Made by a program: the position numbers and the translations under genes. This document shows, piece by piece, positions 1 to 37,607 of a stretch of DNA of 37,607 bases. Position 1 is the stretch's first letter. Each line of letters begins with the position of its first letter. The DNA lies in the IMG/VR virus record IMGVR_UViG_3300044712_002688, positions 1 through 37,607 of that record. The stretch is one strand, 5' to 3'. Origin of the DNA: a virus. The notes beneath the pieces are model-generated. The model was not told the origin of the DNA and made no database searches. It saw only the letters and a list, made by a program, of their open reading frames with translations.

Positions 1-528
1 ATGAGTGACATGCAAACGATCGTCAGCGAGATATTGCGCGGGTATGCCCTGCACGAGTGGGGGACCCACGGTGTCGGGCACTGGGCCCGGGTCGCGGAGA
101 ACGGCCTGCGGATCGCCGAGGTCACCGGGGCCGACCGTGAGGTGGTGACGCTCTTCGCCCTCTTTCACGATTCGCGGCGGGTCAATGAGGACCGCGACCA
201 CGGTCACGGGCTGCGGGGAGGGGAGTTCGCGCGATCGTTGCGGGGCACGCTGATCGACCTGGACGACACCCGCTTCGACCTGCTCTTCGAGGCGTGCCGG
301 CGCCACACTGACCGGCAAACGACCGGCGACCCGACGCTACTGGCGTGCTGGGACGCGGACCGACTCGACCTGGGCCGGGTGGGAATCACCCCTGAGCCCG
401 GGCGTCTTTGCACCGATGCCGCCCGATGTTGGTTTCCGTGGGCCCACGCACGGGCTCAGGAGGACTTCCTGCCGGCCGACATACTGAAGTCATGGGGGCT
501 TCAACCCCCGGTACGCTCCGGCTGGTGA
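1..528 (+). CDS. HD-domain phosphohydrolase-like protein
   Basis: A 175-residue single-domain protein of the HD superfamily (metal-dependent phosphohydrolases). Visible are His27 in a GVGHWARV segment, the His56-Asp57 dyad in FHDSRR, a His-rich GHG stretch near 66-70, His102 in CRRHTD and Asp118/Asp120 in CWDADRLD, in the order expected of HD metal ligands. No partner domain is present, so the substrate cannot be told; small stand-alone HD proteins often act on nucleotides. It reads right and converges on the leftward cargo operon. It may be host sequence beside the prophage or a phage accessory gene. Its ATG is the first base of the window, so no promoter can be seen. Confidence 0.75.
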   Translation: MSDMQTIVSEILRGYALHEWGTHGVGHWARVAENGLRIAEVTGADREVVTLFALFHDSRRVNEDRDHGHGLRGGEFARSLRGTLIDLDDTRFDLLFEACRRHTDRQTTGDPTLLACWDADRLDLGRVGITPEPGRLCTDAARCWFPWAHARAQEDFLPADILKSWGLQPPVRSGW

Positions 529-736
529 CTACGCGGGGTGCTCCCCGGTCCGGCGGCACTCATGGGGCGACGGCAGGGCGAACATGCGCGTCTCGGTGAC
601 GGGGTGTGCCGGAAGGAGGGATGGAGGCGGCGACCGCCTATGAAAGACATGTCAAATATAATGGCGAATCAATGACTTGGCATACTCAGTCTCAGAACGA
701 TACCACCAATAATACCCCCGGCCGTCTTGGAATTGC
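529..736. other. Convergent intergenic gap
   Basis: This 208-base gap lies between the 3' ends of the HD gene and the leftward DUF5131 gene. It contains a small 5-bp GC hairpin (CGGGG, TGCT loop, CCCCG at 534-547) that could help end transcription, and an AT-richer patch around 650-715 that stands out from the GC-rich surroundings. An ATG at 621 opens a short frame into the DUF5131 gene, but its ribosome site abuts the start and the product resembles nothing recognised. I see no tRNA or clear attachment site. Confidence 0.4.
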
Positions 737-1477
737 TCAGAGAGCCAGCCCCACTTGCCCCTTGGCGCCTTTGCTGGGCATCTGATCCCAAGTCCGCCCC
801 TCGAGCGAACGGCCGGCGCTCTTCTTTCGAACGCCGCCCCACTGCTTGAAGAAGAACGGCACCTCAGCGGCCAGACACTGGTCCCGAATCCCCGTCACCC
901 ACTCGGCCTTCACGGGCCGAGCTCCCGGACCCGACTCTCCGCCGACGATCACCCAGTCGATCCCCGCGAGGTCCAGGTCAGGCAGGGGGCCAAGCAGCGG
1001 CTCCAGGGACAGGAACTTCACGAAGGCCCGGGACGCCCTCAGGTCATCGATCCGGCCCAGGCACTTGGCGTTCTCGACAGAGACCCCCATCCAGATGTGT
1101 TCGGCCCAGGGGAGAACTCCATCGAGATCCCGCAGCCTAGCGGAGCGCTTGGTCAGGATCTGGTACTGGTGCCAGTTGGCGCCGTTCATCGTGTCGAACA
1201 CCCGCTGGATGAACGCGGTAGGCACAGCGTCATGGAACAGATCGCTCATGGAGTTCACGAAGAGCCGCTGGGGCGCCCTGAGCTTGGAGGGCATGTCCAG
1301 CGTGTGCTCGTGCATGGATACCTGAAAGCCTTGGGCGTAGTTCTGTTGCCCCATGGCCTTGAGCCGCTTGGCCATCCGCTCGGCGTAGCAGTTGGAGCAC
1401 CCAGCGCTGATTTTGGTGCAGCCGGTTACGGGGTTCCAGGTGGACTCAGTCCACTCGATGCTTGATCCGATAGCCAC
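737..1477 (-). CDS. DUF5131 (phage Gp37/Gp68 family) three-Cys-motif protein
   Basis: This 246-residue protein belongs to the phage Gp37/Gp68 (DUF5131) family. Its N-terminus has the signature WTESTWNPVTGC followed by a C-x6-C-x2-C cluster (Cys20, Cys27, Cys30), which resembles a radical-SAM-type iron-sulfur motif. Conserved stretches LTKRSARL (108-115), GGESGPGARP (179-188) and FFFKQWG (208-214) are typical of the family. The biochemical role is unknown; the family is known to occur beside TcmP proteins, as it does here. The start is GTG, with GGGAGGG just upstream. The gene overlaps the end of tcmP by 32 bases, so translation is probably coupled. It is the last gene of the repressor-led leftward operon. 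Confidence 0.85.
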   Translation of the reverse strand: MAIGSSIEWTESTWNPVTGCTKISAGCSNCYAERMAKRLKAMGQQNYAQGFQVSMHEHTLDMPSKLRAPQRLFVNSMSDLFHDAVPTAFIQRVFDTMNGANWHQYQILTKRSARLRDLDGVLPWAEHIWMGVSVENAKCLGRIDDLRASRAFVKFLSLEPLLGPLPDLDLAGIDWVIVGGESGPGARPVKAEWVTGIRDQCLAAEVPFFFKQWGGVRKKSAGRSLEGRTWDQMPSKGAKGQVGLAL

Positions 1478-2294
1478 CGGACATCCCTCCCGCCATGAAC
1501 TTCTTGAAAATCGAGCGGGCGATCTTGGCCCCCGTCTGATTCGGCGATGCGAACATCAGGTAATATACTACTGCATTCTTGCTGTTTCGCATAGGCAGCG
1601 GATCAACGACGTAGTCGAATCCGGCGACTTCTCTCAGTCTGCTTGCGTATGCCTGGACAATCGTCTCATTTGATGCCTTCTCATCCATGTCCCCGAAAAG
1701 GCCTGGCGTTGACACTGTTGCCGCCTCCCTCCAGCTTCCATCGCCCCAGAACCGGTTCATGCGAGCGATCTGGGCCTCGTCGGGTTGCCCGCGGAGGGGA
1801 TTCATGTTGGCGTCCATGATCGAGAAGTTCAGGAAGATCTCGATGCTCTTCATCTTCCCCGCAGTCTCCACCACCTCCCAGTTGGGATTCAACCCATAGG
1901 GGTCAAGTAGGCAAAGACCGCGCCGGTAGTCACTGTATGCGCACTTCGGGAATACGTTATTGAGCAGGACATCATTGCAGTCGCCTCGGTACACCGAAAC
2001 GTCGGTGCGATCACCTGCGAGTTGCCTTAGGCGATCGGCCTTCCTTCCGTCCATGTCGATGAAATGGTAGTGAGAGAAGGGGCTCTGCAGCGCGATGAGC
2101 GGGCTACCTTCAATCTCTTCACCGGTTGACTTGGCAATATGAGTTCCTGCGCCCGCGAATCCATCGATGAACGCGTGGTGCCTGATGACCGATTGCCTTC
2201 GCAGGATCGCCGCATAGGCCGCAGAGTACTCCCGGATGATCTGGAGCTTGATCTCGGTCCAGTGCCCAACCTCGTCCAACCTCACGTCACGCAT
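1446..2294 (-). CDS. tcmP: Three-Cys-motif partner protein TcmP
   Basis: A 282-residue protein matching the TcmP family, named for its genomic pairing with the three-Cys DUF5131 protein encoded directly downstream. It looks like a Rossmann-fold methyltransferase derivative: DGFAGAGTH (44-52) resembles a cofactor-binding motif I, EGSPLIAL (62-69) and FIDMD (78-82) follow, and LLDPYGLN (129-136) sits where methyltransferases carry their catalytic DPPY-like loop. The opening GHWTEIKLQIIREY is also typical. Target and reaction are unknown. It starts 6 bases after the RES gene and overlaps DUF5131, so the three are clearly co-translated. Base composition is lower in GC than in the structural genes, which suggests later acquisition. 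Confidence 0.85.
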   Translation of the reverse strand: MRDVRLDEVGHWTEIKLQIIREYSAAYAAILRRQSVIRHHAFIDGFAGAGTHIAKSTGEEIEGSPLIALQSPFSHYHFIDMDGRKADRLRQLAGDRTDVSVYRGDCNDVLLNNVFPKCAYSDYRRGLCLLDPYGLNPNWEVVETAGKMKSIEIFLNFSIMDANMNPLRGQPDEAQIARMNRFWGDGSWREAATVSTPGLFGDMDEKASNETIVQAYASRLREVAGFDYVVDPLPMRNSKNAVVYYLMFASPNQTGAKIARSIFKKFMAGGMSGGYRIKHRVD

Positions 2295-2300
2295 GCCGGG

Positions 2301-2822
2301 TTACTCCGTTCTCGCGTCATCTGAACTTTCATGCGGGGTCATGAAATCATCTCCAAACGCCTGGCTATCGCGCGGAAGTAGGCAAAGGCAGTAGCCTATC
2401 TCACCAATTTGGGCCAGCTTCTGACTCTGATAGAAGATTGCAGACAGAGGATACTTTTCAGTCAAATAGGTTGACAGGCTCTGACAGATTGCATGTCCGC
2501 CCTGTTCGCCAGTCACAGTCAACACAGATGTGAGTTCCTTATCCTCCGCAAATGCCACCAGGTCAAATGCAGTCACTTCCTGAGGCCTGACCCTGTAGAG
2601 CATGAGCGGACTATTATCTGGGACCTCAGCCTGTGCACAGGCCGTGCCACTTGCGAAGTAGAGACCCGACTGCCCATCAGTGTTAAACCTGCCGGCACGC
2701 ATCGAGGCGCCGTATGGGTCCGTCGGGTAACGGTATGACACCCAGTCGCCATTGATCGCAATCTTCCTCGTGTACTGCATGACTGTGTCCGGATCCAGAA
2801 TGTATTCCCAGTCGATCGCCAT
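2301..2822 (-). CDS. RES-domain protein (putative NAD+-degrading toxin)
   Basis: This 173-residue protein has the landmarks of the RES domain, named for conserved Arg, Glu and Ser: Arg45 in AGRFN, Tyr55 in GLYFAS, Glu66 in ACAQAEV and Ser133 in IFYQSQK. RES toxins of RES-Xre modules are known to degrade NAD+ by phosphorolysis; applying that here is inference. No Xre/MbcA-type antitoxin lies next to it; its neighbours are an HsdR-N protein upstream and TcmP downstream. A longer frame begins at 2984, but the start at 2822 has a good GGAGAGGGG site, and the extra N-terminal residues are low-complexity and overlap the upstream gene. It could be a toxin, a defence effector or a domesticated enzyme. 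Confidence 0.75.
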   Translation of the reverse strand: MAIDWEYILDPDTVMQYTRKIAINGDWVSYRYPTDPYGASMRAGRFNTDGQSGLYFASGTACAQAEVPDNSPLMLYRVRPQEVTAFDLVAFAEDKELTSVLTVTGEQGGHAICQSLSTYLTEKYPLSAIFYQSQKLAQIGEIGYCLCLLPRDSQAFGDDFMTPHESSDDARTE

Positions 2823-2884
2823 GATTCCCCCTCTCCTACTCCCCCTCCGCCGCGAAGAGCAGGCCCTGGTGACCGGGCCGGCTG

Positions 2885-3688
2885 CTACGCCTGTGGTTCC
2901 GCTGGGCATCCCGGTTCGGGGACAGTCGGACGGCCTCCCTTGGGCGCTCGCTTCTTTTTGGCCGAGCACTTCTTGATCTTGCACTGGACCTTCACGGCCT
3001 CGTCACCCTCGAGCACGTCCCGCTTGATGACCTCGGCCAGGAGGATCTTCTCGATCTCCTCGTTGCTGACCTTGTTCCCGGGAGCCAGGCTCTTCATCTC
3101 CTTGCGGATGGCATCGAGGACAGTCTTGGTCTGAAGGATGGCGCCAATCACGAACCGGTTGACGTTCTGCTGCCGTTCGTAAAACTCGTCGATGGCGGCC
3201 TTGTTGAGACCCTCCCGGCAGAGCAAGAAGAGCCGGCACTGTTCCTCCTGGCTCCGAGGATTCATGGCGAGGAGATCGAAGGTGCAGGCGAGCTCGTGGG
3301 AAATCGGCTGCTCGAACTTGATCCGGTAGATCTCCCAGATGATGCCGTTGGTCAGGACCACCCAAGGGATCCCCTCGTTGGCGCCGTAGTTGACCGCCTG
3401 GCGAAGGTGGTTGTCCTTCAGGTCCATGCCGATGGCCTTGACCTCGATGAGGTATTGGATCTTGCTGTTGACCTTCACCGCCAGGTCGCAGAAGGTCCCG
3501 CGGATGCACTGCTCGCTGGTCAGCTCGGTGTATTTATCGAACCCGAAAACGTGGGCGAGGATGTCCTTGATGATGGTGACCGTGTCGGTCTCATTGACGT
3601 CCCGGTCGCGGGCCGCTTGGAGAACTCGCTGGAATGCGGTCACCTCTCTTGCAAGACGGTCTGACACCTTCTTTGGGATCTTGAACAT
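2885..3688 (-). CDS. Orphan type I restriction HsdR N-terminal-like nuclease domain protein
   Basis: This 267-residue protein resembles the N-terminal endonuclease domain of type I restriction subunit R (HSDR_N), without the helicase motor. Residues 35-125 hold a PD-(D/E)XK-like core: Asp68 in CDLAVKV, then Glu82-x-Lys84 in YLIEVKA, followed by QAVNYGANEG and WVVLTNGIIWEIYRI, which are typical of the family. The C-terminus (from about 225) is Lys-rich and ends in a Pro-rich tail. No hsdM or hsdS gene is present in the window. It follows the thermonuclease gene by 11 bases with an AGGAGG site. Stand-alone members of this type are common in phages and mobile elements, and their role is not established. 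Confidence 0.75.
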   Translation of the reverse strand: MFKIPKKVSDRLAREVTAFQRVLQAARDRDVNETDTVTIIKDILAHVFGFDKYTELTSEQCIRGTFCDLAVKVNSKIQYLIEVKAIGMDLKDNHLRQAVNYGANEGIPWVVLTNGIIWEIYRIKFEQPISHELACTFDLLAMNPRSQEEQCRLFLLCREGLNKAAIDEFYERQQNVNRFVIGAILQTKTVLDAIRKEMKSLAPGNKVSNEEIEKILLAEVIKRDVLEGDEAVKVQCKIKKCSAKKKRAPKGGRPTVPEPGCPAEPQA

Positions 3689-3699
3689 TCAGCCTCCTT

Positions 3700-4221
3700 T
3701 CACTGGCCAGATTCTTGGGTGATTTCCTTCCCCGCGGCCTTGGCCCGGCGCCACTCCCACGGCGGGATGGGATCCTTGTCGAACCACAGACCGCACTTGA
3801 TCTCCCGGGCTTTCTGCTCGAGCTGCTTGAGCACCTGGTCCTCGGAGTACCGCCGGAACCACCAGGCGAAGCCGGCCCGGACGATCTCCTGGTTGAGGGA
3901 CTTCCCGTCGGGCAGCAGGACATCTGCGACGGTCCTGCCGTACTTGTCCAGGCTGGTCTCCTTGACGGTGACCATCTGACCGAAGGCGGCCATGGCCGTC
4001 CACTGCTTCGCCTTCGTCCCAAATGCCTGCCCCTTCTCGGGAGAATCGACGCCATTCAGTCTGATGTCGATCTCCGTCTTCTCCCGAAGGACTACGATCG
4101 TGTCCCCATCCTTGATGCCGATCACCTCGGCCGGGAAGGTCTCGAAGATGACGGCGCCGGCGGGGGTGGCCAGGGTCATCGCGGACAGAAAGATGAACCA
4201 GACTATTGCCCTGCGAACCAT
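3700..4221 (-). CDS. Secreted thermonuclease-like (SNase) protein
   Basis: A 173-residue protein with a staphylococcal-nuclease (OB-fold) domain behind a cleavable-looking signal peptide (residues 1-23, ending near PAGA). Catalytic-site signatures are present: IKDGDTI (Asp38/Asp40), IRLNGVDSPE (Arg54, Asp59, Glu62) and DKYGRT (Arg96), then LNQEIVRAGFAWWFRRYS. Such enzymes cleave DNA or RNA with calcium outside the cytoplasm. The start ATG directly follows the stop of the BamE-like gene, so translation is probably coupled. An exported nuclease expressed from a prophage could degrade incoming or environmental DNA; that role is inferred. Confidence 0.85.
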   Translation of the reverse strand: MVRRAIVWFIFLSAMTLATPAGAVIFETFPAEVIGIKDGDTIVVLREKTEIDIRLNGVDSPEKGQAFGTKAKQWTAMAAFGQMVTVKETSLDKYGRTVADVLLPDGKSLNQEIVRAGFAWWFRRYSEDQVLKQLEQKAREIKCGLWFDKDPIPPWEWRRAKAAGKEITQESGQ

Positions 4222-4713
4222 CTATTGCTTCTCGTCCCAGCCGACGACGACACCATTGTCGAGAGTGACCCTGAGTTTGAACTTCTTTCCGCCAGCGGGG
4301 AAGTATTTCCAGGTGCTCTTCTTCTTGGTCTTCAGTACCTTCTCGTCGATATCGACGGGAGGCCCGAGAGAGTCCCGCAGTTGTTCTTCGGTCTCCCCTA
4401 CCCAGATGGTGCGACTCAGGATCTTGTCGACGATGCTCTCGTCGTGGTACTTCTCGATGAGCGCTGCCTTGCGTTGTTCGGCCTCCGCCACTCTTCTCTC
4501 GGCTTGCCTGACAGCTTCCTCTTGCTTCTCTTTGCTGGTAGCCGATGTGTGCCAAAACCACGCACCTGCGACCAGAATCCCAAGCACAATTATTGGGATG
4601 ATTCCGACAGACTTGATCAAGAAATAGCCGAGCGCGATGGGGATGCCGATGGCGGCCAGGATGATGAACAGGCCGATCTCGGCTTTGGTTGATCTTCGCG
4701 TTCTTCTCGCCAT
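4222..4713 (-). CDS. Membrane protein with C-terminal BamE/SmpA-like domain
   Basis: A 163-residue protein with two hydrophobic segments (about 11-34 and 37-55), a charged coiled-coil stretch (58-88) rich in Glu, Ala and Arg, and a C-terminal segment (WVGETEEQLRDSLGPP, then a GW near the end) resembling the BamE/SmpA/OmlA fold. The function is unknown. I chose the ATG at 4713 rather than the one at 4728 because GGAGGGG lies 6 bases before it. It is the fourth gene after the repressor in the leftward operon and abuts the thermonuclease gene without a gap, which suggests an envelope-linked function shared by the two. Confidence 0.65.
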   Translation of the reverse strand: MARRTRRSTKAEIGLFIILAAIGIPIALGYFLIKSVGIIPIIVLGILVAGAWFWHTSATSKEKQEEAVRQAERRVAEAEQRKAALIEKYHDESIVDKILSRTIWVGETEEQLRDSLGPPVDIDEKVLKTKKKSTWKYFPAGGKKFKLRVTLDNGVVVGWDEKQ

Positions 4714-4821
4714 CAGCATCCCCTCCATGACCAGATCATGCGGCCGACGCCAATTTCTGTCTCATTCTTCTTCCTCGACAGGCACCTGCGCCGGCACCCC
4801 GGCGGATTGGATTGGCTTCAA

Positions 4822-5469
4822 TCAAGGCTCCTGGTTGAGCGCCTTCTTGGCGGCCAGGTACTTCGAGAACAGGGCCTCACGTTCATCGCACGCCGAGCAT
4901 TTGATTCCAGCGAGCGAATCTCCCTTGCAGTCAGGACACGACCGCCGGCGATCGGTCGGCATCAAGGGGACCAGCTTCTTGAGCGAAGATCGATTCTCGT
5001 CAGTCAAGGAGCAGAGGAACTTCTCAGCCGATGCCGGATCAGCCGGGGGTTGCTCAATTCTTGGCGGGTCAGGAGTCTTCTCTATCGCTGGGAGATCCCG
5101 GCCGCAGAACCGGCAGACCTTCGCCTCGGCCTTTATGGTTTCGGCACAGAAGGGGCAGGTCTTGGAATCAGGCTTCGGCTGGCACCAATCTCCTGGGCGC
5201 TGATGGGTCGGGGCGGTATTGCCTTTCGGCGTGTGGACGGCTGCCTGACACTTCGGGCAGCGCGTTGCTTCAGGGCTGATCTTCTCGCGGCAATAAGGGC
5301 AGATTACCCGGTCGCCGCTGCTGAGTGCCGTGATGAGCCAGCCAATTGGACCGAGCAACATTCCGATCAGGCAACCGCCGGTCCCCTCTCCCTTACCTTT
5401 GCCGATCATATAGCCAATGAGTCCCATGATGGGCGCCCCGATGATGAAATACCCGATCAGTTCTGCCAC
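4822..5469 (-). CDS. Membrane protein with multiple zinc ribbons
   Basis: This 215-residue protein combines an N-terminal membrane anchor (two Gly-rich hydrophobic segments at about 4-23 and 33-50) with three four-Cys clusters: Cys57/60/71/74 (CPYC and CPKC), Cys105/108/119/122 (CPFC and CRFC) and Cys178/181/191/194 (CPDC and CSAC). Such zinc-ribbon hairpins usually mediate protein or nucleic-acid contacts. The last ribbon is followed by a helical Lys/Ala-rich tail. The start is GTG with GGGAGGG upstream. No enzymatic motif is seen. It sits between another zinc-ribbon membrane protein and the BamE-like gene in the repressor-led operon. Confidence 0.65.
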   Translation of the reverse strand: MAELIGYFIIGAPIMGLIGYMIGKGKGEGTGGCLIGMLLGPIGWLITALSSGDRVICPYCREKISPEATRCPKCQAAVHTPKGNTAPTHQRPGDWCQPKPDSKTCPFCAETIKAEAKVCRFCGRDLPAIEKTPDPPRIEQPPADPASAEKFLCSLTDENRSSLKKLVPLMPTDRRRSCPDCKGDSLAGIKCSACDEREALFSKYLAAKKALNQEP

Positions 5470-5512
5470 ATTGCCCTCCCTCTACCACTCCCTCCAGGAC
5501 CAAATGACCCTT

Positions 5513-6094
5513 CTAGTAGGCCTTCGATATCCAACACCTCATGGATTCAAAGTCGGCGCCATTCAACTCGACCGGTATCTCCAGGGTCCCCTTGAAACCG
5601 GGAACAATCGGACCATATTCGTGACTGAAAAAGCCTCGGAAGTTCGTGCCGATCTTCTGTTCTTCCTTGCCCATGGCGTCGCACTGGATGGTGACACCGC
5701 CGGCAAATGAATTGGCTGATGAGTTTTCGTACGATACGAGGGCGTATCCGTAGTCGATCTTGGCGTCCTCCCATACTCTCTCGACCTTGATTTCCCCCTT
5801 CTCTTGTAGCTCTCTCGCCTTCTTCCCAGCGGCCAGGTCTGCATCAACCCTGGCCAGCAGCTCGTCGGTCTCACGGATCAACTTGTTGTGACGGTATTGC
5901 CAGTAGATCCTTCTGCCGTATGTCCAACCTGCCAATCCGACAACCAGAACAATCACCAGCCCAACGATGAATCCTCGGCGCACCGAAGGGACTGGCGGTT
6001 TAGGTGGCGGTTCAGGCTTTGCCCCGCAGTTTGGGCAAGCCACCGCTTCAGTCGAAACATCTTTTCCGCACTCGCGGCATTTGATGAGCGCCAT
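5513..6094 (-). CDS. Zinc-ribbon, single-pass membrane protein
   Basis: A 193-residue protein opening with a zinc ribbon (Cys6, Cys9, Cys20, Cys23), then a Pro-rich linker, one transmembrane helix at about 41-59, a charged helical stretch (60-105) and a C-terminal domain of about 85 residues likely outside the cytoplasm, resembling FxLYD-type domains only loosely. Function unknown. It begins 11 bases after the stop of the repressor gene with an AGGAGGGG site, so it is almost certainly on the repressor transcript and made in lysogens. Together with the next gene it forms a pair of ribbon-plus-membrane proteins that could act as a sensor or envelope modifier. Confidence 0.65.
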   Translation of the reverse strand: MALIKCRECGKDVSTEAVACPNCGAKPEPPPKPPVPSVRRGFIVGLVIVLVVGLAGWTYGRRIYWQYRHNKLIRETDELLARVDADLAAGKKARELQEKGEIKVERVWEDAKIDYGYALVSYENSSANSFAGGVTIQCDAMGKEEQKIGTNFRGFFSHEYGPIVPGFKGTLEIPVELNGADFESMRCWISKAY

Positions 6095-6105
6095 GACCCC
6101 TCCTA

Positions 6106-6741
6106 TCAGACCTTCGTCGTGATCCGGGTGATCCGGTAGGCAACGAACGTCTCCCCGGCTGGCACGATTATGCTCTGGTAATCCGGGTTGATCGGCCGCA
6201 GTTCTACGCTCCCGTCGTCCCTCTTGAAGAACTTCTTCACCGTGACCCCGTTGTCGCGGTGCCGTGCAAAGACGATATCCCCGTTGTTGACCGCCTGCCC
6301 GGGCTCGACCAGGAGGAGGTCGCCGGGTTCGACACGACGGGACTTGGAGTAGGGGCCGGTCATTGAGTCCCCTTCGGCCACAACGAAGAAGGCATGAGGA
6401 TCATCTGTCCGCATGGGCTCGTATCCATGGGCCACGCCGACGGGGTAATCGAGGTCGGTGGCGTCCTTCCAGTTTCCGCAGGCCGCAACGTTGATGACCG
6501 GTACCTGGCGGATGCCGGAAGACTCTTCAGGGACTTTGCCATGCAGGAGCCATCGTGAATCGACATTGAGTGCCGTGGCCAGTCGTTCGAGCTGGTCTTG
6601 ATCAGGCCGGCGGCCGTTCAGGTAGTACTGGATCAAGCGTTCGGAAATGCCTGTCGCCTGGGCCAAGCGGCGTTTGTCGCCTCGGTTGGAAAGTAGACCG
6701 CGTAGCCTGTCTGAAAAGGCCTTCCCTTCAGGCTCCTTCAA
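6106..6741 (-). CDS. CI/LexA-type prophage repressor (HTH + S24 peptidase)
   Basis: This 211-residue lysogeny repressor has an N-terminal XRE helix-turn-helix (about 10-60) and a C-terminal S24 self-cleavage domain. The predicted scissile bond is Cys88-Gly89 in NVAACGNW, with nucleophile Ser126 in EGDSMTGP and general base Lys169 in GVTVKKFF. The Gly-to-Ser (37) and Ser-to-Lys (43) spacings equal those of lambda CI, which supports RecA-stimulated autocleavage and SOS induction. The start is TTG, with a GGAGG site 9 bases upstream that lies inside an inverted repeat likely bound by the repressor. It diverges from the Cro-like gene and heads the leftward cargo operon. Confidence 0.9.
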   Translation of the reverse strand: MKEPEGKAFSDRLRGLLSNRGDKRRLAQATGISERLIQYYLNGRRPDQDQLERLATALNVDSRWLLHGKVPEESSGIRQVPVINVAACGNWKDATDLDYPVGVAHGYEPMRTDDPHAFFVVAEGDSMTGPYSKSRRVEPGDLLLVEPGQAVNNGDIVFARHRDNGVTVKKFFKRDDGSVELRPINPDYQSIIVPAGETFVAYRITRITTKV

Positions 6742-6747
6742 GAAAGA

Positions 6748-6759
6748 GAACCTCCGTTC
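6748..6759. promoter_or_regulatory. Putative repressor operator 1 (GAAC-N4-GTTC)
   Basis: An inverted repeat with half-sites GAAC and GTTC around a 4-base centre (CTCC). It matches the half-sites of the second operator 32 bases away. It covers the Shine-Dalgarno region of the repressor gene on the minus strand, so binding here could give negative autoregulation of the repressor and its cargo operon. The assignment rests on symmetry and position only. Confidence 0.55.
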
Positions 6760-6768
6760 ACTTTTCTA

Positions 6769-6797
6769 TTGACATGATGGAACGCGCGTTCTATATT
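6769..6797 (+). promoter_or_regulatory. Rightward early promoter (PR-like)
   Basis: A near-consensus sigma70 promoter: TTGACA at 6769-6774, a 17-base spacer, and TATATT at 6792-6797. It points to the Cro-like gene at 6840 and should drive the whole early region. Operator 2 fills the spacer between the two boxes, an ideal place for repression. No equally good leftward promoter for the repressor gene is visible, so that promoter may be weak or need activation. Confidence 0.85.
6780..6791. promoter_or_regulatory. Putative repressor operator 2 (GAAC-GCGC-GTTC)
   Basis: A perfect 12-base palindrome between the -35 and -10 boxes of the rightward promoter, sharing its half-sites with operator 1. 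Centre-to-centre spacing is 32 bases, about three helical turns, which would put two dimers on the same face of the DNA and allow cooperative binding. Confidence 0.7.
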
Positions 6798-6808
6798 CCT
6801 TCCCGTAA

Positions 6809-6821
6809 GTGATTCTATCAC
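6809..6821. promoter_or_regulatory. Third inverted repeat in the Cro leader (GTGAT-TCT-ATCAC)
   Basis: A perfect 5-3-5 inverted repeat just downstream of the expected transcription start and just before the GGAGGGAGGGG ribosome site of the Cro-like gene. Its half-sites differ from the GAAC/GTTC operators, so it may bind another regulator such as the Cro-like protein itself. Evidence is symmetry and location only. Confidence 0.45.
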
Positions 6822-6839
6822 GGAGGGAGGGGTGAGCAA

Positions 6840-7064
6840 ATGGCGAAGAGGGCCGAGGCGCCGACCGCATTTCAGATCCGCATCCGCATGATCGAACTGG
6901 GCCTGACCCAAAGGGCTATCGCGGAGAAGCTTGGGGTCACCCGGGAGATGGTCAACCAGGTGATGCGCGGTCGCACGAAGTCAGCCCGAGTCGCCGCCGG
7001 TGTGGCGGAGGCGCTCGGGTATCCGGTCGAGGTTCTTTTTCCGAACGAAAGGAGGGTGGCGTGA
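6840..7064 (+). CDS. Cro-like XRE-family regulator
   Basis: A 74-residue helix-turn-helix protein. The motif LTQRAIAEKLGVTREMVNQVMRG spans about 22-44 (LTQRAIAEKLG, then the recognition-helix part VTREMVNQVMRG), preceded by a helix (FQIRIRMIEL), as in Ner/Nlp and Cro-type DNA-binding proteins. It is the first gene behind the rightward promoter and diverges from the repressor gene, the classical position of Cro. It probably represses repressor synthesis during lytic growth. The ribosome site GGAGGGAGGGG ends 7 bases before the ATG. Confidence 0.85.
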   Translation: MAKRAEAPTAFQIRIRMIELGLTQRAIAEKLGVTREMVNQVMRGRTKSARVAAGVAEALGYPVEVLFPNERRVA

Positions 7065-7135
7065 GCCTGGAGAAGAAAGTGGCCGCCGGATGTTCGAGCA
7101 TCGCGGCGGCCTGGGCAAAGCAGCGGTTCAACTGA
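7061..7135 (+). CDS. Possible 24-residue peptide
   Basis: A GTG-started frame overlapping the Cro-like stop by GTGA, with an AAAGGAGGG site ten bases upstream. The product is 24 residues, basic at the start and end, with an Ala-rich middle. It fills a gap that would otherwise be empty, and the arrangement repeats the start-stop overlaps seen across the early region. No homology is recognised; it could also be an untranslated spacer. Confidence 0.35.
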   Translation: MSLEKKVAAGCSSIAAAWAKQRFN

Positions 7136-7148
7136 AAGGATGGTAGCC

Positions 7149-7397
7149 ATGCACGTCGGTTCTGTCAATGGGGATACGGCCGCTGGCCGCGTCTACCGAT
7201 TCCTGCTCAAGCACTACCCACACAAGGTATCCGGCTGGGAGCTGACGCTGGGCGCCAGCGTGACCGCTCCAGCAACCCGGGTCAGCGAAGTCCGGAAACA
7301 GCTTCCCAAGGGCCAGCAGATCGAGACGATCAACGAAGGCCGGAAGTTCTGGTATCGGCTGGTCATCCATGACCCGAGCCTAACGGTGGCCGTCTAG
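7149..7397 (+). CDS. Winged-helix DNA-binding-like small protein
   Basis: An 82-residue protein whose pattern (GRVYRFLLKHYP, then helix, TAPATRVSEVRKQL, then beta strands ETINEGRKFWYRLV) fits a winged helix-turn-helix: a recognition helix around SEVRKQL and a wing formed by the last strands. Such proteins are frequent early regulators in phages. I prefer the ATG at 7149 over the one at 7140 because AAAGGA sits at a normal distance only from the former. It lies between the Cro-like and CII-like genes. Confidence 0.6.
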   Translation: MHVGSVNGDTAAGRVYRFLLKHYPHKVSGWELTLGASVTAPATRVSEVRKQLPKGQQIETINEGRKFWYRLVIHDPSLTVAV

Positions 7398-7431
7398 GGC
7401 GTCCATGAGGAATCACGAGGAGGATGCTAAC

Positions 7432-7884
7432 GTGACACTCACCGACGTCATTCACGCCACCATCCACAGGCACCCGAAGAAGTCGCTCCGCTGGATCGCC
7501 GAAGAAATCGGCATGGCCCCGTCCTACCTGGGCCGTGCCGGTCTGCCGTCAGACGCAGACGATCAGGCGGGGTGCAATTTCCCGCTCAAGAAGCTCGTCC
7601 CCCTCATCCGTGCCACCGGGGATTTCGGCATCCTCGACTGGATAGAGGGCTCGGTCGGCAGGGTGGCGATTCCGCTCCCCGCTCCGGGGGCCGGATCGGA
7701 CGTGATCTACCAGAAGCTGGTCCACGTCGTGGCCGAGTTCGGGGACATGACCCGGGCCACCGGCGAGGCACTGAAGGACGGCCGGGTCAGCCGGCGGGAG
7801 TACGACGAAATCAGAACCCAAACCATGGAGCAAATCCGAGCCTCGCTGGCTCTGCTTGCCCAGCTCGAGGAGGTGGCCAAGTGA
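7432..7884 (+). CDS. CII-like phage regulatory protein (CP76 family-like)
   Basis: A 150-residue protein resembling phage CII-like regulators of the CP76 type. The N-terminal part (TLTDVIHATIHRHPKKSLRWIAEEIGMAPSYLGR region) forms a helix-turn-helix, followed by NFPLKKLVPLIRATGDFGILDWI, a pattern typical of the family. The C-terminus is helical with a coiled-coil-like MEQIRASLALLAQLEEV. These proteins influence the lysis-lysogeny choice or immunity. I chose the GTG at 7432, with GAGGAGG 8 bases upstream, over an ATG at 7405 with no good site. The stop overlaps the next gene's GTG. Confidence 0.65.
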   Translation: MTLTDVIHATIHRHPKKSLRWIAEEIGMAPSYLGRAGLPSDADDQAGCNFPLKKLVPLIRATGDFGILDWIEGSVGRVAIPLPAPGAGSDVIYQKLVHVVAEFGDMTRATGEALKDGRVSRREYDEIRTQTMEQIRASLALLAQLEEVAK

Positions 7885-8204
7885 AGGAGTTCTTCAAGAT
7901 CACGTGCAGCATCCTGCTCACCGCGGCCATCGTGACGGGCGCGGTCACCTTCGTAGCCAAGTACTTCGATGACCAGGCGTTCCGTCTGGAGGTCAAGCGG
8001 CAGTACGAGGACAAGCAGACCGAAACCATGCTGGCCTTCGAGCGGGCGCTATCCAGGTTCGCCCTGGACCAGACCGTGGTGAAGAATCCCTGGGACCTGG
8101 AGTATGCCCTCGACCGGACACCCGTTTCTGGAATCAAGGGGGCCTACGTCTACACCCTCAGGTTTGCCGACCGAAGTGCCGTGCAGGAGGCGATGAACCG
8201 ATGA
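7881..8204 (+). CDS. Small single-pass membrane protein
   Basis: A 107-residue protein starting at GTG (overlapping the CII-like stop by GTGA). It has an N-terminal hydrophobic helix at about 7-26 followed by a charged region (EVKRQYEDKQTE) and a soluble tail. No family is recognised. Its place in the early region next to regulators, with a membrane anchor, would fit an exclusion or host-interference protein, but nothing in the sequence proves that. The stop overlaps the ATG of the AlpA-like gene. Confidence 0.6.
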   Translation: MKEFFKITCSILLTAAIVTGAVTFVAKYFDDQAFRLEVKRQYEDKQTETMLAFERALSRFALDQTVVKNPWDLEYALDRTPVSGIKGAYVYTLRFADRSAVQEAMNR

Positions 8205-8386
8205 ATGGATTCCTGCGTCTGCCTGCCGTCCTGGCGCTCTACCCCGTGTCGGCCGCCACCTGGTGGCGCGGGGTGAAGTCAGGGCGTTTCCCAAAGCCGG
8301 TGAAGCTCGGTCCGAACAGCACCGCCTGGAAGGCCGAGGACATCGCCGAGTTGATCGAGCGGGTAGGGAAGGGGAGGGCGGCATGA
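8201..8386 (+). CDS. AlpA-like helix-turn-helix regulator
   Basis: A 61-residue protein of the AlpA/MerR-like excisionase-regulator type: LRLPAVLALYPVSAATWWRGVKSGRFPKPVKLGPNST... shows the typical order of a short helix, a recognition helix with WWR, then SGRFPKPVKLG and a final helix. AlpA-type proteins regulate integrase or excision genes and phage operons. It overlaps the preceding and following genes by four bases each, placing it within one tightly coupled early operon. Confidence 0.75.
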   Translation: MNGFLRLPAVLALYPVSAATWWRGVKSGRFPKPVKLGPNSTAWKAEDIAELIERVGKGRAA

Positions 8387-8490
8387 CCCCCGACACCTGC
8401 CCGAACTGCGGCCGAGAGGTCGACTCCAACGCCCTGCACTGCCCGCACTGCGGGGCATCAACCACCAGCATCGTCAAGGAGAGAACATGA
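8383..8490 (+). CDS. 35-residue zinc-ribbon peptide
   Basis: A very small protein made of one zinc-ribbon: CPNC near residues 6-9 and CPHC near 21-24, with the two knuckles separated by a short turn. It starts with an ATGA overlap after the AlpA-like gene and its stop overlaps the next ATG, so it is embedded in the translated chain and very probably real. Function unknown; a nucleic-acid or protein adaptor is plausible. Confidence 0.6.
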   Translation: MTPDTCPNCGREVDSNALHCPHCGASTTSIVKERT

Positions 8491-9548
8491 GACCCACACG
8501 CATCAAAGGACTGAGCGACCGACGCCGGCTCCCCCGGCTCGGCAAGATCCACCTGGGGGTGAAGGATCCCCAGCGCGGTTTCCCCAAGAAGACCGACTAC
8601 TTCGTCTGCCCTCCCGAGGTTCAGGCCGTCTACGGCGCCACGCCGCGCGACCTCGATGTCATCCTGCCCGTCGACGATCCCGAGCAGATCTTCCCCCAGG
8701 CCTACAAGTGCTACCGGGCCGGGGTCGGCTTGTGGTGCACCGGCGACGGCGAGACCGGCTGGCGCGTCGGCAAGGACAAGGACGGCTCCGAGCTGATGGA
8801 GGAGGTCGAGTGCCCCTGCGAGCTCGTAGACCAGAAGAAGTGCAAGCAGATGGGCAACCTCATGGTCATCCTTCCCCGGGTGAGCCTGGGGGGCGTCTAC
8901 CAGATCGACACCGGGTCGATCAACAGCATCACCGACATCAACTCCGGGCTCGACTTCATCCGGGACCGCGCCGGCCGCCTCAACAACGTGCCGTGCATCC
9001 TCACCCTGCGCCCACGGGAGACCACGGTGGAGGGCAAGAAGTCGGTGATCTACACGATGAACCTGGTCCTGGCCAACTTCGAGACAATAAAGCGGTTGCA
9101 GGGGCAGATGACGGAGATCCGCCAGCTGCTCGGCGGGGACGTGTCCCCCCGCGTTGCGCTGCCGGCCCCGTCGGTCGAGACGGACCTGATCCCGGCCGAC
9201 GTCGTCCAGGTGATCGACCACGAGGAGGCTGAGGAAGCCCCGCCCGCCCCGGCGGACGACTTCACCCCGCCGGGCAGAAGGGCCAGCCGGCCAGCGCCGG
9301 CCCCGGCCGCCCGGGTGACCACGGTCGAAACTGCACCGGAGGCCCCGGCCGTCAAGGCGCAGACCGTCGAGGAGGTCATGGAGCTTTGGGACTGCGGCCG
9401 CAAGGAGGCCGAGGACATGATCGCCGCCGAGGCGCGGCGTGCCCAGCAGGCCAATCCGGCCGTCCGGGTGGGCGCGGTCAACGTGCCGCGCCCGGCCATG
9501 ACGCCCACCCCCAAGCCGGCGCAGCGTCCCGCGCTTGAATCATTCTAG
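8487..9548 (+). CDS. Gp3-like / recombination directionality factor-like protein
   Basis: A 353-residue protein resembling the Gp3-like family that includes the phiC31 recombination directionality factor. Features seen: an opening IKGLSDRRRLPRLGKIHLGVK, VYGATPRDLDVILPVDD (48-64), CYRAGVGLWCTGDGETGWR (about 74-92), and a Cys pair motif VECPCELVDQKKCKQMG that could bind metal. After about residue 235 comes a Pro/Ala-rich linker, then a helical tail (VEEVMELWDCGRKEAEDMI). Homologues beside RecB-like nucleases are often called metal-binding proteins. The integrase here is a tyrosine recombinase, so a serine-integrase partner role is doubtful; a recombination or replication role is likelier. Confidence 0.6.
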   Translation: MRPTRIKGLSDRRRLPRLGKIHLGVKDPQRGFPKKTDYFVCPPEVQAVYGATPRDLDVILPVDDPEQIFPQAYKCYRAGVGLWCTGDGETGWRVGKDKDGSELMEEVECPCELVDQKKCKQMGNLMVILPRVSLGGVYQIDTGSINSITDINSGLDFIRDRAGRLNNVPCILTLRPRETTVEGKKSVIYTMNLVLANFETIKRLQGQMTEIRQLLGGDVSPRVALPAPSVETDLIPADVVQVIDHEEAEEAPPAPADDFTPPGRRASRPAPAPAARVTTVETAPEAPAVKAQTVEEVMELWDCGRKEAEDMIAAEARRAQQANPAVRVGAVNVPRPAMTPTPKPAQRPALESF

Positions 9549-9557
9549 GAGAACGCC

Positions 9558-9764
9558 ATGACGAAAATCAAGGAAGCACCCCTGACCGAAACCATCCACG
9601 GCAAGAAGATCGACGCCGCACGAGTCTATGTCATCGTGAGATACAACAGGGACGGCAAGACCACCGAGGTTGAAGTGGTGGCCAAGAAGGGTTTCTATCT
9701 TGAGAACGGCCGCCAGCGCCGCCGGTCCCGCACCCTGATCTTCAGGCGAGGGGAGGTCGTCTAA
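9558..9764 (+). CDS. Conserved-looking small basic protein
   Basis: A 68-residue basic protein with alternating beta-strand patterns (ARVYVIVRY, TEVEVVAKKGFYL) and an Arg-rich stretch (RQRRRSRT). No family recognised. A GGAG site lies upstream of its ATG, and its stop overlaps the ATG of the RecB-like nuclease gene. Its basic nature suggests nucleic-acid contact, perhaps assisting the neighbouring nuclease and Gp3-like protein, but this is inference. Confidence 0.5.
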   Translation: MTKIKEAPLTETIHGKKIDAARVYVIVRYNRDGKTTEVEVVAKKGFYLENGRQRRRSRTLIFRRGEVV

Positions 9765-10852
9765 TGGCCTTCCCCGTTTCCTACTCGCGCATCGAAGCCT
9801 TCGACTGCCCCTACCGCGGGCAGCAGCTCTACGTCAAGAACCGCAAGGAGCCCGAGACCATCCCCCTCCTGCGCGGCCAGCTCGGCCACCAGATCCTCGC
9901 CGAGTACACCGACCACTGCGTCAGCGCCGGCTTGGCCAGCGACCACGCCGCGTTCCCGGGCATCTTCCGGGCCAACTGGGAGAAGGGCAAGCTCCCGGGC
10001 GAGGAGATGGACGCGCTCAAGATCGCCTGCGCCAACGCGATCGAGGGCATGATCGTCGGGCCGAACACGCGCTCCGAGATGAAGATCGCCGTCAATGCCG
10101 CGTGGCAACAGGTCGACTTCTTCAAGGGCAAGGACATCATGCTCCGGGGCGTAATCGACAGGATCGACGTCAACGACGACGGCGCCGGCGTGATCACCGA
10201 CTACACGTTCGGCTGGGGGCCGGCCGCCGAGAAGGCACTGCAGCTCAAGATCTACGCGGCCATCGCCAACGTGCTCTTCCCGGACGTCCCCGAATGGAGG
10301 CCCCGGGTTTACAACGCTCAGAACAGGACCGAACGCAAAGACTTTGTCATCACCACCGACGACCTGCCGCGCATCCGCCGGGACATCGAGTCCGATATCC
10401 GCCGGGTGTGGACGCTGGCCGAGGCGAAGAAGCCGGCCGCCATCCCGGGGGACCACTGCGGGGTCTGCGGCTTCAGCAGCGAGTGCCCGGCCAAGGACAT
10501 AGTCGTCGACGCGATCGGCAACCGGGAGCAGGCCGAGGCCGCCCTGGCCAAGCTGATCGTCCTGGACCGGGAGACGTCCAGGATCAAGGCCATGCTCAAG
10601 CCCTTCTGCAACGCCTCCGGGCCGGTCGAGACGGGCGGCATGATCATCGGCCACCTGCCGAAAAGCACCAAGGTCTACGACAAGATTGCGGTCGTCGATG
10701 CCGCCATTGATAAGAACCTTGGCCAGTGGGACTTCTTCAACGTGAACAGCAAAGCCACGGGCTTCAAGAGCCTCGGCATCGAACCCATCGAAATCAAGCC
10801 GGGCGTCCAGTTCAAGATGAAGAAGGCCGGCGCCCAGGAAGAAGAGGAATAG
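9764..10852 (+). CDS. RecB/Cas4-like PD-(D/E)XK nuclease family protein
   Basis: A 362-residue protein with the architecture of RecB-family nucleases carrying an iron-sulfur staple: Cys15 in FDCPYRG, then Cys232, Cys235 and Cys241 (CGVCGFSSEC). Motif His42 (RGQLGHQI), Asp132 in GVIDRID, Asp146 in ITDYTFG and Gln160 in ALQLKIY occupy the nuclease positions. The usual Lys of the D-Y-K motif is Thr148 here, so activity is uncertain. It probably works with the SbcC-like ATPase encoded two bases after its stop, and with RusA, in phage recombination or DNA end processing. Family assignment is fairly secure; catalysis is not. Confidence 0.75.
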   Translation: MAFPVSYSRIEAFDCPYRGQQLYVKNRKEPETIPLLRGQLGHQILAEYTDHCVSAGLASDHAAFPGIFRANWEKGKLPGEEMDALKIACANAIEGMIVGPNTRSEMKIAVNAAWQQVDFFKGKDIMLRGVIDRIDVNDDGAGVITDYTFGWGPAAEKALQLKIYAAIANVLFPDVPEWRPRVYNAQNRTERKDFVITTDDLPRIRRDIESDIRRVWTLAEAKKPAAIPGDHCGVCGFSSECPAKDIVVDAIGNREQAEAALAKLIVLDRETSRIKAMLKPFCNASGPVETGGMIIGHLPKSTKVYDKIAVVDAAIDKNLGQWDFFNVNSKATGFKSLGIEPIEIKPGVQFKMKKAGAQEEEE

Positions 10853-10853
10853 C

Positions 10854-12620
10854 ATGAGACTGACCAACCTGAAGATCGAGCGGTTCCGCTGCCATGAGGG
10901 AACCGAGTTCCGCTTCGCCCCGGGGGGGAACATCCTCTTCGGCCAGAACTTCGTCGGGAAGTCGAGCGTCCTGGACGCGATCCAGTTCCGCCTCACCGGC
11001 GTCTGCCGGGGGACCGACGAGGCCGGCCGGGGCGCCAAGTCCCTGACGGCCGACGGATCCCCCCCGCGGGTCGACCTCGAGTTCGAGCACTCCGGCACCA
11101 TGCCGGCCAAGGCCATCCTGGCCGCCGTGCTCACCCCGGCCCGGTTCCTCGAGCTGGCGCCGGCCAAGCAGCAGGAGATTGTGATGGGCCTCTCCGGCGG
11201 CTTCCCCGAGAACCGCTGGAACATCAGGTCCCTCGAAGACCTGAAGAGCCGGCACAAGGAGGCCGTCGAGAAGCGCCGCGAGATCAAGCGGACCATGACC
11301 AACACCACCCCCGAGCCGTCCGTGGCCGAAGTCGACCCGGCCGAGCTCGAGGCGGCCGAGTCCCGGCTGCAGGATCTGCGGCGTCACCGGGACGAGCTGC
11401 TCAAGGCGATCGCCGCGGCCGAGGCCGGCGGCCCCGTCGTCGACGTCGAGAAGCTCAAGAGCGAGTATCGCGAGCTCGAGTCGGACATCGACGCGGACGC
11501 TGAAATCCACGGCCGGGACATCAAGGCAAAGGCAGCCGCGGCCAGGAAGAACGTCAAGGGGCTGGAGCGGAAGCTGCAGACCGCCACGAACGCCAAGGCC
11601 GACGTCGAGAAGAAGGCGGCCGAGCACCGGGCGAACCTGGTTGAGCTCGACCGCATCCTGACCAAGCTCGACGGGGCGATCGAAGGCGTCCAGAAGCTCG
11701 GCTCCGGGGAGTGCTGCCTGGCGCCGGTGCCGTGCTCAATCACCGACCTGCAGCGGGGCACGATCCTGGCCGAGTACACGACCGACCGGAAGGCCCTGGT
11801 TGCCAAGCTGGCCGAGGTGAAGAAGGAAGCCGCCGCCGCGGCCCGGGCCGTCGAGATGCTGAACATCGGCAGGATCGAGGCGGACCTGAAGCGCGAGCAG
11901 GAATCGCTCGCCAAGATCGAGGCCGCCCCAGAGCCGCCGTCGCTCTCCGGGAAGCGGGCCCGGCTCCAGGACATCGGGCGGCAACTGCTCGCCGCCAAGG
12001 CCGCGCCGGCCGCCCCCGTCGTCGACCTGACCGCCGCCCGGGAGGAGCTCGCCACGATCGACGGTCGGATCGCCCGGGGTGCCGAGGTAATCAAGGCGGC
12101 AGGGGAGGCCAAGGTGGTCTGGTCAGCCTACCGGGCACACCAGGACGAGCAGGCCAAGGCCGAGAAGAGGCTCGCAGAACTCGAGGCCGAGGTCGCGTCC
12201 TTCGCTCCTGACGGGGACCTGGCCGTCCAGGCGCAGCAGCAGGCGCAGGGTGGCCTGGACGAGATCGTAGCCACGGTCATGGACGCCTTCGGCTTCGACC
12301 TGCAGATCGGCACGGCTCCCTGGTCGATCACGGCACGCGGCCGCGACCCGGAGCTGCTGTCGGACTCCGAGCGGATCATGGCCAGCGTCGCCATCCAGTA
12401 TGCCCTGGCCAAGCTGACCGGCGTCAACGTCGTGCTGGTCGACCGGCTCGAGGCGATGGACCGCATCCACCGCGCCGCGCTGATCAGGATCATCAAGCAC
12501 GACCAGGAGACGCAGTGGATCATGGCATTCACGGTGCCCGACGAAGGCTACGTGCCCCCGGAGATCCCCGGCATCACCTGGATTCCGGTCGGCGTGCCGG
12601 CCATGGCGGAGGTGGCGTGA
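10854..12620 (+). CDS. SbcC/Rad50/RecF-like SMC-type ATPase
   Basis: A 588-residue ATPase of the SMC-like type. The Walker A is GQNFVGKSS (30-38). Two long coiled-coil stretches (about 130-280 and 300-445) flank a Cys-containing tip (Cys287, Cys288, Cys294) resembling a zinc hook. A signature-like motif LLSDSERIMAS (501-511) and a Walker B VNVVLVDRLEAMD (524-536) follow; the usual Glu after Asp is displaced (Asp-Arg-Leu-Glu). Such proteins hold or resect DNA ends with a nuclease partner, here probably the RecB-like protein encoded just upstream. It is short compared with cellular SbcC, as is usual in phages. Confidence 0.8.
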   Translation: MRLTNLKIERFRCHEGTEFRFAPGGNILFGQNFVGKSSVLDAIQFRLTGVCRGTDEAGRGAKSLTADGSPPRVDLEFEHSGTMPAKAILAAVLTPARFLELAPAKQQEIVMGLSGGFPENRWNIRSLEDLKSRHKEAVEKRREIKRTMTNTTPEPSVAEVDPAELEAAESRLQDLRRHRDELLKAIAAAEAGGPVVDVEKLKSEYRELESDIDADAEIHGRDIKAKAAAARKNVKGLERKLQTATNAKADVEKKAAEHRANLVELDRILTKLDGAIEGVQKLGSGECCLAPVPCSITDLQRGTILAEYTTDRKALVAKLAEVKKEAAAAARAVEMLNIGRIEADLKREQESLAKIEAAPEPPSLSGKRARLQDIGRQLLAAKAAPAAPVVDLTAAREELATIDGRIARGAEVIKAAGEAKVVWSAYRAHQDEQAKAEKRLAELEAEVASFAPDGDLAVQAQQQAQGGLDEIVATVMDAFGFDLQIGTAPWSITARGRDPELLSDSERIMASVAIQYALAKLTGVNVVLVDRLEAMDRIHRAALIRIIKHDQETQWIMAFTVPDEGYVPPEIPGITWIPVGVPAMAEVA

Positions 12621-12623
12621 CCC

Positions 12624-12827
12624 ATGGAGAAACTGCGGAAAGGATACTGCGGAGACTGTCTGGCTTTCGACCCGATGTTCTATGGCGGTCCTGGAAATAT
12701 GGCTGCATGCAAGAGACACACGCGGGTTGATCGCCCCAATCCATATCCGCTGGTGAGCCCACAAGGTTCAGGCTGGTGTCTGGAGTTCGTTCCAATTCCG
12801 AAACCCAGAAACAGAAGACGGAAGTGA
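12624..12827 (+). CDS. Small Cys-rich protein
   Basis: A 67-residue protein with Cys9-x2-Cys12 (YCGDC), Cys29 in AACKRH and Cys52 in SGWCLEF, suggesting one zinc- or iron-sulfur-binding fold, and a basic Arg/Lys-rich C-terminus. Similar short proteins are common in phage replication regions, with no known role. Its stop overlaps the ATG of the next gene (TGATG), pointing to translational coupling. Confidence 0.55.
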   Translation: MEKLRKGYCGDCLAFDPMFYGGPGNMAACKRHTRVDRPNPYPLVSPQGSGWCLEFVPIPKPRNRRRK

Positions 12828-13090
12828 TGACCCCAACACCCCCGCCGGCGGGATGGGCCCGGCGCCTATCGTCTCTGCACCCGGATCGAGAGGCACCGGC
12901 GGGGTTTCTCTGCACCTGCGGCCACCTCTACCGCGATGACCACAACGCCATCGGCCAGTGCCGGGCGATGGCCAGCGACGGCAAGATGTGCAAGTGCCAA
13001 AGAGCCACACGAATTGAGCCACGTTGTGGGTTGGCCAGCCCTATTCTCGTCAATACGGATCCGCACAGTGGGAGCGAAGTTCGGAAATGA
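12827..13090 (+). CDS. Small Cys-containing hypothetical protein
   Basis: An 87-residue protein with a central cluster CTCGHLYRDDHN...CRAM...CKC that could bind zinc. The upstream extension of the frame (to 12776) overlaps the previous gene in another frame; I chose the ATG at 12827 because it overlaps the preceding stop in the manner usual for this operon. The stop overlaps the next ATG as well. Function unknown. Confidence 0.5.
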   Translation: MTPTPPPAGWARRLSSLHPDREAPAGFLCTCGHLYRDDHNAIGQCRAMASDGKMCKCQRATRIEPRCGLASPILVNTDPHSGSEVRK

Positions 13091-13314
13091 CCGGCTACGC
13101 CATCGTCGTCACCGTCAAGACCTGGGACCCGGACGGGGGGACCTGCTCGGGGCTCCTCCTGGACGATGGCGGCCTCGGGACCCCCACCGTCTACCCAACC
13201 GCCGAGGAGGCCGCGGCCGCCCTCGAGCACGTCAGGGCCATCTTCGGCCCGCAGCTCGTCGATCACCAGGTGTTCCCCTGTCAATTCCAAGCGATCAACG
13301 GAGGTAGTCTATGA
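13087..13314 (+). CDS. Hypothetical 75-residue protein
   Basis: A short protein of alternating strands and a helix (YAIVVTVKTWDPD, then TVYPTAEEAAAALEHVRAIFG). It starts with an ATGA overlap after the previous gene and ends overlapping the RusA start, so it is part of the coupled chain. No recognised family. Its small alpha/beta makeup and location between Cys-rich proteins and RusA suggest an accessory role in replication or recombination, without direct evidence. Confidence 0.5.
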   Translation: MTGYAIVVTVKTWDPDGGTCSGLLLDDGGLGTPTVYPTAEEAAAALEHVRAIFGPQLVDHQVFPCQFQAINGGSL

Positions 13315-13742
13315 GCGTCATCATCAGCATCCCCGGGGTGCCGGTCGCCAAGGCACGCGCACGATTCGCGCGGGCTGGACGCTTCACCCGCACCTATGAC
13401 CCGCAACAGCAGACCACCGACTGGGCCAGGCTCTCCGACGGCTTCGCCAAGGCCAAGGACGAGCTCGGCGGATACATCGACGGACCGGTGGCGATCGACG
13501 CCGTGTTCGTTTTCCCGATCCCGGGCTCCTGGAGCCGCAAGAAGAAGGCTGCGGCCGAGGCCGGCTTGATGCCGCACGATATCCGCCCGGACATCGACAA
13601 CCTGCTCAAGACGGTCATGGACCTCGGAAACGTCTACCTCTGGCGGGACGACAAGATCGTGGCCAGGGTGACCGCCCGCAAGGTCTACGGAACCGACCCC
13701 AAGACATCCCTCCTCATCAGCCGCCTCGGAGAGGGGGTGTGA
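13311..13742 (+). CDS. rusA: RusA-family Holliday junction resolvase
   Basis: This 143-residue protein belongs to the RusA family, homodimeric endonucleases that cut Holliday junctions. The N-terminus has GVPVAKARARF; the catalytic block RPDIDNLLKTVMD supplies Asp94, Asp96 and Lys100, followed by NVYLWRDDKIV with Asp113/Asp114, matching the acidic residues and Lys essential in Escherichia coli RusA. Phages use RusA to clear branched DNA before packaging. It overlaps the preceding gene by four bases and precedes the replication gene, a common order in temperate phages. Confidence 0.9.
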   Translation: MSVIISIPGVPVAKARARFARAGRFTRTYDPQQQTTDWARLSDGFAKAKDELGGYIDGPVAIDAVFVFPIPGSWSRKKKAAAEAGLMPHDIRPDIDNLLKTVMDLGNVYLWRDDKIVARVTARKVYGTDPKTSLLISRLGEGV

Positions 13743-13745
13743 CGC

Positions 13746-14675
13746 ATGGCCTCGACCACCGATATCCGCCTGGACATCACGATCTTCTCCAACCCGAAGG
13801 TCCTCCGCCTCCAGAAGAGACTCGGCAGCGATGGAGTTGTCGCCCTGATCCGCCTCTGGTGCTACACGGGCGCCAGCAAGCCGGACGGTGACCTCGGAAC
13901 CGACGTCGAGACCATCGAGGTTGCCGCCGGCTGGACCGGGGAGGACGGGAAGCTGGTCGATACCCTCGCCTCGCTCAAGCTCCTGGACGTTGGGGACGAC
14001 GGCTCCTTCCTCGTCCACGGGTGGGACGAGAACCAGCCCTACATCGCCGATGCGCCGAGTCGTTCCGAACAGGCGCGAAAGGCAGCACTTGCCCGCCACG
14101 AAAGGAAAAGCAAATCAAAGGCTTCTGCTCGCAGCATGCCGCCGGCAAACAAGCAGCATGCTCCGGCTGTGCCCCCTCCTTCCCTCCCTCCTACCCTCCT
14201 ACCTACCATCCCTCCCCCCCCTACCCCCCAGGCGTCACCCGCCCGCCAGCGCGAGGACCGGCCCATGTCCCAGGCGGTCGGCGACGTCCTCGAGCGCATC
14301 AAGGCCAAGCTGCCAGCCGAGCTCGATAACGGCGAACAGCCAACAGCAGGGGGGGAGGGTGCACATGCACCCACCAGCAACGGCAACGGCGGGAACGGCA
14401 ACGGCGCCCGGGGAGAACCGGACAAGCTCACCGCCTCGCGCATCGCCGGGCTGCAGAACCTGTCGAAGTTCGTGCTCCAGAAGATCCTCGACGAGCACTG
14501 GCCGCTGATCAAGAGCCTCCGGGTGCGCGTCAACGGCTCGGGGGATATCCCCATCGCCACGGCCTACGACCGCTGGCGAGATACCGGCAGCCACGCCTAC
14601 CGCGACGCCTTGATCATGGCCTTCGTGACCACCGTGCCGCCCGCGCCACAGGCCGCAGCAGCAGGGAGGGGGTGA
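13746..14675 (+). CDS. Phage replication initiator/replisome organiser-like protein
   Basis: A 309-residue protein whose N-terminal ~100 residues (LDITIFSNPKVLRLQKRLGSDGVVALIRLWCYTG...) match the DNA-binding N-terminal domain of phage replication initiators and DnaD-like organisers. A long low-complexity linker (about 115-235) is rich in Ala, Ser, Pro, Asn and Gly, and is followed by a helical C-terminal region (AGLQNLSKFVLQKILDEHW) that may recruit helicase machinery. The linker is encoded by a striking G-free pyrimidine tract (14172-14230) and a 15-base direct repeat, reminiscent of lambda, where the origin lies inside the O initiator gene. No helicase gene is in the window, so host helicase use is likely. 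Confidence 0.65.
   Translation: MASTTDIRLDITIFSNPKVLRLQKRLGSDGVVALIRLWCYTGASKPDGDLGTDVETIEVAAGWTGEDGKLVDTLASLKLLDVGDDGSFLVHGWDENQPYIADAPSRSEQARKAALARHERKSKSKASARSMPPANKQHAPAVPPPSLPPTLLPTIPPPPTPQASPARQREDRPMSQAVGDVLERIKAKLPAELDNGEQPTAGGEGAHAPTSNGNGGNGNGARGEPDKLTASRIAGLQNLSKFVLQKILDEHWPLIKSLRVRVNGSGDIPIATAYDRWRDTGSHAYRDALIMAFVTTVPPAPQAAAAGRG
14172..14230. repeat. G-free pyrimidine tract (possible origin or structure-forming element)
   Basis: This run of 59 bases in the initiator gene holds no G and only six A, the rest being C and T. On the minus strand it gives at least seven runs of three or more G, a strong G-quadruplex candidate, and the duplex could also form a triplex. It encodes part of the Pro-rich linker. 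It may be a by-product of Pro coding or a functional origin element. Confidence 0.55.
14379..14408 (+). repeat. Tandem 15-base direct repeat in the initiator gene
   Basis: Two adjacent 15-base units, AACGGCAACGGCGGG and AACGGCAACGGCGCC, differ only in the last two bases; each contains an internal AACGGC doublet. They encode Asn-Gly-rich linker residues. Iteron-like function is possible given the location in a replication gene, but simple linker expansion explains it equally well. Confidence 0.4.
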
Positions 14676-14679
14676 TCGC

Positions 14680-14829
14680 ATGGCAGCCGCGAAGCCCAAG
14701 CACGACCACGACAAGGTTCCAGTGCCGAAGCGCCTGATGCTCCTGCCCATCGTCGACGAGATCTCCGCCGAGATCGACGACCAGGCCAGGCCGAAGAGGA
14801 CTCCCAAGAAGCCGAAGGAGGGCAAATGA
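14680..14829 (+). CDS. Small charged hypothetical protein
   Basis: A 49-residue protein with a Lys/His-rich start (KPKHDHDK), a short helical middle (LMLLPIVDEISAEI) and a basic Lys/Pro-rich tail. A GGGAGGGGG site precedes its ATG, and its stop overlaps the ATG of the next gene. No known family; real by context and ribosome site rather than by similarity. Confidence 0.5.
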   Translation: MAAAKPKHDHDKVPVPKRLMLLPIVDEISAEIDDQARPKRTPKKPKEGK

Positions 14830-15020
14830 CGACGGTTTCAGACCAGGTGGAGGGGACGACCAGGATGAACGTAGCCGAGGCGGCGGTCTTCTTCCGCAAG
14901 TCCGACCGCACCATCCTCCGGTGGATCGCCGAGGGGAGAATTGTCGCCAGAAAGGACCCCGGCGGTCACGAGTGGTGGGTCTTCGTCGAAATGAACATGA
15001 CAAGACATGACAACTCATGA
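14826..15020 (+). CDS. Excisionase/MerR-like helix-turn-helix protein
   Basis: A 64-residue protein with a MerR/excisionase-type DNA-binding fold: MNVAEAAVFFRKSDRTILRWIAEGRIVARKD, where AEAAVFFRKS and RTILRWIAEGRI form the helix-turn-helix and the following GGHEWWVF the wing. Proteins of this type bend DNA for excision or regulate neighbouring genes. Four 10-base phased repeats begin at its 3' end (14997-15036), which makes self-binding or control of the downstream methyltransferase a concrete possibility. It starts with an ATGA overlap. Confidence 0.75.
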   Translation: MTTVSDQVEGTTRMNVAEAAVFFRKSDRTILRWIAEGRIVARKDPGGHEWWVFVEMNMTRHDNS

Positions 15021-15036
15021 CAAGACCTGCCAAGAC
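14997..15036 (+). repeat. Four tandem 10-base phased repeats
   Basis: The units are ATGACAAGAC, ATGACAACTC, ATGACAAGAC and the degenerate CTGCCAAGAC, head to tail with one helical turn per unit. They span the last codons of the helix-turn-helix gene and the leader of the methyltransferase gene. Such phasing is typical of cooperative binding sites for small DNA-binding proteins, excisionases included. The bound protein is not known. Confidence 0.65.
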
Positions 15037-15076
15037 GACGTAGAAACCGGGGTGCCTCGCGCCTCACCATAGGCGC

Positions 15077-16312
15077 ATGGCAAGGAACGCGACGAAAAAG
15101 ACCACCGCTGAAGTCACCACACCTACCTCTCCCTTCCCCACGCACCAGGTCAAAAAGATCAATCTCACGCGCGTGAACCCGGCCCCCTACAACCCCCGGC
15201 TCGACCTGCAGCCCGGGGACGCCGCCTACAACGCCCTGCGCCGATCGCTCCAGGAGTTCGGCCTGGTCGAGCCCCTGGTGTTCAACGAAGCCACGGGGAA
15301 CCTGGTCGGTGGTCACCAGCGCCTGAAGGTCCTCCTCGAGCAGGGAGTCACCGAAGCCGACGCCGTGATCGTCAGCCTGGACGACGCCCGGGAGAAAGCC
15401 TTGAACGTCGCCCTGAACAAGATCAACGGCGACTGGGACCTGCCGAAGCTGGCCGACCTGCTCGAGGAGTTGAAGCTCTCGCCGATCGGCTGCGAGCTGA
15501 CCGGGTTCGACCAGCGGGAGATCGACGAGATCCTGGTCAAGTTCCAGGACGTGACCCCGGGCGACACGGACCCGGACGAGGTTCCCGGAGTGCCGGCGGA
15601 GGCGACGACCCAGCAGGGTGACATCTGGCTGCTGGGCACGCACCGCCTCATGTGCGGCGACGCCACGGATGCCGACCAGGTGAAGGCGCTGCTCGACGGC
15701 CAGATGGCCGACGTGACCTTCACGGACCCACCCTACAACGTCGATTACGACCGCGGCCGGAAGATCCTCAACGACAATCTGGGCACCGACTTCGAAGTCT
15801 TCCTGGCGGCGGCCTGCCGCAACATCCTCGAAGCTACCAAGGGCGCGATCTACGTCTGCATGTCCTCGAGCGAGCTGCACACCCTGCAGCGGGCCTTCAC
15901 CCAGGCCGGCGGCCACTGGTCGACGTTCATCATCTGGGCCAAGAACACCTTCACCCTCGGCCGGGCCGACTACCAGCGGCAGTATGAACCGATCCTCTAC
16001 GGTTGGAGGGAGGGCGGCGAGCACTTCTGGTGCGGGGATCGCAACCAGGGCGACGTCTGGGCCATCAACAAGCCCATCGTCAACGACCTTCACCCGACCA
16101 TGAAGCCCACGGAGCTTGTCATCCGGGCGCTGCGCAACAGCAGTCCCCCCGGCGCCGCGGTCCTCGACCTCTTCGGCGGCTCCGGCTCGACCATGATCGC
16201 CGCCGAGCAGACCGGCCGCCGGGCCTTCCTCATGGAACTCGACCCGCTCTACTGCGACGTGATCGTGACCCGCTGGGAGAACTTCACCGGCAAGAAGGCG
16301 GTGCGGACATGA
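15077..16312 (+). CDS. ParB-like domain fused to DNA methyltransferase
   Basis: This 411-residue fusion has an N-terminal ParB/Srx-like nuclease-fold domain (about 25-120, with GNLVGGHQRLK around 75-84) and a beta-class DNA amino-methyltransferase domain. DPPY (217-220) is the catalytic motif IV, HPTMKP (339-344) follows, and FGGSGST (366-372) with MELD (386-389) forms the AdoMet site, so motif order is IV then I. It should methylate adenine N6 or cytosine N4. No matching restriction enzyme is present, so the likely roles are protection from host restriction or control of phage DNA. Its ribosome site is weak (AGGCG), unlike its neighbours. Confidence 0.9.
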   Translation: MARNATKKTTAEVTTPTSPFPTHQVKKINLTRVNPAPYNPRLDLQPGDAAYNALRRSLQEFGLVEPLVFNEATGNLVGGHQRLKVLLEQGVTEADAVIVSLDDAREKALNVALNKINGDWDLPKLADLLEELKLSPIGCELTGFDQREIDEILVKFQDVTPGDTDPDEVPGVPAEATTQQGDIWLLGTHRLMCGDATDADQVKALLDGQMADVTFTDPPYNVDYDRGRKILNDNLGTDFEVFLAAACRNILEATKGAIYVCMSSSELHTLQRAFTQAGGHWSTFIIWAKNTFTLGRADYQRQYEPILYGWREGGEHFWCGDRNQGDVWAINKPIVNDLHPTMKPTELVIRALRNSSPPGAAVLDLFGGSGSTMIAAEQTGRRAFLMELDPLYCDVIVTRWENFTGKKAVRT

Positions 16313-16671
16313 GCCGCCTGAGCAAGGAGCTCATCGACAAGGCCTGCTCGGTGATCAAGTCAGGCTGCACGCAACGGACGGCCGCCGAGTACATCGGCGT
16401 CTCCGAGGAATGCCTCTCCAGGTGGAAGACGAAGAACGCCTGGGTGCGGTCGAAGATCGACAAGGCCCAGGCCGGCACGAAGGTGGCCATGGTCAACATG
16501 ATCGCCGAGGCCGGGAAACTCGACTGGAAGGCCATCGCCTGGATCCTCGAGCGGAACTTCCCCGACGACTTCGCCCTGAAACAGAAGCTCGAACACTCTG
16601 GTGCTGGCGGCGGACCGATCCAGATGACGTTCATCTCCGGCCTGCCGCGCCGCGGGGAAGCCGTTGAATGA
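16309..16671 (+). CDS. Terminase small subunit-like HTH protein
   Basis: A 120-residue protein with an N-terminal helix-turn-helix (AACSV... GCTQRTAAEYIGVSEECLSRWK pattern at about 10-42) and the later segment WILERNFPDDFALKQKLEHSG, which is typical of phage small-terminase-like DNA-recognition subunits. It should bind the packaging site and present DNA to the large subunit encoded immediately after. It overlaps the methyltransferase stop by four bases and the large terminase start by four bases. The C-terminal tail is short and Gly-rich. Confidence 0.75.
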   Translation: MSRLSKELIDKACSVIKSGCTQRTAAEYIGVSEECLSRWKTKNAWVRSKIDKAQAGTKVAMVNMIAEAGKLDWKAIAWILERNFPDDFALKQKLEHSGAGGGPIQMTFISGLPRRGEAVE

Positions 16672-18041
16672 GGCCGCGCGCATGGATACTCGCCGTGGCG
16701 ATGGTGCTGGCCATGTCTGATGCCGCAGGCGCCGTCCAGGTGGTGAACCTGGCCGACACCTACAAGCCCACCGCCGACGGCATCAGGTTCCACGCCAACC
16801 CCAAGACGTTCATCGGTCTTGGCGGGGAGAAGGGCGGCGGAAAGACCTGGGCTGCTCTGGCCGAGCTGCTCAGCCTCTGCATGGAGTTCCCGGGCAACCG
16901 GGTCATGGTCTTCAGGCAGAAGCTTGAGACCCTGCAGACGACCACGCTCAACACCTTCTGGCGGGTGTGCCCGCCCAGCCTGATCGCCGAGCACGTCGCC
17001 AGCGCGAAGGTGGTCCGACTCGTCAATGGAAGCGAGGTCCTCTACCGCGGCCTGAGCGGCAACGTGCTGTCCAGCGAGCCGGCCATCCAGCATTACCTGG
17101 ACGACCTCAAGAGCCTCGAGCTGGGGGCGTTCTACATCAACGAGGCCAGTCAGACCCGCAAGGAGTTCTGGGACACGCTGAAGCAGACGCTCCGATGGGT
17201 GCCCCAAGGAATCGACCCGCACAAGATGTTCTGGCGAGGCCTCGCCGACAGCAACCCCGAGCCGGGGTGGTTCCACAAGACCTTCGTCCGGGAGATCCCC
17301 GGCGACCACGACTTCGTTCACTTCCACGCGAGGAACAACGCCGGCAACCTGGCCCCGGGCTACTACGACCGATTCTCCGACATGCCGGAGAGCTGGCGGA
17401 AGCGGTATGTCGAGGGACGCTGGGAGTTCAACCAGGAGGGTGACTGCTGGGTCTACCCCTACGACCTGGTCATGGAGGCCATGCAGCGTGAGCTGCCGCC
17501 GGCCGGCGAGCCGAAGGAATACGGCCTTGATCCGGCCGGCCAGGGCGCCGACGAGGCCGTTCTCGTGCTGCTCGATCCCCCGGTGTTCTCCCTCTGGGCG
17601 TGGGCCAAGACCACCGGCCCCCAGCTGCGGAGCAACGTGCTCGGGGTGATGGACCAGCACGGCCGAGCCCTGCTCAAGTACGACGCCGGCGGCCTGGGAG
17701 CGCCCAACGGAGAGTTCATCAAGGACGCCGGGGTAAGGGTCAAGGCGGTCAGCACGAAGAGAACCACCTTCAAGCCGGAGAGGTTCGCCGACTACCGCTC
17801 GGAGATGTTCTGGGCGCTTCGGGATCGGCTCGAATCGAAACGGGCCGTGCTGCCCGACGATGACCGGCTCCGTGAGCAGATGGTTGCGCTCCGATGGGCG
17901 CCCGACTCCAACGGCCGCATCAAGGTCGAGGAGAAGGCAGACTACAAGAAGCGGATGGGCATGTCCCCTGACCGGATGGAGGCGGTGGTCTACGCCAACT
18001 GGAAGGAACCGGTCGGATCATGGCGGCAGGGGACCTACTGA
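16668..18041 (+). CDS. terL: Terminase large subunit
   Basis: A 457-residue DNA-packaging motor. The ATPase part has a Walker A GLGGEKGGGKTW (50-61), the arginine-containing VMVFRQKLE and a Walker B-like FYINEA ending at Glu159. The nuclease part shows Asp288 in YGLDPAGQGAD, Asp339 in KYDAGG and Asp435 in SPDRMEA, the acidic triad that makes the genome-end cuts. Its start overlaps the small subunit stop (ATGA). The first 22 residues look like a signal peptide (WILAVAMVLAM... AAGA), which is odd for a cytoplasmic motor; an internal ATG may be the real start. Confidence 0.9.
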   Translation: MRPRAWILAVAMVLAMSDAAGAVQVVNLADTYKPTADGIRFHANPKTFIGLGGEKGGGKTWAALAELLSLCMEFPGNRVMVFRQKLETLQTTTLNTFWRVCPPSLIAEHVASAKVVRLVNGSEVLYRGLSGNVLSSEPAIQHYLDDLKSLELGAFYINEASQTRKEFWDTLKQTLRWVPQGIDPHKMFWRGLADSNPEPGWFHKTFVREIPGDHDFVHFHARNNAGNLAPGYYDRFSDMPESWRKRYVEGRWEFNQEGDCWVYPYDLVMEAMQRELPPAGEPKEYGLDPAGQGADEAVLVLLDPPVFSLWAWAKTTGPQLRSNVLGVMDQHGRALLKYDAGGLGAPNGEFIKDAGVRVKAVSTKRTTFKPERFADYRSEMFWALRDRLESKRAVLPDDDRLREQMVALRWAPDSNGRIKVEEKADYKKRMGMSPDRMEAVVYANWKEPVGSWRQGTY

Positions 18042-18042
18042 G

Positions 18043-19425
18043 ATGGAACGCCCCCTCTTCGAGTCGATGACCGGGAAGCTGGTCGAGCAGTCCAAGAAGG
18101 ACAAGGACGCCGTCGCCACCACCGACCAGAAGCGCATCGACGATACCCGAAAGGTCATCCGCTACCACGACGACATCGACTACCAGATCGAGGACCTGAC
18201 CGAGACCTACAAGCCGTTGTACGAGGATCCCGATGACGACTCATCGCTGAAGGCGTGGAAGGCCCGGCCGAAGTCGGCCTACAACCTCGTCCGGATGGTG
18301 ACCCGGATCATCTGCTCGCTCTACAAGGACCGGGTGGTCCGCAGGTTCAAAGACGAGGCGGCAAAGGCTGCCTGGAAGAATCTGCGGATCAACGGCTACA
18401 TGCAGCTCGTCGACCGCTACACCTTTCTGAGCGATTTGGTGGGCGTTCGGCCGATGGTCCTCGACGGCCGGCGGACGTTCGCCATCTATACCGGCGACAT
18501 GATCGACTTCACCCCGCACCCGACGGACCCGACGAAGATCTACGAGGCGGTGGTGTCCTTCCCGATCGGCACGGGGAAGCGGCGGGTCGTGAAGCAGTAC
18601 TGGAGCAATCCAGTCGATGGCCTCCCCTCGGAGTTCTGCGAAACGATCGACGACGAGCTGCAGGGATCCGTGCAGCCGAACAAGTACGACGAGATCCCCA
18701 TCTTCTTCTTCCGCAACGGCCTCGACCCCTGGTCGTTCGCCGGCAAGCCGGCCACTAACCTCGTCCTGGCCAACCGGATCCTGAACAAGCACATGACCGA
18801 CCTGGACTGGACGGTGGCCTTCCAGACTGCCGGCACCTTCGTGATGGACGACGACGCCGGCACCATCAAGCCGAAGATCGGCGCGAACAGGATCCTCCGG
18901 AAGCCCACGGGCGCCGAGGCCTACTTCACGCAGCCGAACGCCGACATCCCAGGAGCCCTTGCCCTGATCCAACGGGACATCGACCTCTTCCTCGCTTCCG
19001 TCGGGATTCCCGAGGGGTCGGTCTTCGTCACCCAGACCTCCGGGTCCGGCGTGGCCATCGTCGCCGAGCAGGACTCGCTCCGTACGGTCCGGGACGAGCG
19101 GATTGGAACCCTGGGCCCCCAGGAGGCCGAGTTCATCGTCTTCGCCGAGCGGATCTTCCGTAAGGACGAGGGCACCTGGCGCGGGACCGACATCGAACCG
19201 CCGACGACCAGCTACAAGCGCCTACACCGCCCCATGGCCGCCGATGAGCGGGCCGAGGTTGACTGGATGGTCGATACGAACCAGACGACCTACGCCGACG
19301 TCATGGCCGGCCGCTTGGACATCAGCGTCGAGGAGGCCATCGAGCAGATCAAGGAGAACCGGCGCCTGAACAACGAACTCAAGTTGCCGGCCGCCGCGGG
19401 GAACGAGGAGGGCGGCAATGTATAA
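18043..19425 (+). CDS. Portal protein
   Basis: A 460-residue protein in the portal position between the large terminase and the head morphogenesis protein, with the expected size. The N-terminal ~110 residues (YNLVRMVTRIICSLYKDRVV) and a long helical C-terminal part (VSVGIPEGSVFVTQTSGSGVAIVAEQDSLR) resemble siphovirus portals of the SPP1/HK97 type. Portals form a dodecameric ring through which DNA enters and leaves the head. I chose the ATG at 18043, just past the terminase stop; the open frame extends further upstream only over the terminase gene. It overlaps the next gene by 8 bases. Confidence 0.8.
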   Translation: MERPLFESMTGKLVEQSKKDKDAVATTDQKRIDDTRKVIRYHDDIDYQIEDLTETYKPLYEDPDDDSSLKAWKARPKSAYNLVRMVTRIICSLYKDRVVRRFKDEAAKAAWKNLRINGYMQLVDRYTFLSDLVGVRPMVLDGRRTFAIYTGDMIDFTPHPTDPTKIYEAVVSFPIGTGKRRVVKQYWSNPVDGLPSEFCETIDDELQGSVQPNKYDEIPIFFFRNGLDPWSFAGKPATNLVLANRILNKHMTDLDWTVAFQTAGTFVMDDDAGTIKPKIGANRILRKPTGAEAYFTQPNADIPGALALIQRDIDLFLASVGIPEGSVFVTQTSGSGVAIVAEQDSLRTVRDERIGTLGPQEAEFIVFAERIFRKDEGTWRGTDIEPPTTSYKRLHRPMAADERAEVDWMVDTNQTTYADVMAGRLDISVEEAIEQIKENRRLNNELKLPAAAGNEEGGNV

Positions 19426-20194
19426 GCTCCCCGAAGAAGCCGCCTCTCAGGCGTTTCTTGACGCGCTTGCTCTGGCGCTCGCCGAGATTCGAGCGCTGGT
19501 CAAGGAGCTCGCCATTGGCCTCGACCTGACCGATCCGGCGGACAGGGCCCGACTCGACAGGAAGGTGCGGGCGGCCGTCGAGAGGCTGGCGGGTGGCATC
19601 GTCGACGGCGAGTTCGGCAAGGTCCTCCGGGGGGCGATGACTGAGGCAGCCGCGGCAGCTGGTGCTGCCGGCGGAACCGCCATCCTGAGCAAGTCATTCA
19701 CGATCATCGACGAGAAGCTGGTCACGCTCACGCTGCAGAACACCATGGTCGAGATCCGGAACCTCCTGGACGAGATGGTGCCCGTGGTCAACCGGGTCGT
19801 CTCCCAGGCGGCGTCGGCCGGGAAATCAGTTCGGTGGATCGCCGATCAGCTCAAAGCCAAGGTGAAGCTCGCTGACGGCTCGGCCATCTCGCCGGCGCGG
19901 GCCGCCCTCATCGCCAGGAGCGAGCTGCACTCGACCTACCGGCAGATCAGCAAGGCTCAGGCCGACCGCCTGGGAATCAAGCACTTCGTCATGCAGGGCC
20001 CGGACGACCACAGGAATGAGCCCGTGTGCGACCACTTCATCGGCAAGGTTCTCTCGGCGGAGGACTGGCTGAAGGTGGCCGAAACGGTCTTCACGTATGG
20101 GTTGCACTACGGCTGCCGGCATTCGTGGACGCCGGTGCCGTTCCCGACGGAATCAGAACTCGCCGAGGGCCGGAAGGCGCTCGCATCGTGGTAA
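19418..20194 (+). CDS. Head morphogenesis / minor capsid protein (SPP1 gp7, Mu gpF type)
   Basis: This 258-residue protein has a helical Ala-rich N-terminal part and a C-terminal head-morphogenesis domain: ARAALIARSELHSTYRQISKAQADRLGIKHFVMQGPDDHRNEPVCDHFIGKVLS and LHYGCRHSWTPVPF in outline, with the characteristic late Cys-Arg-His motif. Members sit in the virion in a few copies and aid head assembly or DNA delivery. The gene overlaps the portal gene and precedes the scaffold-like gene, as in SPP1-like modules. Confidence 0.8.
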   Translation: MYKLPEEAASQAFLDALALALAEIRALVKELAIGLDLTDPADRARLDRKVRAAVERLAGGIVDGEFGKVLRGAMTEAAAAAGAAGGTAILSKSFTIIDEKLVTLTLQNTMVEIRNLLDEMVPVVNRVVSQAASAGKSVRWIADQLKAKVKLADGSAISPARAALIARSELHSTYRQISKAQADRLGIKHFVMQGPDDHRNEPVCDHFIGKVLSAEDWLKVAETVFTYGLHYGCRHSWTPVPFPTESELAEGRKALASW

Positions 20195-20236
20195 CGCACA
20201 GCGCCGGTGGAAGCCGGGCAAACGGGAGGAGATGTC

Positions 20237-20848
20237 ATGTTCACGCCTGAGAAGTGGGCCGAGCTCCAGAAAGCGGAAGCTCTCAAGAGCGGAAAGACTG
20301 CTGAGGAAGCGGAAGCGATCGCAGTCCAGGCCAAGACGGACGCCGAAGCGAAGCTGAAGGACCCCCTCTACCTCTTCCACACCGAAGAGTCGAAGCGGGC
20401 CTTCGCCGAGCGGGACGCCGCGACCGGGAAGATCAAGGAGTACGACCAGATGAAGGCCCGGCTCAAGGAGCTGGAGGAGAAGGACATGCCGGAAGCCGAG
20501 CGGATCAAGAAGCGGCTGGCCGAGCTCGAACCGTTCGAGGCGGAAGCCAGGGCGGCCAGGGAGACCTTCACCACCATGCTCGCCGATGCGGTCAAGGAAT
20601 TGACCGAGGAGCAGAAGGGCCTCATCCCCGACGGGACTCCGGCCGAGCAGTACCGCTGGGTGCTCAAAGCAAAGGCGGCCGGCTTCGGCAAGAAGGAAAC
20701 GCCGAACTCCCAGGGCGCGACCCTTCCGGGCGGCGGCGCTCCGGGCAACACCATCAAGCGCTCGGAGCTCGCCAAGCTCAGGGGCGTCGAGATGGACCAG
20801 ACGCGGGCGGACATCAGGGCAGGCAAGAAGAAAGTCATCGACGGATAA
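20237..20848 (+). CDS. Capsid scaffolding protein
   Basis: A 203-residue, highly charged, helical protein with a coiled-coil core (about 65-125, repeated Glu, Lys, Arg and Leu) and a Gly-rich flexible stretch (GATLPGGGAPGN) before a basic C-terminal helix ending in Lys-Lys, all typical of phage scaffolds that guide capsid assembly and then leave. It lies directly upstream of the major capsid gene. The ATG at 20237 has GGGAGGAG just upstream. Confidence 0.75.
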   Translation: MFTPEKWAELQKAEALKSGKTAEEAEAIAVQAKTDAEAKLKDPLYLFHTEESKRAFAERDAATGKIKEYDQMKARLKELEEKDMPEAERIKKRLAELEPFEAEARAARETFTTMLADAVKELTEEQKGLIPDGTPAEQYRWVLKAKAAGFGKKETPNSQGATLPGGGAPGNTIKRSELAKLRGVEMDQTRADIRAGKKKVIDG

Positions 20849-20863
20849 CAGAAGGAGACGACC

Positions 20864-22066
20864 GTGAGCAACGAACTGCAGCCTTTCGTGGATTACATCA
20901 CCCAGGCCGGTGCCGAGCGGGCCAGAATGCTCAACCCGTTCACCAAGTTCATCGGCAACAAGGACGCCCGCCTCCAGAACGGCCAGCGGGGCTCGACCGT
21001 CATGGTCGAGTACTTCGAGGAGATGGCCGACGCCCGCGAGGTCGTGGTCGGGACGCCCCCGGCCAACGGCATCGTCAAGCGGTTCTGGCCGGTCGACGTG
21101 AACCAGTGGTACGACCAGGGCTTCCAGCTGAGCGACCGCGAGGCCGCGGAGTCCATGGACAAGGGCGAGATGCCCAAGGCCGCCGAGCGCGCCCTGGACA
21201 CGGTCATCCGCAAGGTCAACCGGTACGCCATGCTGAAGTGCTACAAGCGGCTCTTCGGCTACGGCGGGGCCGTCAACGCCGTGCCGGATGCCATCGACGA
21301 CATCATCGACATGGAGTCCCTGTTCAACACGGACGTCCACAACGTCCCCGACGACGGGCAGCGGATGCTCCTGGTCAACGGCGTGGTCAAGGCCAACTGG
21401 GAGAAGCTGGCGATCTTTCACCAGGCCAACACCGCCGGCAACGACTCCACCCAGGTCACCGGCAAGCTCGGCCGGAAGTTCTCCTTCCAGATCGAGCACT
21501 CCCCGGCCCTGTCGGGGTTGTCGCACACCGCCGGCACCGTGGCCGACGGGAAGGTCGAGGGCGCCGTCGCCAAGGGCGCCACGACCGCGGTCATCAAGAG
21601 TGCCCTGGGCGGGACCCTCAAGATCGGCGACATCTTCTCGGTCGCCGGCGATACCCAGGAGCACTCGGTGATCGGCAAGCCGAGCGTCAAGACCACCGAG
21701 CCCGACAAGGGCAAGCTGGAGTGGTCCGACGTGACCGTGGACGCGGACGGCGAGACCGTCGAGTTCTACCCGCCGGTGCAGCTCGACGCGGGGTGGGCCG
21801 ACGAGGCGGCCGTGACCGTCCTCGGGTCCCACGGGATCAACCTGGCCTTCCACCCCGACGCTTTCATCATGGCGTCGCGCGTCCTGGAGAACCCGCCCAA
21901 CGGTCTGGGCGTCGTTGCCGGCCAGGAGGCCGTCCCGGAGATCGGTCTGATCCTCCGGCTGCAGGTCTACCGGGACTACATGAGGACCGGCTGGGCCTGG
22001 GACGTGCTGTTCGGGTGCGACTGCCACAACCCGCGCTTCGGCGGGCGTCTGATCCAGACCCCGTAA
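20864..22066 (+). CDS. Major capsid protein (P22 coat-like)
   Basis: A 400-residue protein placed after the scaffold gene and before small head genes, the major capsid position. The N-terminal region (NPFTKFIGNKDARLQNGQRGSTVMVEYFEEM, KRFWPVDVNQWYDQGFQLSDREAAES) and a central inserted beta-domain at about 215-310 resemble P22-type coat proteins with a telokin-like insertion, a variant of the HK97 fold. The GTG start has GAAGGAG upstream. It is followed by a strong 8-base hairpin, and high expression is expected. Confidence 0.75.
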   Translation: MSNELQPFVDYITQAGAERARMLNPFTKFIGNKDARLQNGQRGSTVMVEYFEEMADAREVVVGTPPANGIVKRFWPVDVNQWYDQGFQLSDREAAESMDKGEMPKAAERALDTVIRKVNRYAMLKCYKRLFGYGGAVNAVPDAIDDIIDMESLFNTDVHNVPDDGQRMLLVNGVVKANWEKLAIFHQANTAGNDSTQVTGKLGRKFSFQIEHSPALSGLSHTAGTVADGKVEGAVAKGATTAVIKSALGGTLKIGDIFSVAGDTQEHSVIGKPSVKTTEPDKGKLEWSDVTVDADGETVEFYPPVQLDAGWADEAAVTVLGSHGINLAFHPDAFIMASRVLENPPNGLGVVAGQEAVPEIGLILRLQVYRDYMRTGWAWDVLFGCDCHNPRFGGRLIQTP

Positions 22067-22078
22067 CCATCAACCGGA

Positions 22079-22098
22079 GGGGGGGCTCCGGCCCCCCC
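22079..22098 (+). terminator. GC hairpin with UCCG tetraloop after the capsid gene
   Basis: A perfect 8-bp stem (GGGGGGGC and GCCCCCCC) enclosing TCCG, giving a C(UCCG)G loop, one of the exceptionally stable UNCG type. No T-run follows, so it is not a classical intrinsic terminator. It may stabilise the capsid mRNA end, protect against 3' decay, or terminate partially. Confidence 0.65.
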
Positions 22099-22121
22099 AT
22101 TCCGACGAAGGGAGAATGAGC

Positions 22122-22292
22122 ATGGCAACGGTGAAAACGATTCGGGTGCCGGACCCCCGGGTAAAGGGGGAGTTCGTGGTGATCAACGAGGGCGACCAGG
22201 ACGCCATGAAGCGGTTTGGCATCAAGGTCGGCCGGGCCAAGGCCGACGGCAAGCCGGACGGCAAGGCCGACGGCGAAGGCCAGGGCGAGTAG
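22122..22292 (+). CDS. Small post-capsid protein
   Basis: A 56-residue protein with a short beta-like start (VKTIRVPDPRVKGEFVVIN) and a Gly/Lys/Asp-rich low-complexity tail with a repeated AKADGK/GKADGE pattern. Position after the major capsid gene fits a minor head accessory protein. I chose the ATG at 22122 over 22116 because AAGGGAG is spaced normally from it. No family recognised. Confidence 0.55.
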   Translation: MATVKTIRVPDPRVKGEFVVINEGDQDAMKRFGIKVGRAKADGKPDGKADGEGQGE

Positions 22293-22313
22293 GCGATCCG
22301 CAAGGACTGACGA

Positions 22314-22682
22314 ATGGCCAGGACGACCTACTCAACCGACCGGGACCTGTCGGTCTTCTACAAGAACATCGCCCGGCTCCAGCCGACGGCCGATCTCCAT
22401 GAGCAGGCGTTCAAGGAGATCAACCGGCGCCTCCGGGAACTCGGGAAGAGCGCGGCCGAGATCGAGGCGCTGACGGACGAGCAGCTGGCGGACATGGTGT
22501 CGCCGGCCTGCTTCTACGTGCTCTACCTGGCGTCGCTCTCAGTCGGGAATCACGAGCTCGCGCAGGAGTATCGGAAGTCGTTCGTGGAGGCGTTCAAGGC
22601 CACGGGCCTGGTTGTGGAGGCCGAGCGCGAGACCGGCAACACGACACGCAACCCCGGCCGGACGGAGTTCGGACTGGGATGA
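22314..22682 (+). CDS. Putative head-tail connector/adaptor protein
   Basis: A 122-residue, mainly helical protein (LSVFYKNIARLQPTADLHEQAFKEINRRL and ALTDEQLADMVSPACFYVLYLASLS). Position between the capsid and the virion-morphogenesis gene, and its helical makeup, match the adaptor (gp6-like) proteins that bind under the portal ring. No specific signature was recognised, so the role rests on gene order. It overlaps the next gene by four bases. Confidence 0.5.
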   Translation: MARTTYSTDRDLSVFYKNIARLQPTADLHEQAFKEINRRLRELGKSAAEIEALTDEQLADMVSPACFYVLYLASLSVGNHELAQEYRKSFVEAFKATGLVVEAERETGNTTRNPGRTEFGLG

Positions 22683-23182
22683 AGATCATGGTGAGTCTGA
22701 CCGGCGGAGAGGTCGTGGTCAGCGGCTTGGAGAAGCTCGCCTCGTCCGATCGCCGTGACCTGATGGAGAAGCTGGCCCTGGTGCAGGTCCGCAACATCCG
22801 GACCGGGGTCGAGAGGGGCGAGGACGTCAACGGCCAGCGGTTCCTCCCGTCGCTTCGCGTGAAGCTCGCCGGCGGCATCACCCTGATGGACCAGAACCAC
22901 ATGCTCGACGCAGTGCACGAGATGGACATCAGCGGAGGCAGCGCCACCATCGCCCTCGGGTCTGACCTGGAGAACAAGAAGGGGCGAATCCACCAGGACG
23001 GCGGCACCATCAAAGGCCGGCCGATGCTCCGCTTCGCACTGGCCGATGGATCGTTCCGGTCCAAGACGCAGGTCACCATGCCCGCACGACCGTGGTTCGG
23101 CGTTCGGTCCGGAGACATCGGCCGGCTGCAGGCAGCCGCCGACGCCTGGCTCAGTCAGAAGGTGAAGGAGGTCGGTCTGTGA
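22679..23182 (+). CDS. Phage virion morphogenesis protein (Mu gpG / P2 gpS type)
   Basis: This 167-residue protein has the features of the virion-morphogenesis/tail-completion family: an early QVRNIRTGVERGEDVNGQRF segment, a middle GRIHQDGGTIKGRPML, and the closing TMPARPWFGVRSGDIGRLQ, where the Arg-Pro-Trp-Phe-Gly motif is typical. Members help join head and tail or finish the tail. It starts with an ATGA overlap and its stop overlaps the GTG of the following gene. Confidence 0.75.
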   Translation: MKIMVSLTGGEVVVSGLEKLASSDRRDLMEKLALVQVRNIRTGVERGEDVNGQRFLPSLRVKLAGGITLMDQNHMLDAVHEMDISGGSATIALGSDLENKKGRIHQDGGTIKGRPMLRFALADGSFRSKTQVTMPARPWFGVRSGDIGRLQAAADAWLSQKVKEVGL

Positions 23183-23619
23183 GGACCGAGATCAAGCACG
23201 AGGACATCATCGTCAAGGCGGTGGCCGCTATCCGCCCCATCCCGGGCCTCACGGTCGGCGCCTTCACCGGGCAGGTCGATAAGTTCATCGCTCGACAGAT
23301 CGTTCCCGATCCATCGGCCTGGGTGACGGTCAAAGCCTCCAACCCGAAACCCATCGGGGATGGGGGCGGGTATGAGGTCGATTTGCGGATCCTCGTCATG
23401 TTGCTCACCCGGATGCTCGATCCCGAGACTGATCCTCTGGGAGAAACCGGCACGCACGAGTACGTGCGGCTGATCCGGCGGGCGCTGGACGGGAACGAGT
23501 TGGGCTACGACCACCAGCTGTGGCCGATCGTTGTGGGCCCGGAGGATATCTACCTGGCAGACGACACGAAGGAAATCAGGCAACTGGACTTCCTCACCAA
23601 GTACGACACGAGCTTCTAG
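23179..23619 (+). CDS. Gp37/DUF1834-like putative tail terminator
   Basis: A 146-residue protein resembling the Gp37/DUF1834 family: an N-terminal helix, then beta strands (SAWVTVKASNPKPIGDGGGYEVDLRILVMLL) and a C-terminal strand cluster with LWPIVVGPEDIYLAD. Its place between the morphogenesis gene and the tail genes fits a tail-terminator or connector role. The GTG start overlaps the upstream stop. This DUF1834 Gp37 family is unrelated to the DUF5131 Gp37/Gp68 protein at the left end. Confidence 0.6.
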   Translation: MRTEIKHEDIIVKAVAAIRPIPGLTVGAFTGQVDKFIARQIVPDPSAWVTVKASNPKPIGDGGGYEVDLRILVMLLTRMLDPETDPLGETGTHEYVRLIRRALDGNELGYDHQLWPIVVGPEDIYLADDTKEIRQLDFLTKYDTSF

Positions 23620-23628
23620 GAGGGGCGC

Positions 23629-24792
23629 ATGGGCCGAACATTCAATTTTCCAGTGGCACTCCCGGGGACGGGGGACATCAACCCGGTTGACCTGCCGTGC
23701 CCCAGCAACGTGACGGCGACCCCGGCGGCCGGCGGAACCCTTGCCGGGTCAGCCTATAAGTTCCGCGTGTGCGCCCTCGGCCCGTATGAACAGACCGGAT
23801 CGTCGTCCGGCAGTCCCGAGATTCAGGCTGTCCTTGCTGCAGGTCAGGGGACGATCGGGGTAGCGTTCTCTCGCGTTCCCGGCGCGACCGGATACCAGGT
23901 GTACCGCGACGTTGACGGGGCCGGCTGGGAGTCGTGTGACACCGCGTTCGGTCCGAACGACCTCTCACTGGCCGATGACGGTTCGGTGACGTGGACGGGT
24001 GCGGCGACGGTGCCCGAATCCGCAACGGGATGGCTCATCAAGGCGCCGACCCCGACCGAGCCGGGGGCCGATTTCATCATGGTGGCCGGGGACCCGGACG
24101 ACGCCAGCGCGGCCGTATTCTCGATGTTCAAGACGAACGGCTACACGCGCATCGCCTTCTACGACTCCAACGGTGTGTGCCGGGCGGCGACGTGGTATGA
24201 CGCCGTTGGAATCGAAATGAGGGTCCGGGACGCCGCCGGCCACATTGTCCTGGACGAGTCCGGAGTGACGGTAGCCACCGTTGACGGGAACGACGTCAAC
24301 GGGATGCAACGGAACGGATTCGAAAGTTTCTGCGACGATCGCGGCGACCAGGGGCTCGGCCGGCTATTCACCCTCGGGGTGCCGGCATGCACCCGGCAGA
24401 CCTACTTCAACGCCGACCTCGATCTGACGGACGCCTGCAAGGTCAACGTGGCCGCGCCGCGCAACCACCGCATGTCGCAGACCTTCCTCGGCCTGGCTGA
24501 CTCGATCGCCCTGGCCGTCTCCCTCCCGAAGCTCTGCCACGATCTCACCGAGGACGCCCTCCGGTTCTGCGGCGGGTTCGAAATCGAGTTCGAGCGGGAC
24601 GCCGCCTCTACCTTCGACATCGTGCTCAACAACGTCGCCCCGGACACCGGCCCGACCGACCGGCAGATCGGCGGCGCGGCGACCTACACCCTCGACGGCA
24701 CGGCCGGCAAGAACTACGTCCGGCTGCGGGCGCTGGGCTACAACAACGGGTCGGCCGACGTGGTCGGATGGCTGATCGTCGCGGCGAGGTAG
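23629..24792 (+). CDS. Virion protein with FN3-like domain (decoration or fibre candidate)
   Basis: A 387-residue beta-rich protein. The N-terminal ~110 residues (NVTATPAAGGTLAGSAYKFRVCALGP, then VAFSRVPGATGYQVYRD) follow the fibronectin type III/Ig pattern common on phage surfaces. The rest alternates strands with many Gly, Asp and Cys (about ten Cys, unusual for a cytoplasmically assembled protein). It lies between the tail-terminator-like and tail-tube genes, where many phages have no such gene. A surface decoration, tail-surface or receptor-contact role is possible; the family was not recognised. Confidence 0.5.
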   Translation: MGRTFNFPVALPGTGDINPVDLPCPSNVTATPAAGGTLAGSAYKFRVCALGPYEQTGSSSGSPEIQAVLAAGQGTIGVAFSRVPGATGYQVYRDVDGAGWESCDTAFGPNDLSLADDGSVTWTGAATVPESATGWLIKAPTPTEPGADFIMVAGDPDDASAAVFSMFKTNGYTRIAFYDSNGVCRAATWYDAVGIEMRVRDAAGHIVLDESGVTVATVDGNDVNGMQRNGFESFCDDRGDQGLGRLFTLGVPACTRQTYFNADLDLTDACKVNVAAPRNHRMSQTFLGLADSIALAVSLPKLCHDLTEDALRFCGGFEIEFERDAASTFDIVLNNVAPDTGPTDRQIGGAATYTLDGTAGKNYVRLRALGYNNGSADVVGWLIVAAR

Positions 24793-24795
24793 GAC

Positions 24796-25533
24796 ATGGC
24801 CGGCCTGGACAAGGACTTCGCGGTTGCGATCGGCAGGGCCGGGGAGACGGTCACGGTCAGGGTGCGCCGGCTGGCAGATGGAGCCTACCTCTGCTCGGTA
24901 GACGGCGCCTTCGAGGCAGTGCCCCACTCGTCATCCTTGTCGATGCCAGAGGACCCGGCAAACCCCGGCATCTACCGGCTGCGGGAGAGCCGCGAGGCTT
25001 GGGATGACGGCGAGTATGAGGCCATCGTGACCGTCAATTTCTACGCGGCGGCCGTCGCGATCGCCAGCTTGGAAATCGTAGACGACGCGATCGTCAACAA
25101 GCTCGACACCCGGAAGGTTGCCGCGGGTGACACCTTGGCCAGCGAAGAGACGCTGCGAGGGGATGCCTTCGTGACCGCCACGGTCATCAATCCCAGGCCG
25201 GCCGTCACGGGCGACCTGGTTGAAGTCCGCCGCGGGGACGTTGCCGTGCGCAGGTGGGTTCTTGGGGCGGCGTGGGCCATCAAGGACAAGTTCCTTCTGA
25301 CCGCCAAGAAGAACCGGCACGACACGGCCGAGACGCCCATCATCGACGGCTTGCAGCTGAGCATCTACGACGCCCCGACGATGACCGTCCAGGCCGACTT
25401 CACCCGGGCGCATCTGGCCACCGCCGGAACCTACGAATTCGACATCGTCGGCTGGGTGGCCGGCGCTCCGGACACGCTTCCCGAAACCGCCGTCGATGGA
25501 CGGCTGAACATTCTACCCGCTGTCTCGAAATAG
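24796..25533 (+). CDS. Hypothetical beta-rich virion protein
   Basis: A 245-residue protein with strand-rich N-terminal (ETVTVRVRRLADGAYLC) and C-terminal (TMTVQADF...GTYEFDIVGWVAG) domains that look like two Ig-like folds separated by a helical patch. It has no recognised family. It follows the FN3-like gene by three bases and precedes the tail-tube gene, so it is probably structural, perhaps a partner of its upstream neighbour. Confidence 0.45.
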   Translation: MAGLDKDFAVAIGRAGETVTVRVRRLADGAYLCSVDGAFEAVPHSSSLSMPEDPANPGIYRLRESREAWDDGEYEAIVTVNFYAAAVAIASLEIVDDAIVNKLDTRKVAAGDTLASEETLRGDAFVTATVINPRPAVTGDLVEVRRGDVAVRRWVLGAAWAIKDKFLLTAKKNRHDTAETPIIDGLQLSIYDAPTMTVQADFTRAHLATAGTYEFDIVGWVAGAPDTLPETAVDGRLNILPAVSK

Positions 25534-25545
25534 GAGGGCACAGCC

Positions 25546-26823
25546 ATGTGGGAATCACCGTTCGTCATCGGCCCGGAAACGCCGGGTGGATTCAAGCGGT
25601 CCCCGTCCTGGGGAACCGCCGTGCAGCTCGGCGCGGGCGAGAAGTACCGCTTCCTGCCGCACGGGATCACGCTGACCAGGGAGGACCAGCCCGATGACAG
25701 CATGGGCCAGTCATACCCGAAGCGGTCCGATAAGGGGTCAGCCACCGTCTCCGGACCGCTCCCGGGCTACATGTACTGGGACTGGATCGACCGACTCATC
25801 GCCTGCGTCATGGGGGGGTCGACCAACCCGACTTTCCTGGGGACGCCGGAGACCGGCACGGCCACCGGGGGCAGCGCGACCACGCTGGTTGACTCCGGCG
25901 CCGCCTGGACGCCCGATGCGCTGATCGGGAAGCGCATTCAGATCACCGACGTGTCGCCGACGCCCGACCTGGTCAAGACGGTGGAAATCACCGACAACGA
26001 CGCGACCTCGGTCACCTTCGCCAACATCGGCTTCACCGTGGCCAACCTGGACACCTACGCGATTGACGACGGAGCCGCGAGCCACCTCTACACCATGAGG
26101 ACGCACAGCACCGGCATCTTCGGCACGCTCGCCTTCGACAACGGCAGGCGCTACATCGAGGAGTTCCCCTCGGCCAAGCTGATCGGCTTCAAGATCCACT
26201 GCGAGAAGCAGAAGCCGCTGCAGATCACCCTCGACGTCGAGGCCAACGCGAAGGTGCTGAACAGCGTCGTCAACACCTTGGCGACCATGCTCGCCCTGGC
26301 CGAGCCGTCGGCCGTTGACGACCGGATGCTGCATCGCTTCAGCCGGCTGCGGATCAACGAGCAGTCTGGAGGAGCCCTCGGAACCGGCGACATCATGACC
26401 AAGTGGAAGTCGTGGGATCTGGTCTACAAGCGTGGCACCGATCGCTCCTACGGCGTCGGGAGCGACAACGACCAGATCGCCGAGCCGGGCGAAATCAAGG
26501 TGCCGGAGAGGACGTTGACCATCGTCCGCGAGCGCCACGAGGACGCCACCCACCTGATCAATTGGGAAGCGGGCACCAAGATGAAGGGTGATTTCCTGGT
26601 GACCGGCCCGGAGATCATCACCGGCGTGAACAGGCAGTTCCTGGTCGAGTTCCCCGCCCTCTCCTACACCCAGGCCAATGCGCCGCAGAAAGCCGAGGCG
26701 TTCGAAGAGACGCTGGCCTTCGACCTCCACGAGGCCGTCGCGGCGCCGACGGGGATGACCGGGGTCCTGCCGTTCCAGATCACGCTCGACAACGCCTACT
26801 GCGGCGATCCGCTGCAGGAGTAG
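25546..26823 (+). CDS. Major tail tube protein with inserted domain
   Basis: A 425-residue protein in the tail-tube position, directly before the frameshifting tail chaperone pair. Long for a siphovirus tube protein, it carries an inserted domain at about 98-168 (TPETGTATGGSATTLVDSGAAW... KRIQITD... TSVTFANIGF... DTYAI), a pattern that recurs in phage surface proteins. Conserved parts include GTLAFDNGRRYIEEFPSAKL and MTKWKSWDLVYKRG. It should polymerise into the tail tube. A 10-bp hairpin follows its stop. Confidence 0.7.
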   Translation: MWESPFVIGPETPGGFKRSPSWGTAVQLGAGEKYRFLPHGITLTREDQPDDSMGQSYPKRSDKGSATVSGPLPGYMYWDWIDRLIACVMGGSTNPTFLGTPETGTATGGSATTLVDSGAAWTPDALIGKRIQITDVSPTPDLVKTVEITDNDATSVTFANIGFTVANLDTYAIDDGAASHLYTMRTHSTGIFGTLAFDNGRRYIEEFPSAKLIGFKIHCEKQKPLQITLDVEANAKVLNSVVNTLATMLALAEPSAVDDRMLHRFSRLRINEQSGGALGTGDIMTKWKSWDLVYKRGTDRSYGVGSDNDQIAEPGEIKVPERTLTIVRERHEDATHLINWEAGTKMKGDFLVTGPEIITGVNRQFLVEFPALSYTQANAPQKAEAFEETLAFDLHEAVAAPTGMTGVLPFQITLDNAYCGDPLQE

Positions 26824-26832
26824 TCAACCATG

Positions 26833-26860
26833 GGTGGGGGGGGCCTTGCGCCTCCCCACC
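26833..26860 (+). terminator. G/C hairpin after the tail tube gene
   Basis: A 10-bp stem with one G-U wobble (26833-26842 with 26851-26860) around an 8-base loop, 9 bases after the tail-tube stop. Like the hairpin after the capsid gene it lacks a T-run. Both follow genes whose products are needed in large amounts, so mRNA 3'-end protection or partial termination is likely. Confidence 0.55.
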
Positions 26861-26879
26861 TGAACGCGAGGGGGAGACA

Positions 26880-27251
26880 GTGGACTTCACGGGAGTGCTT
26901 GAACCAGATTTCGCGGCCGACGTGCCCTTCGGCGACGACGCTGCGATGAACCTGCGATGGGTGAGCAACGAAGAGATCCTGGAGTGCCTGGCCAAGGCCG
27001 AGGGTCCGGACGGCAAGCTGAATCACGCGGCCTACAACGTCGAGCTCGGGAAGAAGGCGATCACCGGGTGGAGAGGCTTCACCCACGCCGGGAAACCGTT
27101 CCCCTACACCGCCGAGAACCGCGACCTGCTGATGCGCCGGGAGCAGGCCGTGATCAGCTTCGTCCAGAAGTGGTGCCGCGACCGGAGCGCCATGGTGGCG
27201 CTGAAGAGGAGCCAGGACGAGGGAAACTCCGAAGGCACGCCCGCAGTGTAG
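26880..27251 (+). CDS. Tail assembly chaperone (lambda gpG analogue)
   Basis: A 123-residue acidic protein in the lambda gpG position, between the tail tube and tape measure genes. Conserved-looking stretches are AAMNLRWVSNEEILE and YNVELGKKAITGWRGFTHAGKPFPYT. Chaperones of this kind coat the tape measure protein before the tube polymerises. The start is GTG with a GAGGGGGAG site. Near its end lies the slippery heptamer GGGAAAC in the right frame to slip by -1 and yield a longer 225-residue GT fusion; without slippage it stops at 27251. Confidence 0.8.
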   Translation: MDFTGVLEPDFAADVPFGDDAAMNLRWVSNEEILECLAKAEGPDGKLNHAAYNVELGKKAITGWRGFTHAGKPFPYTAENRDLLMRREQAVISFVQKWCRDRSAMVALKRSQDEGNSEGTPAV

Positions 27252-27284
27252 CGCAGTACCAAGACGTGACGTGCGAAGCGTGCC
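27221..27284 (+). promoter_or_regulatory. Programmed -1 ribosomal frameshift site with stimulatory stem
   Basis: GGGAAAC (27221-27227) is in frame as G-GGA-AAC, the X-XXY-YYZ form of -1 slippery sites; lambda G/GT uses GGGAAAG. Six bases after it a 7-bp stem begins: GGCACGC (27234-27240) pairs with GCGTGCC (27278-27284), extended inward by CGCA (27242-27245) with TGCG (27272-27275). Slippage moves ribosomes into the -1 frame, which stays open to 27556. Confidence 0.85.
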
Positions 27285-27556
27285 GAGACCAGGAACAGAG
27301 GGAGAGGGTCGCACCACCATGCAGGACACCGGGAGAGAGATGCGTGATCGAGCCGCTGGACACGCACCCGCGTCGGGCGAAGCACCTGCTTTGCCGGCTG
27401 CGGCAATGCGAGGGGCTGATCGACCCGGCGACCGTCCTTCGCCTGGAGGGCACCACCCGATACGAGTTCGAACTGATGCTGGCGCTGATCCGGATCGAGG
27501 ACGAAGTGCAGGCCGAGATGAAGAAGAAGCGCCGGGAGGACCTCCTGAATGGCTGA
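27266..27556 (+). CDS. Tail chaperone extension (T part of GT fusion)
   Basis: This frame, open from well inside the G gene, is -1 relative to it and is most likely translated as the second half of a GT fusion after slippage at 27221-27227. The fusion would have 116 residues from G and 109 from T. If it is also translated alone, a GTG at 27266 (VTCEACRDQEQRER) would give 96 residues, but no clear ribosome site precedes it. The T part carries a CEAC-type Cys pair and helical segments ending in a Lys/Arg-rich tail. Its stop overlaps the tape measure ATG. Confidence 0.75.
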   Translation: MTCEACRDQEQRERVAPPCRTPGERCVIEPLDTHPRRAKHLLCRLRQCEGLIDPATVLRLEGTTRYEFELMLALIRIEDEVQAEMKKKRREDLLNG

Positions 27557-29813
27557 TCTGAAGCTAACACTCTCCGCCGAGGACAAGGCCTCCGCGACGG
27601 TCAACAAGGTCGCCGCGGAGGTCCGAGGATTTGCCCAGGCGAGCGAGGAGACCACCCGAGTCAGCGTCGGGATGGGCACGGCGGTCGGCTTGGCCTTCGC
27701 TCAGTTCGCCGTGACCAGGGGGATCGACCTAGCTGTGAGCGCGCTGAAGGCATCCGTTGTAGCCGCGGCTGATGCGGAAGTCCAGTTGGCGAAGATGAAC
27801 CAGGCGCTTCGGGTATCCGGTCAGTTTTCCCAGGAAGCATCCGACGGACTGGTCACTTGGTCGGGACAGATGCAGAACGCGACTGGCGTGGCTGACGATC
27901 AGGTGCAGTCCATGGTCGCGCTGTTCCTCTCCTACGGGAACACAATCAACGAGTCGAAGAAGCTCGCTCAGGCGGCGCTCGACATGTCGGTCATGGTCGG
28001 GTCGGCAGAGGGCGCGGCCCTGCTGCTGACGAAGGCGGCCGAGGGCAGTACCCAAGGGCTCAACCGCCTCGGCATCAAGCTCTCCGCGGCCGAGGTGGAA
28101 GCACGCGGTGTCGACGCCATCCTGGAGAAGGTCCAGGAGAAGTTCGGCGGCCAGGCATCGGCCCAACTCGAAACCTACTCGGGTCAGTGGAATCTGCTGA
28201 AAGAGAACATGAACAACATGGCCGAGGACGCTGGCGGAACAGTCCTCCCCACCATGACGCGGATGATGGCCGCCTTGAACGACCAGCTCAGAGTTGTTCG
28301 GGACCTGAACGTTGAAACGGCGAAGGCAAACTTCAAGGAGTTGCAGACCCAGCTGTCAGAGGTTGAGAAGGCCATCGCCACAGCCGACACGGACGCCCAG
28401 GACATCACTGGATTCCTTGAAATGCGCGAGAAGATCCTGGAGCGCATGGTCAAGGCCAAGGGGGAGGAATACGCACAGGGCAAGGTGAACGCCGAAGCTG
28501 ACAAACAGGCGGCGGCCAACCGCCAGGCCGAGGCGGATGCCAAGAAGGCCGCCGACGAAGCCGAGCTCGCCCGCAAGAAGGCCATTGCCGACGCCCTGGC
28601 AGAGCAGAAGCGGCGTCAGGATCTCCTGAACGACTCGGCCCGGAAGGCGTTCGAAGACGAGCGGCAGTTCGCCAAGGAAGACCTGATCCAGAAGCACGCC
28701 AACAAGCTCACCTTCCTGATGACCACAATGGACGCCATCAAGGTCGCCAACGAGAACTACATCGCCCGGGAGAAAGCGGCGGAAACGGCGGCCCTGAATG
28801 AACTCACGAACCTCTACGACATCCGGACGCAGGCCATCGGCAGGATGACCGAGGCACTGGCCAGGAACCAGGTCGTAGCCCAGGCCACCGCGTCAAAGGC
28901 TCTGTCCGACTTCCAGAAGGCAAAGGATGCGCTGATCGACTTCCAGAAGATCAGTCTGGCCACGCAGAAGAACATCGACGAGATGATGGGCAAGGGCGTG
29001 GGTGTTGGCGCCGACGCGAAGATCGGAGACGTCAACAGCCTGTTCGACGAGGCGGTGAAGAAGGGCGGCAGGGAAGGGCTGTCGATGCTCGAGGACGTCG
29101 CCCGCCTGCTGAAAGAAATGGACAGCCTCGACCTGCTAGGCGGGGGCCGCGGTTTCTCCCGTGCGGACGCGATGGAGAAGAACCGGCGGGCCATCTCCAA
29201 TGCCCGGAGCGCGATGAGCCTGGAGCCGAGCGGGGGGGTGAAGGATAAGGCCAAGGAAGCCAGCGATGCCGACCAGTACCTCGAGAAGACCAGAGCGGCC
29301 ATCGCCGAACTCGACAAGGCTACGAAGGACCTCCAGACTGACTATGCGCTCGCCAAGAAGGCCATCGAAGAGGCCCCCATCAAGGCGGACCTGAATATCC
29401 AGGCGCTCAAGAAGTCCGTCGACAACGCCCAGGAGTACATCGACAACACCTTTACCGAAGACTTCATGACACGGACCCTCACCATCAAGGTGAAGACCGA
29501 GGCCAGCCCGGTGAGGCCGTTCAGCGAGGGCATGGATGCCGTCGAGAACCGGCTGCTGAATCTCCCGACCAAGACCCAGCACACGCTCAAGATGAATCCC
29601 GACTACAGCACCGGTAGCCGGGAGCCGATTCGAGCCGGGACTGGCCCGACGAACAACTTCAGCTTCTCTCCGCAGGTCAACCTGGGCGGCCGGACCGGCA
29701 GCGTCTACCAGCAGGCCATCGAACTCGAGACGGTGATGAGCAAGCGCTGGAACCGGGGCGTCTCCCGGCTCCGCCAGGTGGCTGACCGTGGCCGTTACAG
29801 GAGGGCCTCCTGA
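27549..29813 (+). CDS. Tape measure protein
   Basis: A 754-residue, mostly helical protein in the tape measure position after the chaperone pair. It has an N-terminal domain with hydrophobic stretches (about 45-75), long coiled coils (about 250-390, rich in Ala, Lys and Glu, with ADKQAAANRQAEADAKKAADEAELARKK in outline), and a C-terminal region with Gly and Arg. Tape measures set tail length and help DNA entry; at 754 residues a tail on the order of 110 nm would be expected if the usual 0.15 nm per residue holds. Its ATG overlaps the T stop. Confidence 0.8.
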   Translation: MADLKLTLSAEDKASATVNKVAAEVRGFAQASEETTRVSVGMGTAVGLAFAQFAVTRGIDLAVSALKASVVAAADAEVQLAKMNQALRVSGQFSQEASDGLVTWSGQMQNATGVADDQVQSMVALFLSYGNTINESKKLAQAALDMSVMVGSAEGAALLLTKAAEGSTQGLNRLGIKLSAAEVEARGVDAILEKVQEKFGGQASAQLETYSGQWNLLKENMNNMAEDAGGTVLPTMTRMMAALNDQLRVVRDLNVETAKANFKELQTQLSEVEKAIATADTDAQDITGFLEMREKILERMVKAKGEEYAQGKVNAEADKQAAANRQAEADAKKAADEAELARKKAIADALAEQKRRQDLLNDSARKAFEDERQFAKEDLIQKHANKLTFLMTTMDAIKVANENYIAREKAAETAALNELTNLYDIRTQAIGRMTEALARNQVVAQATASKALSDFQKAKDALIDFQKISLATQKNIDEMMGKGVGVGADAKIGDVNSLFDEAVKKGGREGLSMLEDVARLLKEMDSLDLLGGGRGFSRADAMEKNRRAISNARSAMSLEPSGGVKDKAKEASDADQYLEKTRAAIAELDKATKDLQTDYALAKKAIEEAPIKADLNIQALKKSVDNAQEYIDNTFTEDFMTRTLTIKVKTEASPVRPFSEGMDAVENRLLNLPTKTQHTLKMNPDYSTGSREPIRAGTGPTNNFSFSPQVNLGGRTGSVYQQAIELETVMSKRWNRGVSRLRQVADRGRYRRAS

Positions 29814-30568
29814 TGGCGACTGTTGCCGTCTCCCATCGGAACATCCTGGAGAACTCGGCCGTCACGAGCTACCCCACCGGCGCCGCCGCGGGGAAGCCCT
29901 TGCTTCGGGCGTATGACCGGAGCATGACGCTGCCCTTCACCGGGCCGAGCGCGGACCTCACCCCATGGATCAAGGTCGACCAGGGCGCGACCACGCAGTA
30001 TGGCGTGAAGAACGTCTTCCTGCGAGCCTACTGGCCGGCCATCCCGACCAAGGTCGACATCGACACGTCCGCCAACGGGACCGACTGGACGAACCGTCTC
30101 ACCTGGACCCCGGCTGCTACGGGTTACGAGTCGGTCACCGCCGCCCTGGTGGCCGAGGTGACGGCACGGCACTGGCGGCTCATGCCGACCTTCGCCACGC
30201 CGCAGGTGCTCACCTGCCACGAGCTCTTCCTCGCGCCCGAATACGAATTCGAGGTTCCCCCCAGCCGGCCAAGCGGCGACCTGGAGAACGTCAACTCGGC
30301 CGTCCACATCAGAACGGTGGGCGGCGCTGACGTGTTCTATGAGACGGGGCCCCCGCGGCGCCAGCGGGTCTATTCGCTGCGCGGCATACCCGCAACCATG
30401 AAGACCGCTCTCGAGGAGCTCAACGCCTCCTGGCGCGGAAGCAAGCCTTTCTGGCTGCGGGACCACGCCGGGGCCTGGATCTACGTGAGGCTGCGCGGTC
30501 CCCTGTCCATCAGCGAGATCTACCACGACACCTACGACGCGGACCTCGACCTGGAAGAGGTGTTCTGA
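29813..30568 (+). CDS. Distal tail-like minor tail protein
   Basis: This 251-residue beta-rich protein directly follows the tape measure gene, the place of the distal tail protein. The N-terminal ~140 residues resemble a discoidin-like beta-sandwich (LTPWIKVDQGATTQYGVKNVFLRAYW ... ARHWRLMPTF), and the rest (RRQRVYSLRGIPATMKTALEEL, PFWLRDHAGAWIYVRLRG) resembles tail-tip proteins that contact the baseplate hub. Start and stop overlap neighbouring genes by one base each, a chain of coupled tail genes. Confidence 0.65.
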   Translation: MATVAVSHRNILENSAVTSYPTGAAAGKPLLRAYDRSMTLPFTGPSADLTPWIKVDQGATTQYGVKNVFLRAYWPAIPTKVDIDTSANGTDWTNRLTWTPAATGYESVTAALVAEVTARHWRLMPTFATPQVLTCHELFLAPEYEFEVPPSRPSGDLENVNSAVHIRTVGGADVFYETGPPRRQRVYSLRGIPATMKTALEELNASWRGSKPFWLRDHAGAWIYVRLRGPLSISEIYHDTYDADLDLEEVF

Positions 30569-32535
30569 TGTCGCTCCCCGCCGCGCTCGACGGGGGCCGG
30601 GGCCGCATCGTCAAGCGGGTGGACCTGACCTTCGTCGACCCGGCCGCGAGCTCGATCTACTTCATCCACGACCCAACCAACGGGGCGGCGGTGGATTTCG
30701 AGCGCTCGGGCTGGGGACAGTACCGGATCCTGTCCATGACCTCTGGCGTCGAGTTCTCGTGCTCGTTCTTCAACAGCGAGATCGACGCGAGCGACTTCGA
30801 GCTGACCGTCGAGAACCCCTTCGCCGACGACGCCGGGCAGCGCCTGTTCGATTGGGGCGCCCAGTACGGCTGGGGGGGGGCATACCTCTCGCTCCGCTAC
30901 TACGTCCAGGCTCCCGATGGCACGTGGTCTCAGCAGTGCCACCTGCAGGACTTCCGGGTCGACGAGGTGGTCGACGTCACCGCCGCGTCGTTCACGATCC
31001 GGTGCCTGCCGCACCACGCTTACCGGGCCGCTAGCTACACGGCCCGCCGGCTGGACATCGACAACTGCTTCGACGAGGTAGACCGCGGGCGGGTGGTCCC
31101 GGCGGTCTATGCCAGCGTCATCGACCTGGAGGTGTTGCGGAAGAGCGTCCGCAAGGAGCGCATCCTCGACATGGTCGGCAACTCGTCCAGCGTCGTGCAC
31201 GTTGCCCACAACGTCACCGAGTGGAAGACCCTGACGCTCAATTCCGTCGAGGGGCTGGCGGCGACCGGCTACATCGTGCTCCGGGTCGAGTACCACGGGG
31301 CGGGAGATGCGTACCTCGGGACCGGGGACGCGGTGTATAGCTACGGCAACCTCAACGCGGCGAACCGGACGATTGAGCTGACGGCCTTCAACTACGACTG
31401 GCCAAGCACCCCGTCAGGCACGGCGCACCGGGCGGCATACGAGCAGACCCCGGTGTACCTGATCGAGAGCAGCAACTCGGCACTGGCGGCCGTGGTCGTC
31501 GCCGATCGACCTGTCACCAGCCCGCTGCCCCGCCTGGTCAATGCCGAGGACGACGTCATCCCCGCGGCGGAGATGTCGGTCAACACGGCGCACGCGCTGG
31601 GCACGGCCATCGGGGGGTTGAAGCGCTGGGACAAGTACAACACCGTCCTCCTTGACGGGTGGAAGGCACGGACCAGCGGGACCGTCTCGGACAACGCGGT
31701 GTACGGAACCGTGGGCACCCCCATCGTGCGGCCGGACAGGGTCATCAAGCACATCCTCTGCGACCGGCTCGGCTACGCGTTCTCCGGAGACGCCGACAGC
31801 ATCGACGATACCACGTTCGACGCCTCCGGCACCTCGTACGACACCGAGGGGACGTTCTCTCCGGTGCTCCGCCTGGCGATCCGGGAGGACTGCGACCTTA
31901 TGCAGCTCTGCCAGGAAATCGCCTGGGCATGGTCCTCGTGGCTCTACTGGGAGCCCGGGGGAGAGGGAGCGATCACGGGCAAGTGGAAGCTGGTCAAGCG
32001 CCAGGTGAGCCGGCCGGCGGCGGCTGACGGGGTGATCTACGCCAGCCTGCTGAGCGAGCCGCCCGTGTTCAACAAGTCCGCCTCGGCCGACGAGGTGAAC
32101 GACGTCACCGTCCTGTTCGGGCACCAGTGGGACGCCTTCACCGAGCAAAATGCCCGGGTCTGGAGGTCGGCTGCCGCTGGGACGTACGGCGGGAGCGTCC
32201 GGCGCAAATCACTCACCGTCACGGCCGGGACTCGCGCCCCCCGGCACCTGGACTTCGACGTCAAGAGCCTCCCCTACCACGAGGCGCACGCCGTGGCGCT
32301 GGCCCGGGCGATCCTCTACCGGCGGCACCGGTCGACCCGCCTGGCCACAGTGCGCGGCTGGTGGAACCTGATCGCCTGCACCCCGGGAACGACCTGGTCC
32401 CTGTCCGGCAGCGCGTGCGACGACTTGTACTTCGTCGAGCGGCAACTGATCGACCTCGACGCTGGCACCGTGGAGCTTTCCCTGCGGCAGTGGCCGCTCA
32501 TGTACCCCAACGACACCGACGTTCCAACGAGCTAG
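30568..32535 (+). CDS. Tail hub/baseplate protein
   Basis: A 655-residue protein with strand-rich segments and a central part carrying RVDEVVDVTAASFTIRCLP, followed by PDRVIKHILCDRLGYAF and CDLMQLCQEIAWAWSSWLYWEP, patterns seen in siphovirus tail-hub (gp27-like) proteins that cap the tail and hold fibres. Its length and position as the last tail gene before the lysis genes support a hub or tail-tip role; receptor binding cannot be read from the sequence. It follows the distal tail-like gene with a one-base overlap. Confidence 0.65.
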   Translation: MSLPAALDGGRGRIVKRVDLTFVDPAASSIYFIHDPTNGAAVDFERSGWGQYRILSMTSGVEFSCSFFNSEIDASDFELTVENPFADDAGQRLFDWGAQYGWGGAYLSLRYYVQAPDGTWSQQCHLQDFRVDEVVDVTAASFTIRCLPHHAYRAASYTARRLDIDNCFDEVDRGRVVPAVYASVIDLEVLRKSVRKERILDMVGNSSSVVHVAHNVTEWKTLTLNSVEGLAATGYIVLRVEYHGAGDAYLGTGDAVYSYGNLNAANRTIELTAFNYDWPSTPSGTAHRAAYEQTPVYLIESSNSALAAVVVADRPVTSPLPRLVNAEDDVIPAAEMSVNTAHALGTAIGGLKRWDKYNTVLLDGWKARTSGTVSDNAVYGTVGTPIVRPDRVIKHILCDRLGYAFSGDADSIDDTTFDASGTSYDTEGTFSPVLRLAIREDCDLMQLCQEIAWAWSSWLYWEPGGEGAITGKWKLVKRQVSRPAAADGVIYASLLSEPPVFNKSASADEVNDVTVLFGHQWDAFTEQNARVWRSAAAGTYGGSVRRKSLTVTAGTRAPRHLDFDVKSLPYHEAHAVALARAILYRRHRSTRLATVRGWWNLIACTPGTTWSLSGSACDDLYFVERQLIDLDAGTVELSLRQWPLMYPNDTDVPTS

Positions 32536-32543
32536 GAGACCGC

Positions 32544-32858
32544 ATGGACGGGGACGAGAAGAGACACATTGCAGACGCGGCCTTTTTCCGTGGCCAGGTG
32601 ATGGGGAAGTTGGAGAGCATCGAGAAACGGCTTGACGGCCTGACCGAGCGGCTCGAGTCCGGGCCGGCCGACTGCCTGGCGCGACGGCGGGAGTGCTACC
32701 GAGACCACATCGAGCCGATGCAGAAGGCGGTTCAGGATCTCCGGGACGAGGTGACGCGGTTGGTCACCAAGGTGAGCATCTGGGCGGGGATCCTGGGGAC
32801 CGTCTCCGGTGTAGCCGCGAGCGTCGTCGTTGCCGTCATCACGAGGCACCTCCCGTGA
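32544..32858 (+). CDS. Holin-like or XhlA-type membrane protein
   Basis: A 104-residue protein with a charged N-terminal coiled coil (about 20-75, with MGKLESIEKRLDGLTERLE and QDLRDEVTRLVTK) and a C-terminal transmembrane helix at about 79-100 (IWAGILGTVSGVAASVVVAVIT). This architecture resembles XhlA-type lysis membrane proteins encoded beside endolysins. Role: host membrane damage or endolysin release, inferred. It overlaps the M15-like endolysin gene start by four bases. Confidence 0.7.
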   Translation: MDGDEKRHIADAAFFRGQVMGKLESIEKRLDGLTERLESGPADCLARRRECYRDHIEPMQKAVQDLRDEVTRLVTKVSIWAGILGTVSGVAASVVVAVITRHLP

Positions 32859-33244
32859 TCACCTTCAAGGAATCACGGGACGCCACCCTCTGGGATCGGA
32901 TCGACCGCCGGGTGGTGGAGATCGCCCAGCAGCTGCACGACCAGGTGATCGAGCGGAAACTGGGGAAGGGCATCACCGTCACCTCAACGATCCGCAACAG
33001 CGGCGTGCACGCGGCCAAGAGAGCCGCTGACGTGCGGACCTGGAACCTGGCGCTGGACACCGAGGGGAAGGCGATGCTTTCCCTGGAGGTCAACGCCTGG
33101 GCGCAGGAGCGCTTCGGCTTCTGGACTCGCAGCTACTGCATCTTCGAGTGGCCGGAGAACCCGACTCCGGAGCTGCGCAACACCGAGCACTTCCACATCC
33201 AGGTCCCGGCCTGGGGATGCCAATTTCCGGAGGTCGACTCATGA
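32855..33244 (+). CDS. M15-family D-Ala-D-Ala peptidase-like endolysin
   Basis: A 129-residue protein with the signature of zinc peptidases of family M15: His52 in NSGVH and Asp59 in AADVR are seven residues apart as in the S-x-H-x2-G-x-A-x-D pattern, and Glu111-x-x-His114 in NTEHFHIQV completes the metal site. M15 enzymes cut peptidoglycan cross-links, so this is a plausible endolysin despite the small size. The Gly of the family pattern is replaced by Lys55. The start is GTG overlapping the holin-like stop. Confidence 0.75.
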   Translation: MITFKESRDATLWDRIDRRVVEIAQQLHDQVIERKLGKGITVTSTIRNSGVHAAKRAADVRTWNLALDTEGKAMLSLEVNAWAQERFGFWTRSYCIFEWPENPTPELRNTEHFHIQVPAWGCQFPEVDS

Positions 33245-33354
33245 GCAAGGTCGAGGTATGCGGAACGTGCGGGGGCTCAGGCGACGACCCGGCCCGGCCG
33301 GCCGACCCATGCCCCGAGTGCGACGGTCAGGGCGTCGTGGAGGGGCGACCATGA
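33241..33354 (+). CDS. 37-residue DnaJ-type zinc-finger peptide
   Basis: A tiny protein with two CxxCxGxG-like repeats, CGTCGGSG and CPECDGQG, separated by a Pro/Ala linker: the pattern of half a DnaJ-type cysteine-rich zinc domain. It overlaps both neighbours by four bases (ATGA) and so belongs to the translated chain. Its role in the lysis region is unknown; a small folding or redox helper is only a guess. Confidence 0.55.
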   Translation: MSKVEVCGTCGGSGDDPARPADPCPECDGQGVVEGRP

Positions 33355-33572
33355 TCGATCCCGAAAACAGCGTGCCGATGGAGTTCGTCCTGAGCGCCAA
33401 CGACGTGCTCGAGGGGGCCATCAAGGAGGATTTCGAGACAGTGATTGTCTTCGGCTGGAAAGGTGGCGTTCTCTACTCCAGGATGTCCGCCGGCAAGAAC
33501 AGGCTCGAAATCATGGGGGCGCTGGAGGCCGCGAAGATCGACTGGTGGCAAGCCGGAGTGGTGGGGGACTAG
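33351..33572 (+). CDS. Hypothetical 73-residue protein
   Basis: A small acidic alpha/beta protein (TVIVFGWKGGVLYSRMS followed by a helix NRLEIMGALEAAKIDWW). It starts with an ATGA overlap after the zinc peptide gene. Similar short proteins with a VFGWK-like strand are seen at late ends of phage genomes, without a role. The function is not recognised. Confidence 0.5.
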   Translation: MIDPENSVPMEFVLSANDVLEGAIKEDFETVIVFGWKGGVLYSRMSAGKNRLEIMGALEAAKIDWWQAGVVGD

Positions 33573-33575
33573 ACC

Positions 33576-34142
33576 ATGCTCAAGGCCCGCCTCTCCTTCT
33601 TCCTCGACCCCCCCGGCCTGCAGATCAGCGACGTGATCCGCCGGTGGCAGAACTGCCGCGCCACGCACGTCGTGGGCCACTGCTGCCTCGATGACCGGAT
33701 GATCGAGGTCAGCCACCCGCGGGTCCGCCCGGTGACCATGGACTTCTACGCCGGGCGAGCTCGCCTGACCCTGGCCCGGGAGGTCACGGAGGAGCAGGCC
33801 CAGAAGATCGACGAGCGCCTGGTGAGCCTGATCGGGCTCGGCTACGACACCGGCCGGCTGGGCGCCGTCGGGACGTCGGACGTCGCCTCGCCCGACTTGG
33901 CCGAGCACATGCTGCTGGAGAACGAAGGGGAGGCGATCTGCATCGATTCCGCGCTGCCGGCGATGCAGGTCCTCGACGGTCCCAAGGTGGTGCCGCACCC
34001 GATGCTGGCAGACGTCGGCGACGTCCTCTGGGTCTGCCTGCTGTCCAACGGCCTCTGGTGGATCGACTCGTCGTCCGGGCTCGACGTGGTGCGGCGGCAG
34101 ATGGCGGCGTTCGAAGTTCACTGTCAGGACGGGGAGGCGTGA
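33576..34142 (+). CDS. Possible permuted NlpC/P60-like (YiiX-type) protein
   Basis: A 188-residue protein. The N-terminal RATHVVGH (His31) with RMIEVSH (Glu44), and a later AICIDSAL (Cys122), lie in the order His, Glu, Cys found in permuted papain-like NlpC/P60 (YiiX/YebB-type) enzymes. That would make it a thiol peptidase or amidase acting on the cell wall or lipid-like substrates. The evidence is motif order only, and the CSEL hallmark is reduced to CIDS. It could alternatively be an accessory lysis protein. The stop overlaps a tiny downstream frame. Confidence 0.45.
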   Translation: MLKARLSFFLDPPGLQISDVIRRWQNCRATHVVGHCCLDDRMIEVSHPRVRPVTMDFYAGRARLTLAREVTEEQAQKIDERLVSLIGLGYDTGRLGAVGTSDVASPDLAEHMLLENEGEAICIDSALPAMQVLDGPKVVPHPMLADVGDVLWVCLLSNGLWWIDSSSGLDVVRRQMAAFEVHCQDGEA

Positions 34143-34231
34143 TGGGCTACAAGCTGAGCGAGATGGGCGTCGAGAAGGTCAATCACCTGATCGCGTGGAT
34201 CTGGTCGCGGGTCAAGCGGATCTGGTCGTGA
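34142..34231 (+). CDS. 29-residue Trp-rich amphipathic peptide
   Basis: A tiny frame with a good GGGGAGG site and an ATG overlapping the previous stop. The C-terminal half (IAWIWSRVKRIWS) is amphipathic, with three Trp and basic residues, as in membrane-active peptides. It lies in the lysis region. Translation is plausible from its ribosome site; the function is inferred from composition only. Confidence 0.4.
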   Translation: MGYKLSEMGVEKVNHLIAWIWSRVKRIWS

Positions 34232-34308
34232 ACTGGTGGCGGCGCCTCTGGGTGTCGCTGGAACCTGCCCGGAGGCGTGTTGTCGTCGGGCTCAGATGGA
34301 GGTGGTGA
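34228..34308 (+). CDS. 26-residue Trp/Arg-rich cationic peptide
   Basis: A second tiny frame, GTG-started and overlapping the first by four bases. It has five Trp and seven Arg in 26 residues (NWWRRLW near the start, LRWRW at the end), strongly cationic and amphipathic. Composition matches membrane-disrupting peptides. Its own ribosome site is weak, so it would depend on coupling. It may be a coding accident in a GC-rich spacer. Confidence 0.35.
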   Translation: MNWWRRLWVSLEPARRRVVVGLRWRW

Positions 34309-34309
34309 C

Positions 34310-34885
34310 GTGGCGAACTACAACCTGAAGGACGCCGAGACGCTCAAGGGGACCGTGGCCGCCCGGCTGCGGTTTGCGCTCTGGAGCGACGGCAGCATGG
34401 AGTGGCGCGACGAGAACGGGAACGTGACCCAGCGGATCGACCGGAACGGCCTGACCTACGTCCGCAACGGCGAGGACCAGCAGGTGCAGCCTCCCCCGGG
34501 GGTCGTCCCCGAGGCCAGGAAGCTCAGGATGCAGAACGAGCCGAACGGGAACGGCACCTTCCCCGAAGGCGGCTGGAACGGGCAGCCGATCGTCCTGGAC
34601 CCGACAGCGGACCGGACGATCACGCACTGCACCGGTCGCGCCGGAGGGGCTGAGCCGGTCAGGACCGTCTTCCAGATGGGGCCGAACCCGGAAGGCTCGG
34701 ACTCGCAGAGTGGCTGGATCGGGGATCCCGGGGTGTGCCCGACGCACCTGCTGCAGGTGTCCTCGTCGATCGACACGGTGATCGACGTGCAGGGCAAGTT
34801 CATCAACGTCCCCGCCGGGGGGCATGTCGTGGTTCGGCTGACCTACGTGTGGCGTGGGAGCTGGGCCGTGGAGGTGGTCGAATGA
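34310..34885 (+). CDS. Hypothetical late protein
   Basis: A 191-residue protein with a start (AARLRFALWSDGSMEWRDENGNVTQRID) like the short beta-rich segments of phage fibre or neck proteins, then Pro- and Gly-rich loops and a beta-rich end (GKFINVPAGGHVVVRLTYVW). No family is recognised; a structural or accessory virion role is plausible. GTG at 34310 with GGAGG upstream is preferred over an ATG at 34277 that lacks a ribosome site and overlaps the small peptide. Its stop overlaps the holin-like gene. Confidence 0.5.
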   Translation: MANYNLKDAETLKGTVAARLRFALWSDGSMEWRDENGNVTQRIDRNGLTYVRNGEDQQVQPPPGVVPEARKLRMQNEPNGNGTFPEGGWNGQPIVLDPTADRTITHCTGRAGGAEPVRTVFQMGPNPEGSDSQSGWIGDPGVCPTHLLQVSSSIDTVIDVQGKFINVPAGGHVVVRLTYVWRGSWAVEVVE

Positions 34886-35175
34886 ACATCGGACTGGTGG
34901 TGACGCTCTTGGGGACGGCGAGGCCGTTCCTCCCCCTGCTCTGGAAGGTTCCGGGCTGGGTGCGCGAGGCCCAGAAAGCCCACGGGCAGGAGAACGGTCC
35001 CGAGAAGCTGAAGGAGGTCTGCCAGAAGGCGGTCGATTGGGCCGAGCAGTCCTTCGGGGAGATTGATGACTCGCTCGAGGAGGGCATCGTCCAGGTGACC
35101 AGTATGCTGGTCGACGAGGTCCTGGACCTGTTCAAGCGGGAGAAAGAGCCGGCGTTCGTGCCGGCGGCCGGGTGA
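34882..35175 (+). CDS. Putative phage holin (LLH-type-like)
   Basis: This 97-residue protein has one weak hydrophobic segment at the N-terminus (about 2-22) followed by an amphipathic helical part (LKEVCQKAVDWAEQSFGEIDD) and a charged C-terminus. The AVxWAEQxF-like pattern recalls LLH-type phage holins, which place a soluble helical part behind one membrane helix. It follows the late protein with an ATGA overlap. With the XhlA-like gene at 32544 there may be two membrane lysis proteins, but this one is less certain. Confidence 0.5.
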   Translation: MNIGLVVTLLGTARPFLPLLWKVPGWVREAQKAHGQENGPEKLKEVCQKAVDWAEQSFGEIDDSLEEGIVQVTSMLVDEVLDLFKREKEPAFVPAAG

Positions 35176-35201
35176 TCTGAGAAGGCTTCTGGAGAGTTGG
35201 A

Positions 35202-35459
35202 ATGAAGATTCCGAAGCTCGTTGAGGTTACCTGGGTCGACAGTCGGTCGCCTGTGGCTGGTTGGTCCTTCCTCCAGGGTGCCGACTTCCCGTCCGTGTGC
35301 CATTGTCTCTCGGTTGGGTACCTCGTGAAAAGCACTCGGGAAGAAGCGATTCTCGCTCAAAGCCTGGCCGATGCCGGAGGATCTGAAATGCAGGTGAACG
35401 GCCTTATGGCCATACCGAAAAGGTGCGTTGTGGCCATAAGGCCGTTGCCCCAGTCCTAG
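35202..35459 (+). CDS. Conserved small phage protein
   Basis: An 85-residue protein of a type often found near late ends of phages: VEVTWVDSRSPVAGW, then CHCLSVGYLVKSTREEAILAQSLAD, and a closing MAIPKRCVVAIRPL. No function is known. GGAGAG lies upstream of its ATG. Its 3' end carries a perfect 16-bp inverted repeat (35397-35446) within the coding sequence. It converges on the leftward Lys/Ala-rich gene, with a 4-base overlap of the two frames' ends. Confidence 0.65.
   Translation: MKIPKLVEVTWVDSRSPVAGWSFLQGADFPSVCHCLSVGYLVKSTREEAILAQSLADAGGSEMQVNGLMAIPKRCVVAIRPLPQS
35397..35446. repeat. Perfect 16-bp inverted repeat at the end of the rightward operon
   Basis: AACGGCCTTATGGCCA (35397-35412) and TGGCCATAAGGCCGTT (35431-35446) are exact reverse complements with an 18-base loop. 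Both arms lie in the coding sequence of the small protein at 35202-35459, next to the convergence with a leftward gene. A bidirectional transcription barrier or mRNA 3'-end stabiliser is likely; no T-run follows in either direction. Confidence 0.7.
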
Positions 35460-35593
35460 CGCTTCTTCTTATTCGCGGCCTGAGTGAGGGCCGAAGCAGC
35501 AACACTCTTCGCGGCCTTCGACGACTTGGGATTGGCCAGAATCTTGCCGGCCTTCGAAGCGACCTTCGGGGACGTCTTTTCAGACTTCGCCAT
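35456..35593 (-). CDS. Small Lys/Ala-rich conserved protein
   Basis: A 45-residue basic protein of histone-H1-like composition (KTSPKVASKAGKILANPKSSKAAKSVAASA in outline), too short to be found by length cutoffs. Similar short Lys/Ala-rich proteins are widespread in GC-rich bacteria and their mobile elements, with unknown role. The inner ATG at 35593 has an AAGGAGG site at proper distance; an ATG at 35599 is too close to it. A possible leftward promoter (TTGACG at 35664-35669, 17 bases, TAGCCT) lies upstream. Confidence 0.7.
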   Translation of the reverse strand: MAKSEKTSPKVASKAGKILANPKSSKAAKSVAASALTQAANKKKR

Positions 35594-35599
35594 TTTCAT

Positions 35600-35752
35600 G
35601 AACCTCCTTCCTATGTTGATCGACTCAACGCCTGGTCAGGAGGCTACTTTGTGCGGCCCTTCACGTCAAGACGGTGATTGTGGACAAAGCATGCGGGGCC
35701 CGCCCGGCGTTTGCACCGAGGAGAAAAGATGCACTACACCGGGGATGTAGAA
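35600..35752. other. Noncoding gap upstream of the Lys/Ala-rich gene
   Basis: About 150 bases between the Lys/Ala-rich gene and the end of the HEPN gene. It holds the ribosome site of the former, a 5-5-5 inverted repeat (GTTGA, TCGAC, TCAAC at 35615-35629) and a weak promoter candidate TTGACG-N17-TAGCCT on the minus strand (35669 to 35641). No gene or attachment site is apparent. Confidence 0.35.
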
Positions 35753-36343
35753 CTAGTAGGGCGCAGAATTCTCAATGTCGCGAGCAATACTCTCGATCTG
35801 GTCTGCAATCCTGGCGAATCGCCCTTGGCATTTTAGCCAAGAGCCAGCAGTAGCCATCTGTTTCTGCTCGGTAGCCTCTAATGCCGCTTTCCGCGACTGC
35901 GGGCTAGAATGAGCCGCGAAATTCCTCAAGGCCACCAACTGTTCCAACGGGGTCTTGTGTCTCTGCTCTTTCAGGACTTCAACTAGGTAGTGGTCTTTGG
36001 GAACGTACTGCTTTACCCGGCTGATGAGGCCTTCCCGGCCCTTGAAGTCGAAGTAGCTTGGTCCCGTAATGATGTATCGGCAGACTTCGTCTGTAAGGTG
36101 CCTTGGGAAGGCAACACCGAGCTGAGAACTTATGGTCGTAGTGTCATTATTGATGGCGCCTACAAGAACCTCCAAGATCAGATTCTCAAAATCTCGATAC
36201 AGAGCAATGATTGCGCCATCGTAAACTCGTGAACGATGGGCCGCAGAAAGTCTCTGCGACGCCGCGGCCACATAGGCTTTGGTCTCTTCCACGTTGGGCA
36301 GGAACCGTTGAACAGCCTTCTTGATACTCTTCTTCTTCGGCAT
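35753..36343 (-). CDS. HEPN-domain protein (RiboL-PSP-HEPN-like)
   Basis: A 196-residue helical protein with the HEPN hallmark R-N-x3-H: Arg140-Asn141...His145 in VALRNFAAHSS, preceded by the helix FENLILEVLVGAIN. HEPN proteins are often metal-independent RNases of toxin-antitoxin and abortive-infection systems. The basic N-terminus (KKKSIKKA) could contact RNA. No adjacent MNT nucleotidyltransferase is seen. It lies just inside the integrase, a typical site for lysogenic-conversion cargo, and its sequence is less GC-rich than the phage backbone. GGAGG precedes its ATG. Confidence 0.75.
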   Translation of the reverse strand: MPKKKSIKKAVQRFLPNVEETKAYVAAASQRLSAAHRSRVYDGAIIALYRDFENLILEVLVGAINNDTTTISSQLGVAFPRHLTDEVCRYIITGPSYFDFKGREGLISRVKQYVPKDHYLVEVLKEQRHKTPLEQLVALRNFAAHSSPQSRKAALEATEQKQMATAGSWLKCQGRFARIADQIESIARDIENSAPY

Positions 36344-36401
36344 TTTCGCCTCCGTCTCCGAATAGCATCAGAGTCGCGCATTGATGTTCTTGCCAATCGC
36401 C

Positions 36402-37607
36402 TCAGACTACAACCTGTCTATCACCTCCCGTCCCTCGCAACTCGTCCAGGTAATCCGACCACACCTGCATCATCCGCCGGCGCTCTTCCAGATGCTGCGT
36501 CCGGTTGTAGGCCCTGCCTAGTGGATCCTTGACCGTGTGGGCGAGCTGGTGCTCGATGATCTCCGGCCGGAAGTGCAGCACCTCGTCCAGCAGCGTCCGG
36601 GCGGTTGCCCGCCAGCCGTGCAGGGTGACCGACCCAGCAGGGTATCCGATTGCCCTCAGTACTGCCGTGATTGTGGCGTCGGACATCGGCCGCGTCCTGG
36701 TCCGGTAGCCGGGGAAGACGTAATCCCCGCTCTGGCCGAGAGACTGCAGATTGCGGAGGATCTCCACCGCCTGGCGGGAGAGGGGAACGACGTGGTCCTG
36801 CTTCTGCCCCTTCATCCTGGCGGCCGGGATGATCCAGGTCTTCGAGTTGAGATCGATCTCGGCCCACCTTGCACTGCGCAGCTCACCTGGACGGACGAAC
36901 ACCAGGGGGGCCATGGCAAGGGCTGCCTTGACGGTCGGCGTGCCGTGGTAGGCGTCTGTGGCCCGCAGGAGCTTGCCGACATCCTCCGGGTCCAGGGCGG
37001 CGCCGAAGTGCTGTCGCTTGGGGGAGGGAAGGGCCCCGCGGAGGTCGCCGGTCGGGTCCCGATCGGTCCGGCCGGTGGCGACGGCGTATCGGCAGATCTG
37101 ACCGACGATGACCTTCACCCGGTGGGCGGTCTCTATCGTGCCGGCAGCCTCTATCTTGCGGAGCATGGCCAGGATCTCGGGAGCCCGAGTATCCCCGATG
37201 GCCAGCCTTCCCAGCGCGGGGATGACGTACTTGTCCATCCGCAGCTTGATCATGTGGGCATGTCGCTCTGACCAGGACGGGCAGAACCGGGCGAACCACT
37301 CCAGGGCAACCTCCTCGAACCGCTGGGCGGTGTCACCCGTTCGCTTGGCGGCCGCCTTGACCTTGCCAGGGTCGACTCCCTTGAGCAGGAGCGCTCGCGC
37401 CTCGAGCGCCATGCGTCGGGCGCCCTCCAAGGGGATCTCCGGCCAGGGGCCGAACGCCAGGAGCTTCTCCTTCCGGTTGAATCGGTATTTGAGGCGCCAG
37501 AGCTTGGAGCCGGCTGGCGTGACCAGGAGGTAGAGGCCGCGGTGGTCGCTGAGCTTGCAGGCCTTCTCCTGCGGTCTGGCCTTGCGGATCGTCACGTCTG
37601 TCAGCAT
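36402..37607 (-). CDS. int: P4-type tyrosine integrase
   Basis: A 401-residue integrase with the N-terminal arm-binding domain of P4-type integrases (DUF4102, residues 1-85, GLYLLVTPAGSKLWRLKYR), a core-binding domain (about 95-180) and a catalytic domain. Catalytic residues are Arg239 (FVRPGEL), Lys266 (RMKGQK), His330 and Arg333 (LHGWRAT), His357 (EHQLAH) and Tyr367 (GRAYNRT). P4-type enzymes usually insert into tRNA genes. Its start codon is the last base of the window, so its promoter and the right attachment site lie just outside. Confidence 0.95.
   Translation of the reverse strand: MLTDVTIRKARPQEKACKLSDHRGLYLLVTPAGSKLWRLKYRFNRKEKLLAFGPWPEIPLEGARRMALEARALLLKGVDPGKVKAAAKRTGDTAQRFEEVALEWFARFCPSWSERHAHMIKLRMDKYVIPALGRLAIGDTRAPEILAMLRKIEAAGTIETAHRVKVIVGQICRYAVATGRTDRDPTGDLRGALPSPKRQHFGAALDPEDVGKLLRATDAYHGTPTVKAALAMAPLVFVRPGELRSARWAEIDLNSKTWIIPAARMKGQKQDHVVPLSRQAVEILRNLQSLGQSGDYVFPGYRTRTRPMSDATITAVLRAIGYPAGSVTLHGWRATARTLLDEVLHFRPEIIEHQLAHTVKDPLGRAYNRTQHLEERRRMMQVWSDYLDELRGTGGDRQVVV

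What the first reader, a model, noticed from the sequence alone, without database searches (positions are those of the whole stretch)
14997..15036. Four 10-base phased repeats upstream of the methyltransferase
ATGACAAGAC, ATGACAACTC, ATGACAAGAC and CTGCCAAGAC follow head to tail with exact helical phasing, overlapping the end of an excisionase-like gene. Phased tandem sites usually mean cooperative binding; the neighbouring small helix-turn-helix protein is the obvious candidate. The methyltransferase behind them has a weak ribosome site, which fits special control.
Basis: partly seen in the sequence, partly recalled or inferred. Interest (0 to 1): 0.65.

Follow-up and report, generated by a model that had tools for sequence, protein, structure and literature searches.

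The report
Phased repeats beside BldC-like phage gene
A temperate phage carries four helically phased 10-base repeats over the end of a gene for a tiny DNA-binding protein, just ahead of a DNA methyltransferase gene; the protein resembles BldC, known to line up head-to-tail on such repeats, so this is most likely an ordinary small operator, not a new kind of system.

Summary
Four 10-bp units lie head to tail at 14997-15036 and form the best period-10 array in the window (0 of 200 shuffles equal it). Units 1-3 overlap the 3' end of ORF 14826-15020, whose stop codon is the TGA of unit 3. The neighbouring 64-aa protein is a winged HTH. Its only significant PDB sequence relatives, and its best structural matches, are the BldC-DNA complexes; BldC oligomerises head-to-tail on 9-bp direct repeats. 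BldC positions that matter for binding or assembly (E16, F21, R22, R30, W31, G44, H46) are conserved. Upstream of 14 BldC-like genes in other phages, 3-mers recur in helical phase (lags 10, 20, 30; 158 against 101 expected; off-phase lags not enriched). Best reading: a BldC-like operator governing the HTH gene and/or the methyltransferase. Binding is not shown, and the protein lacks the usual last helix. No support was found for an excisionase role, integrase arm sites, iterons or a special cross-phage TGACAA motif (73 viral contigs against 59 and 34 for two scrambled words). No close relative of this phage was found, so conservation could not be tested. New member of a known kind; modest interest.

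The parts
14997..15036 (+). array of four 10-bp direct repeats (14997-15006, 15007-15016, 15017-15026, 15027-15036); invariant T2 G3 C5 A6 A7 C10
14826..15020 (+). 64-aa BldC/Xis-like winged HTH protein (P0001); stop codon lies inside repeat unit 3; lacks the usual C-terminal helix
   Evidence: Pfam HTH_17 5e-7, profile positions 2-37 of 51; PDB best hits BldC 6amk/6ama; NCBIfam HTH_BldC 5.8e-6, below its cut-off; Foldseek top hits BldC and Pukovnik Xis
15077..16312 (+). ParB_N + N6/N4 DNA methyltransferase
   Evidence: Pfam PF01555 3e-20, PF02195 9e-5; viral relatives up to about 50-57% identical over most of their length
15017..15046 (+). weak promoter-like pair ATGACA (in unit 3) - 18 bp - TAGAAA; hypothetical
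   Evidence: 9 of 12 by manual scan; not reported by the stricter scanner
15053..15082 (+). imperfect 12-nt inverted repeat across the methyltransferase start codon; hypothetical, not more stable than chance
   Evidence: z -0.48
14680..14829 (+). 49-aa lysine-rich ORF, stop/start overlap (ATGA) with the HTH gene
   Evidence: sequence read directly
13746..14675 (+). replisome organizer-like protein, upstream module
   Evidence: PHROG 3926 7e-12
16309..16671 (+). putative terminase small subunit (weak matches only)
   Evidence: Pfam PF20901 0.026, NF040601 0.0086; adjacent to the large subunit
16668..18041 (+). terminase large subunit
   Evidence: tblastn to annotated phage terminases down to 9e-17

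Best explanation
The array is a DNA operator made of phased direct repeats. The small BldC/Xis-like winged HTH protein encoded by the gene it overlaps assembles on it head-to-tail, one protomer per roughly 10-bp unit. The resulting short nucleoprotein filament would repress or tune transcription through the 3' end of its own gene into the methyltransferase (and perhaps packaging) genes that follow. Shown here: the array, its position, and the kinship of the protein to BldC, including conserved binding and assembly residues. Also shown: phased repeats are enriched next to BldC-like genes of other phages. Inferred: that this protein binds this array, the stoichiometry, and the regulated target.
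For: Array real. P0001's only PDB sequence hits below E 0.01 are the BldC-DNA complexes 6amk and 6ama (E 0.002); its best NCBIfam model is HTH_BldC. Foldseek of its model ranks BldC-DNA complexes first and Pukovnik Xis next (probability 1.0, TM 0.5-0.65, but E 0.05-0.18). BldC binds head-to-tail on 9-bp direct repeats AATTXXXX(C), four protomers on four repeats (PMC5859096). BldC residues E16, F21, R22, R30, W31, G44, G45 and H46 correspond to E18, F23, R24, R32, W33, G46, G47 and H48 of P0001; mutating E16, R30, G44 or H46 weakens or abolishes BldC binding. In the BldC site CAATTCGGACAATTCGGACA each unit starts with C-A-A, and C5-A6-A7 is invariant in all four window units. Upstream of 14 other phage BldC-like genes, 3-mer recurrence at lags 10, 20 and 30 totals 158 against 100.6 expected (z 4.5, p 0.0005), with no excess at lags 5/15/25, 8/16/24 or 7/14/21. 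Other intergenic gaps of the same phages show only z 1.2, 0.5 and 1.4 at lags 10, 20 and 30. Examples: CGCCATAAG CGTCATAAG CGACATAGG before IdentityCrisis gp37 and CGACAACAG CGACACGCG CGACAACAT before Dogfish gp34.
Against: No binding data. P0001 matches the HTH_17 and HTH_BldC models only up to the wing; the usual C-terminal helix is missing, and the array begins where it would be encoded, so the protein might be truncated. Several hydrophobic interface positions differ (L11 to R, V23 to K, I40 to R, T42 to D). HTH_BldC scores 26 bits against a curated cut-off of 77. Period 10 here, 9 in BldC. In the other phages the repeats lie upstream of the HTH gene, not at its 3' end. The periodicity statistic was refined after a first look at the data, although multiples of 10 were the prior hypothesis. 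No homologous phage was found to show that the array is conserved.
Confidence: 0.52

Rival explanations
1. The array is a short tandem duplication made by replication slippage at the end of the gene, with no bound protein. It ends the gene because each unit carries a TGA, and the 10-bp period puts a stop in all three frames.
For: 10-bp tandem triplets are common in viral contigs whatever the word: TGACAA 73, AACAGT 59, ACTGAA 34. The HTH protein lacks its usual last helix, as if the 3' end had been overwritten. No relative shows conservation.
Against: Units have diverged, yet T2, G3, C5, A6, A7 and C10 are kept in all four. The array is AT-rich in a GC-rich genome. It sits beside the one protein type known to bind such arrays.
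Confidence: 0.25
2. The array is an operator, but for another phage regulator (the CII-like, Cro-like, CI or AlpA-like proteins) or a host factor acting on the methyltransferase promoter.
For: The phage encodes several other DNA-binding proteins (6106-6741, 6840-7064, 7405-7884, 8201-8386). Unit 3 offers a -35-like ATGACA 18 bp before TAGAAA.
Against: No further copy of the array near those genes. The promoter match is weak.
Confidence: 0.12
3. The repeats are iterons of a replication origin, used by the replisome organizer-like protein about 320 bp upstream.
For: The array follows a replication gene (PHROG 3926). In other viral contigs such arrays can sit beside primase-helicases.
Against: Only four 10-bp units. 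The flanks are 52-63% GC, with no AT-rich unwinding stretch beside the array.
Confidence: 0.05
4. The repeats are a packaging (cos/pac) recognition site bound by a Nu1-like HTH protein near the terminase genes.
For: P0001's best PHROG is a terminase small subunit family (E 1e-4). Lambda gpNu1 is among the weaker fold matches. The terminase genes lie 1.3-1.6 kb downstream.
Against: A separate putative small subunit sits directly before the large subunit (16309-16671). BldC and Xis score better than gpNu1. The methyltransferase gene separates the array from the terminase.
Confidence: 0.04
5. The repeats are arm-type sites of the phage's tyrosine integrase, or excisionase sites.
For: TGACAA arrays overlap or follow the 3' ends of integrases in L006, L094 and L209. 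An array lies about 107 bp beyond an integrase 49% identical to this one in L345.
Against: In this phage the array is about 21 kb from the integrase, with no copies near it or at the window's ends. In L345 the array is on the far side of the integrase from the tRNA genes, so it is not placed like an attachment-site arm.
Confidence: 0.02

Closest known systems
Streptomyces BldC and its operators (whiI, smeA-sffA)
   Same: Small wHTH protein without effector domain; key DNA-binding and assembly residues conserved; tandem direct repeats of about one helical turn; C-A-A at the start of each unit
   Different: Phage protein at the border of the replication and packaging modules; 10-bp rather than 9-bp period; the array overlaps the 3' end of its own gene; C-terminal helix missing; the curated HTH_BldC cut-off is not met
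wHTH recombination directionality factors (Pukovnik Xis, RdfS, lambda Xis)
   Same: HTH_17/excisionase-type fold; RdfS and other wHTH factors form head-to-tail oligomers on DNA (PMC11963761)
   Different: Not placed next to the integrase or an attachment site; no evidence of a role in excision
BldC-like 'Cro/excise' genes of actinophages (IdentityCrisis gp37, Dogfish gp34, UmaThurman gp37, Giles Cro)
   Same: Related small wHTH genes with helically phased direct repeats next to them
   Different: Most of those stand divergently from an immunity repressor, with the repeats upstream; here the gene is near the packaging module and the repeats are at its 3' end

Membership tests
BldC family (direct-repeat-binding wHTH) | small MerR-like wHTH without coiled coil or effector domain | tested here: met
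   64 aa; HTH_17 5e-7; BldC is the only PDB sequence hit below E 0.01
BldC family (direct-repeat-binding wHTH) | curated family score (NF033787) | tested here: not met
   26.1 bits against cut-off 77; therefore described as BldC-like, not filed as BldC
BldC family (direct-repeat-binding wHTH) | conserved DNA-contact and oligomer residues E16, F21, R22, R30, W31, G44, H46 | tested here: met
   all seven conserved in P0001
BldC family (direct-repeat-binding wHTH) | hydrophobic interface L11, V23, I40, T42, L43 | tested here: not met
   R, K, R, D, P in P0001; P at position 43 is common in other phage members
BldC family (direct-repeat-binding wHTH) | C-terminal helix after the wing (BldC residues 51-60) | tested here: not met
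   Pfam and NCBIfam matches end at the wing; the model shows a strand and then coil
BldC family (direct-repeat-binding wHTH) | cooperative head-to-tail binding to direct repeats | not testable with these tools
   needs a binding assay
Tyrosine-integrase excisionase (Xis/RDF) | gene and sites close to int/attP | tested here: not met
   about 21 kb from the integrase, no copies near it or at the window's ends; attP may lie outside the window
Replication-origin iterons | repeats beside an AT-rich unwinding region | tested here: not met
   GC profile

The most novel reading that the evidence does not exclude
BldC-like phage proteins as a group use helically phased direct-repeat operators as a general immunity/Cro-type switch. 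In this phage the same switch has been moved to the 3' end of its own gene, so that the repeats serve at once as coding end, all-frame stop and operator for a methyltransferase module.
Probability: 0.15. Interest if true: 0.45.

Novelty: new member of a known kind. Interest (0 to 1): 0.3.

Why it matters
If binding is confirmed, it extends the BldC mode of head-to-tail assembly on direct repeats to a phage switch, and gives a simple sequence signature (recurrence at 10, 20 and 30 bp) for locating operators of the many small 'excise/HTH' genes of actinophages whose sites are unknown. The single locus itself is ordinary phage regulation.

Tried and rejected
(1) A universal TGACAA array. One control word, AACAGT, resembles a LytTR-type site as I recall it, so it may be an imperfect control; the second word still gives 34. 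(2) Common gene partner: neighbours of those arrays are mixed (primases, terminase subunits, HNH, integrases), and no HTH_17 gene was seen among them. (3) Conservation in relatives: searches with the HTH protein and the terminase found none; methyltransferase relatives have no array. (4) Gene stops falling in the TGA of arrays: expected, because three units at period 10 close all three frames. (5) RNA element: no Rfam match; the leader fold is unremarkable. (7) Exact-pattern genome scan: 18 hits, mostly dispersed intergenic repeats in Dyadobacter.

Full report
Observation. The four units are present exactly as listed and are head to tail. The array is the best period-10 stretch in the window, and none of 200 dinucleotide shuffles equals it at that period. 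TRF extends it by two bases on the left (14995-15036). It is the only such array in the 37.6-kb virus record. It is AT-rich for this genome. It overlaps the last 24 nt of ORF 14826-15020 and the first 16 nt of the gap before the methyltransferase at 15077; the ORF's stop codon is the TGA of unit 3. Because every one of the first three units contains TGA and the period is 10, three units close all three frames, so any gene running into the array must end there.

Surroundings. The record is a temperate phage of IMG/VR with no taxonomic assignment. It has a CI-like (6106-6741, minus strand), Cro-like and CII-like switch, an AlpA-like ORF, a Gp3-like protein, a nuclease and an SbcC-like ATPase, a replisome organizer, then a 49-aa ORF, the HTH gene, the array, a ParB_N-methyltransferase fusion, and small and large terminase subunits. 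A tyrosine integrase with an arm-binding domain lies at the right end. No close relative was found in annotated phages, viral contigs or genomes. Relatives of the methyltransferase alone are plentiful, but none has a phased array or this HTH gene before it.

The protein. P0001 matches HTH_17. Its only PDB sequence relatives with E below 0.01 are the two BldC-DNA complexes, and its best NCBIfam model is HTH_BldC, though far below the curated cut-off. A single-sequence AlphaFold model of moderate confidence (pLDDT 67) matches BldC-DNA complexes first, then Pukovnik Xis and RacA (E-values 0.05-0.2, so supportive only). BldC binds 9-bp direct repeats head-to-tail with a directional C-AATT unit and forms filaments on longer arrays (PMC5859096); RdfS, a related wHTH factor, also forms head-to-tail filaments (PMC11963761). 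Seven BldC positions important for DNA contact or subunit contact are identical in P0001, while five positions on the hydrophobic face of the interface differ. P0001 ends after the wing and lacks the last helix of the fold.

A test in relatives. I took 14 BldC-like genes (near-identical copies left out) from phages of actinobacteria, Thermus and Flavonifractor and counted 3-mers recurring at each lag in the 150 bp upstream. Lags 9, 10, 20 and 30 stand out. Lags 10+20+30 together give 158 against 100.6 expected (z 4.5, p 0.0005), off-phase sets give nothing, and the result survives leaving out any one locus (z at least 3.1). Coding controls show only codon periodicity, and other intergenic gaps in these phages show weak helical signal. 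Clear arrays include three 9-bp units before IdentityCrisis gp37 and CGACAACAG CGACACGCG CGACAACAT before Dogfish gp34, the latter sharing GACAA with the window's unit. Caveats: the statistic was settled after a first look, and most of these genes sit in the Cro position beside a repressor, where operators are expected anyway.

A lead that failed. A first scan suggested that TGACAA arrays recur in many unrelated phages near integrases and primases. Scrambled words of the same composition give comparable numbers, so the word itself is at most mildly enriched and no shared system can be claimed. An exact genome scan returned mainly dispersed intergenic repeats in Dyadobacter.

Mechanism. The best-supported reading is an operator of phased direct repeats for the adjacent BldC-like protein, acting on its own gene's end and/or the methyltransferase leader. 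Shown: array, position, kinship, and phasing beside relatives. Inferred: the binding, its cooperativity and the regulated target. A weak -35-like match in unit 3 and a hairpin over the methyltransferase start are possible but unproven parts. Slippage without function is the main rival, helped by the missing helix and the lack of conservation data.

Verdict. New member of a known kind; interest 0.3.

Noticed in passing
L315-L332, 150 bp upstream of the BldC-like genes: Helically phased 3-mer recurrence (lags 10, 20, 30) upstream of BldC-like 'excise/Cro' genes of actinophages and Thermus phages; clear 9-bp arrays before IdentityCrisis gp37 and Dogfish gp34.
   Followed up: partly
L006:887-912, L094:4513-4540, L209:6883-6908: TGACAA arrays that overlap or directly follow the 3' end of tyrosine integrase genes, in the same orientation.
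   Followed up: partly
L345:202-228: Array about 107 bp beyond the 3' end of an integrase 49% identical to the window's, in a Methylococcaceae contig with tRNA-Cys and tRNA-Gly on the other side of the integrase.
   Followed up: partly
L334-L337, L342-L344, L350: Dyadobacter genomes hold several dispersed intergenic arrays of ATRACAANNC-type 10-bp units beside unrelated genes.
   Followed up: partly
window 8487-9548 and 36402-37607: A Gp3-like protein (Pfam: recombination directionality factor-like, E 1e-42; as I recall, a partner of serine integrases) occurs in a phage whose integrase is a tyrosine recombinase.
   Followed up: no
window 14174-14229: Pyrimidine-rich CCCTCCTACC-type tandem stretch inside the replisome organizer gene, encoding a proline-rich linker.
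   Followed up: no
window 2301-2984 (minus strand): RES-domain protein (Pfam PF08808, 1e-6), possibly part of a toxin-antitoxin pair.
   Followed up: no
L103, L164, L004, L005: Pairs of TGACAA arrays in opposite orientation about 60-270 bp apart in viral contigs.
   Followed up: no
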